Source: Gemmatimonadota bacterium
GTDB taxonomy: Bacteria > Gemmatimonadota > Gemmatimonadetes > Longimicrobiales > Gaopeijiaceae
Assembly: GCA_022826025.1 (NCBI GenBank)
Contig: JAJDVR010000170.1
Coordinates: forward strand, 1-43,668
Direction: 5' to 3'
Length of the DNA: 43,668 nt
The notes under the pieces were generated by a model. That model was given only the letters and a program-made list of their open reading frames with translations. It was not told the origin of the DNA and ran no database searches. This document shows positions 1 to 43,668 of the stretch, in pieces. How positions within the stretch are numbered: the first letter of the stretch is position 1; every line of letters begins with the position of its first letter. The translations under genes and the position numbers were made by a program.

Positions 1-170
1 CCGCGCCCGGCCTCCACCTGCTCCGGGACCAGGCGCACCGCCTCCTGCCCGGCGAGCGGCCCGGCCATCGCCAGCGTCGCAGCCAGCAGCCCGGCCATCG
101 CCGGCGTCGCGCCGAGCCGTGCGGCCAACGCGGGCGCCGCCGCGAGACCCGTCGTTCGCAGTGTAGTCAT
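1..170 (-). CDS. Exported protein, N-terminal fragment
   Basis: The minus strand is open from an ATG at 168-170 to the window edge, about 56 codons. The start reads MTTLRTTGLAAA, followed by an Ala/Leu-rich stretch (LLAATLAMAGPLAGQ) that looks like a Sec signal peptide with cleavage near AGQ-EA. The mature part (EAVRLVPEQVEAGR) is too short to identify. It lies downstream of the DUF4159 gene on the same strand, after an AT-rich gap of about 52 bp. A GGGTGG just before the ATG is a weak ribosome site. The reading frame and signal sequence are visible; function is unknown. Confidence 0.55.
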   Translation of the reverse strand, partial: MTTLRTTGLAAAPALAARLGATPAMAGLLAATLAMAGPLAGQEAVRLVPEQVEAGR

Positions 171-222
171 GGCCACCCGCCCGTGTATCACCAGTAGATA
201 TCAGTTATATCATCAGCAATCA

Positions 223-1104
223 TCAGTGCGTCAGCGCGTACAGCACGATGTTGATGCCGAGCGCGTACGACTCCGGGGAGAAGCGGAAGAAGAACGACTC
301 GTCCTCGCCCTCCCGCTCCCAGCCGTCCGCGATGTCGGTGTTGTGGGTCATGACCACCATCGCCCGGCCTTCCTCGTCGAAGATTGCGCGAAAATGCACT
401 TCGGCGCTCTCGAACCCGCGCTCCGAGGTCGCCTGGCGCCCGGTCCGGTCCCAGTACTGGATGGAGGGCACCTGGGGCACGTCGCGCACCTGGTACAGCC
501 CGTTCAGGAGCAGGTGGTCGCTCGGAACGTCCTGGATGAAGTGATCGGGGAGCACCTCCCGCATGGTCTGTTCCCAGTGCTGCCAGGCGCGGTCCCCCCA
601 GAAGTCGTCCACGTAGAGGAAGCCGCCCTTCAGCATATAGGTGCGCAGGCGCTCGATCTCGTCGGCGTCGAAGCCGACCGTCCCCACATCCGACATGAAG
701 ACGAAGGGACAGCGGAAGATTTCGTCGTCCTCCAGGGTCACGACCGCGTAGAAGGGCTCGCCGTTCTCGAAGCGGCTGACCGCGCTGGTGGTGAGCTGGG
801 AGAAGCGCAGGGAGAAGTTGGCGTCGGAGTTGGGATAGTCGGTGCGCCAGCCCTGGCCGAGCGCCTCGCTGCGCACGCTGCGGTAGGCGATGCGGCAGAA
901 GGTGAAGCCGAACTCGGCCGCCTCTCCGGGGTTGGCCATGGGCGCGCGCCGGGACCAGCCGCGTCCCCAGCGCTGAGCGTCCGCCGGGGTGGCGAGGACC
1001 GCCAGCGCGCCCGTCCACGCCGTTGCCAGGACGAGCGCCCACATGAGTGCGCTGGTCGACGGGATGAGCGCCCCGGCGGCCCGAAGCGCGGCCCGGTCGT
1101 GCAT
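223..1104 (-). CDS. DUF4159 domain exported protein
   Basis: The 293-residue protein has a hydrophobic N-terminus (about 20-44, ending ADAQ) that looks like a signal peptide or anchor. It is followed by a typical DUF4159 domain: FTFCRIAYRS near 68-77, then W-TDYPNSDANF and RFSQLTT near 86-106, and later GGFLYVDDFWG. DUF4159 proteins have a class I glutamine amidotransferase-like fold and often occur in Gemmatimonadota and related phyla, commonly near Bat/MoxR genes; their function is unknown. The gene follows the TPR gene on the same strand, 16 bp after its stop, and has no clear ribosome site, so coupling is likely. The ATG at 1104 is the only good start before the signal sequence. Confidence 0.85.
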   Translation of the reverse strand: MHDRAALRAAGALIPSTSALMWALVLATAWTGALAVLATPADAQRWGRGWSRRAPMANPGEAAEFGFTFCRIAYRSVRSEALGQGWRTDYPNSDANFSLRFSQLTTSAVSRFENGEPFYAVVTLEDDEIFRCPFVFMSDVGTVGFDADEIERLRTYMLKGGFLYVDDFWGDRAWQHWEQTMREVLPDHFIQDVPSDHLLLNGLYQVRDVPQVPSIQYWDRTGRQATSERGFESAEVHFRAIFDEEGRAMVVMTHNTDIADGWEREGEDESFFFRFSPESYALGINIVLYALTH

Positions 1105-1120
1105 CAGAAGAGAGCCCGCA

Positions 1121-2758
1121 TCAGAAGCGCGCCGACATCAGCCAGACATCCGCATTGGCCCAATACTCCATGCGCTCGGCCAGCGTCTCGTCGGCTTCCG
1201 CGTCCCGGTCCTGACCACGGAGCGCGCGCTCGAGCCCGAAGAGCGACCAGCCGTTGTGGGGATGGTCCTCGAGCGCGGCGCGGAACACCTCTTCGGCCTC
1301 GGCATGGCGTCCGGCGTCGTTGAGGATGGCGCCCAGCCAGTGGCGAGCCGCGAAGTTGAGGGGCTCGGGCTCGTCGTAGCGGAGCCCGTCCTCGACCTCG
1401 ATGGCCTCCTTGAGCACGCGCACGGCGCCGTCGACATCGCCTTCGGCGGCCAGCATCTCGCCCTCGAGGATCCCGCCCACCACCGTGACGAGGTCGACCG
1501 CGGAATGCCCGCGGAAGGGCGCCTCGTCATCGAGCACGCCGCGCGCCTCCCTTAGCCGATCCATATAGAAGGCGGCGCTGTCGGGCCGCTCCATGCGCAG
1601 ATGGGCGTAGCCGCGCGCGAAGTCCCAGAACCCGGCGAAGAGGGGTTGCTCGGGGCGTTCATCGATTGCCAGCACGTCTTCCCAGAAGCCGAAGCGGACA
1701 CCGGTGAGCGACTCGTAGAAGTTGCCGCCCGACACCAGCTTGCCGTAGTTGCGGGAGGCCTGCATGGCGACCGCGCCCTCGCCCGCCATCGACGCGGCGA
1801 AGAGCAGCATGTGCAGGTTGTGCGACGGGTAGATGGCGAAGCCCAGGTCGTGGCTGGCCTTCTGGTCGGAGTGCCAGGCGTGCGTGTTGGCGATCACCGC
1901 GTCGTGCCAGCGCCCGATCCGGTTGTAGGTGTGGGAGGGCATGTGCTGGATGTGGCTCGCGCCCGGAATCGACTGGCCGAGATGGTCCGCGCACGCCTCC
2001 GCCTTGCCGGGACGGGTGGTGGGTTCGGTCGCGTGAACGTAGAGGTGGCAGGCGCCCGGGTGGGCGATGTTCAGCGCGAGGGTCTGTTCGAGCACCTCGT
2101 GGATCTTCTGCACCTCGGGGTTCTCGATGTCCCAGTAGCCGCGCCGGGGCTGGAGCAGCATGAGCGACTCGCCGAAGAAGGTGCCGACCTCGAGATCGCC
2201 GGGGTGCGCCGCCCACACCTTCTCCATAGCGGCCGCGTAGGCCTCGTCCAGCTCCAGGCGCTGCTCGTCCCCCTCGTGCTCGGGCGCGTAGCGGACGATC
2301 ATCGCATCGATGAGGGCCCGCTCGATCTCGGTGCCGGCTTCCGCCGCCAGCTCCTTCGCCTTGTGGATGGCGGCGTAGGCGGTGGGGGCGTCCTCGGGGA
2401 GCATGGCGCCGTTCAGATAGCGTCCCAGCGACCACGCTTCGCCGAACCAGCACATGGCGCACTCGGGATCGTGGCGCTGTGCTTCCTTGAAGGAGCGGTT
2501 GGCGTCCGAAGGCGTGAAGGCGTACATGAGCTGCATGCCCTGAACGAAGTAGGCCTGCGCCGCTTCCGAGTCGGTGGTGATGGTGCGCGAGTAGGGTCCG
2601 AGCGCCGATGAAATAAGGAGGACCTGGTCGCCGTCCGGAGCCGGACCCGGCCCGTGTTCGTCGTGTTGAGCGGAGATGGGCGCCGGTGCCAGGCCGAGCA
2701 GGACCGGCGCGGTGCTACAGATGCAGGCGAGAACGAGGCGAAGGTGTTTCCCGGTCAT
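1121..2758 (-). CDS. Exported TPR-repeat protein
   Basis: I place the start at the ATG at 2758 because AGGAGA lies 7 bp upstream and a signal peptide follows (residues 1-31, ending PISAQ). This gives 545 residues. The mature protein is largely alpha-helical repeats: a TPR-like block near 65-125, a central conserved region with many His (HLYVHATEP, HMPSHTYNRIGRW, HNLHML), and C-terminal TPRs near 450-530. A CxxC pair (C100, C103) sits in the first repeat, in PECAMCWFGEAW. Proteins of this layout are widespread in Gemmatimonadota and other environmental bacteria and are annotated only as TPR proteins. It is the first gene of a small minus-strand unit with DUF4159. The His-rich conserved patch and CxxC could bind a metal or cofactor; that is inference. 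Confidence 0.82.
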   Translation of the reverse strand: MTGKHLRLVLACICSTAPVLLGLAPAPISAQHDEHGPGPAPDGDQVLLISSALGPYSRTITTDSEAAQAYFVQGMQLMYAFTPSDANRSFKEAQRHDPECAMCWFGEAWSLGRYLNGAMLPEDAPTAYAAIHKAKELAAEAGTEIERALIDAMIVRYAPEHEGDEQRLELDEAYAAAMEKVWAAHPGDLEVGTFFGESLMLLQPRRGYWDIENPEVQKIHEVLEQTLALNIAHPGACHLYVHATEPTTRPGKAEACADHLGQSIPGASHIQHMPSHTYNRIGRWHDAVIANTHAWHSDQKASHDLGFAIYPSHNLHMLLFAASMAGEGAVAMQASRNYGKLVSGGNFYESLTGVRFGFWEDVLAIDERPEQPLFAGFWDFARGYAHLRMERPDSAAFYMDRLREARGVLDDEAPFRGHSAVDLVTVVGGILEGEMLAAEGDVDGAVRVLKEAIEVEDGLRYDEPEPLNFAARHWLGAILNDAGRHAEAEEVFRAALEDHPHNGWSLFGLERALRGQDRDAEADETLAERMEYWANADVWLMSARF

Positions 2759-2868
2759 GGCGCAGTCTCCTGAGGATGAGTCCGATTCTCCTCGCAAACT
2801 GCCCCGATGAGGGGATGTGCGCCAGAGATGTCGAGATGGCACGCGCGCCGGTGCCGCGGCCTGTCGCC

Positions 2869-3393
2869 TCAGCGCCCGCGCGACCTCAGGTCGCGGTCGA
2901 AGTCCTCGAGATCGCGGTCGTAGTCCGTCGCCTCACGGCCCGGAACTTCGCGCGTGCGCTCCCCGGCACGGCGCTGGCGCTCGATCATATCGTCCAGCCA
3001 GCGCTCCGCGGACTTGCTCTCGCGTCGCGCAAGGTCCTCGACCCGCTCGATGAGGGTGTCGGCGTCGGATCCCAGGATGCGCCGCTCTCCGATTCCGGCG
3101 CCGATCCCGGGCTGGTCCGGCCAGAGCACCTCCCCCGTCTCGGCGAACCCTTTCGTGCTGTGCAGTCTGAGCCACCGGTCGAAACGCGAACACAGCCGGA
3201 TGACGGCGTAGAAGCGCCGGGGACGCCTGCCACCCCCGGCGATCATGTCGATCACGATCGCGATGACCGACAGGCTCATCAGGACCGCATCCTTGACCCC
3301 GTCCACCGCGAGCTTGACCTGAAAGACCACGAAGTCGCGGAGAGTGACCGAGCGCGTGACGACGGGGAGGGAGGAGTGGCCGAATCGGTTCAT
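2869..3393 (-). CDS. Small membrane protein, unknown function
   Basis: This 174-residue protein starts from the ATG at 3393; an upstream TTG at 3447 is the only other option and gives a non-native-looking extension. One membrane segment is visible near 35-53 (DAVLMSLSVIAIVIDMIAGG). A basic stretch (GGRRPRRFY) follows, and then a charged tail with helical, coiled-coil-like composition (LIERVEDLARRESKSAERWLDDMIERQRR) ending in Asp/Arg repeats. I do not recognise the family. It is divergent from the ICMT gene, with about 180 bp between them containing an inverted repeat. No clear ribosome site precedes the start. Codon pattern and GC bias fit a real gene. Confidence 0.6.
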   Translation of the reverse strand: MNRFGHSSLPVVTRSVTLRDFVVFQVKLAVDGVKDAVLMSLSVIAIVIDMIAGGGRRPRRFYAVIRLCSRFDRWLRLHSTKGFAETGEVLWPDQPGIGAGIGERRILGSDADTLIERVEDLARRESKSAERWLDDMIERQRRAGERTREVPGREATDYDRDLEDFDRDLRSRGR

Positions 3394-3416
3394 GGGGCAT
3401 TCATGTCTGGGGGTGG

Positions 3417-3433
3417 CCGATCCCACGGATCGG
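3417..3433. promoter_or_regulatory. Inverted repeat between divergent genes
   Basis: CCGATCC and GGATCGG form perfect 7-bp arms around a CAC spacer. Two copies of GTCGACCCG follow at 3436-3444 and 3460-3468, 24 bp apart. The cluster lies in the region between the divergent genes at 3393 (minus) and 3571 (plus), where a shared operator would be expected. The repeats are direct observation; the regulatory role is inferred. Confidence 0.35.
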
Positions 3434-3570
3434 GTGTCGACCCGCAAGCGATGCGTCCGGTCGACCCGTCTTCATTACGTTCACACATGGGTCTCGTGCA
3501 ATGTCAGCAGGGCGCGGGCTCTACGAGCGCGGTGCCGCCAGGTGTCGCGGAAACCCAGGGGAGCCACGAT

Positions 3571-4041
3571 ATGGGCCCCTTCCTGAAGACAGCCTTGTTC
3601 ACGGTGGTGGTGCCCACCAGCGTTGCGGTTCTCATCCCGCTGGTCATCGCGGGGGACCGAGCGGCGGAGGACGGCCTGGCGCGTGTCTTCGCCTTCCTTC
3701 TGCTGGCCGTGGGCGCCGTCCTCTACCTGCGCTCCGCGTGGGACTTCGCCTCGTTCGGCCGAGGCACGCCCGCGATCACCGACGCGCCCAGGCGGCTGGT
3801 GACCCGCGGGTTCTACCGCTACACGCGCAACCCCATGTACGTGGCCGTGCTGAGCGCGATCGCGGGGTGGGCCATTCTCTACGCGGCACCGGTCCTGTGG
3901 GCCTACGGGGGCGTGGTGTTCGTCTTCTTCTCCTTTTTCATCCGGCTCTATGAGGAACCGCGCCTCACGCGGGAGTTCGGGGACGATTATGCGGCGTACA
4001 TGAAGCGGGTCGGGCGGTGGCTGCCGCGGGGAATGGGTTAG
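3571..4041 (+). CDS. ICMT/PEMT-type membrane methyltransferase
   Basis: The 156-residue integral membrane protein has four predicted helices: near 7-27, 38-54, 92-108 and 111-127. The C-terminal half carries the signature of the isoprenylcysteine carboxyl methyltransferase / phospholipid methyltransferase family: RGFYRYTRNPMY (79-90) and an EEPRLTREFG..Y..Y...V.RWLP block (128-152), which in this family form the SAM-binding and catalytic cap. Bacterial members act on unknown small molecules or lipids. The start at 3571 has AGGGGAG about 8 bp upstream and gives the expected length. It is a single gene, converging on the barrel gene at 4154. Confidence 0.85.
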   Translation: MGPFLKTALFTVVVPTSVAVLIPLVIAGDRAAEDGLARVFAFLLLAVGAVLYLRSAWDFASFGRGTPAITDAPRRLVTRGFYRYTRNPMYVAVLSAIAGWAILYAAPVLWAYGGVVFVFFSFFIRLYEEPRLTREFGDDYAAYMKRVGRWLPRGMG

Positions 4042-4153
4042 GCGTCGTCGCCGGCCCCAGCGCATGGGCGTCGGAGTGCGTCGCGTCGTCCGATTCGCCA
4101 GGAGGAGCAGCGCCGGTACGCCACCCGAGGCGTTGGATCAGCGAGTGACGCGG

Positions 4154-5356
4154 CTAGAAGAACCAGTTGGCCGACACGAAGAACACTCTGGGGAGGGCGC
4201 CGTATTCGGATGCCAGTGTGGGCGTGAGGTTCTCAACCATCGGGTCGTCACCCACGCCGAAGAACGCCCCGAGGCGGAGCGCAAGGCTCTCCGTCGCGGA
4301 GTAGCTCAGGCCCGGGGACACGAGGAACGACCCGTCGCGCAGACTGCCCAGCCCCAATGCGCTCGCGGACACCAGCGGGTGCAGCGCGTAGGAGAGCTGT
4401 ATTACGCCCGTGTCGCGGCCGAGCACCTGCATCTCGCTCTGGGCGAAGGCGCGGCTGGTTGCGGTGGCGAGGAGTTGGTCCGGGGAGGCGGCGCCCAGGC
4501 CGTCGTGCTGGTATTCGATGACGATGTACAGGTCGCGTTCGGCGACAAGGAAGGTGCGGTCGAGCCCAATGGCGGCGCGTAGCGATGTCCGGCCCTCCAG
4601 GTCGCGCGCGGCCGCTTCGGCCCTGAGTGCCCACAGCCCCAACGCTCCGCTCAGGAAGCCCGCCGCGCCGAAGGTGTCGTGGACCATGCCCGCCCATCCC
4701 CCCACATCCCAGCCCGCGGCGTTGGTGCTCGCGCGCCCGAGCAGGGTGAGCGTCTCGCGTTCACCGATGCGGGCGGGGCGGGCCACCACCTCGAACTGGG
4801 TGAACGCCCCGCGATAGTAGCGCAGGCGCGCGGCGTCCACCCCGATGCGGTACTCGCGGAAGGGGTCGGCCGGGTCGAACGGAGAGAAGGGGTCGGCGGG
4901 GGTGAGGACCAGGGTGGTCGCCCACGATACCGGCTGCCTGCCGACGGTGAGATCGGCGTTGGCGCCCAGGTCGAGGCCGAGGTTCAACCGGTCGAACCGG
5001 TGCCGCCACACCGCGCGCTCGCCGGAGTGGAACTCCCCGCCCAGCGAGAGCCAGTCGCCTCCGGAGACCGCGCCCGCCGCTGTGAAGAGCTGCGCGCCGG
5101 GAGCGCCAACCTGACGTAACGTCAGGGTTTGCTCGTACGCGGCGTCCAGGCGCACCGGTCCGGGCGACGCGTTCCACATGAGGCGCAGGCGCTGCACATC
5201 CGACGCGCCTGCCGGCCCGAGCACGCTCTCCTGCACATGCGTCGCGACGTTCAGGTAGTAGCCGGAGAGGCCGGGCTGCTGAGCGGCGGCCGGCGCGGCG
5301 AATGAAGCGACGAGATGAAGGAGAGCGAGGACGAGCCTACCCACCCCGCACCACAT
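4154..5356 (-). CDS. Outer-membrane beta-barrel protein, end of ABC operon
   Basis: This 400-residue protein has a signal peptide (about 1-26, ending APAAAQQ). The mature chain alternates short amphipathic strands with turns rich in Gly, Asp and Asn and ends in NWFF, a terminal aromatic typical of barrels assembled by the BAM complex. Strand-like segments run throughout (LRLMWNAS, LDAAYEQTLTL, LGLDLGANADLTVGRQPVSW). The RQPVSW phrase resembles porin-like carriers that work with LolA-like/ABC cassettes, but the family is not certain. Its start overlaps the end of the ATPase gene by 20 bp, so it is translated as the last gene of the operon. Inferred role: outer-membrane exit or receptor for whatever the ABC system moves. 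Confidence 0.75.
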   Translation of the reverse strand: MWCGVGRLVLALLHLVASFAAPAAAQQPGLSGYYLNVATHVQESVLGPAGASDVQRLRLMWNASPGPVRLDAAYEQTLTLRQVGAPGAQLFTAAGAVSGGDWLSLGGEFHSGERAVWRHRFDRLNLGLDLGANADLTVGRQPVSWATTLVLTPADPFSPFDPADPFREYRIGVDAARLRYYRGAFTQFEVVARPARIGERETLTLLGRASTNAAGWDVGGWAGMVHDTFGAAGFLSGALGLWALRAEAAARDLEGRTSLRAAIGLDRTFLVAERDLYIVIEYQHDGLGAASPDQLLATATSRAFAQSEMQVLGRDTGVIQLSYALHPLVSASALGLGSLRDGSFLVSPGLSYSATESLALRLGAFFGVGDDPMVENLTPTLASEYGALPRVFFVSANWFF

Positions 5357-6035
5357 CTTCCGCGATTCGTCCGTCCACCAGCCGGATCAGGCGACCCGCG
5401 CGCTTCATCACCCGGGGGTCGTGGGTCGAGAAGACAAAGGTGGTGCCCTTGTCGCGGTTGAGCTGCTGCATCACGTCGAGGAGCGCCTCGGCGGTGGTCG
5501 AATCCAGATTGGCGGTGGGCTCGTCGGCGAGCACCAGCGCCGGCTCCCCGAGCACCGCGCGCGCCACCGCAACCCGCTGCTGCTGGCCACCGGAGAGCTT
5601 GGGCGGCCGGCGATGCTCCATCCCCTCCAGCCCGATCTCCCGGAACAGCCGCAGCACCCGTTCTCGCCGCTCGCGCGCGGGCACGCCCTGAAGGACCAGC
5701 GTGAACTCGGCGTTCTCCAGCGCGGTCAGCATGGGCAGGAGGTTGTAGGACTGGAAGACGAAGCCGATGTGATCCTGGCGCACCGCGGCCAGCTTCCGGT
5801 CCGGCAGCGCCGAAAGCTCCAGATCGTCGACCCAGACCTTCCCGCGCGTGGGGCGCGTAAGGCCTCCAAGCAGGTTCAAGACCGTGGTCTTGCCGGAGCC
5901 CGAAGGGCCCGCCATCGCTACGAACTGCCCCCGATCCACGGCCAGGTCGACCCCGCGCACCGCCTCCACCGGCCGCGGCTCCTGCGGAAAGATCTTCCAG
6001 AGGTTCTCGGTCCGAACGGCATGGTCCGCTGCCAT
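5337..6035 (-). CDS. ABC transporter ATP-binding protein, LolD/MacB type
   Basis: The 232-residue ATPase shows every core motif: Walker A GPSGSGKT (43-50), Q-loop at Q95, signature LSGGQQQRVAVARA (147-160), and Walker B LVLADEPTANLD (168-178), followed by the switch His in STHD. Its length and the LADEPT-NLDS form place it in the LolD/MacB/FtsE branch, which energises FtsX-type permeases that do not make classical transmembrane channels. The ATG at 6035 directly follows the TAG of the preceding permease gene (6036-6038) with no gap. It should act in the cytosol with the two upstream permeases, probably in lipoprotein, lipid or small-molecule transfer across the periplasm. Confidence 0.93.
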   Translation of the reverse strand: MAADHAVRTENLWKIFPQEPRPVEAVRGVDLAVDRGQFVAMAGPSGSGKTTVLNLLGGLTRPTRGKVWVDDLELSALPDRKLAAVRQDHIGFVFQSYNLLPMLTALENAEFTLVLQGVPARERRERVLRLFREIGLEGMEHRRPPKLSGGQQQRVAVARAVLGEPALVLADEPTANLDSTTAEALLDVMQQLNRDKGTTFVFSTHDPRVMKRAGRLIRLVDGRIAEDVVRGG

Positions 6036-7289
6036 CTATTCCACCTTCACCGATTCAGCCGGGTCCAGGCGGGCGGCGTGCCATGCCGGGAAGAGGGAAG
6101 CCGACACACCGATCAGCGCCGTCAGGATCGCGCTCTGGACCACATGTTTCATTTCCATCGAGGGCACCATCACCGGATCGAAGGCGATGCCCCCGAAGTT
6201 GATGTCGTCGGGCATCATCCCCGAGAAGTCGATCCCGTCGCGGAAGAAGAACCACACCACCGCGAACCCGAGCGCCGCGCCCGCGACGCCGGCGGCGGCC
6301 GTAAGCAGAATCCCCTCGATGTAGACCACGAGCCCGGTCTCCCGCCCGCTCAGGCCGAGAGCGCGCAGGAGCCCCATCTCGCGCTTGCGGTGGAGTACCG
6401 ACATGAAGACGGCGTTGAGGATGGCGATGGCCACGATGATGAAGAGGATGACGTGGAAGGCCCAGTCGCCCCCGTCGTCGAGCTGGAGCGCCGCGTACAG
6501 GTCCGGGTTGGTGACGGGCCACCCCACGACCTCGATTCCCGCGTCGCGCGCGGCACCGGCGCTCTCCTCCACGACGGGGTCGGTGAAGGACGAGTGCGGC
6601 AGGAGCACCGCCACGCTGGTGGCGCCCTCTACCCCGAGCCACGAGCGCGCGGTGGCGAGCGGGATGTGGATCAGCGATTCGTCCAGCGCCTCGACATTCG
6701 TCTGGAAGATGCCCGCGACGCGCACCAGTTGACCCTCGATGTCGCCCGAGGAGGACTGCGCCGTGAGCACCATGCGCGATCCCGTGCCGAGATCCAGCCG
6801 CCCCGCGAGCGAGGCGCCGATGTAGGCGTGCAGGCGGTCGCCGTCCTCGAGGTAGCGGCCATCGACCACTTCCTCGCCGAGCTGCGAAAACGCCGGCTCG
6901 ACGGCAGGGTCCACGCCCACTATCGACACGGGAAGGGCGCCATCGGGAGACGAGGCCAGCCCCCGGACGGCGACCCGCACCGACGGCAGCACCGGGCCCG
7001 GGAGGGCGGTCGCCGCCACGGCTTCGAGCGCCGACTCGAGTTGCGCGGCCGAGAGGCGGTCGTCCAGGCTGCGGCCGTCCCGGTAGCCGGGCGCGTTGAA
7101 GGTGACGTGTCCCGACCCCAGTCTCACGCCGGCATCGATCCAGTCCTCGTGCGCGCCGTCGGCCAGGGTCCGGGAGAGGATGAGCAGCGCCAGCCCGAGC
7201 GCCATCGCCGCGGCGGTGAGGGTGCTGCGCCGCAACTCGCGCCCGAGGTTGCGGGCTGCCAGCCAGACGAGGGTGCGCAGGCGGGCCAT
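6036..7289 (-). CDS. ABC transporter permease, FtsX/MacB type (second)
   Basis: The 417-residue protein starts MARLRTLVWLAARNLGREL. It has one N-terminal membrane helix (about 24-43), a large periplasmic domain, and three C-terminal helices: around 287-308 (FHVILFIIVAIAILNAVFMSV), 333-360, and near the end. LHRKREMGLLRALGLS is the conserved cytoplasmic segment of FtsX-domain permeases, and the tail P-A-W-HAARLDPAESVKVE is the usual family ending. The start overlaps the stop of the first permease as TGATG (7287-7291), so translation is coupled. The two permeases are homologous but distinct, suggesting a LolC/LolE-like heterodimer. Confidence 0.9.
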   Translation of the reverse strand: MARLRTLVWLAARNLGRELRRSTLTAAAMALGLALLILSRTLADGAHEDWIDAGVRLGSGHVTFNAPGYRDGRSLDDRLSAAQLESALEAVAATALPGPVLPSVRVAVRGLASSPDGALPVSIVGVDPAVEPAFSQLGEEVVDGRYLEDGDRLHAYIGASLAGRLDLGTGSRMVLTAQSSSGDIEGQLVRVAGIFQTNVEALDESLIHIPLATARSWLGVEGATSVAVLLPHSSFTDPVVEESAGAARDAGIEVVGWPVTNPDLYAALQLDDGGDWAFHVILFIIVAIAILNAVFMSVLHRKREMGLLRALGLSGRETGLVVYIEGILLTAAAGVAGAALGFAVVWFFFRDGIDFSGMMPDDINFGGIAFDPVMVPSMEMKHVVQSAILTALIGVSASLFPAWHAARLDPAESVKVE

Positions 7290-8551
7290 CAGCGGTTCGC
7301 CAGCGCGTCGGCGGGGGGCACGCGCACGGCCCGCCATGCGGGGATGAGCGCGGCGACGATCCCGGTGGCCACCAGGGCAAGGCCGCTCACCACGGGTCCC
7401 CGCCAGGAGTACTCCACGGTGAGCAGCGGGCGCACGGCGGAACCCGCGAAGGAGTAGGTGCCGACGGAGCCGCTCAGGTCGATGGGGTTGTTGTGGATGT
7501 AGATCATCAGCGGCGCGGCCAGCACGACGCCCGCCGCGAGCGAGATCAGCCCCAGCAGGATGCCTTCGTAGATCACGACCCGGCCGATCCCGCCGCGCGA
7601 GGTTCCCAGCGCCCGCGCAACCGCGAACTCGCGGCGGCGCTCGAAGGTCGCCAGCAGCATTGCGTTGGCCACGCCGAAGGCCGCCATCCCGAAGATGAAC
7701 GCCGCGACCCAGAGGTTCACCGCGTTGGCGTACTCGACGATGAAGTAGAGCTGGTCGAGGAATATCCGCCACGACTCGGTGCGCAGCCCCGGCGACACCG
7801 CCGACGCCGCTTCGCGGATCGCCCCCGTCGTGGCTTCGGGCTCGCGAATGCGCTCCACCGCCACCGCCACCTCGTGGATCCGGCCGGGGTCCATTGCCAT
7901 CAGCTCCGCGAGCGAGCCCATCTCGAGGAGGGCGTAGGCGTCGTCGAACGCCCCCACGCCGACGCTGAAGATGCCGGAGACCGTGAAGAGATCGTTTCCG
8001 GTGGAGCCGTCGGCCGCAGGCGCCACCAGCACGACCTCATCGCCTACGCCGGCTCCGACCGTTTCCGCCATCCCGTCGCCCATCGCGAGCTCGCCCGGCC
8101 CCGGCATGCGTCCGGCCGTGAGCGAAGCCCCGAAGCGGCTCACCGCCGCTTCGCGGGCCGGGTCGACGCCCATGAGCACGGCTCCCGCAGTCTCGTTCCC
8201 GGAGCTGACCAGCCCGCCCCCGTACAGCCGGGGAGCCGCGCCGGTGACCCCCTCCTGCGCCTCCACGGCGGCGAGCAGCGCCTCCACGTCGAGACCTTCG
8301 CGGCCTCCCATGGTGTCGTGGATGCTCCGTTCGGGCTCGTAGTCCTCGGCGTGGATGCGGACCTGGCCGGTCGCCACCCCGGTGCCGTTGGAGATCATCT
8401 CCTCCAGCATCCCGTGCATGTACCCGATCATGAGCACGGAGGCCACGAACCCGAAGGCGAGCGCCGACGCGCTAAGGAGAGTGCGGCGCCGGTTGCGCCA
8501 GAGGTTGCGCCACGCGATGCGCCACCAGATCCGGCTTGCGGCGTGGCTCAT
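7289..8551 (-). CDS. ABC transporter permease, FtsX/MacB type (first)
   Basis: The 420-residue permease begins MSHAASRIWWRIAWRNLWRNRRRT, with a basic Arg/Trp-rich N-terminus before the first helix (about 26-47). A long periplasmic domain follows, then an FtsX core: helix LWVAAFIFGMAAFGVANAMLLA, the loop FERRREFAVARALGTS, two further helices, and the terminal P-AWRAVRVPPADALANR. I chose the ATG at 8551 rather than one at 8572 because GAAGG lies just upstream and the later start lies outside the previous gene. It is 10 bp after the LolA-like gene. It pairs with the permease at 6036-7289. Confidence 0.9.
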   Translation of the reverse strand: MSHAASRIWWRIAWRNLWRNRRRTLLSASALAFGFVASVLMIGYMHGMLEEMISNGTGVATGQVRIHAEDYEPERSIHDTMGGREGLDVEALLAAVEAQEGVTGAAPRLYGGGLVSSGNETAGAVLMGVDPAREAAVSRFGASLTAGRMPGPGELAMGDGMAETVGAGVGDEVVLVAPAADGSTGNDLFTVSGIFSVGVGAFDDAYALLEMGSLAELMAMDPGRIHEVAVAVERIREPEATTGAIREAASAVSPGLRTESWRIFLDQLYFIVEYANAVNLWVAAFIFGMAAFGVANAMLLATFERRREFAVARALGTSRGGIGRVVIYEGILLGLISLAAGVVLAAPLMIYIHNNPIDLSGSVGTYSFAGSAVRPLLTVEYSWRGPVVSGLALVATGIVAALIPAWRAVRVPPADALANR

Positions 8552-8561
8552 ATGGCCTTCA

Positions 8562-9335
8562 TCAGCGGGCACGCAGGTTGCGCAGGCTGAAGAAGCTCTC
8601 CTCCAATCCCACGTCGAACTCGAGTTCGAGGTAGATGACGACCGTTCGTTCCTCGGCGTCGGCGGGTTCGATGACCGTGCGCGCGGGCACGGTGCGCCCG
8701 CCCATGGGGCGAAACCCCGAGAAGGTGATGGTTCGCGACAGGGTGCCGTCCTCGTCGTAGTAGCGGGACCAAAGCGGCATGCGGTCGCCCTTGCGGATGG
8801 CCTGCTCGATGCCGCCCCAGATCACCGGCGCCTCCGGTTTGGGCGTCAGGGTGAACTCCCAGATCTCGTCCCCGTCGCGGTCTCCCTCGAAGGAGATGAC
8901 GATGTCGTAGTCCTCGACCAGCCGGCTCTCCTTGATCAGGTCGTCGTTGGTGAAGTGGGAGCCCATCCACGAGCCCAGCATCATCGACGGCGGGATCCTG
9001 ATGGTGCGGTCGGCCCGCGGCAGGTAGTTCCAGACCTCGTTCTCGACCTTGAGGGTGGCGGTGCCGGCTTCGCGCGGCGGGCTCTCGACGCGGATCAGCG
9101 AGTACTCGGTCCCGAGCGACCAGACCTGCACCTCCAGCGACCGCGACCAGTGCTCGGTGTCGATCTCCATGCGCATGCGGCCCGTGCTCGATTCGCCGCG
9201 CATGAGGCGGTCGACCTCGTCGATGATGGCCAGCACCTCGGGATCGGTCTGGGCCGAGGCGGGAGTCGGGGCAAGGACGGTGTGCGCCAGAAGCGCGGCC
9301 AGCGCGAGAGCCGGGGTGATCTTCTCCGGGCTCAT
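8562..9335 (-). CDS. LolA-like exported carrier (outer-membrane lipoprotein-sorting family)
   Basis: The 257-residue protein has a signal peptide (1-29, ending PASAQ). Its mature domain matches the LolA-like family annotated as outer-membrane lipoprotein-sorting protein: LRIxVESPPREAGTATLKV, VWNYLPRADRTIRIPPSMMLGSWMGSHFTNDDL and, later, GFRPMGGRTVPARTVI. Known LolA is a periplasmic half-barrel that carries lipoproteins; members of this subfamily are longer and usually sit beside FtsX permeases, with an unproven substrate. AGGGGGG 8 bp upstream supports the ATG at 9335. Its place directly before two permeases and an ATPase implies it is the periplasmic partner of that transporter. Confidence 0.85.
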   Translation of the reverse strand: MSPEKITPALALAALLAHTVLAPTPASAQTDPEVLAIIDEVDRLMRGESSTGRMRMEIDTEHWSRSLEVQVWSLGTEYSLIRVESPPREAGTATLKVENEVWNYLPRADRTIRIPPSMMLGSWMGSHFTNDDLIKESRLVEDYDIVISFEGDRDGDEIWEFTLTPKPEAPVIWGGIEQAIRKGDRMPLWSRYYDEDGTLSRTITFSGFRPMGGRTVPARTVIEPADAEERTVVIYLELEFDVGLEESFFSLRNLRAR

Positions 9336-9347
9336 GTATGGTCCCCC

Positions 9348-10418
9348 CTATCTCCGGATCCGCTGCACCTCCAGCAGCCGCCGGCGCACCTCCTCGGCTG
9401 TCCCTTCCTCCTCCAGGTCGCCCCACAGGCGTTCGATGGTGGCTGCGTCCACATACCCCGGAACCGTCGTGCGCCATCCCTGCTCGGCCCGATAGCGGTC
9501 CACGGCATCCACGGCTTCCTGGGTGTAGACGTTCCAGTCGTCGTCCTCGGGCGAGACGTCTTCTGCGTCGGGACGGAAATAGCCCAGCTCGTGCAGCATG
9601 AGCTTGAGCTGGTACACGTCGCGGCCGATCTCCTGTTGCAGGGTGCGGAAGCCCAGGGTCTCGGAGATGTTGTCGTAGATGCGGCGCATCTCGGCGAGCG
9701 GATCCTCGTGCTCGCACACGTTGATCTGCACGGTCAGGCCGTCCTCGCGGCGGGCCATGCCGGGGCGCGGATCGGCGACAATGACCGCGGCGGACTGGGC
9801 TTCGCCGTGGCGCGCATCCCCGCCCACCAGGTGCCCGGCCTGCAGGGCCTCGATGAGCCGGTCGGCCAGGTGGCGGGCCGCCCCCTCGGTGGACTCGAAG
9901 CTCTCGCCCACGGCATCGACGACTTCCGGCCCGACCAGGGTATTGCCCTGCGCCACGTAGTTGGGGCCCGAGCTATGACCCGCCCACTGGCTGCGCGTCC
10001 CGGTGTGCTGGGCCGACCGGCCGTCCACGCCGATGACGCCGATCTGGCGCCGGGCGGCGTTTTCGTCCTCCGCCAGGCGCTGGGCCAGGGCCTCCTCCGG
10101 CGACACCCCCTGCTCCATCAGGTCGAGTAGCTCGTAGCCGTATTCGGTGCGGGTGGCGGCCTGGGTCGCCACCGCGCCCACCCCCTTGCGCACCCAGGGC
10201 ACGCCGTTGCCCACGCAGGCGTTGCGGGTGGTCACCGCCACCCCCGACTCCCCGGTCACGGGATCGATGGCCGCGATCGAGAAGGTGTGGAAGACGAGTT
10301 CGGCTCCGGTGCGCCAGGCCGCCGGTTCCTGCGCGCCCGCGTGCGTGGCTATTGAACCGGTGTTGGCGGCAATCGCCAGGGCGAAAGGCATCCACCTTGC
10401 CTTGCTTGTGCGGGCCAT
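9348..10418 (-). CDS. Exported DUF1028 protein with C-terminal peptidoglycan-binding-like domain
   Basis: The start at 10418 follows AGGAGG with a 6-bp spacer; the 356-residue product has a signal peptide (1-30, ending HAGAQ). The DUF1028 domain begins at [22 protein letters not shown] and continues with [13 protein letters not shown] and the [12 protein letters not shown] region; this family has an Ntn-hydrolase-like fold and unknown substrate. From about 275 the sequence changes to a helical domain ([13 protein letters not shown]...[20 protein letters not shown]) like the putative peptidoglycan-binding domain known to be fused to DUF1028. The gene is first in the carrier/ABC/barrel operon, 12 bp before the LolA-like gene, and is divergent from the hydroxylase operon. 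Confidence 0.88.
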
Positions 10419-10596
10419 CTCGTTCCTCCTGACGATGTGCTGGGATTGTTCCCGCCAAGGTAGGCAGGGATCGGCCTCCAACAAAGATCGCCCACGGGTG
10501 CGATCAGAGATTGCGCCATCCTCGACATCGGACGTAACATCGGCTGGAGAAGCCTGTTGGTTCCAATACAACCCTCCCATCCGGCAAGGAGGTTCG

Positions 10597-11066
10597 ATGC
10601 CCGCGGTAACGATGACGGTAAACGGGGCCTCGCGCTCGGCTGAGGTCGAGGGCCGCACCCTCCTGGTCGACTTTCTGCGCGAAAAGCTGCAGCTGACCGG
10701 GACCCACGTGGGGTGCGACACCAGCCAGTGCGGGGCGTGCGTCGTTCACATGAACGGCCAGTCTGTGAAGAGCTGTACCGCCCTCGCGGTGGACGCCGAC
10801 GGGGCGGAGGTGACCACGATCGAAGGGCTCGCCAACGGGGCGGACCTGCATCCCATGCAGGAGGCCTTCCGGGAGCACCACGGTCTTCAGTGCGGGTTCT
10901 GCACCCCCGGGATGGTGATGAGCGCCATCGATCTGGTGAACAGCAACCCGGATCCCAGCGAAGGTGACGTCCGGCACTGGCTCGACGGCAACTTCTGCCG
11001 GTGCACCGGCTACCACAACATCGTGAAGTCGGTGCTTGCCGGCGCGAGCGCGATGGGAGGTGGGTC

Positions 11067-11070
<4 letters not shown>
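10597..11070 (+). CDS. Molybdenum hydroxylase 2Fe-2S subunit (CoxS/XdhA-like)
   Basis: The 157-residue protein is the small iron-sulfur subunit of a xanthine oxidase-family hydroxylase and transfers electrons from the molybdenum site to FAD. The plant-type ferredoxin domain carries C-x4-C-x2-C (CDTSQCGAC) and a fourth Cys in VKSC. The helical domain carries CGFCTPGM and [10 protein letters not shown] for the second cluster. Length matches the family. AAGGAGG sits 4 bp before the ATG. It has no signal peptide, so the enzyme is cytoplasmic. Its stop overlaps the large-subunit start (ATGA). Confidence 0.95.
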
Positions 11071-13442
<2,372 letters not shown>

Positions 13443-13454
13443 CCGGAGGCGACA

Positions 13455-14249
13455 GTGGACGATTTCCAATATCACGCACCGTCTTCGGTTGACGGTGTCC
13501 TGAGCGCCCTCCGGGGCGCGGACGACGGCAAGGTGCTGGCGGGAGGCATGAGCCTGCTGCCGGTCATGAAGCTGGCCATGGCGGCGCCGAGCGACCTGGT
13601 GTCGCTGCGCAACGTGCCGGGACTGAGCGACATCGAGGACCACGGGCACTGCCTGAAGATCGGAGCCTGCTGCACGCACGCGCAGGTGGCGGCTTCGAGC
13701 GTGGTGCAGCAGCGCATTCCGGCGCTGGCGGCGATGGCCGGCCGCATCGGCGATCCCCAGGTGCGCAACCGCGGCACCATCGGTGGCTCGGTGGCCCACA
13801 ACGATCCGGCGGCGGACTATCCGGCGGCGTGCGTCGGGCTGGGGGCGACGATCATCACGGACCGGCGCAAGATCTCCTCGGACGACTTCTTCGGGTCGAT
13901 GTTCGAGACGCCGCTGGAGGAGGATGAGCTGGTCACCGCCGTGTGCTTCCCGATCGTGGACCGGGCCGCCTACGCGAAGTTCGAGAACCCGGCGTCGAAG
14001 TACGCGGTGGCCGGCGTGATGGTGGCCCAGGACTCCGATGGCGTGCGGGTCGCGGTGACCGGCGCGGGCGCGGGCGTCTTCCGGGTGGCGGAGATGGAGG
14101 CCGCGCTGGCGGACGACTTCTCGGCCGATGCGGTCGCGGGCATCAGCGTGTCTTCGGACGGGCTGCTGTCCGACAACGTGGCGGGCGCCGAGTACCGGGC
14201 CCACCTGGTCACGGTAATGGCGAAGCGGGCCGTGGAGGCCTGCGGCTAG
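13455..14249 (+). CDS. Molybdenum hydroxylase FAD subunit (CoxM-like)
   Basis: The 264-residue protein starts at GTG 13455 with GGAGG 5 bp upstream, 12 bp after the large subunit. The FAD-binding motifs are clear: KVLAGGMSLLPVMK (pyrophosphate loop) and IGDPQVRNRGTIGGSVAHNDPAADYPA, which holds the second loop. A CO dehydrogenase flavoprotein C-terminal domain follows. At 264 residues it is slightly shorter than typical CoxM (about 285-290). It passes electrons from the 2Fe-2S subunit to the quinone pool or another acceptor. The S-L-M gene order differs from the M-S-L order of classical cox operons. Confidence 0.93.
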   Translation: MDDFQYHAPSSVDGVLSALRGADDGKVLAGGMSLLPVMKLAMAAPSDLVSLRNVPGLSDIEDHGHCLKIGACCTHAQVAASSVVQQRIPALAAMAGRIGDPQVRNRGTIGGSVAHNDPAADYPAACVGLGATIITDRRKISSDDFFGSMFETPLEEDELVTAVCFPIVDRAAYAKFENPASKYAVAGVMVAQDSDGVRVAVTGAGAGVFRVAEMEAALADDFSADAVAGISVSSDGLLSDNVAGAEYRAHLVTVMAKRAVEACG

Positions 14250-14269
14250 CGGAGTCCGGCGAAGCGCGG

Positions 14270-15304
<1,035 letters not shown>

Positions 15305-15394
15305 GCCAGGCCGGATTGGTCCATTTCTGCCGGGACAGTGTATTTCGCAGGACAGTCTCGGAACTCGCTCAATCGACTGCTCACAAGGAGCCAC

Positions 15395-16291
15395 ATGCAA
15401 GGCTTGCGCCGGACATCGCCCACGTCGCTGGTTGGCACTCTTCTCCTCTCCGCTGCCGCCCTGGTGGCCACGATTGTCCTCCCCGCCCTGGCCCACGCCC
15501 AGACACCGCCCGACATACCGGCGCCGAGCGACGTCATCTACGAAGTCCGGCTAGGGGACGGCTCCGTGATCTTTGCGCGCGTCGTCGAGGTCGACCAGGA
15601 GCGGGTGGTCTTCGAGACCGTGGGCGGCGCCCGTCTCGATGTCGAACGGACCGGGGTCGAGAGTGTCCGTTCGGCTCGTGGACAGGCCGTCGACGGCGAG
15701 TTCTGGACCGAGGATCCCGGCGGCACCCGGCTGTTCTTCACCTCCACCGGACGCTCGCTCGAGCGCGGGGAGGCGTACATCGGCACCTACGTGGTCGTGC
15801 TGCCCTTCGCCGCGGTCGGAGTCACCGACCGTTTCACCATCGTAGGCGGGGCGCCCATTCTCTTCGGGGAATTCGAGCCGTTCTACCTCGGCCCGAAGCT
15901 GCAGATTCTCCGGCAACCCGAGGTGCAGGCGTCCATCGGGACGCTCGCCTTCTTCTTCGATGACGAGGTGGTCGGGGTCGCGTACGGGGTGGCCACGTTC
16001 GGTGATACGGAAGAGGCCCTGTCCGCGGGGATCGGCTATTTCTATTCGGGAGACGAGGTCCTGAACCAGCCGGCGTTCATGCTGGGCGGCGAAACCCGGG
16101 TGAGCCGCCGGATCAAGCTCCTCACGGAGAACTATGTCCTTCCCGACGCAGTGGGCGTTGTGCTGTCGGGAGGCGTCCGCATCATCGGAGACCGCTTCAA
16201 CACCGAGGTCGGGGCCATGGGCGCCATCGCCGACGGCGACGGCGGTTGCTGCGTGCCGCTCATCAACTTCTCGTACTCGTTCGGGAGATAG
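15395..16291 (+). CDS. Exported protein, likely outer-membrane, unknown function
   Basis: The 298-residue protein has AAGGAG 4 bp before its ATG and a signal peptide (about 1-36, ending ALAHAQ). Residues about 45-85 (YEVRLGDGSVIFARVVEVDQ and on) form a small all-beta module like those that start many exported Gemmatimonadota and Bacteroidota proteins. The rest is strand-rich (RLFFTSTGRSLERGEAYIG, FEPFYLGPKLQIL, AGIGYFYSGDE) and ends FSYSFGR, suggesting a small barrel. I do not recognise a named family. It sits between the CoxD-type and CoxE-type genes but shares no obvious role with them. Confidence 0.72.
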   Translation: MQGLRRTSPTSLVGTLLLSAAALVATIVLPALAHAQTPPDIPAPSDVIYEVRLGDGSVIFARVVEVDQERVVFETVGGARLDVERTGVESVRSARGQAVDGEFWTEDPGGTRLFFTSTGRSLERGEAYIGTYVVVLPFAAVGVTDRFTIVGGAPILFGEFEPFYLGPKLQILRQPEVQASIGTLAFFFDDEVVGVAYGVATFGDTEEALSAGIGYFYSGDEVLNQPAFMLGGETRVSRRIKLLTENYVLPDAVGVVLSGGVRIIGDRFNTEVGAMGAIADGDGGCCVPLINFSYSFGR

Positions 16292-16359
16292 GCTGCACGC
16301 CTTCCCGTTAACGAGGTGCACCCACCCGTGCATCCACCACTTGCCCCTCATCTTCTCGG

Positions 16360-16374
16360 AATTACCTTGTAATT
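16360..16374. promoter_or_regulatory. Palindromic operator upstream of MazEF-like pair
   Basis: AATTACCTTGTAATT is a perfect inverted repeat (6-bp arms, 3-bp spacer) inside a very GC-rich genome, 32 bp before the antitoxin start. AbrB-fold antitoxins usually repress their own promoter by binding such a palindrome, so autoregulation is the likely role. The palindrome is seen; binding is inferred. Confidence 0.5.
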
Positions 16375-16406
16375 ACGATTTCACCTCCGGGCCCGAAGGC
16401 ACCGCG

Positions 16407-16658
16407 ATGCGAACCCGACTCATCAGGATTGGCAATTCACGCGGCATCCGCATACCGAAGGCATTGGTCGAGGCGGCCGGGCTCGACGCCCCCCTGCGGA
16501 TGCGGGTTGTAGATGCGGGGTTGTTGCTGGAACGGGTCGAGCAGCCCAGGGCGGGATGGGCCGAGGCGGCCCGGGAGCTGGAGAGCCGGGGTGAGGGCGG
16601 CCTGTTGGACGATCCGGTCCCGACCGTCTTTGACGAGTCGGAGTGGGAGTGGAAATAG
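16407..16658 (+). CDS. MazE/AbrB-type antitoxin
   Basis: The 83-residue protein has an N-terminal swapped-hairpin AbrB domain: RLIRIGNSRGIRIPKALVEAAGL (about 4-26). The C-terminus is acidic and aromatic (DDPVPTVFDESEWEWK) as in antitoxins that thread into a MazF dimer. It overlaps the downstream toxin by 16 bp. The ATG at 16407 has AAGG 8 bp upstream. Function: DNA binding and toxin neutralisation, with autoregulation through the palindrome at 16360-16374. Confidence 0.88.
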   Translation: MRTRLIRIGNSRGIRIPKALVEAAGLDAPLRMRVVDAGLLLERVEQPRAGWAEAARELESRGEGGLLDDPVPTVFDESEWEWK

Positions 16659-16981
16659 TCCCGCCCCGGCGAGGTGAGGTATACCTCATCTCGCTGGACC
16701 CAACTCGCGGTTCCGAGATCAGGAAGACTCGGCCATGCGTGGTCGTATCGCCCGACGAGCTCAACGATCACATGGGCACCTTTCTGGTAGCTCCCATGAC
16801 CACCGGGGGGCACCCCTATCCGTTCCGAATCGCTTGCCACTTTGGGGGTAAGGTCGGCCACGTGGTCGCGGATCAGTTGCGAACTGTCGACCGGGTGAGG
16901 ATGGTGCGCCGCCTCGGTGTACTGCCAGGCGGCACCATGGAGGAGGTGCTGGGGGTGCTCCAACGCATGTTCGCTGACTGA
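16643..16981 (+). CDS. mazF: MazF/PemK-type endoribonuclease toxin
   Basis: The 112-residue toxin starts at GTG 16643 (a second GTG at 16649 is possible), inside the antitoxin gene. The family features are complete: PRRGEVYLISLDPTRGSEI, KTRPCVVVSPDELN, FLVAPMTTG and the C-terminal VVADQLRTVDRVRMVRRLG. R28 in RGEV-like context and the GSEI/RPCVV strands form the mRNA-cleaving fold. No lesion is visible, so the toxin is probably functional and held by its partner. The pair lies inside the interrupted cox-type cluster, consistent with insertion of a mobile module, though no transposase or repeats are seen. Confidence 0.9.
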   Translation: MGVEIVPPRRGEVYLISLDPTRGSEIRKTRPCVVVSPDELNDHMGTFLVAPMTTGGHPYPFRIACHFGGKVGHVVADQLRTVDRVRMVRRLGVLPGGTMEEVLGVLQRMFAD

Positions 16982-16987
16982 CGTGCG

Positions 16988-16993
16988 AGGAGG
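16988..16993 (+). promoter_or_regulatory. Shine-Dalgarno pointing to an ATT start
   Basis: AGGAGG, followed by a further G, lies 7 bp before the in-frame ATT at 17001. No ATG is available near the N-terminus of the FG-GAP lipoprotein; the nearest GTG (16983) lies upstream of this ribosome site. Confidence 0.45.
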
Positions 16994-17000
16994 GTTCTCC

Positions 17001-18620
17001 ATTTCGCGGATCCGAGTCATCGGCACCGCCCACAACGGGCTCTCCCTGGCGGGCAGCGGGCCCCGAACCAACTGGGGGACGGCCTCGTTGCTTCTCGCGC
17101 TGAGTGCGGCCTGCGGCGAGCCGCGGCCGGACTTCATCCCCGTCGTGTTCGATCAGGTGCAGCCGGAACTCTTCGCGACACCCGGAGCGCAGACCAACTC
17201 CTGGGCCGACTACGACGGGGACGGCGATCTGGATCTGTTCGTGGGGATGCGCTACACGCCCAACCGCCTCTACCGGAACGACGGTGGGCACTTCGTGGAC
17301 GTGGCGCCGGAGGTCGGTCTCGCGGACATCGAGGACACGCGGGCCGGAGCGTGGGGTGACTACGACGGGGACGGCGATCCTGATCTCTACGTCGGGTACC
17401 CGGTTGCGGAGGGCACGCCGAACCGGCTCTATCGCAACGATGGGGGTCGTTTCGTAGACGTCGCGCCCGGTCTGGGGGTGGATCTGTTGGGCACCAGCCG
17501 CCAGCCGAGTTGGGTCGATTACGACGGGGATGGCGACCTCGACCTTTTCGTCGCGCTGCGCGATCAGCCCAATCGGATGTTCCGGAACGACGGGGCACCG
17601 GGCGAAAACCGGGCTGCGCGGGACAGCGCCAGTGACTCGGCGGCCGGAGACGCTCCCGCGTGGACCTTCACCGACGTGACGTCCGAGTCGGGGCTGGGCG
17701 ACCCCCGCCGCACCGTCGGGGTCGCCTGGTTCGACTACGACCGGGACGGCGATCTGGATGTGCACGTGTCCAACCAGAACGGCGACGAAGACGCCTTCTA
17801 CCGCAACGAGGGCGACGGCAGCTTCGTGGATGTCGCCCCGGCGCTGGGCATGAACCACCCTGGCAGGGGGGCGGAATACGGCAGCGTGGCCGCGGCGGTA
17901 ACCGATTACGACAACGACGGCGACCTGGACCTGTTCGTCGCCACCTACGGGCCGGACATCCTGTGGAGCAACAACGGCGACGGCACGTTCACGGACGTAA
18001 CCGATCCGGCCACGCTGGGGGTCGACTACCATTCCACCTCGGCGGTCTGGGGAGACGTGGACCACAACGGCCTGCCCGACCTGGTGGTGACCTCCTACCT
18101 CTCCGGCGTCGCCGCAGTCGAGGACCACCTGTTCATGAACGCCGCCGGCGGCCGTTTCGAGAACGCGCTCCCGGCGAACCTCCTCGAGCACGGCCCGAGC
18201 CACGGCGTGGCCTGGGCGGACTTCGACCACGACGGCGATCTCGACCTGTCGATCGCCAACAACGACGAGACCGGCGGCACCCACCACCTCTACCGCAACC
18301 TGCTCGCCCCCGGCGCGGCCGCCCGCTCACTGCAGGTCGCGCCCGTGGACGCCACGGGACGGTCGCTGGTCCCCGGAGCGGAAGTCCGGCTCCTCGACCA
18401 CGACACCGGTACGCTGCTGGGCACCCGCCTGATCGACACCGGGGGCGGCTACTGCTCGCAGGGCACCGCGCCGGCCCACTTCGGCCTTCCGCCCGGCGTC
18501 CAGCGCGTTGACGTCCGTGTGACCTTCGTCGCCGGGGGAGAGCGGTCAACCGTGGTGCGCGAGGGGGTCCTTCCGGCGGACTACCAGGGTCGCTGGCTCA
18601 CGGTGCCCCAGGGGGGCTGA
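17001..18620 (+). CDS. FG-GAP/VCBS repeat lipoprotein with ASPIC/UnbV-like end
   Basis: About 539 residues from an ATT at 17001, the codon placed correctly behind AGGAGG; GTG 16983 is the alternative. A lipoprotein signal (WGTASLLLALSAAC) precedes a lipobox Cys. The body holds seven VCBS/FG-GAP propeller repeats with Ca2+-loop sequences: DYDGDGDLDLFVG, DYDGDGDPDLYVG, DYDGDGDLDLFVA, DYDRDGDLDVHVS, DYDNDGDLDLFVA, DVDHNGLPDLVV and DFDHDGDLDLSIA. The C-terminus (GGGYCSQGTAPAHFGLPPGVQRVDVRVTF) matches the ASPIC/UnbV domain usually paired with these repeats. Probably an envelope lipoprotein with an integrin-like propeller for binding or surface display. It begins 19 bp after the MazF stop. Confidence 0.88.
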   Translation: MSRIRVIGTAHNGLSLAGSGPRTNWGTASLLLALSAACGEPRPDFIPVVFDQVQPELFATPGAQTNSWADYDGDGDLDLFVGMRYTPNRLYRNDGGHFVDVAPEVGLADIEDTRAGAWGDYDGDGDPDLYVGYPVAEGTPNRLYRNDGGRFVDVAPGLGVDLLGTSRQPSWVDYDGDGDLDLFVALRDQPNRMFRNDGAPGENRAARDSASDSAAGDAPAWTFTDVTSESGLGDPRRTVGVAWFDYDRDGDLDVHVSNQNGDEDAFYRNEGDGSFVDVAPALGMNHPGRGAEYGSVAAAVTDYDNDGDLDLFVATYGPDILWSNNGDGTFTDVTDPATLGVDYHSTSAVWGDVDHNGLPDLVVTSYLSGVAAVEDHLFMNAAGGRFENALPANLLEHGPSHGVAWADFDHDGDLDLSIANNDETGGTHHLYRNLLAPGAAARSLQVAPVDATGRSLVPGAEVRLLDHDTGTLLGTRLIDTGGGYCSQGTAPAHFGLPPGVQRVDVRVTFVAGGERSTVVREGVLPADYQGRWLTVPQGG

Positions 18621-18719
18621 ACCGCCACCGGGCGTCGGTCCATTCGGGTCGCGCAAGCCGGTCGGCCCCTCCTGCGGCGCGGTGCGGCATGGGCACCCTC
18701 AGTGTCCTGTGTGGTAAAT

Positions 18720-18749
18720 TGTCGCAAGTCACAGCCATTCTGTCGCAAG
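18720..18749 (+). promoter_or_regulatory. Direct repeat TGTCGCAAG, possible operator
   Basis: TGTCGCAAG occurs twice (18720-18728 and 18741-18749), start-to-start 21 bp, two helical turns apart. The cluster is 23 bp upstream of the start of the outer-membrane protein at 18772, next to AAATTG and a weak AT stretch. Placement on the same DNA face suggests a dimeric regulator; no candidate gene is evident. Confidence 0.35.
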
Positions 18750-18771
18750 AAAGACACAGAAGGAGGTTGCC

Positions 18772-19752
18772 ATGCACCGGGTGAACCATCTTTCGTCAGC
18801 CAGGAGGGTGGCGCGCACCGCGATCCCGCTCTTCCTTGCCGTCAGCCTGTTCCTTCTTCGAGCGCCGCCCGCCGCCGCGCAGCACGACGACGGCTTCTAC
18901 CTCTCCACCAACTTCGGGCTCACATCCGCGTTCGGGGCCGACGTGACCGTGTTCGGGGCCAATCATCCCACCCGCTGCGACCGGCTGCTCTACGCCAACC
19001 CCGCAAGCGCCCCTTCCGATGCCGAGTGCACGGCTCCGCTCACCAGTTCGCGACAGGGCGAGTACCCGTTCGACCGCAACTCGGGGCGCGCGCAGGCGCT
19101 TGCACTGGGATACGCGACCGGAAGCCTCCGCTTCGAAGGCGAGTTGCTGCTCCGCCAGCAGGTCGGCGAGGTGGCGCTCTTCTCGGTCGGGGCGGATCGC
19201 TCCCTGATCGGCAAGGACACCGAATGGAGCGCGCTCGCCGAGCCCAACGCCGACATCTACAACTTCCGCTCCACCCAGCTCTTCGCCAACGCCTACTACG
19301 CCTTCGGGCGGGGTTCGTCGTGGGCGCCCTATCTCGGCGCGGGCGCCGGGCTCGCCAGACTGGACTTCGGCTTCTACGTGGCGTTCCACAGGAAGTCGCT
19401 GGACGAAGGATACCTGGAGGTCTTCGGGGGCTCGAAGTCCAACCCCGACGCCGCGCCGGAATGGCAGCGGGCCGCGGCCGGATCCCTCAGCATGAAGGAT
19501 GAACCGGTAGGAAAATGGGCCTTCGGCTACCAGTTGCTCGCGGGTGTGGACCGGGCTCTCGGGGATCGCGCGACGGCTGGACTCAAGGCCCGCTGGACAT
19601 CGGTTGCGACCGTGTCCGCGTCGCTGCCGTGGACGATGATACGCAGCCACAGGCCAGTGCACGCCGACGGGCAGACGCCGTTCTTCTGGGACTATGATTT
19701 CGCTGGATTGGGGTATCTCGGGGTCTCGCTTGAGATGAGGTACATCCTCTAG
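18772..19752 (+). CDS. Outer-membrane beta-barrel protein
   Basis: The 326-residue protein has AGGAGG 5 bp upstream of its ATG and a signal peptide (about 1-37, ending AAAQ). It is an eight-or-more-stranded barrel by pattern: GFYLSTNFGLTSAFGADV, GRAQALALGYATGSLRFEGELLL, FANAYYAFGRGSSWAPYLGAGAGLARLDF, GYQLLAGVDRALGDRATAGLKARW and the closing GYLGVSLEMRYIL. The GAGAGL and LAGV motifs are typical of Opa/P44-like surface proteins. Two Cys (in TRCD and AECT) lie in a predicted loop. Function unknown; adhesion or small-molecule passage is possible. Confidence 0.78.
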   Translation: MHRVNHLSSARRVARTAIPLFLAVSLFLLRAPPAAAQHDDGFYLSTNFGLTSAFGADVTVFGANHPTRCDRLLYANPASAPSDAECTAPLTSSRQGEYPFDRNSGRAQALALGYATGSLRFEGELLLRQQVGEVALFSVGADRSLIGKDTEWSALAEPNADIYNFRSTQLFANAYYAFGRGSSWAPYLGAGAGLARLDFGFYVAFHRKSLDEGYLEVFGGSKSNPDAAPEWQRAAAGSLSMKDEPVGKWAFGYQLLAGVDRALGDRATAGLKARWTSVATVSASLPWTMIRSHRPVHADGQTPFFWDYDFAGLGYLGVSLEMRYIL

Positions 19753-19763
19753 ATTCGCCCGGC

Positions 19764-20960
19764 ATGGCCCCCAAACCCATAAGCCCGCCCGGCAAGCTCG
19801 CCGACAACGTGGCCCATTTCGTGCGCATGCTGCGCGCGGCCGGCATGCCGGTGGGTCCGGGTCACACGCTCTCCGCAGCGCGTGCACTGGGAGCCATCGA
19901 CACCACCGAACGGAGCCAGTTCTACTGGGCGCTGCACGGCACCCTGGTTTCGGCTCCGGAACAGCGCACCATCTTCGACAGCGCCTTTCGCCTTTTCTGG
20001 CGGGATCCGCTGGGGCGGGACGAGGCCCTGCAGGCGCTGCTTGCCACGTCACGCATCGACGAGGGGGAGCCGGGCGAGCGGGCTCCGTCCCGACTCTCGC
20101 CGGGAACGGCCCCGGGGTACACCGGGACCACGAGGGCGCGAGACGGCGAGGAGATGACCCTGCGCCTTGCGTTCTCACCCTCCGAGACGCTGCGCACCAA
20201 GGACTTCGAGCAGATGACCGCGGAGGAGGTCCGACAGGCCAGGGAGGTGCTGCGCCACCTGAAGCTGGACCTGCGGCCGATCCTGTCGCGCCGCTTCCGT
20301 CCCGATCCCTATGGCCCTGGGATCGACGCGCGCCGCACCCTGCGGGCCAGCCTGCGCACAGGCGGATACCCCATCTCCCTGAGGCGCCGCTCGCACGCCA
20401 CGCGCCGTCCGACGCTGGTAGCCATCTGCGACATCTCGGGGTCGATGGAGACCTATTCGCGCATCCTGCTGCACTTCTTCCACACCCTGACCAACGCGAG
20501 CGAACGCATCCACACCTTCCTCTTCGGCACCCGGCTGACCAACGTCACCCGGTTGCTGCGCGACCAGGATGTGGACCGGGCGATGGAACGCGTGGGGCAG
20601 ACGGTCCTCGACTGGTACGGCGGCACGCGCATCGGCGCTGCGCTGCGGGCCTTCAACCTGCACTGGTCTCGCCGCCTGTTGGCGGAGGGGGCAGTGGTGC
20701 TGCTGGTGACCGACGGGCTCGACCGGGAAGGCGCCAGCGGGATCGCCTTCGAGGCCCGGAGGCTGCGCAAGTCGTGCCGGCGGCTGATCTGGCTGAACCC
20801 GCTGCTGCGCTACGAGAAGTTCGCGCCCCGGGCCGCGGGCATCCGGGCGCTGCTGCCGGAAGTGGACGAGCACCGGCCGGTGCATGATCTCGCGAGCGTG
20901 GAGGCGCTGGCGAGGGCATTGGGGCGGACGGAGCCGGGCGTACGGGCGCGGGCATCCTGA
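19764..20960 (+). CDS. CoxE-type VWA protein
   Basis: The 398-residue protein has a long helical N-terminal half, with LADNVAHFVRMLRAAGMPVGPG typical of CoxE, and a C-terminal von Willebrand A domain. Its MIDAS motif DISGSMETYS begins at D223, followed by the conserved T (YGGTRIGAALRAF) and D (LVTDGLDREG), so metal binding should be intact. CoxE partners MoxR-type CoxD ATPases in maturing molybdenum hydroxylases; the likely partner is at 14270-15304. It starts 11 bp after the barrel gene and has no clear ribosome site. The pair is separated by about 4.5 kb of unrelated genes. Confidence 0.9.
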   Translation: MAPKPISPPGKLADNVAHFVRMLRAAGMPVGPGHTLSAARALGAIDTTERSQFYWALHGTLVSAPEQRTIFDSAFRLFWRDPLGRDEALQALLATSRIDEGEPGERAPSRLSPGTAPGYTGTTRARDGEEMTLRLAFSPSETLRTKDFEQMTAEEVRQAREVLRHLKLDLRPILSRRFRPDPYGPGIDARRTLRASLRTGGYPISLRRRSHATRRPTLVAICDISGSMETYSRILLHFFHTLTNASERIHTFLFGTRLTNVTRLLRDQDVDRAMERVGQTVLDWYGGTRIGAALRAFNLHWSRRLLAEGAVVLLVTDGLDREGASGIAFEARRLRKSCRRLIWLNPLLRYEKFAPRAAGIRALLPEVDEHRPVHDLASVEALARALGRTEPGVRARAS

Positions 20961-20979
20961 CGATAGGGGCGGCAGGCTC

Positions 20980-23850
20980 GTGAAGCGCCGGATCGCCCGA
21001 CTGGTCGGTATGCTCGGCCTCGCCGGCGTCCTGGCCGTGCCGGGGCGGGCGACGGCGCAGAACGCGGGAAGCATCCTGGGACGCGTAGTCGACGCATCTA
21101 CCGGTCAGGTACTACGGGATGCCCTCTTCATTGTCGAGGGGACGGAGCTCCGTACCACTTCCGCGGCCGACGGCCGCTTCATCCTGGTGGCGGTGCCTTT
21201 CGGCGATCGGGCGGTGACGGTCTCCCTGCTCGGCTACACCACCACGACGGTCGAGGGCGTGCGCGTGCGCCCGGGTCGACCTGCCCGCGTTCTCGTCGAG
21301 CTGGAGCCGGAGGCCCTGGAACTCGACGAGATCCGGGTCGAGGTGGAGCGCGTCCGCCTGGTAGAGCCCGAGGTAAGCGCAACCCACGAACTGATCCAGG
21401 CCCGGGAGCTGCGCGAGCTGCCGATCGACGAGGTCTCCCAGGCCATCGAACTGGCGCCGGGGGTGAGCGACGGCCACTTCCGCGGGGGGCGCATCGGACA
21501 GGAGACCTACGTGGTCGACGGGCTGGAGTTCAAGAACCAGTTCGAAGCGTCGTCCCAGGGTCCCGCGCTGGAGCACCCCTCCGACGCACTCGAGGAGATC
21601 GAAGTCGTGACCGGCGGGCTTGGAGCGCGCTTCGGATCGGCGCTTTCGGGGGTGGTGCACTACACAACCAGGCGCGGCGATTCGGAGCGATGGCGGGGGG
21701 CGGCGGCGGTGCGCACCGACCAATGGGCGCCGCGGAAGCTGTTTCGGGGCTTCACGGCGTTCGCGGCATCCGGAGGGGGACCGGCGCCCGTGCTCGGGCG
21801 GGGCTCGGTGGTGTTCGCGAGCATTCTCGCCCAGGGCATGCTGGATGCGGAGCCGCGCGCCCGCGGCCTGACCTGCCTCCGGCCCGGCGACGGCGATGCC
21901 GAGATGGACGCGCTCATCGAGCGGTTGACGAGCGATCCCGCCACCACGGGGCTGACCTGCCCCTACACTGCGGCCGGCTTCCCCCACCAGGCGGGCGACA
22001 AGCTGCTGGCCTTCGCGCGCGTCGACCGGCCGATCGCGGACGGCCTGGCCCTGACGACCACGCTTCTGCACAACCGGGTGCAATCCGGGCTGTACACCTC
22101 CGAGTTCAAGTACAACCCCGACTACCAGCTGGGACAGCGGACGGACGGCACGCTCGCCACCGCATCGCTGGACTGGTCCCGGCAGGGGCTGGGCGGGGGC
22201 GCGCACGTGACGCTGCGGGGATCCGCCATGCGGCTGGACCGCTACCTGGGCGTGGTCGATCCGGACTCCCGTGCGCGCCGCCGCACCTTCGCGGGGTTCG
22301 GCCCGGCCCGGCTGGCGTTCCTGGGCGAGGAGTTCGTCCGCAGCCCGGTCCAGGACCAGTTGAGGTCCGCGGCTGCGGTGCCCGGATACTTTCCTCCCGG
22401 AGGCTCCGTCGGATCTCCTTTCGGGCCCGCCGCGGAGGGCATCTTCCACACCGAAGGGACCCCCGGCATCGCCAACTGGACGCGCACCGAGTTCGTCGGC
22501 GCCGACCTCTTCGCCGAGCTGCTTTCATCCGCGGGTCACGTCCTCAGCGCCGGAGGCGGCACCAAGCTCTATCGCGTCGAATCCTACGAGCGGGCGAGGA
22601 GCTTTCTGGCCGGATCGTCGCCCAACTACGCGCTCTTCTATCCGGGGTCGGTGAGCGCCTTCGTGAATGCGCGACTCGCGGCGGAGGACGAAATCGCGGT
22701 CACGCTCGGAGCGCGAGTCGACGCCTTCCGCGCCGGTCTCGACTATCGGCACGACCGAGTGGACTTTCTCGCTCCGGGGACGCGCGCGGGATGGAAGGTC
22801 GGCGTCACGCCGCGAATCGGCGTTTCGGGGCCGGTTCCAGGTACCGAGGGCCGGACGGCCTTTCGCTTCAACTACAGCCAGGTCGCGCAGCCCCCGGACT
22901 TCCGCTTCTTCCTCGATACCACGCTCGGCGATTCGCTGAGAACCGACATCCGCCGGCAGGGAAACCCGGATCTGGCGTTCGAGAAAGGGACCAGCCTGGA
23001 GTTCGGCGTGACGCATCAGATCGGCGAGAGCGCCGCGGTTTCGCTGGTCGGGTTCCGCAAGGAGCTGAACAATCTCGTGACCGGCAGCCTGCGCTTCGCC
23101 GGGTTCTCGAAGGGTCAGTTCACCGGAGGAGACTTCGGGACGGTGCGGGGCGCCGAGATGTCGATGCGGGCCCGGGGGCCGTTCCTGCGGCTCCGCCTGG
23201 GCTACGCGCTGCAGAAGGCGGTGGGCGTGGTCTCGACGGCGCTCGACCCGGCGATCGAGGATCCCGATGCGACCCGCGAGGAGTTCCCTCTGGCCTTCGA
23301 CCGGCGCCACTCCGCGAACCTGGCCGTCTTCGCGGGCCGCGCCACGGGAGAAGCCGACCGGCGCTGGGGCGTCGCTCTCGCCACGGCGGCGAAGAGCGGG
23401 TATCCCCTGGACCGCCGGCTCCTGGATCCGCACCGCGAGAGTGCCGACCGCGATCCAGTCCGCTTCCTGCCCTGGATCGTGCAGCTCGACCTGCGCGCCA
23501 CGCTCGAAGTCGGCGACCTGCCGGGTTGTTCGGACTGCCGCTGGCGCATCGTGTTCGACGGCCGCAACCTCCTCGACCGCGCGAACGTTCTGGCGCTCCG
23601 TCGCGACACCGGCACGATTGCGCCCCCTGCGGCACAGGTCCTCGAGCTGGCGCGGGGCGGGACGGGCGGCTCCATCCCGCGGGAGTCGCCGCGTTACAGC
23701 GCGCTCGCGGATCTGGACGGCAACGGTCGCATCACGGATCTGGAATACCGAACCGTCCGGTTGGCGGCCGCTCTCGACCGCATGGATCCGTCGCTGTTCT
23801 TCGACGAGCCGCTGCAGCTCAGGCTGGGCGTCGAGGTTGGATTCCGATGA
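20980..23850 (+). CDS. TonB-dependent receptor with carboxypeptidase-regulatory domain
   Basis: The GTG at 20980 gives a signal peptide (1-27, ending ATAQ) and a protein of 956 residues; earlier codons lie inside the CoxE-type gene. Order: CarboxypepD_reg domain (about 30-105; GSILGRVVDASTGQVL), plug (about 125-225; ETYVVDGLEF, LEEIEVVTGGLGARFGSALSGVVHYTT) and a 22-stranded-type barrel ending RLGVEVGFR. It imports a bulky ligand with TonB energy; ligand unknown. A complete EF-hand/dockerin-like loop, DLDGNGRITDLE (911-922), sits just before the last strands. Its stop overlaps the PD40 lipoprotein start (ATGA), implying they act together. Confidence 0.93.
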   Translation: MKRRIARLVGMLGLAGVLAVPGRATAQNAGSILGRVVDASTGQVLRDALFIVEGTELRTTSAADGRFILVAVPFGDRAVTVSLLGYTTTTVEGVRVRPGRPARVLVELEPEALELDEIRVEVERVRLVEPEVSATHELIQARELRELPIDEVSQAIELAPGVSDGHFRGGRIGQETYVVDGLEFKNQFEASSQGPALEHPSDALEEIEVVTGGLGARFGSALSGVVHYTTRRGDSERWRGAAAVRTDQWAPRKLFRGFTAFAASGGGPAPVLGRGSVVFASILAQGMLDAEPRARGLTCLRPGDGDAEMDALIERLTSDPATTGLTCPYTAAGFPHQAGDKLLAFARVDRPIADGLALTTTLLHNRVQSGLYTSEFKYNPDYQLGQRTDGTLATASLDWSRQGLGGGAHVTLRGSAMRLDRYLGVVDPDSRARRRTFAGFGPARLAFLGEEFVRSPVQDQLRSAAAVPGYFPPGGSVGSPFGPAAEGIFHTEGTPGIANWTRTEFVGADLFAELLSSAGHVLSAGGGTKLYRVESYERARSFLAGSSPNYALFYPGSVSAFVNARLAAEDEIAVTLGARVDAFRAGLDYRHDRVDFLAPGTRAGWKVGVTPRIGVSGPVPGTEGRTAFRFNYSQVAQPPDFRFFLDTTLGDSLRTDIRRQGNPDLAFEKGTSLEFGVTHQIGESAAVSLVGFRKELNNLVTGSLRFAGFSKGQFTGGDFGTVRGAEMSMRARGPFLRLRLGYALQKAVGVVSTALDPAIEDPDATREEFPLAFDRRHSANLAVFAGRATGEADRRWGVALATAAKSGYPLDRRLLDPHRESADRDPVRFLPWIVQLDLRATLEVGDLPGCSDCRWRIVFDGRNLLDRANVLALRRDTGTIAPPAAQVLELARGGTGGSIPRESPRYSALADLDGNGRITDLEYRTVRLAAALDRMDPSLFFDEPLQLRLGVEVGFR

Positions 23851-25091
23851 TGCGCCGACGCGGGACCCGGATAGTGCGCCGGGGTTCGGTTTCGACGCCG
23901 CGGGGCGGCTCGGTTTCGATGATGCGTGCGGGCGCCTGGATGGCGCTGGGGGCGCTCTGGGCTCTCGGCTGCCGGGAAGCCACGTCGCCGTTCGTGTCGG
24001 TGGACCGTCCCTCCATCGAGGTGACGGGACCGCTTCAGCTCACCTTCTCGGGGCTCGACGAACGGACGCCGGTCTGGCTCGGGCTCGACTCGCTGGCCTA
24101 TGCGGCCGAGGGCGTCGCGCCATTCGCGCAGAGCCCGGGCGTTCTGATGAAGATTCCGGCCACGGGCGGACCTGCTGAGCCGCTGTTCCCGGCGCTCCAG
24201 TTTCCCGGCGGTGCGTCCCACTGGCTTGCCAGCCCGGCGCCGTCCCCCGACGGAGCCCGGGCGGCCTACGTGGAGATGTGGGCCGTAGCGGACGAAGATC
24301 TCTGTCCGGCGGCCGTCGTCGTCTGCGATCCGTCCGGTGCGCCGCGGGTCGCCGCCCGCCTGGCCGAGATCCGGCTTCACCTCACGGACCGTGAAGGAGG
24401 AGGTTCGCCGGCGCCCCGACGCTCGCTCTCCGTGCCGCTCGAGGGACGGGAGTTCGTACCACTGCGGGGTGATCCGTTCCTGCCCGGCTTCTTCCGCATC
24501 CGCCACTACCCCTTCCAACGCCTCTTCCACGAGGAGAATCCGCCCCTCTTCCGTCCCAGTTGGGATCCGGATGGGACTCGTGTGGCGTTCAGCGATGGGC
24601 TTCGGGTGCTGCTCTGGGACCTCGCGTCTTCCCGGGCGGAAACCGTGTCCGGCACCGACGGCGGCGTGGCTCCGGCCTGGTCCCCGAATGGTGAGTGGAT
24701 TGCGTTCACAAGGCTGGTGCGGGGCGACTCGGCTGCCGCGAGCTGCACCCATTCCGGGTTCCTGGGGCCGGTCTGCCGGCAGGAGCGGGTGGACTACGAG
24801 GTGGCGGACCGGAGGATCGCGCTGGTGCGGCCGGATGGTTCGGAGACCCGTGAACTGGGCCGGGGAGAGGAGCCCGCCTGGACGCCCGACTCGGGCCGGC
24901 TCGTCTTCCGGCGGGACGGACGCCTGTGGACCGTGCCGGTGGGAGGGGCGGCGGCGACTCCGATTCCCGACACCGAACGAGCCCGCGAGCCCGCCGTTTC
25001 GCCCGACGGAAGCCGGTTGGCGTATGTCCGGTTGCTGAGCGGCGGAAAGCATGATGTCTGGGTCGTCCCGTTCGAGGAAGGAGGGTCGTGA
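23847..25091 (+). CDS. PD40/TolB-like beta-propeller lipoprotein
   Basis: The 414-residue lipoprotein overlaps the receptor gene by 4 bp (ATGATG start). A lipobox (ALGALWALGC) lies about 42 residues in, after a basic N-terminus; a downstream ATG near MMRAGAW is also possible. The rest is made of TolB-type propeller blades: PAPSPDGARAAYVE, PSWDPDGTRVAFSDG, PAWSPNGEWIAFTR, PAWTPDSGRLVFRRDGRLW and PAVSPDGSRLAYVR. Such propellers usually bind other proteins or ligands in the periplasm. Coupling to the receptor makes it the likely receptor-associated lipoprotein. It has three Cys in a short insertion (ASCTHSGFLGPVCRQ). Confidence 0.85.
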   Translation: MMRRRGTRIVRRGSVSTPRGGSVSMMRAGAWMALGALWALGCREATSPFVSVDRPSIEVTGPLQLTFSGLDERTPVWLGLDSLAYAAEGVAPFAQSPGVLMKIPATGGPAEPLFPALQFPGGASHWLASPAPSPDGARAAYVEMWAVADEDLCPAAVVVCDPSGAPRVAARLAEIRLHLTDREGGGSPAPRRSLSVPLEGREFVPLRGDPFLPGFFRIRHYPFQRLFHEENPPLFRPSWDPDGTRVAFSDGLRVLLWDLASSRAETVSGTDGGVAPAWSPNGEWIAFTRLVRGDSAAASCTHSGFLGPVCRQERVDYEVADRRIALVRPDGSETRELGRGEEPAWTPDSGRLVFRRDGRLWTVPVGGAAATPIPDTERAREPAVSPDGSRLAYVRLLSGGKHDVWVVPFEEGGS

Positions 25092-25116
25092 ACACCGGAG
25101 GTTGGGGGAAAGGACC

Positions 25117-26253
25117 GTGATCGGCGGGCGGAGCGCGGCTGTCGTGAGGCCCGGACGCGGAGCCGCGGCGGCTGTCGGGCTCGCGCTGATGCTGGTGATC
25201 GCGCTCGCAGGCTGCGGCGACCCGGTCGTGATTCTCGGAGACGCACCGGGCGTCATGCGGGTCGTGGCGGGAAAGCCGGACGACCTCGAGCCCGCCGAAC
25301 GCGTGCCGGCAACCGACTTTGAGCTGTCTTCGCCGCGCGGGCTGGCGCTGGGGGCGGACGGGACGCTCTACATCGCCGACCGCCGGGCGGCCCGCATCCT
25401 GGCAGTGCGTGCCAACGGCGATGTCGCCGTGCTGGCGGATCAGAGCGGGTGCTCGGGTTCCGCCTGCATGCGCCGTCCCGAAGGCCTCGCCCTCGCCCCC
25501 GGCGGTACGCTGCTGGCAGCGGACGGCCAGGCGGGCAGGGTCTTCCGGGTGACGGCGCGGGCGGGTAGCGATGGCGTGGTTTCCGTCCTGGCCGGCGACC
25601 CGGGAGGCGTGGCTCCGGCAAGCGGCCTCCCGGCCACCGAGGCCCGCTTCGGCGAACCCACCGGCGTGGCCGTATCCGAGACGGGTGACGTGTTCGTGAG
25701 CGACTGGCCCGAGCACCGCGTGTGGCGCATCGCCCGGGACGGCACCCTTTCCCCGGCTGCGGGCAACGGACGAGCCGGCAGTTCGGGCGACGGCGGACCC
25801 GCCACCGAGGCCCGCCTGCGCGCCCCCCGCGGGCTGGCGGTTGCGGATGGGCGTCTCTACATCGCTGACGCGGCCGACCAGCGCGTCCGCGTGGTCGACC
25901 TAGACACCGGCATCATCCAGCCGGCCGCCGGCTCCGGGACACAGGGGTTCTCGGGCGATGGCGGATCGGCCCTGCGCGCGAGGCTCGCCTTTCCCGAGGC
26001 CGTCGTGGCGGTCGATGGCGGTGCGACGCTCTTCATCGCCGACCGTGGGAATGGCCGGGTGCGCGCCGTCGAAACCGCCACCGGCGTCATCCGCACGTTC
26101 GCCGGCAACGGCGCGTCGGACTACAATGGCTCCGGACTGGAGGCCGGCGAGACCGCCCTGCCTGCTCCGGCGGGCCTTGCCTCCGACCTCGGCTTCCTCT
26201 TCATTGCCGACGACCACCTCAACCTGGTGTGGCGGACCCCGATCCGGTTCTGA
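25117..26253 (+). CDS. NHL-repeat lipoprotein
   Basis: The 378-residue product starts at GTG 25117 after AAAGG; earlier in-frame codons overlap the PD40 gene. A lipobox (MLVIALAGC) precedes six NHL-type blades: GLALGADGTLYIADRR, GLALAPGGTLLAADGQ, GVAVSETGDVFVSDWP, GLAVADGRLYIADAA, ATLFIADRGNGRVRAV and LASDLGFLFIADDHL. Fold is a six-bladed propeller. The repeats AAGNGRAGSSGDGGPA and GSGTQGFSGDGGSA are the Gly-rich linkers typical of this class. Probably a periplasm-facing or surface ligand binder, part of the TonB-propeller block. Confidence 0.87.
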   Translation: MIGGRSAAVVRPGRGAAAAVGLALMLVIALAGCGDPVVILGDAPGVMRVVAGKPDDLEPAERVPATDFELSSPRGLALGADGTLYIADRRAARILAVRANGDVAVLADQSGCSGSACMRRPEGLALAPGGTLLAADGQAGRVFRVTARAGSDGVVSVLAGDPGGVAPASGLPATEARFGEPTGVAVSETGDVFVSDWPEHRVWRIARDGTLSPAAGNGRAGSSGDGGPATEARLRAPRGLAVADGRLYIADAADQRVRVVDLDTGIIQPAAGSGTQGFSGDGGSALRARLAFPEAVVAVDGGATLFIADRGNGRVRAVETATGVIRTFAGNGASDYNGSGLEAGETALPAPAGLASDLGFLFIADDHLNLVWRTPIRF

Positions 26254-26296
26254 GCCTCGCCGCGGCTCGCCAGGCGCTCATCCTCGACATGCACCG

Positions 26297-27544
26297 ATGG
26301 ATCGATACGTGAACCTTCCACTATCGCACGCGCGGTCATCCGCCGGGGGAAGCATCGCCGTCGCCTCGATGTTCGCGGCACTCGCCACGGGATGTGCCCC
26401 GAGGGACGTCGGCCCCGCGCCCATCGTCCAGGACAGCGCCGGCGTGGAGTTCGTGCGCCACGGGCCGCTGGCCGACTACGGCCGGTCCGTCTATCCGGCG
26501 GAGTACCTCCTGACCATCGGGGACATGGAAGGGCCTCCCGAGATGCTCTTCGCGGAGGTGGCCGGGGTCGAGCTGCTGGACGACGGGACGGTCGCCGTCC
26601 TCGACCGGGAGGCGGCCGATGTACGCGTATACTCGCCGGACGGCTCCTTCCTCCGCCGCATCAGCCGCAGGGGCTCGGGACCGGGCGAGATCAGCGGCGA
26701 CCTTACCGTGGCGATGGTCGGCATCGGTGACGGGCGCCTGCTGCTGCCCGACGCCATCAACCAGACCGTGAGCATCTTCGGCCGGGACGGTGGCCTCCTC
26801 GAATCGCACCCGTGGGACATCATGCAGGCGTACATGCCCGAGTGGAGGGCGGCGAACGACTCGACGGTAGCGGTGCACCTCTGGTCCGCATCTGCCCCGT
26901 GGCACGTCCTGGCACACCGGTCCGTCTCAGGGGTGCTGCTCGACACCCTTGCGGTGTACGCGGTCCGGCTGGCCGACAGCCCCGTGGACCGGCGTTTTCC
27001 CGTCTGGGCCGATATGCTCGTCTGGTCCACGCGCGAGCCGGACCAGGTCGTCGGCGCCTGGATGTCCGAGCCATGGGTCACCCTCTTCCGGCAGGGCGTT
27101 CCCGTGCGCAGGATCTCTTGGGATCGCGACGAGGCGCTGCTGAGCGAGGAACAGCACGAGATCCTCCTGGGCATCGTCGCCCGGAACATGGATCCGGGCG
27201 CACTCCCTCCGGATCTGCGCACCATGGTTCGTCTGCCCGAGAGGCTGCCGGCGATGGCGGACATCGAGGCCGGCGCGGAACTCATCCTGGTTCAGCGCGT
27301 TCGGTCCGTGGAGAGGCTGGACCAGCGGATCACCTACGTCAACCGCGGCCCGTCAGGCTTCGGCGGCCCGCTTTGGGACGTGTTCAGCTTCGCGGGCGAC
27401 TACCTGGGTGTTCTCGACCTGGGCGCCCCGGCCGACGTCTTCGACATCCGGGGCGATACCATCCTGGGCGTGCGCGAGGACAGCCTCGGGGTTCAGCAAC
27501 CCTTCCTGGCCCGGTTGCCGGCCCAGCTGCGGGAGCCGCGCTGA
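26297..27544 (+). CDS. 6-bladed beta-propeller lipoprotein
   Basis: The 415-residue protein from ATG 26297 has an N-terminal stretch with lipobox (MFAALATGC). It continues with VQDSAGVEFVRHG, PEMLFAEVAGVELLDDGTVAVLDREAADVRVYSPDGSFLRRISRRGSGPGEI, the standard opening of the 6-bladed propeller family abundant in Gemmatimonadota and Bacteroidota. Later blades are less regular. The end (LGVLDLGAPADVFDIRGDTILGVREDSLGVQ) is the usual closing blade. No ribosome site is obvious. Partner proteins and ligand are unknown. Confidence 0.83.
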   Translation: MDRYVNLPLSHARSSAGGSIAVASMFAALATGCAPRDVGPAPIVQDSAGVEFVRHGPLADYGRSVYPAEYLLTIGDMEGPPEMLFAEVAGVELLDDGTVAVLDREAADVRVYSPDGSFLRRISRRGSGPGEISGDLTVAMVGIGDGRLLLPDAINQTVSIFGRDGGLLESHPWDIMQAYMPEWRAANDSTVAVHLWSASAPWHVLAHRSVSGVLLDTLAVYAVRLADSPVDRRFPVWADMLVWSTREPDQVVGAWMSEPWVTLFRQGVPVRRISWDRDEALLSEEQHEILLGIVARNMDPGALPPDLRTMVRLPERLPAMADIEAGAELILVQRVRSVERLDQRITYVNRGPSGFGGPLWDVFSFAGDYLGVLDLGAPADVFDIRGDTILGVREDSLGVQQPFLARLPAQLREPR

Positions 27545-27551
27545 GGTGCAG

Positions 27552-27938
27552 TCAGAGTAGCCGAATCGGTCCCGGATACCGACCGATGACCGGATCGAGC
27601 GTAAGCAGTGTCAGCCCTTCGATCTGAGCCTGCGCCACCAGCATCCGATCGAAGGGATCGCTGTTGAGCGGGGGCAGCAGGTCCGCCGCCACGGCGTGGG
27701 CGCCTGAAACGGCAAGCTCCGTGTACCCGTTTTCGAGCAGACCCCGTCGCAGCAGGCGCGGATCGACGCGGAAATCCTCGCGTCCCAGCCCGTTCTTGAT
27801 CGCGACCTCCCAGAGAGATGCGGCGCTGAACGCGAGTTGCGAATCGGGATCCTCCAGCAGGGTACGCGCGACGCTCGGAAGCCGTTCGGGGATGCCCGCC
27901 GCATAAAGCAGGAGGTGGGTGTCGAGAAGAAAGGTCAC
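27552..27938 (-). CDS. vapC: VapC-type PIN-domain ribonuclease toxin
   Basis: The 128-residue PIN protein keeps the acidic active-site residues: D6 in LLDTH, E44 in SLWEVAIK, and D94/D97 in NSDPFDRMLVAQA, followed by LLTLDPVI (D115). The motif set belongs to the VapC subgroup paired with Phd/YefM antitoxins. Its start overlaps the antitoxin stop by 4 bp. No frameshift or truncation is seen, so it is likely active against RNA when the antitoxin is lost. It converges on the propeller lipoprotein with an 7-bp gap. Confidence 0.93.
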   Translation of the reverse strand: MTFLLDTHLLLYAAGIPERLPSVARTLLEDPDSQLAFSAASLWEVAIKNGLGREDFRVDPRLLRRGLLENGYTELAVSGAHAVAADLLPPLNSDPFDRMLVAQAQIEGLTLLTLDPVIGRYPGPIRLL

Positions 27939-28180
27939 GATTCCCCCTCGAACGATGCCTCGATCTTCCTCCTGCCCATGCGATCGAAATCGGGTGGAAG
28001 GGAGATGTGTCCGGCCAGAAAGCCGAGGCGCCGCACGGCTCCGCTCTCTTCGTCGTCCACCGCGGTGACTTTGACCAGAGGCTTGCCAGCGCGGGCGATG
28101 ATGAACGGCTCTCCCTCGACGGCCTCCCGCACCAGGCGCGAGAGGTGTGTCTTGGCCTCATGCATGTTGAATGTACGCAT
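27935..28180 (-). CDS. Phd/YefM-type antitoxin
   Basis: The 81-residue protein has the Phd/YefM opening NMHEAKTHLSRLVREAVEGEPFIIARAGKPLVKV (about 5-38), the DNA-binding half, and a C-terminal helix that should wrap the toxin (LPPDFDRMGRRKIEASFEGES). GGGAG lies 9 bp before the ATG. It is first in the operon and overlaps vapC. Autoregulation is likely through the palindrome at 28206-28226. Confidence 0.92.
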   Translation of the reverse strand: MRTFNMHEAKTHLSRLVREAVEGEPFIIARAGKPLVKVTAVDDEESGAVRRLGFLAGHISLPPDFDRMGRRKIEASFEGES

Positions 28181-28205
28181 GACGATGGCTCCCGAAAGGA
28201 GTTGA

Positions 28206-28226
28206 ACTTAGGTTACTAAACTAAGT
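28206..28226. promoter_or_regulatory. Near-perfect palindrome, operator of VapC/Phd pair
   Basis: A 21-bp inverted repeat: ACTTAG...CTAAGT arms with TTA/TAA symmetry inside, 18 of 21 positions symmetric. It lies 25 bp upstream of the antitoxin start in AT-rich DNA that stands out from its GC-rich surroundings. Expected site for Phd/YefM binding and repression; AT-richness also fits overlap with the promoter. Confidence 0.6.
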
Positions 28227-28297
28227 CCGCTCTCCCCGGGCCCGCAAGGAACTCGCGCGTCTCGCGACTCCTGATCCCCTCGCCACCCCCAGGCCCT

Positions 28298-29017
28298 CTA
28301 TCGCGCCAGCGGCGCTGCCCCCGGATTGCGGATGACGTCGATGATCTGTGCCAGGATGGAGAACGCGATTTCCGCGGGGGTGCGGGCGCCGATGGAGAGC
28401 CCCACGGGGCTGTGGATGCGGGCGACGGCCTCAGGGGCGAAGCCCGCCTCGAGGAGGCGCTCGCGGCGCTGCCGCCGGGTGCGGCGTCCACCGAGGGCGC
28501 CGATGTAGAAGGCGTCGCTGCCCAGCGTGGCGGTAAGCGCCGGGTCGTCGATCTTCGGGTCGTGGGCGAGCACCACCAGCGCGCTGCGTGCATCCAGCCC
28601 GATCCGCTCCAGTGCCTGGTCCGGCCAGGCTCGCACGATCTCCGCGCCGGGGAAGCGCTCCCGTGTGGCGAACCCCTCGCGCGGATCGATGATGGTGGCC
28701 GGCAGGCCGACCTCGGGGGAAGTGCGGGCGAGAACCTGGGCGATGTGCACGGCGCCCACGACCAGCAGCCTGCGCGGGACCGTGTACGGGCGGAGCAGGA
28801 CGGGGCCGTCGGCGGTCTCGGCCACCTGGGCCTCCTCGGCGCGCAGGGCGGCGTAGACCTGGTCCGCCGAGACCCCCGCCATGGACCGCGGCTCGCGCGC
28901 GCCGGCGGGCCCGATTTCCACCAACTCCTGGGCGCCGTCGCTCAGCCGGGTCGCCAGGACTACGCTGCGCCCCGACCGCTGTGCTTCGAGAAGAGTGTCG
29001 AGGAGGGCGGGTCGCAC
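28298..29017 (-). CDS. XdhC/CoxF-like maturation protein, Rossmann domain
   Basis: The 239-residue protein starts at GTG 29017, 3 bp after the upstream gene stop. It has a beta-strand N-terminal part (VVLATRLSDGAQELV), then the XdhC Rossmann domain: LLVVGAVHIAQVLA (about 94-107), where most members read GAGHVA, followed by ATIIDPREGFATRERF, YIGALGGRRTRRQRRERLLEAG and a C-terminal SIGARTPAEIAFSILAQIIDV. Family members insert sulfur into or chaperone the molybdenum cofactor of xanthine/CO dehydrogenase-type enzymes. It probably serves the hydroxylase at 10597-14249, although 14 kb away. Confidence 0.88.
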   Translation of the reverse strand: MRPALLDTLLEAQRSGRSVVLATRLSDGAQELVEIGPAGAREPRSMAGVSADQVYAALRAEEAQVAETADGPVLLRPYTVPRRLLVVGAVHIAQVLARTSPEVGLPATIIDPREGFATRERFPGAEIVRAWPDQALERIGLDARSALVVLAHDPKIDDPALTATLGSDAFYIGALGGRRTRRQRRERLLEAGFAPEAVARIHSPVGLSIGARTPAEIAFSILAQIIDVIRNPGAAPLAR

Positions 29018-29020
29018 GGA

Positions 29021-29362
29021 TCAGCGCACCGCTTCGACGTATATCTCCACCTCTCCGCCGCAGGCGAGCCCGACTTCCCACGCCATCTCGTTGGTGACGC
29101 CGAACTTGAGCCGCTGAGGGTCGCCCGATTCCATGACCTCCATGGCGGCGTGGATGACCGCCGACTCCACGCATCCGCCGGAGACGGACCCGGTGAAGTC
29201 CCCGCCTTCGGCCACCGCCATGTGGCTGCCCGCGCGCCGCGGGGCCGAACCCCAGGTGCGCGTTACCGTCGCCAGCGCTACCCGGCGTCCCTCGCCAAGC
29301 CAGTTGGCCGCCTGCTCGAGGACCGGATCCGCGCTCGTGTGCCCTGCTACAGATCGCATCAT
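29021..29362 (-). CDS. XdhC/CoxI-family N-terminal domain protein
   Basis: From the ATG at 29362 the 113-residue product fits the XdhC-CoxI domain: VALATVTRTWGSAPRRAGSHM and the signature SGGCVE (61-66), with the Cys thought to act in sulfur transfer. Two ATGs lie together (29362 and 29359). A longer version from 29422 has no ribosome site and a basic, unlikely extension. It precedes the Rossmann-domain gene with a 3-bp gap, so the usual single XdhC protein is split into two here, as CoxI/CoxF are in some cox clusters. Confidence 0.85.
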   Translation of the reverse strand: MMRSVAGHTSADPVLEQAANWLGEGRRVALATVTRTWGSAPRRAGSHMAVAEGGDFTGSVSGGCVESAVIHAAMEVMESGDPQRLKFGVTNEMAWEVGLACGGEVEIYVEAVR

Positions 29363-29413
29363 GGCCCCAAGTTGCCCCGACTGCCCGCGCGCGCGCAACG
29401 TTTTCCGGCTCTG

Positions 29414-29425
29414 TGCTATCATATT
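29414..29425. promoter_or_regulatory. AT-rich promoter-like island between divergent operons
   Basis: TGCTATCAT (29414-29422) fits an extended -10 for the plus strand. The reverse complement of 29418-29423 reads TATGAT, a near-consensus -10 toward the XdhC genes. No convincing -35 is seen on either strand. The island stands out in GC-rich DNA and separates the XdhC pair from the MoxR-Bat operon. Low confidence; promoter rules for this phylum are not known to me. Confidence 0.3.
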
Positions 29426-29547
29426 TTCGGGTGAGGGCGGCTGGAGTTGCCGTCACGCGCCCGCGCGCATCGGCTTCAAGCGGCCACGCGGCCTCGATTC
29501 CGCGCACCAGGCTACCTCCATTTCACATCCACAAGACCGAAAGACAC

Positions 29548-30549
29548 ATGACCACCTCAACCAGACACGACATCGCCGCCATCCAGGAAAAGATCCGGGA
29601 GGAGAGCGCCTTCGTGGATCGCCTGCTGGATGAAGTCGGGCGCGTGATCGTAGGCCAGCGCTACATGGTGGAGCGGATGCTGATCGGCCTGCTCGCCGAC
29701 GGGCACGTGCTGCTGGAGGGTGTCCCCGGGCTCGCCAAGACGCTGACCGTGCGCACGCTGGCGGCGGCCATCCGCACCTCCTTCCAGCGCATCCAGTTCA
29801 CGCCCGACCTCCTGCCCGCGGATCTCATCGGGACCCTCGTCTTCGACCCGAAGGAGTCGGACTTCAAAACCCGCAAGGGTCCCATCTTCGCGAACGTCAT
29901 CCTCGCCGACGAGATCAACCGCTCGCCGGCCAAGGTCCAGGCCGCGCTACTGGAGGCGATGCAGGAGCACACCGTAACCATCGGGCAGAACACCTTCTCG
30001 CTTGACGATCCCTTCCTCGTACTCGCGACCCAGAATCCCATTGAGCAGGAGGGAACCTATCCTCTCCCCGAGGCCCAGGTGGACCGCTTCATGCTGAAGC
30101 TGGCGGTGGGTTATCCCGACAAGGATGAGGAGCTCGAGATCATGCGGCGCATGGCGACGGGGCCGGCGCGCGACGTGACTCCGGTGGTGAGCCCGGACGA
30201 GATCCTGCGGGCGCGCGACGCCGTCGAGATGGTGTACATGGACCCCCAGATCGAGCGCTACATCGTCGACCTGGTGTTCGCGACCCGCGATCCGGCCGCC
30301 TGCGGGCTGGACGACCTGGTGCAGCTCATCGCCTACGGGGGTTCGCCCCGGGCGAGCATCTGCCTGGCGAAGACGGCGCGGGCGCATGCCTTCCTGCGCC
30401 GGCGCGGCTACGTGACCCCGGAGGACGTGCGCTCGGTGGGGATGGACGTGCTCCGCCACCGGGTGCTGGTCACCTACGAGGCGGAGGCCGAGGAGGTCAC
30501 CCCGGAAGACGTGGTGACCCGCGTTCTGGACAACATCGAGGTTCCGTGA
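29548..30549 (+). CDS. MoxR-family AAA+ ATPase (Bat operon)
   Basis: The 333-residue ATPase has Walker A GVPGLAKT (58-65), Walker B VILADEINRSP (D121, E122) and sensor LVLATQNPIEQEGTYPLPEAQVDRF, all characteristic of MoxR proper, the subgroup that pairs with DUF58 and VWA Bat proteins. Length is normal. It is first in an eight-gene operon and stops 4 bp before the DUF58 gene. MoxR proteins are chaperone-like; they are thought to load or assemble metal/envelope complexes with VWA partners. No strong ribosome site is visible at 29548. Confidence 0.95.
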   Translation: MTTSTRHDIAAIQEKIREESAFVDRLLDEVGRVIVGQRYMVERMLIGLLADGHVLLEGVPGLAKTLTVRTLAAAIRTSFQRIQFTPDLLPADLIGTLVFDPKESDFKTRKGPIFANVILADEINRSPAKVQAALLEAMQEHTVTIGQNTFSLDDPFLVLATQNPIEQEGTYPLPEAQVDRFMLKLAVGYPDKDEELEIMRRMATGPARDVTPVVSPDEILRARDAVEMVYMDPQIERYIVDLVFATRDPAACGLDDLVQLIAYGGSPRASICLAKTARAHAFLRRRGYVTPEDVRSVGMDVLRHRVLVTYEAEAEEVTPEDVVTRVLDNIEVP

Positions 30550-30553
30550 CGGA

Positions 30554-31429
30554 ATGATCGCGAGCGAAATCCTTCGCAAGGTCAGGCGCATCGAGATCAC
30601 CACGCGGGGTCTCGTGAACGAGGTCTTCTCGGGCGAATACCATTCCGTCTTCCAGGGACGGGGGATGAATTTCGCGGAGGTGCGCGAGTACCAGTACGGG
30701 GACGACATTCGCAGCATCGACTGGAACGTGACGGCGCGCACCGGCACCCCGTTCGTAAAGGTGTTCGAGGAGGAGCGCGAGCTCACCGTCATGCTGGTGG
30801 TGGATGTGAGCGCCTCGGGCAACTTCGGGACCCGGATGCGCATGAAGGGCGATGTGGCGGTGGAGATCTGCGCCCTGCTGGCCTTCAGCGCGATCAAGAA
30901 CAACGACAAGGTCGGGCTGATCCTCTTCAGCGACCGGATCGAGAAGTTCGTGCCCCCGCGCAAGGGGCGCCGGCATGTGCTGCGGGTTCTGCGCGAGCTT
31001 CTGTACCACCGGCCGGACCGGAGCGGCACCGACATCCGGATGGCCCTCGAGTACCTGACGCGCGTGACCCGGCGGCGGGCGGTGGTGTTCCTCGTGTCGG
31101 ACTTCCTGGCGGGCGGGTTCGGCCGCGCCCTCAACATCGCCGGCCGGCGCCACGACACCATAGCGGTGCGGGTGCGCGACCGGCGCGAGACGGAACTGCC
31201 TCCCATCGGGCTGGTTGAGTTCGAGGACGCCGAGACGGGCGAGCGGTTCGTGGTGAACACCTCCGACCGAAGCTTCCGGGAGGCCTTCGGGCGCGACCGG
31301 GCCGCGGTCGAAGAGGAGCTCGAGCGGACGCTCCGGCACGGCAAGGTTGATCTGATCGACGTGCGCGTGGACCGGCCCTACGTGCGGCCGCTGATGCGCT
31401 TCTTCAAGGAGCGGGAGCGGCGGCGATGA
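30554..31429 (+). CDS. DUF58 protein, VWA-like Bat operon component
   Basis: The 291-residue protein opens MIASEILRKVRRIEITTRGLVNEVFSGEYHS, then GRGMNFAEVREYQYGDDIRSIDWNVTAR, the DUF58 hallmark, followed by a VWA-like fold (LMLVVDVSASG, where Ala-Ser follow the Asp as in this family; LVSDFLAGG). DUF58 proteins accompany MoxR and work with BatA/BatB. No membrane segment is seen, so it is cytosolic. Its stop overlaps the next start (ATGATG). Confidence 0.93.
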   Translation: MIASEILRKVRRIEITTRGLVNEVFSGEYHSVFQGRGMNFAEVREYQYGDDIRSIDWNVTARTGTPFVKVFEEERELTVMLVVDVSASGNFGTRMRMKGDVAVEICALLAFSAIKNNDKVGLILFSDRIEKFVPPRKGRRHVLRVLRELLYHRPDRSGTDIRMALEYLTRVTRRRAVVFLVSDFLAGGFGRALNIAGRRHDTIAVRVRDRRETELPPIGLVEFEDAETGERFVVNTSDRSFREAFGRDRAAVEEELERTLRHGKVDLIDVRVDRPYVRPLMRFFKERERRR

Positions 31430-32499
31430 TGTCGATTTGGGCGAGGCCGGGCGCCGCGATGACGTCCTGGCAACGATGTGCCGGTGCGGCCCGGGTCGCC
31501 TGCCGTGCCGCGTTGATGGCGCTTTTCGCCGCCTGTGCCCCCAACCCGGCCGGTGCCCAGGAACTCCCCGCACCCCCCTCCCTCCGAGTCGCGGTCGACA
31601 CCACCACGACCACGGTGGGCGGGCGCCTCCACCTGACCGTCGCCGTCGAGCACGCGCCCGACGCGACCGTTCAGTGGCCCGACTCGCTCAACCTGGCGCC
31701 CTTCGAGGTGCTCGGAGCGGTGGTGAACCCAACAACCGTGGCCGACGGACACGCCATGACCACGGCCGTGCTCACCCTCACCGCCTTCGAGCTGGGCGAG
31801 CTGGAGATCCCGAGCTTCACGGTGGGCGTGACCTCCCCCGCCGGCGTGACCGAACTGGTCACCGACCCCTTCGGCATCGCGGTGGTGAGCGTCGGACTCG
31901 ACGAAGGTCAGGACATCCGCGACATCCGGGGTCCGCTGTCCATCCCGCGCAGCATGCTGGTGATCGGCCTCTGGGTCCTCGCGCTCGCGCTGGCCGCGGG
32001 CGGCGGATGGTGGCTGGCGCGCCGCGCCCGGCAGCGCACGATCGACGAGGGCCCCGTCATCGAGGCCCCCCCGCGCCCCGCGCACGAGGTCGCTTACGAG
32101 GAACTCGACTGGCTCGAAACGTCGGGGCTCCTGGGACAGGGCCGCATCAAGGAGTACTACATCGAAGTGTCGGACATCATCCGGCGCTACCTGGAAGGGC
32201 GTTACACCATTCGGGCGCTGGAGATGACCAGCCGGGAGGTGCTTCAGGAGTTGGAGAACATGGACGTCGCCTGGGACGTCCACGATCGTTTCGCGGCCTT
32301 CCTGGAGCACTGCGATCTGGTCAAGTTCGCAAGACACCGCCCGAGCTCGACCGCGTGTGCCCTGATCGTCCCGGACGCGCGCGCCCTGGTGGGCGCGACA
32401 TTGCCGCCCCCGGAACCCGATCCGGAGGAGGAGCGGGAAGAGGAAGGCGACGGCTCGCGGCCGGACGCCGCTCCGCTTGCGGGCGTGGAGGCGGCATGA
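31426..32499 (+). CDS. BatD/DUF4381-like membrane protein
   Basis: The 357-residue protein has a signal-like hydrophobic start (about 18-45, ending AGAQ), a beta-rich BatD-like extracytoplasmic domain (RVAVDTTTTTVGGRLHLTV, LGELEIPSFTVGV), one membrane helix near 180-205 (SMLVIGLWVLALALAAGGGWW) and a cytosolic helical region. The latter (DWLETSGLLGQGRIKEYYIEVSDIIRRYLEGRY...MTSREVLQEL) is like the DUF4381 segment in Bat operons. It overlaps DUF58 and BatA by 4 bp each. The acidic tail (PDPEEEREEEGDG) is unusual. Confidence 0.85.
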   Translation: MMSIWARPGAAMTSWQRCAGAARVACRAALMALFAACAPNPAGAQELPAPPSLRVAVDTTTTTVGGRLHLTVAVEHAPDATVQWPDSLNLAPFEVLGAVVNPTTVADGHAMTTAVLTLTAFELGELEIPSFTVGVTSPAGVTELVTDPFGIAVVSVGLDEGQDIRDIRGPLSIPRSMLVIGLWVLALALAAGGGWWLARRARQRTIDEGPVIEAPPRPAHEVAYEELDWLETSGLLGQGRIKEYYIEVSDIIRRYLEGRYTIRALEMTSREVLQELENMDVAWDVHDRFAAFLEHCDLVKFARHRPSSTACALIVPDARALVGATLPPPEPDPEEEREEEGDGSRPDAAPLAGVEAA

Positions 32500-33257
32500 A
32501 CTTCGAGTTCGCGGACCCGGGCTTCCTCTGGCTGCTGCTCGCAGTACCCGCGCTCGCGTGGTGGTATTTCGGGCGGCGCCGGCTGAGGGGCGGCTCGCTG
32601 GTCTACTCGGACCTCGCGGCGGTGCGTCGCGCGGATATCCGACGGGGCGGCCGTTGGCGTCACGTGCTGCCTGTGCTGCGCCTGCTGGCCGTGGCCGCGC
32701 TGGTGGTGGCCTTCGCCCGGCCCCGGGCCGGCGTCACCAGCGAGAACGTCCTCACCGAGGGGATCGACATCGTGCTGGTGCTGGACATATCCGGCTCCAT
32801 GCTGGCCGAGGACCTCGAGCCCAACCGCATCGACGCCGCCAAGCAGGTCGCGGCCGACTTCGTCTCCGGGCGTCGGAACGACCGCATCGGCCTGGTGGTC
32901 TTCGCGGGTCAGGCCTTCACCCAGGTGCCGCTTACCCTCGACTACGGCGTCGTACGCGAGCTGATGGACGAGTTGGACGTGGGCATGGTAGAGGACGGTA
33001 CCGCGGTGGGTATGGGGCTCGCCACCGCGGTCAAGCGGCTGAACGAGAGCGTCGCCGACTCGAAGGTCGTGGTGCTGCTCACCGACGGCCGCAACAACCG
33101 AGGCGAGATCGACCCGCTCACCGCTGCGCAGATGGCACAGGCCCTGGGCGTGCGGGTGTATACGATCGGGGCGGGATCGCGTGGCACCGCCCGCGTGCCG
33201 GTGGACGACCCGCTGCTCGGCCGGCGCTACGCGACCGTGCGCGTGGACGTGGACTAG
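32496..33257 (+). CDS. batA: BatA, cut short by an in-frame amber codon
   Basis: The 253-residue product has two N-terminal membrane helices (about 8-25 and 53-72) and a VWA domain with MIDAS DISGSM (D97), the conserved T/G (GTAVGMGLATAV) and D (LLTDGRNN). It stops at TAG (33255-33257) after VRVDVD. The same frame then continues cleanly with ETLAEVASTTGGRYF... to a second TAG at 33486, the usual end of BatA. The expected codon is Glu (GAG), one base from TAG. Premature stop, read-through, or a sequence error are the options; see the findings. Confidence 0.88.
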   Translation: MNFEFADPGFLWLLLAVPALAWWYFGRRRLRGGSLVYSDLAAVRRADIRRGGRWRHVLPVLRLLAVAALVVAFARPRAGVTSENVLTEGIDIVLVLDISGSMLAEDLEPNRIDAAKQVAADFVSGRRNDRIGLVVFAGQAFTQVPLTLDYGVVRELMDELDVGMVEDGTAVGMGLATAVKRLNESVADSKVVVLLTDGRNNRGEIDPLTAAQMAQALGVRVYTIGAGSRGTARVPVDDPLLGRRYATVRVDVD

Positions 33258-33488
33258 GAGACCCTGGCCGAGGTCGCGAGCACCACCGGCGGGCGCTACT
33301 TCCGGGCCACCGACACCGAGAGCTTGGCGAGCATCTACCAGGAAATCGACGAGCTGGAAACCACGGAAATCGAGGTGCAGAACTTCACGCGCTATACCGA
33401 GCTCTTCCACTTCCCCCTCGCGGCCGGGCTCCTGCTTCTGTTGATGGAGGCCGCGCTCGCGAACACGCTCCTGCGCAAGCTCCCGTAG
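33258..33488 (+). pseudogene. BatA C-terminal remnant after the amber codon
   Basis: The frame reads 76 codons: ETLAEVASTTGGRYFRATD, then SLASIYQEIDELETTEIEV, then a closing membrane helix (FHFPLAAGLLLLLMEAAL) and LRKLP before TAG 33486-33488. These are the last strand/helix of the VWA domain and the third membrane segment of BatA. Codon use and amino acids look fully conserved, with no further lesion, so the stop is recent or tolerated. Confidence 0.8.
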
Positions 33489-33494
33489 CAGCCA

Positions 33495-34541
33495 ATGTTC
33501 AGATTCGGATCCGTCGAACTGCTCTTCGGGCTGCTCCTGGTGCCCCTGCTGGCGCTGCTGCTCCGGCATGGCGCGCGCGCGCGGCGGCAGGCGCTGGACC
33601 GATTCGGGGACAGCGAGCTGGTGCAGCGGCTGGCCGCGTCGGTGCACCGGCGCAACCGGACGCTCCGCACCCTGCTCTTCGTCGGGACCGTCGGCCTGCT
33701 GCTCACCGCGCTGGCACGTCCCCAGTTCGGCACCCGGGTGGAGACGGTGCGGCGCGAAGGCAAGGACGTGGTGGTGGCGCTGGACCTGTCCCGTTCCATG
33801 CTCGCCGAGGACATCGCGCCCAATCGGCTGCAGCGCGCCAAGCTGGAGATCCTGCGCCTGGTGGACCGGCTCGAGGGCGACCGCGTCGGGCTGGTGGCCT
33901 TTGCGGGCCAGGCCTTCGTGCAGAGCCCGCTGACCACCGACTACGCTGCCACCCGGCTCTTCCTGAGCGCCATGGACGTGGACCTGGTGCCGGTGCAGGG
34001 GACGAATCTGGGGGAGGCGATGAACGTCGGGCTCGACCTCTTCGACGAGGAGGTGCGCGAGTTCCGGGTACTTCTGATCGTGACCGACGGGGAGGACCAC
34101 GAAGGCGAGGTCGACGATGCCGTTCGGCGCGCCAACGATGCCGCCGTGCGCGTCTTCACCGTGGGCATCGGATCTCCCGACGGGGTCCCGATCCCCGAGT
34201 TCGACGACGCGGGCAACAGGCAGGGCTTCCAGCGGGACGCCGACGGCAACGTCGTGACCACGCGCCTGGACGAGGCTACCTTGCGGCGAATCGCCGACGC
34301 GACCGGGGGAGGCTTCTACCTCAGCACCCCGCAGAGCGTTGAACTCGACGCCCTCATCGACGAGATGAGCGCGGTGGGCACGCGCGAGATCGATGCCCGC
34401 GAGATCGCCCGGTTCGAGGAGCAGTTTCAGCTTTTCCTGGGAGCGGCCATCCTGCTGCTGCTGATCGAACCGCTGCTTCCGGCGCGGAGAAGAGGCGAGG
34501 CCGGGAGACAGGCTGCCCGGTGGACGGGAGGTGCCGAATGA
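33495..34541 (+). CDS. batB: BatB VWA membrane protein
   Basis: The 348-residue protein has N-terminal membrane helices (about 8-24 and 58-72), a VWA domain with DLSRSM (D97), the conserved threonine (QGTNLGEAM) and LIVTDGEDHEGE. A C-terminal membrane helix (FLGAAILLLLIEPLLPA) ends in a basic tail. It stands 6 bp after the BatA terminal stop. It is intact, so the MIDAS function of the Bat complex could be partly kept even if BatA is truncated. Stop overlaps the BatC start (ATGA). Confidence 0.93.
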   Translation: MFRFGSVELLFGLLLVPLLALLLRHGARARRQALDRFGDSELVQRLAASVHRRNRTLRTLLFVGTVGLLLTALARPQFGTRVETVRREGKDVVVALDLSRSMLAEDIAPNRLQRAKLEILRLVDRLEGDRVGLVAFAGQAFVQSPLTTDYAATRLFLSAMDVDLVPVQGTNLGEAMNVGLDLFDEEVREFRVLLIVTDGEDHEGEVDDAVRRANDAAVRVFTVGIGSPDGVPIPEFDDAGNRQGFQRDADGNVVTTRLDEATLRRIADATGGGFYLSTPQSVELDALIDEMSAVGTREIDAREIARFEEQFQLFLGAAILLLLIEPLLPARRRGEAGRQAARWTGGAE

Positions 34542-35260
34542 GAAACCGCCTGGTGTTCCTGCTGATGGCTGGTGCGCTGCTCGTGCCCGGTGCGGTGAGC
34601 GCCCAGCGCGGTCTTGTGGAGGAGGCCAACCGCCTCTACGCCGAGGGCCGCTTCGCCGAGGCGCACGAAATGTACCTGGAGGCGCTGCGCGAGAATCCGG
34701 GTTCGCCGCTGATCCGCTTCAACGAGGGCAACGCGCTCTACCGGAATCAGGAATTCGAGCGCGCCCTCGAGGCGTACCGGGACGCCATCGAGAGCGGCGA
34801 CACGGCACTGGCCGAGGGCGCATGGTACAACCTGGGCAACTCGCTCTTCCGCCAGCAGCAGCTCGACGGGAGCCTCGAGGCGTACAAGCAGGCATTGCGC
34901 ATCAACCCCGGAGATCTCGACGCCAAGCACAATCTCGAGCGCGTGCTGGAGCAGATCGAGGAGCAGGAGAATCAGCAGCAACAGCAGAACCGGAATGAGG
35001 ACGATCAGGACCAGGAGAACCAGGACCAGCAGCAGCCGCCGCCGGAGGGCGATCCGGAACCGGATGAGCAGGAGCAGGAGCAGCCGCCGCCGGAGAACGA
35101 CGAGCAGGAGCAGGATCAGCCGGCCCAGCCGCCGCCCGGGCAGATGACACCCGAAGAGGCCGAGCGTCTGCTCCAGGCCATCCAGGAAGATCCTGACGAG
35201 GTCGATCGCCCGCCACGGGCGGACTCGCTCGGGCGGAGACCGCGCAAGAACTGGCGATGA
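34538..35260 (+). CDS. batC: BatC TPR protein with acidic Gln/Glu/Pro tail
   Basis: From the overlapping ATG at 34538 the 240-residue protein has a signal peptide (1-23, ending AVSAQ) and three TPR repeats (about 24-135: LVEEANRLYAEGRFAEAHEMY, FNEGNALYRNQEFERALEAY, WYNLGNSLFRQQQLDGSLEAY). A low-complexity tail follows (about 140-210: Q, E, D, N and P, with PPPE repeats). It ends with EEAERLLQAIQEDPDEVDRP. The layout matches BatC. The tail is probably an unstructured spacer in the periplasm or at the membrane. Confidence 0.9.
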   Translation: MRNRLVFLLMAGALLVPGAVSAQRGLVEEANRLYAEGRFAEAHEMYLEALRENPGSPLIRFNEGNALYRNQEFERALEAYRDAIESGDTALAEGAWYNLGNSLFRQQQLDGSLEAYKQALRINPGDLDAKHNLERVLEQIEEQENQQQQQNRNEDDQDQENQDQQQPPPEGDPEPDEQEQEQPPPENDEQEQDQPAQPPPGQMTPEEAERLLQAIQEDPDEVDRPPRADSLGRRPRKNWR

Positions 35261-37074
35261 GGATCTCGTCCGCGATGGCGCTTCTCGTCTTGGCGCTTGC
35301 CGCAGGCCCGACAGACGCCACCGCCCAGCAGGTCTCCGCGCGCGCCTACCTGAGCGGCAACCAGGTGGGCGTCGGGCAGCAGTTCGTGCTGAACGTGGAG
35401 GTGTCCGGAACCCAGGGCGTGGACCAGGACCCCGAACTGCCGGACCTGAGCTCCTTCTCGGTGTACCTGGGGAGCGGCTCCTCCAGTTCGATGCAGATGT
35501 CGGGCGGGCGCACCACCGTCAGCCTCACCATCCAGTACCGGTTCCAGGCCACCCGGGCGGGTACCTTCACCATCGACCCCGTCGAGGTTCGCGCGGCGGG
35601 AAGCGCCTTCGCCACCGAACCCCTCACCCTGACCGTTTCCGACGCACCTGTCCCCCAGGGGCCCTCGGCGGGAGCGGGCGCGGGAGACCGCGGCATCGCG
35701 CCCGAGGACCTCTTCGTGGAGGCGGTGCCGAGCCGCCGGCAGGTATACGAGAATCAGCCCGTGGTGGTCGACTACCGGATCTTCACGCGCGTGAACGTGA
35801 GTTCGTACAGCATCACCCGGCTTCCGCCGGCCACGGGCTTCTGGGTGGAGGAGTATCCGCAGGTGCGCGAGCCGGTGATCGGTCAGACCGTCCGCGACGG
35901 GATGCAGTACACCACCGCGACCATCCGCAAGGTGGCGCTCTTCCCGACCGGGTCGGGCGCGCGCACCCTCGAGCCGCTGGGCATCGAGGCGCAGGTGCGG
36001 GTGCGCCGCCGCTCGGCCTTCGACCCGTTCGAGGACTTCTTCGGGCGTGGGTCGCTGCTGAACTCGACCATCTCGACCGCGGCGGCCTCGCGGGCGGTGG
36101 AGATCGAGGTGCTGCCGCTGCCCGGCGGGCGCCCGGAGAACTTCACCGGCTTCGTGGGCGACCTGGACGTTACCGCCGCCCTCGACCGCGACAGCGTGCA
36201 GGTCAGCGATGCGGTCACCCTGACCGTGGTGGTCGCGGGGAGCGGCAACCTGCGCATGCTGGCCGAGCCCGAGGTGGAGGTCCCGCCCGGCTTCGAGGCC
36301 TTCCCGCCCGAGGTGACCGAGCGCGTCGACCGCACCGACGCGGGGGTGAGCGGGACGCGCACCTACGAGTACGTGCTGGTGCCGCGGGTGCCGGGGGTGG
36401 GGGCGATCGCGCCCGTCGAGCTGGCTTACTTCGATCCAGGAAGCGGGACGTACGAGGTCGCGGCCAGCGGGGCGCTCGCGGTGGAGGTCACCGGGGTGGC
36501 GGCAGACGGGCCCCTGGGGACGGGCCGGGTGCGCGCGGGGGTGGAAGAACTGCGCACCGACATCCGCTTCATCCAGCTCGGGAGCCCGGCCCTGGTGCTG
36601 GCGAACCGGACGCTGTTCGCGCACCCGCTCTTCTGGATCACGCTGCTCGTCCCGCTGGCGGCGGTGGGTGGAGCGGCGGGGCTGCGCCGGCACCGCGACC
36701 GGTTGCACGGCGATGTCGCGTACGCCCGTTCGCGGCGCGCAGCGAAGGTGGCGCGGAAGCGCCTCGCGGAAGCGCGCAAGCTGGCGGACGGGCAGGACGT
36801 GCGCGCCTTTTACGCGGAGGCCGGGCGTGCGCTCGAAGGCTTCCTGGCCGACAAGCTCAACATTGCCGCCGCCGGCATGATCCGGGACGAGGTGCGCGAC
36901 CGACTGGCCGTCCTGGGCGTCGCCACCGAGGCGGCCGAGCCCTATCTGGAGTGCCTGGAGGAGTGCGACCGTCAGCGCTTCGCCCCGCCGACCGCGTCGG
37001 AGGAGGAGCGCGCGCGCTTCCTTGGCCGGGTGGAGGAGGCGATGGCTGCGATGGCGGAGCACCTTGCCCGATGA
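35257..37074 (+). CDS. batD: BatD
   Basis: The 605-residue protein has a signal peptide (1-24, ending ATAQ), tandem extracytoplasmic beta domains of the BatD type (VSARAYLSGNQVGVGQQFVLNVEV; RTTVSLTIQYRFQATRAGTF; PVVVDYRIFTRVNV; FTGFVGDLDVTAALDRDSVQVSDAVTLTVVV), a membrane helix (LFWITLLVPLAAVGGAAGL, about 460-478) and a helical cytosolic region (EARKLADGQDVRAFYAEAGRALEGFLADKL). Overlaps BatC and BatE by 4 bp. It is predicted to connect the envelope side with the MoxR/VWA components. Confidence 0.92.
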   Translation: MRISSAMALLVLALAAGPTDATAQQVSARAYLSGNQVGVGQQFVLNVEVSGTQGVDQDPELPDLSSFSVYLGSGSSSSMQMSGGRTTVSLTIQYRFQATRAGTFTIDPVEVRAAGSAFATEPLTLTVSDAPVPQGPSAGAGAGDRGIAPEDLFVEAVPSRRQVYENQPVVVDYRIFTRVNVSSYSITRLPPATGFWVEEYPQVREPVIGQTVRDGMQYTTATIRKVALFPTGSGARTLEPLGIEAQVRVRRRSAFDPFEDFFGRGSLLNSTISTAAASRAVEIEVLPLPGGRPENFTGFVGDLDVTAALDRDSVQVSDAVTLTVVVAGSGNLRMLAEPEVEVPPGFEAFPPEVTERVDRTDAGVSGTRTYEYVLVPRVPGVGAIAPVELAYFDPGSGTYEVAASGALAVEVTGVAADGPLGTGRVRAGVEELRTDIRFIQLGSPALVLANRTLFAHPLFWITLLVPLAAVGGAAGLRRHRDRLHGDVAYARSRRAAKVARKRLAEARKLADGQDVRAFYAEAGRALEGFLADKLNIAAAGMIRDEVRDRLAVLGVATEAAEPYLECLEECDRQRFAPPTASEEERARFLGRVEEAMAAMAEHLAR

Positions 37075-37829
37075 GCGCGCGGACGATCCTTCCGGCAGCC
37101 CTCCTCCTGCTGGCATTCCAGCCCGCTCCTCTCCACGCCCAGGACGAACTCTTCGAGGAGGGCAACCGCCTCTACCAGCAGGAGGACTACCAGGGCGCGC
37201 TCGACAACTACCTGCGCATCCGCGAGGCGGGGTTCGAGAGCCCGGGCCTCTACTACAACATCGGCAACGCCTACTTCAAGGCGAACGAGCTGGGCCGGGC
37301 CATCCTCTACTACGAGCGGGCCCGGCGCCTCGCCCCCGGTGACGCCGACATCCTCGCGAACCTGGAGCTGGCCCGTTCGCTGGGGGCGGACGAGATCGTC
37401 CCGCTGCCGCGCTTCTGGCTCTTCCGGGTCGGGTCGTGGTGGATGAACCTCTTCCCGCGCTCACTCCTCATCGGACTGACGGCCGCGGGCTACCTGATGG
37501 CGGCCGGGGCGGTGGTGGTGCTGGTACTGCGGCCGGGAGCGCTGTCGTGGGCGCGTCGCGTCGCGGTCGCGGGGGGGATCCTGGTACTGCTGCTGGGCGC
37601 CACCCTGGCCGTCCGCGAGACCGGGTTGGGGCAGGCCCGCCATGGCGTCGTCCTCGTGGCCGAGGTGGGCGTCCAGAGCGCTCCTTCCGACGACCCCGCG
37701 CTACAGCTCTTCGTCATCCACGAAGGCACCCGGGTGCGCGTGGACCGGAGCTCCGAGGAGTGGCTGGAGGTGGTGCTCGACGACGGCAAGGTGGGCTGGG
37801 TGCGCGCAGAGGTGCTGGAGGAGGTGTGA
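37071..37829 (+). CDS. batE: BatE TPR-SH3 protein
   Basis: The 252-residue protein has a signal peptide (1-24, ending LHAQ), TPR repeats (about 28-105: EEGNRLYQQEDYQGALDNYLRI; YNIGNAYFKANELGRAILYYERARRL), two membrane helices (about 133-153 and 164-182), and a C-terminal bacterial SH3 domain (VGVQSAPSDDPALQLFVIHEGTRVRVD...WLEVVLDDGKVGWVRAEVLEEV). This is the standard BatE layout. It is last in the ATGA-linked operon. Confidence 0.92.
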   Translation: MSARTILPAALLLLAFQPAPLHAQDELFEEGNRLYQQEDYQGALDNYLRIREAGFESPGLYYNIGNAYFKANELGRAILYYERARRLAPGDADILANLELARSLGADEIVPLPRFWLFRVGSWWMNLFPRSLLIGLTAAGYLMAAGAVVVLVLRPGALSWARRVAVAGGILVLLLGATLAVRETGLGQARHGVVLVAEVGVQSAPSDDPALQLFVIHEGTRVRVDRSSEEWLEVVLDDGKVGWVRAEVLEEV

Positions 37830-37939
37830 GGGCAACCTGATCCGGCAGAATCAGCGGGAGGCGGGAACGAAGTTGGGGGACGCGTCGTAACCAACGGACA
37901 CCCGGGACGCGCGGCCCCACCATGGAGCGTCAGGACGAG

Positions 37940-38833
37940 ATGGATCCAAACCGTTGCCGACGAAGGCGGAGTCGCTGGCCGGGGGGCCTGCGGGACGCCC
38001 TGGGGCGTTCCATTCTGGTGGCGACGCTCGGCCTCCTGTCGGCATCGGGGGTGCATGCGCAGGAGGAAGACCGGGCCCCGATACGAGTCACCCTCCGGGG
38101 GATTGTCCTGGACGAAGTCATGGGAACGCCGGTCGCGGGAGCCGCGGTTTACCTGGAGGACGAGGACTACGGCGCGCTCACCGACTCACGAGGCGCGTTC
38201 CGCATCGAGGGCGTCCCCGCCGGCTCGCAGACCGTCGTTGCAACCCAGTTCGGGTACTGGGAGGTCGCGGCAGATGTCGAGGTGCCCGAGGCCGGGACCA
38301 TCATGGAGATCGACCTCAAGCCCAGGCCGATCCTGCTCGACGGCGTCACTGCGGTGACTGACAACATCGACACCATGGTCAGGCGCCTTCGGACGCGTCG
38401 GCAGTCCCTACCGTACCAGACCCGGGCGTTCGACCAGGAACGGCTGCTGCGCAGCCCCCAGCCCGACGTCTTCGAGTTCCTGTGGCGGGAGACCGGCCTT
38501 GAGCGGCGCCCCTGTCCGATCACAGTCGGCGTGACCTTTGTGGGATGGCGGCCGGCGCGAGGTCTCGGGGCATGGGACCTTCCCTCCCAGGCGCCCGGGG
38601 CGCTGTCGAGTCACTGCATCTGGAGGCGCGGCCAGGTGATAAGCCCGAGAGTGTATATCGACGAAATGCCGGTCGCCCGCGGCCTGGACGCGCTCAGAAA
38701 CTATCCGACGACGCAGATCTACGCGTTGGAGGTCTATTCCCAGGGCGCCCAGATCCGGGCCTACACCTACAACTTCATGCAGCGCATGGCTGCAAACCCG
38801 GAGGCGCTGGTCGCCCTCAGCGTGTGGCCGTGA
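37940..38833 (+). CDS. Exported carboxypeptidase-regulatory/plug-like protein, paralog 1
   Basis: I prefer the ATG at 37940, which has AGGA 4 bp upstream, over 37922. The 297-residue protein has a basic N-terminus and signal (ending GVHAQ), then a CarboxypepD_reg domain (RVTLRGIVLDEVMGTPVAGAAVYLEDEDYGALTDSRGAFRIEGV). A basic linker (RRLRTRRQSL) follows, then FDQERLLRS. The C-terminal segment holds PCP...HCIWRRG, SPRVYIDEMPVARGLDALRNYP and QIYALEVYSQGAQIRAYTYNFMQRMA. It resembles a TonB plug without a barrel. Two further copies lie directly downstream, and the stop overlaps copy 2. Confidence 0.8.
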   Translation: MDPNRCRRRRSRWPGGLRDALGRSILVATLGLLSASGVHAQEEDRAPIRVTLRGIVLDEVMGTPVAGAAVYLEDEDYGALTDSRGAFRIEGVPAGSQTVVATQFGYWEVAADVEVPEAGTIMEIDLKPRPILLDGVTAVTDNIDTMVRRLRTRRQSLPYQTRAFDQERLLRSPQPDVFEFLWRETGLERRPCPITVGVTFVGWRPARGLGAWDLPSQAPGALSSHCIWRRGQVISPRVYIDEMPVARGLDALRNYPTTQIYALEVYSQGAQIRAYTYNFMQRMAANPEALVALSVWP

Positions 38834-39675
38834 TGAGGACCGACGCCCTGCCCCTTCGTCTCCTCCTGGCGATCGCCTGCGTTCTTCTCCCCGCTTCCGT
38901 CGATGCGCAGGAGGCCGAGCCCTCGTCCATCCGCGTGCCGCTGCACGGTGTCGTCTACGATGCCCTCACGGGAACCGTCGTCCCGGGAGCTGCCGTGTAC
39001 CTGAATGGCGAGGGGTACGGTGTGCTGTCGGACTCAACGGGGGTCTTCCGGTTCGCGGACGTTTTCCCGGGGCCCCAACTCATCGCCGCAGTCCAGTTCG
39101 GATACGAGGAGACGGCGGCGCCGGTCGAGGTGCCGGAGGAAGGCGCCTTCATCGAGATCGAACTCACGCCCCAGCCCATCCTGCTCGACGGCGTCACCGC
39201 GGTGGTCGACAACATCAGCACGATGGAGAGGCGCATGCGCTCGCGGCGGCGGTCTGCTGCGTCGCAGACGCGGGCGTTCAACCAGGAACGGCTGTTGCGC
39301 AGCGCGTCGTCCAACGCTCTTGAGTTCCTGCGTATGGAAACCCGCTACTTTCCCGTCCCGTGTCCCTCGGGCATCGGCATTTTCGGAACGGGGAACTCCA
39401 CCCGGAACCTCGGCTGGCACGGAATCTCCCGGCTGACCGGCGCAATGTCGACGAACTGCATCATCCGCCGCGGAAGAACGATCAGCCCGAAGGTGTACAT
39501 CGATGAAGTGCCGGCCATCGGCGGCCTGGACGAACTCGAGAGCTACCCCACGGCGCAGATCTACACGCTGGAGGTGTTTTCCCAGGGCGCCGAGATCCGG
39601 GCCTATACCTACGGCTTCATGCAGCGCATGGCCGAGAGACCCATGGCGCTGATTCCCATCAACCTCTGGCCGTAG
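38833..39675 (+). CDS. Exported carboxypeptidase-regulatory/plug-like protein, paralog 2
   Basis: The ATG at 38833 shares its A with the TGA of paralog 1. The 280-residue protein has a signal (ending SVDAQ), a regulatory beta domain (VPLHGVVYDALTGTVVPGAAVYLNGEGYGVLSDSTGVFRF), a basic linker (MERRMRSRRRSAASQTR) and FNQERLLRS. The conserved end holds PCPS...NCIIRRGRTISPKVYIDEVPAIGGLDELESYP and QIYTLEVFSQGAEIRAYTYGFMQRMA. Conserved Cys pair spacing is 31 residues here. No barrel follows. It is clearly paralogous to copies 1 and 3. Confidence 0.8.
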   Translation: MRTDALPLRLLLAIACVLLPASVDAQEAEPSSIRVPLHGVVYDALTGTVVPGAAVYLNGEGYGVLSDSTGVFRFADVFPGPQLIAAVQFGYEETAAPVEVPEEGAFIEIELTPQPILLDGVTAVVDNISTMERRMRSRRRSAASQTRAFNQERLLRSASSNALEFLRMETRYFPVPCPSGIGIFGTGNSTRNLGWHGISRLTGAMSTNCIIRRGRTISPKVYIDEVPAIGGLDELESYPTAQIYTLEVFSQGAEIRAYTYGFMQRMAERPMALIPINLWP

Positions 39676-39689
39676 CGCCTCCATCAACA

Positions 39690-40469
39690 ATGCGAAGAGG
39701 CGGTTCCCAGGCGTTGGTCTGGTGCACCCTGGCCATGGCATCCTCCCTCGGCTTGCCCGCCACGACCGGGGCGCAGGAAGCTGACCGCACGGCTATCCGC
39801 GTGCTGATGCACGGTGTTGTCTACGATGAGCTGACCCGCACTCCGATCCCCGGGGCTGCAGTCCATCTGGAGGAGCAGAACTACGGCGCGCTTACGGACT
39901 CACTTGGCAGGTTCCGGTTCGAGGATGTTGCCGCGCGCTTTGAGGTTCTGGCCGTAGTCCAGTTCGGATACGAGGAGATATCGGCAGCGGTCGAGATGCT
40001 TGTAGACAGCGTCTTCGTCGAGATCGAGCTCACGCCCCGACCGATCCTCCTCGATGGCGTCACGACGGTGGCCGACAACATCAGCACGATGGAGAGGCGT
40101 TTTCGCTCCCGTCGGCGGGCTGTACCGTTTTTCGCGCGCGTGTACGATCAGGAGCGGATGTTGCGGACGGCTTCGGCCAACGCCCTCGAGTTTCTGCGAT
40201 CTCAAGCCTTCGTGCGGATGGTTCCGTGTCCGGCGTTCTGGACCGCATGGCGCTGCGTCCGCAGACGAGGACGCATTGTAAGCCCGCGGGTGTACGTCGA
40301 CGAAATCCCGGCCATTCGCGGACTGGACGAACTCGAGAGTTATCCGCCCTCCCAGATCTACCAGATCGAGGTGTTCTCATACGGCGCGGAAATCCGGGCC
40401 TATACCTATGGCTTCATGCAGCGCATGGCCGAGAAACCCAGGGCGCTCATGCCCATTGGCTGGCAGTGA
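39690..40469 (+). CDS. Exported carboxypeptidase-regulatory/plug-like protein, paralog 3
   Basis: The 259-residue protein starts 14 bp after copy 2. Signal (ending TGAQ), regulatory domain (VLMHGVVYDELTRTPIPGAAVHLEEQNYGALTDSLGRFRF), basic linker (MERRFRSRRRAVPF) and QERMLRT. The terminal part holds PCPAFWTAWRCVRRRGRIVSPRVYVDEIPAIRGLDELESYP and QIYQIEVFSYGAEIRAYTYGFMQRMA. The segment between the two Cys is only 8 residues, versus 31-33 in the others. The third copy is therefore diverged mainly in this loop. Confidence 0.8.
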   Translation: MRRGGSQALVWCTLAMASSLGLPATTGAQEADRTAIRVLMHGVVYDELTRTPIPGAAVHLEEQNYGALTDSLGRFRFEDVAARFEVLAVVQFGYEEISAAVEMLVDSVFVEIELTPRPILLDGVTTVADNISTMERRFRSRRRAVPFFARVYDQERMLRTASANALEFLRSQAFVRMVPCPAFWTAWRCVRRRGRIVSPRVYVDEIPAIRGLDELESYPPSQIYQIEVFSYGAEIRAYTYGFMQRMAEKPRALMPIGWQ

Positions 40470-40476
40470 AGAGAAG

Positions 40477-40494
40477 AGGCGCCGGCTGACGCCT
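40477..40494 (+). repeat. Small hairpin, repeat copy 1
   Basis: AGGCG pairs with CGCCT around CCGGCTGA. A near-copy (GGAGGC/GCCTCC around CCGCTGAC) lies at 40551-40570. The two share GCTGACGCCT. They sit between paralog 3 and the small membrane protein. Function unknown; both could be remnant or transcript-structure elements. Confidence 0.4.
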
Positions 40495-40550
40495 GCTCTT
40501 GATCCTTTGCGCGGCAAGCGCGAGAGTTGGCTCATAGTCTTCCCCTTGGC

Positions 40551-40570
40551 GGAGGCCCGCTGACGCCTCC
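40551..40570 (+). repeat. Small hairpin, repeat copy 2
   Basis: GGAGGC (40551-40556) and GCCTCC (40565-40570) form a perfect 6-bp stem over CCGCTGAC. It shares GCTGACGCCT with the hairpin at 40477-40494. The spacing of about 74 bp and mirrored composition suggest a duplicated element. Confidence 0.4.
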
Positions 40571-40582
40571 CGCACGCCGGAA

Positions 40583-40606
40583 CGCGAGCCGCTTTCTCGC
40601 GCTTTT
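40583..40606 (+). terminator. Possible intrinsic terminator
   Basis: CGCGAG (40583-40588) pairs with CTCGCG (40596-40601) over CCGCTTT and is followed by CTTTT. The stem is short but perfect, and the T-run is brief. It is placed after the paralog block and just 22 bp before the next gene, so it may terminate upstream transcripts or attenuate the small gene. Confidence 0.4.
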
Positions 40607-40627
40607 GCAGCCGCAATTCACGCACAC

Positions 40628-40969
40628 ATGTCATCTCAGCCGACCGAGTCGCCGCAGCGGCGCCGAGTCGAACTTCGCCGGCGCAACCGCAAGCTCGGGC
40701 GCGTGCTGCTCGTCATCGGGCTGATCGTGCTTTCGCTGCCGCTGGTGACGAACCTGGTGCGCGACCCCGCCGCCGAGCGACCCGAGGATCCGCCCTCGGA
40801 GATGGTGCGCAGGGCGGGTCTGGCCGAGGGGCGGGGCGACATCGAACTTGCCACCCAACTCTACGAGCGCGTGCTGGAGTTGGAGATGGGCGAGTCGCCG
40901 CGGGATACGCTGAAGGCCCTGGTCCGCGCGTCCCGGGCCGGTCTGGCACGCCTCGCGGAACTTCCGTGA
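40628..40969 (+). CDS. Small single-pass membrane protein with TPR-like helices
   Basis: The 113-residue protein starts MSSQPTESPQRRRVELRRRNRKLGR, a strongly basic segment, then one membrane helix (VLLVIGLIVLSLPLVTNLV, about 26-44). The rest is two or three helices with TPR-like spacing (MVRRAGLAEGRGDIELATQLYERVLELEMGESPRDTLKALVRASRAGLARLAEL). Positive-inside topology places the TPR-like part outside the cytosol. No known family; similar small proteins often sit near tRNA or translation genes, but nothing here says so. Confidence 0.62.
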   Translation: MSSQPTESPQRRRVELRRRNRKLGRVLLVIGLIVLSLPLVTNLVRDPAAERPEDPPSEMVRRAGLAEGRGDIELATQLYERVLELEMGESPRDTLKALVRASRAGLARLAELP

Positions 40970-41064
40970 CCGCGGCCGGGCCTGCGCGCGGGCCCGCCGA
41001 GGCTCCGGCCTTCCCGCATCGGCCCGTCTGAGGCACACACAACCTTGATCCTGAGCACACCGAC

Positions 41065-42051
41065 ATGACCAACACCATGGCCATCCGCATCCACGGGCTC
41101 GGGGGCCCGGATATGATGCGCTGGGAACAAGTGCCCCTGTCCGACCCTGGGCCGGGCGAGGTGCTCGTCCGGCAGGAGGCGGTCGGGCTCAACTTCATCG
41201 ACACTTATCACCGGAGCGGGCTCTACCCGGTACCATCGTTGCCGGCCGTGCTCGGGATGGAGGCGGCCGGCGTGGTCGAGGCGGCGGGGCCGGCGACCAC
41301 GGACGGGCCGACCTTCCGGTCCGGCGACCGGGTCGCGTACGGGAGCGTTCTGGGCGGCTATTGCGAGCGGCGCGTGATGCCCGCCGAGCAGTTGGTCGCG
41401 ATGCCCGACGGCGTCGACTACGAGGCCGCCGCGGCAGCCATGCTGAAGGGCATGACCGCGTGGTATCTCTGCCGCCGTACCTACCGGGTGCGCGCCGGCG
41501 AGACCGTGCTCGTGCACGCGGCCGCGGGCGGAGTCGGCACGATCCTCGGCCAGTGGTGCAAGGCGCTGGGCGCCACCGTGATCGGCACGGCCGGGAGCCC
41601 CGAAAAGGGCCGCCTGGCGCGGGCGCACGGCACCGACCACGTCATCCTCTACAAGGAAGAGGATTTCGTCGAACGGGTGCGCGAAATCACCGGCGGACGG
41701 GGTGTCCCGGTAGTCTTCGACGGGGTCGGCAAGGCCACCTTCGAGGGCTCGATGGAATGCCTGTCCCGCTTCGGCATGATGATCACCTTCGGCAACGCGT
41801 CGGGCCCCGTGCCTCCACTAAATCTGCTGCGCCTGAGCGCGAAGGGGCTCAGCGTGGCCCGTCCCTCGCTCAAGCCCTACATCGAGCGGCGCGAGGACCT
41901 GGAAGAAGCCTCCGGCGAACTGCTCGGACACATTCAGGCCGGCCGCATCGGGCTCACCATAGGTCAGCGCTTCCCTCTTTCCGCAGCCGCCGAGGCCCAT
42001 CGCGCGCTGGAGTCGCGGGATACGCAGGGATGCACCATTCTGGTTCCGTGA
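41065..42051 (+). CDS. Quinone oxidoreductase, zeta-crystallin-type MDR
   Basis: The 328-residue protein is a medium-chain dehydrogenase/reductase of the QorA type, without the zinc-binding Cys/His set. The substrate-side N-terminal domain carries GEVLVRQEAVGLNFIDTYHRSGLYPVPSLPAVLGMEAAGVVEA. The NADPH-binding Rossmann part has VLVHAAAGGVGTILGQWCKALGATVIGTAGSPEK. It has no signal peptide. It reduces quinones or enones with NADPH in the cytosol. It is first in a run with the creatininase-family and ALDH genes, 31 bp before the former. Confidence 0.92.
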   Translation: MTNTMAIRIHGLGGPDMMRWEQVPLSDPGPGEVLVRQEAVGLNFIDTYHRSGLYPVPSLPAVLGMEAAGVVEAAGPATTDGPTFRSGDRVAYGSVLGGYCERRVMPAEQLVAMPDGVDYEAAAAAMLKGMTAWYLCRRTYRVRAGETVLVHAAAGGVGTILGQWCKALGATVIGTAGSPEKGRLARAHGTDHVILYKEEDFVERVREITGGRGVPVVFDGVGKATFEGSMECLSRFGMMITFGNASGPVPPLNLLRLSAKGLSVARPSLKPYIERREDLEEASGELLGHIQAGRIGLTIGQRFPLSAAAEAHRALESRDTQGCTILVP

Positions 42052-42082
42052 TGACACCCCTCACGCGCACTCGGGAGGATCC

Positions 42083-42898
42083 ATGATTCGCACGCTCGCT
42101 TCCGCCGCTCTCGCCGTGCTCGTGACCGCGAGCGCCGCCGCCGCACAGCGCCCCAACACCGTCTTCCTCGACGAGCTGACCTGGACCGAGGTCCGGGCCG
42201 CCATCGGCGAGGGGGTCACCACCATCATCGTGCCCACCGCGGGGACCGAGCAGAACGGACCCCACATGGTGCTCGGCAAACACAAGTTCATCATCAACCA
42301 CGCGTCGGACCTGATCGCGCGCGAGCTGGGCAACGCGCTGGTGGCACCGGTCATCGCCTATGTTCCCGAAGGCGCCATCGACGGGCCCGACGGGCCCACC
42401 GGACACATGCGCTACGCCGGGGCGATCACCCTTCCCAACGAGCACTTCATGAAGCTGCTCGAATACGCGGCCCGGAGCCTCGAGGTGCATGGCTTCACCG
42501 ACATCGTCTTCATCGGCGACAGCGGCGGGAACCAGAACGGCATGCGCACGGTGTCGGAGATGCTCAATGAAGAGTGGGCGGCCGCGGGGAGGCAGGGCCG
42601 CGTCCACTTCGTCGGCGACTACTATTCCGGCAACGGCTTCCGCGACTGGCTCATGGAGGAACACGGCTACGACGCGGCCACCATTGGCGGGCACGCCGGC
42701 ATCAGCGACACGTCCCAGCTTCTCTACATTGCGCCCGAGCACATCCGCCAGGGAGAACTGGCGCCGGGAGGCGGGTACGAAGGCAGCGGCGTATCCGGCG
42801 ATCCCACCAAGGCTTCCGTCGTTTACGGCCGAATGGGCATCCAGCTCAAGGTTGAGGCAGCGGTGCGCCAGATCCGCGAGCTGACGCAGGGGCGATGA
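42083..42898 (+). CDS. Exported creatininase-family protein, divergent active site
   Basis: GGAGG 5 bp before the ATG and a signal peptide (1-22, ending AAAQ) define this 271-residue protein. The fold motifs are aligned, but the metal ligands differ from creatininase: GTEQNGPHMVLGKH replaces the usual E-Q-H-G-P-H..G-x-D, GDSGGNQN replaces NGHGGN/NGHYEN, and GGHAGISDTS is near the usual HAGE-ETS. The Glu and later His residues are kept while others become Asn, His and Ser. It overlaps the ALDH by 4 bp. Substrate unknown; a periplasmic amidohydrolase is possible. Confidence 0.85.
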   Translation: MIRTLASAALAVLVTASAAAAQRPNTVFLDELTWTEVRAAIGEGVTTIIVPTAGTEQNGPHMVLGKHKFIINHASDLIARELGNALVAPVIAYVPEGAIDGPDGPTGHMRYAGAITLPNEHFMKLLEYAARSLEVHGFTDIVFIGDSGGNQNGMRTVSEMLNEEWAAAGRQGRVHFVGDYYSGNGFRDWLMEEHGYDAATIGGHAGISDTSQLLYIAPEHIRQGELAPGGGYEGSGVSGDPTKASVVYGRMGIQLKVEAAVRQIRELTQGR

Positions 42899-43668
42899 CT
42901 CAGGCGACCATGACCCAGGTTGGCGCCTACGAGGGCAGCGCGCGTTTGCTGGCGGCGCTGGGACTCGAAGATGTGAATCCGGGCGGGTTCGCGGGCGAGT
43001 GGATGGGTTCCGGGCCCGAGCTCGAGGTCCATACCCCCGTCGACGGCTCGCGCATTGCCACGGTACGGCAGGTCACCGAGGACGAGTACGACCGCATCGT
43101 CGAGCGGGCGCACGAGGCGTTCCTGCAGTGGCGAACGGTGCCGGCTCCCAAGCGCGGCGAGGTCGTGCGCCAGATCGGCGACCGGCTGCGCCGGCACAAG
43201 GCGGAGTTGGGCGCGCTGGTAACCCTCGAGATGGGGAAGATCCTCACCGAGGGCGAGGGCGAAGTGCAGGAGATGATCGACATCTGCGACTTCGCGACCG
43301 GTCTCTCGCGCCAGCTCTACGGGCTCTCCATGCATTCCGAGCGCCCGGACCACCGCATGTTCGAGCAGTGGCATCCGCTGGGCGTGGTCGGCGTGATCTC
43401 GGCGTTCAACTTCCCGGTCGCGGTGTGGAGCTGGAACGCGGCCATCGCGGCGGTGTGCGGGGACGCCACCCTGTGGAAACCGTCCAGCCAGACTCCGCTG
43501 ACGGCGATCGCGTGCACCCGCATCGCTGGAGAGGTCGCCCGCGAGAACGGCTACGATCCCGCCATTTTTTCGCTGGTGGTGGGGCGGGGCTCCACCGTGG
43601 GTGACCGGCTCCTGCACGACCGGCGCATCCCGCTGGTGTCCGCTACCGGCAGCTGCCGGATGGGCTAC
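42895..43668 (+). CDS. ALDH7-type aldehyde dehydrogenase, 3'-truncated by the window
   Basis: The first 258 residues of an aldehyde dehydrogenase are present: ALGLEDVNPGGFAGEWMGSG, the linker VPAPKRGEVVRQIGDRLRRHK, LGALVTLEMGKILTEGEGEVQEMIDICDFATGLSRQL, SERPDHRMFEQWHPLGVVGVISAFNFPVAVW and WKPSSQTPL, close to the ALDH7 group (antiquitin, piperideine-6-carboxylate dehydrogenase). The NAD-binding segment ends at SATGSCRMGY at the edge; the catalytic Cys is outside. The ATG overlaps the creatininase-family stop by 4 bp, so the two are co-translated. Lysine catabolism is the usual role; the partner here suggests a different amide-to-acid route. No signal peptide. Confidence 0.92.
   Translation, partial: MTQATMTQVGAYEGSARLLAALGLEDVNPGGFAGEWMGSGPELEVHTPVDGSRIATVRQVTEDEYDRIVERAHEAFLQWRTVPAPKRGEVVRQIGDRLRRHKAELGALVTLEMGKILTEGEGEVQEMIDICDFATGLSRQLYGLSMHSERPDHRMFEQWHPLGVVGVISAFNFPVAVWSWNAAIAAVCGDATLWKPSSQTPLTAIACTRIAGEVARENGYDPAIFSLVVGRGSTVGDRLLHDRRIPLVSATGSCRMGY

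Follow-up and report, generated by a model that had tools for sequence, protein, structure and literature searches.

Tandem exported proteins of Gemmatimonadota that join a CarboxypepD_reg domain to a barrel-less TonB-receptor plug

Three tandem genes and their surroundings

The window, i.e. the whole 43,668-nt stretch of DNA analysed here, derives from an uncultured Gemmatimonadota bacterium and carries, within positions 37922-40469, three complete open reading frames on the same strand that encode small exported paralogs, hereafter A, B and C (Table 1). The ATG of gene B overlaps the stop codon of gene A by 1 nt and a gap of 14 nt separates gene B from gene C, so the three genes are likely read as one transcript. 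A longer listed open reading frame that begins at 38545 was rejected as the start of gene B. Our promoter scan gave no promoter and no terminator clearly above chance.

Judged by eye, each of the three N-termini resembles a type I signal peptide ending in A-QE, and a weak lipobox-like match in B falls inside the hydrophobic core. All three proteins contain the motifs SP[RK]VY[IV]DE.P and E[IV][YF]S.GA.IRAYTY.FMQRMA and a pair of cysteines that brackets a loop. The initial annotation had described three adjacent exported paralogs with VY[IV]DE and IRAYTY motifs and with a Cys pair around 33, 31 or 8 residues, lying after a Bat operon; the frames, signal-peptide-like N-termini and motifs are all present as claimed, the Cys spacings are exact in A, B and C respectively, and a complete-looking Bat operon precedes gene A.

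Table 1. Features at the locus, with positions in the window.
Feature	Positions	Strand	Support or remark
Upstream Bat operon: MoxR, DUF58, BatD-like, VWA, VWA/BatA, TPR, BatD, TPR-SH3	29545..37829	+	conserved neighbour within genus
Gene A, exported CarboxypepD_reg + barrel-less plug protein	37940..38833	+	297 aa; alternative in-frame ATG 37922
CarboxypepD_reg (NTE-like) domain of A, residues 51-136	38090..38347	+	PF13620 E=4e-14, PF13715 E=3.6e-12
Cys-bracketed loop of A, Cys192 to Cys226, 33 residues between	38513..38617	+	sequence
Gene B, exported CarboxypepD_reg + barrel-less plug protein	38833..39675	+	280 aa; AlphaFold2 model pLDDT 83
CarboxypepD_reg domain of B, residues 38-122	38944..39198	+	PF13715 E=1.3e-9; VIA Z 13.2 to SusC NTE 9hfj
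Cys-bracketed loop of B, Cys177 to Cys209, 31 residues between	39361..39459	+	sequence
Gene C, exported CarboxypepD_reg + barrel-less plug protein	39690..40469	+	259 aa
CarboxypepD_reg domain of C, residues 41-124	39810..40061	+	PF13715 E=6.7e-11
Linker helix + plug domain of C, residues 119-259 (modelled alone)	40044..40466	+	AlphaFold2 pLDDT 90.2, pTM 0.83
Cys-bracketed loop of C, Cys180 to Cys189, 8 residues between	40227..40256	+	sequence
Downstream: 113-aa protein, zinc-type dehydrogenase, creatininase family protein	40628..42898	+	conserved neighbours

The first VWA gene of the Bat operon contains a single in-frame TAG (33255-33257, RVDVD*ETLAEVAS) inside an otherwise open frame, which is either a nonsense change or an assembly error. 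An ATPase gene (VVLTGMRQVGKTTLA) lies between the Bat operon and A in three genomes of the genus (L065:2654-3868, L070:2577-3815 and L069:2504-3811) and is absent from the window. A search for shared neighbours of the family recovered synteny inside a single genus; across genera, the sole recurring type was 6-bladed-propeller-like, at five loci. Lipoproteins of this type, whose genes are frequent in any case, are encoded at L073, L078, L082, L085 and L092 and count only as a candidate shared neighbour. No recurrent Ton-system neighbour was seen beside the family loci.

Existing resources label A-C as generic CarboxypepD_reg proteins at best: searches of NCBIfam gave no specific family and those of PHROGs no match. 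A literature search that covered mainly open-access papers found no description of such a family.

Domains and fold of A, B and C

A carboxypeptidase-regulatory domain had been proposed for all three proteins, and CarboxypepD_reg / CarbopepD_reg_2 matches lie above the curated Pfam cut-offs in each; a PF13620/PF13715 domain stands directly before the plug in 37/37 aligned relatives. Its fold is transthyretin-like, with VIA Z-scores of 13.2 to the SusC NTE 9hfj (SusCdex) and 10.3 to 6ytc. Pfam searches of A-C gave no STN domain (PF07660) at E up to 10 and no TonB_C domain (PF03544). After the NTE-like domain, an invariant L-x-G (mostly L-[DE]-G) occupies the TonB-box position, with Gly where SusC-type boxes commonly have Glu; Gly is also found at that position in some barrel-bearing receptors of the phylum (LEGITI).

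Pfam matched its Plug model (PF07715) to A-C below cut-off (best 12.4 bits, E 0.23, in C), so the case for plug homology rests on profiles, fold and relatives, among them a family member of another genus in which Plug lies above the cut-off (E=3.6e-6). When the family profile was aligned by hhalign with ten receptor plugs of the phylum, the score was 43.6, against at most 17.7 in 60 column shuffles and 11.3 for the reversed profile, and the alignment places C-V-x-x-RG on the receptor IRG and VYIDE on VYIDG. Because a Foldseek search of the PDB with the full-length model (of B) recovered the first domain only, among the matches listed, the plug of C was modelled alone, using AlphaFold2 with 27 sequences. 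All 50 of the 50 PDB matches listed for this isolated plug are TonB-dependent transporters; CirA (2.3e-4) and BtuB (8.5e-4) are the best, and ChuA, FyuA, Fiu, FhuA and RagA are also present. Structural alignment with VIA-align gave moderate Z-scores (6.7 to Fiu, 6.3 to FyuA, 6.3 and 6.0 to two SusC proteins), but since all listed Foldseek matches agree and the sequence evidence is independent, we regard the assignment as firm: judged from the model and the profiles, the C-terminal segment is a true plug, homologous to those of TonB receptors. The TonB-plug-like segment of the initial annotation is accordingly recovered as a predicted plug fold, where a structure without that fold was the outcome that could have spoken against it. 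Seventeen residues of the C-terminal domain are invariant in the family. The plug's two conserved basic positions fare differently, that of C-x-x-RG being kept in 36/37 and that before G252 being Arg in 14/37.

No barrel (PF00593) was matched by Pfam in A-C. The frames stop 0-5 residues past the plug segment in nearly all family members, and a barrel continuation was found at 0/35 of the loci from a scan of 84,980 species genomes (see below). The lack of a barrel first noted for A-C extends in this way to the examined family members, and the segment was not seen to be routinely attached to complete barrels. What A-C, as Gemmatimonadota paralogs, retain of an Oar/SusC-type TonB-dependent transporter is its N-terminal half, and their chains stop at the point where its barrel would start. 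Relative to a transporter plug, DG is replaced by an invariant DE, the GPAAxxLYGxxAxxG stretch of some 12 residues that connects the last two plug strands is missing, leaving a tight hairpin (G-x-x-IRAYT), and a conserved helix (FMxRxA) after the last strand closes the plug domain, followed by a short tail.

Both cysteines are invariant in 37 aligned relatives and presumably form a disulphide. The loop that they bracket, of 4 to 33 residues in these relatives, sits between a PGV-type strand and the IRG (C-x-x-RG) strand, a placement that we take to correspond to apex A of the FhuA plug, a substrate-facing loop. Loop length goes with ortholog group, being 33 in A (and also in G002_A), 31 in B, 20 in B' (a further copy, see below) and 8 in C. 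Since the length is fixed per paralog and both cysteines are invariant, the loop is paralog-specific and maintained, not hypervariable. Of the earlier suggestion of a duplicated family with a varying loop, the duplication and the differences between paralogs stand, but within each paralog the loop is conserved. Several F-type members (L079, L080, L084, L087, L091, L092 and L097) have a second conserved-looking Cys pair, located in the CarboxypepD_reg domain (..VC.DD .. LLCGI).

Copies in the genus and barrel-less plugs in the phylum

Wherever the region is assembled in the genus, orthologs of A and B are found at the corresponding position with intact frames, so that comparison with relatives shows synteny for these two genes together with a varying copy number: four copies at the locus in G003 (A, B, B' and C), three in the window and two in most genomes. 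A partial B in G005 (L052:4047-4676) and a partial C in G006 (L061:668-850) lie beside intact copies and point to ongoing copy loss. A and C form clean groups in the tree, and B and B' are poorly separated. Given the varying copy number and the mixing of B and B' in the tree, the duplications are probably older and were followed by losses or conversion. Further paralogs are found at other sites in the same genomes, namely D (contig 51 of the window's genome), E (with two CarboxypepD_reg domains) and F.

Within the genus, identity is mostly 82-98% for the flanking genes and mostly 71-90% for A and B. The dN/dS ratios, which are approximate as dS comes from a simple Nei-Gojobori count, are 0.37 for A, 0.23 for B and 0.25 for B'; two genes that flank the locus have 0.16 and 0.07. 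A and B evolve more quickly than these neighbours, yet are under purifying selection.

To follow the family beyond the genus, we scanned the pattern IR[AV]YT[YNH]xFM over the 84,980 species genomes and confirmed matches by tblastn; this gave 35 loci, all in Gemmatimonadota-type genomes. Four public MAG records (L064, L065, L066 and L068) are titled Gammaproteobacteria, yet have the locus and synteny of the Gemmatimonadota genus, and their titles look wrong; judged by sequence, the few records so titled in the scan fall in the window's own genus. A profile search of the phylum matched 199/298 genomes at E up to 1e-12, the weaker matches including ordinary receptors by way of shared front domains. 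At least 18 tandem arrays of 2-5 copies each hold 47 of the 139 strong places listed in 50 genomes, the number of arrays being a lower bound with at most eight candidates scored per genome. On several contigs the matches in G008 and G009 coincide exactly in position and score (for instance at 88891-90626 on C43 and on C66), and the two genomes may be near-duplicates.

Plugs without barrels are not confined to this family. In the complete single-contig genome G067, 12 of the 53 plug matches lie in frames shorter than 500 aa, and 37 of the 38 barrel matches have a plug upstream, the lone exception being a 358-aa frame. Other families of the phylum include exported CarboxypepD_reg-plug proteins without a barrel that end in CG-[VIT]-I-x-[IVL]-W-[ST]-R (e.g. 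CGVIxIWSR), and hhalign relates the plug of the A-C family to that of this type with a profile E=6.3e-11. Given how frequent other barrel-less plugs are in the phylum, they form a wider kind to which the IRAYTxFM family contributes a single branch. The window's genome has 46 plug matches above cut-off.

Barrel-less mini-plugs of G067 are seen at L176 (G067:C1:1419500-1422500), L168, L173, L174 and L175; named by eye, they comprise a plug fragment joined to an M56-type peptidase, mini-plugs that resemble lipoproteins and one that looks membrane-anchored. A TonB C-terminal-like domain follows the plug, again with no barrel, in L128 (G057:C79), L131 (G102:C177), L132 (G121:C54) and L139 (G057:C152), and in L128 and L131 Plug and TonB_C both exceed the Pfam cut-offs (PF03544 E=3.8e-9 and 3.5e-11 respectively).

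Possible roles and known systems

The structure and identity of A-C are well supported, and their function is what we infer. The regulator or ligand-carrier roles and the surface location raised in the initial annotation stay conjectural. Our tentative proposal, held at somewhat under even confidence, is that A-C are soluble plugs whose target is the Ton system, whether TonB or partners coupled to it, and that they work in the periplasm, the location suggested by their N-termini. The NTE-plug unit would bind either the C-terminal domain of TonB or a protein coupled to TonB. The loop specific to each paralog, placed where transporter plugs have their substrate-facing loop, would decide what else binds; given such TonB binding and a loop-set partner, A-C would not themselves transport but would compete with transporters, act as their adaptors or regulate them in a ligand-dependent way. 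In a two-hybrid assay, the TonB1 C-terminal domain is bound by a fragment of Myxococcus Oar that comprises NTE and plug (PMC6434023). The barrel-less CarboxypepD_reg-plug relatives with TonB_C and the L-x-G at the TonB-box position argue for a Ton link; against it, the TonB-box-like segment is degenerate, no Ton-system neighbour recurs and the basic position before G252 is poorly kept. On a larger scale, soluble NTE-plug proteins, spread through the phylum and amplified in tandem with loops that differ by paralog, might compete for or direct TonB among ~40 transporters and so constitute a separate Ton regulatory layer, an extension that we consider doubtful.

The main rival, which could equally fit the present data and which we rate as possible if somewhat unlikely, is that A-C bind ligands independently of Ton, in the periplasm or outside the cell, with a soluble plug scaffold on which the Cys-bracketed loop sets specificity and each paralog takes a different ligand. 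Loops that are fixed in length and sequence per paralog and differ between paralogs would suit such binding proteins, as would the recurrence of tandem paralogs in several genera, the soluble fold with its signal peptide and the invariant Cys pair; however, we found no ligand, pocket or substrate-linked neighbour genes, and no recurrent cross-genus neighbours beyond the 6-bladed-propeller-like type at five loci. Alternatively, A-C could act in trans as plugs that occlude plug-less outer-membrane barrels from other genes. This has a precedent in the soluble FpvAI plug, which complements a plug-less FpvAI barrel in trans (PMC10994204), and in the study of separately made FhuA cork and barrel (Braun et al., 2003, as cited in PMC2615193). 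Such a role needs plug-less barrels, yet in G067 a single barrel match of 38 is without a plug, against 12 plug matches in frames <500 aa, so it is unlikely as a general one; moreover, no orphan barrel was seen adjoining the family loci, the residues that would join the last two plug strands are deleted and the domain is closed off by a helix. We therefore judge trans-acting plugs to be very improbable and, for that reason, favour a soluble partner of TonB or TonB-coupled proteins.

Equally slim is the chance that A-C are envelope partners of the upstream Bat proteins (MoxR/VWA/BatD/TPR): the genes do follow the last Bat gene and precede the 113-aa gene wherever the region is assembled in the genus, but paralogs D, E and F and the members in other genera are located elsewhere, in three genomes the Bat operon and A are set apart by an unrelated ATPase-like gene, and the flanking genes change more slowly than A and B. 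That A-C are decaying, functionless transporter fragments is extremely unlikely, as the varying copy number and the partial B (G005) and C (G006) are outweighed by dN/dS of 0.23-0.37, A and B frames that are intact throughout the genus, the 17 residues that never vary in the C-terminal domain and the presence of the family across genera.

Studies of the plug usually treat it as a channel's gate. In the present bacteria, which depend strongly on TonB-dependent uptake, it forms an independent, exported and duplicated protein. If A-C bind TonB or substrates, the gate would have uses without the channel, and these proteins would provide small soluble plug domains for biochemistry.

Among known systems, the Oar and SusC (RagA) transporters (PF13620/PF13715 + PF07715 + PF00593) have the same NTE-then-plug order as A-C, and the plug fold and the motif positions RG, VY[IV]D and EV coincide. 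A-C are unlike them in having no barrel, DE for DG, a deleted loop before the last strand, the C-terminal helix FMxRxA and the invariant Cys pair. The SusC NTE structures 9hfj and 6ytc have the first-domain fold of A-C, but theirs fronts full transporters. The CGVIxIWSR-type proteins of Gemmatimonadota are, like A-C, exported and composed of the same two domains with no barrel, whereas they keep DG, have a longer plug with Cys near its end and, in several cases, carry TonB_C. Lastly, the soluble FpvAI plug (PMC10994204) is a periplasmic plug without a barrel, as A-C would be if our placement of them is right; in contrast to A-C, it is engineered and works with its own plug-less barrel.
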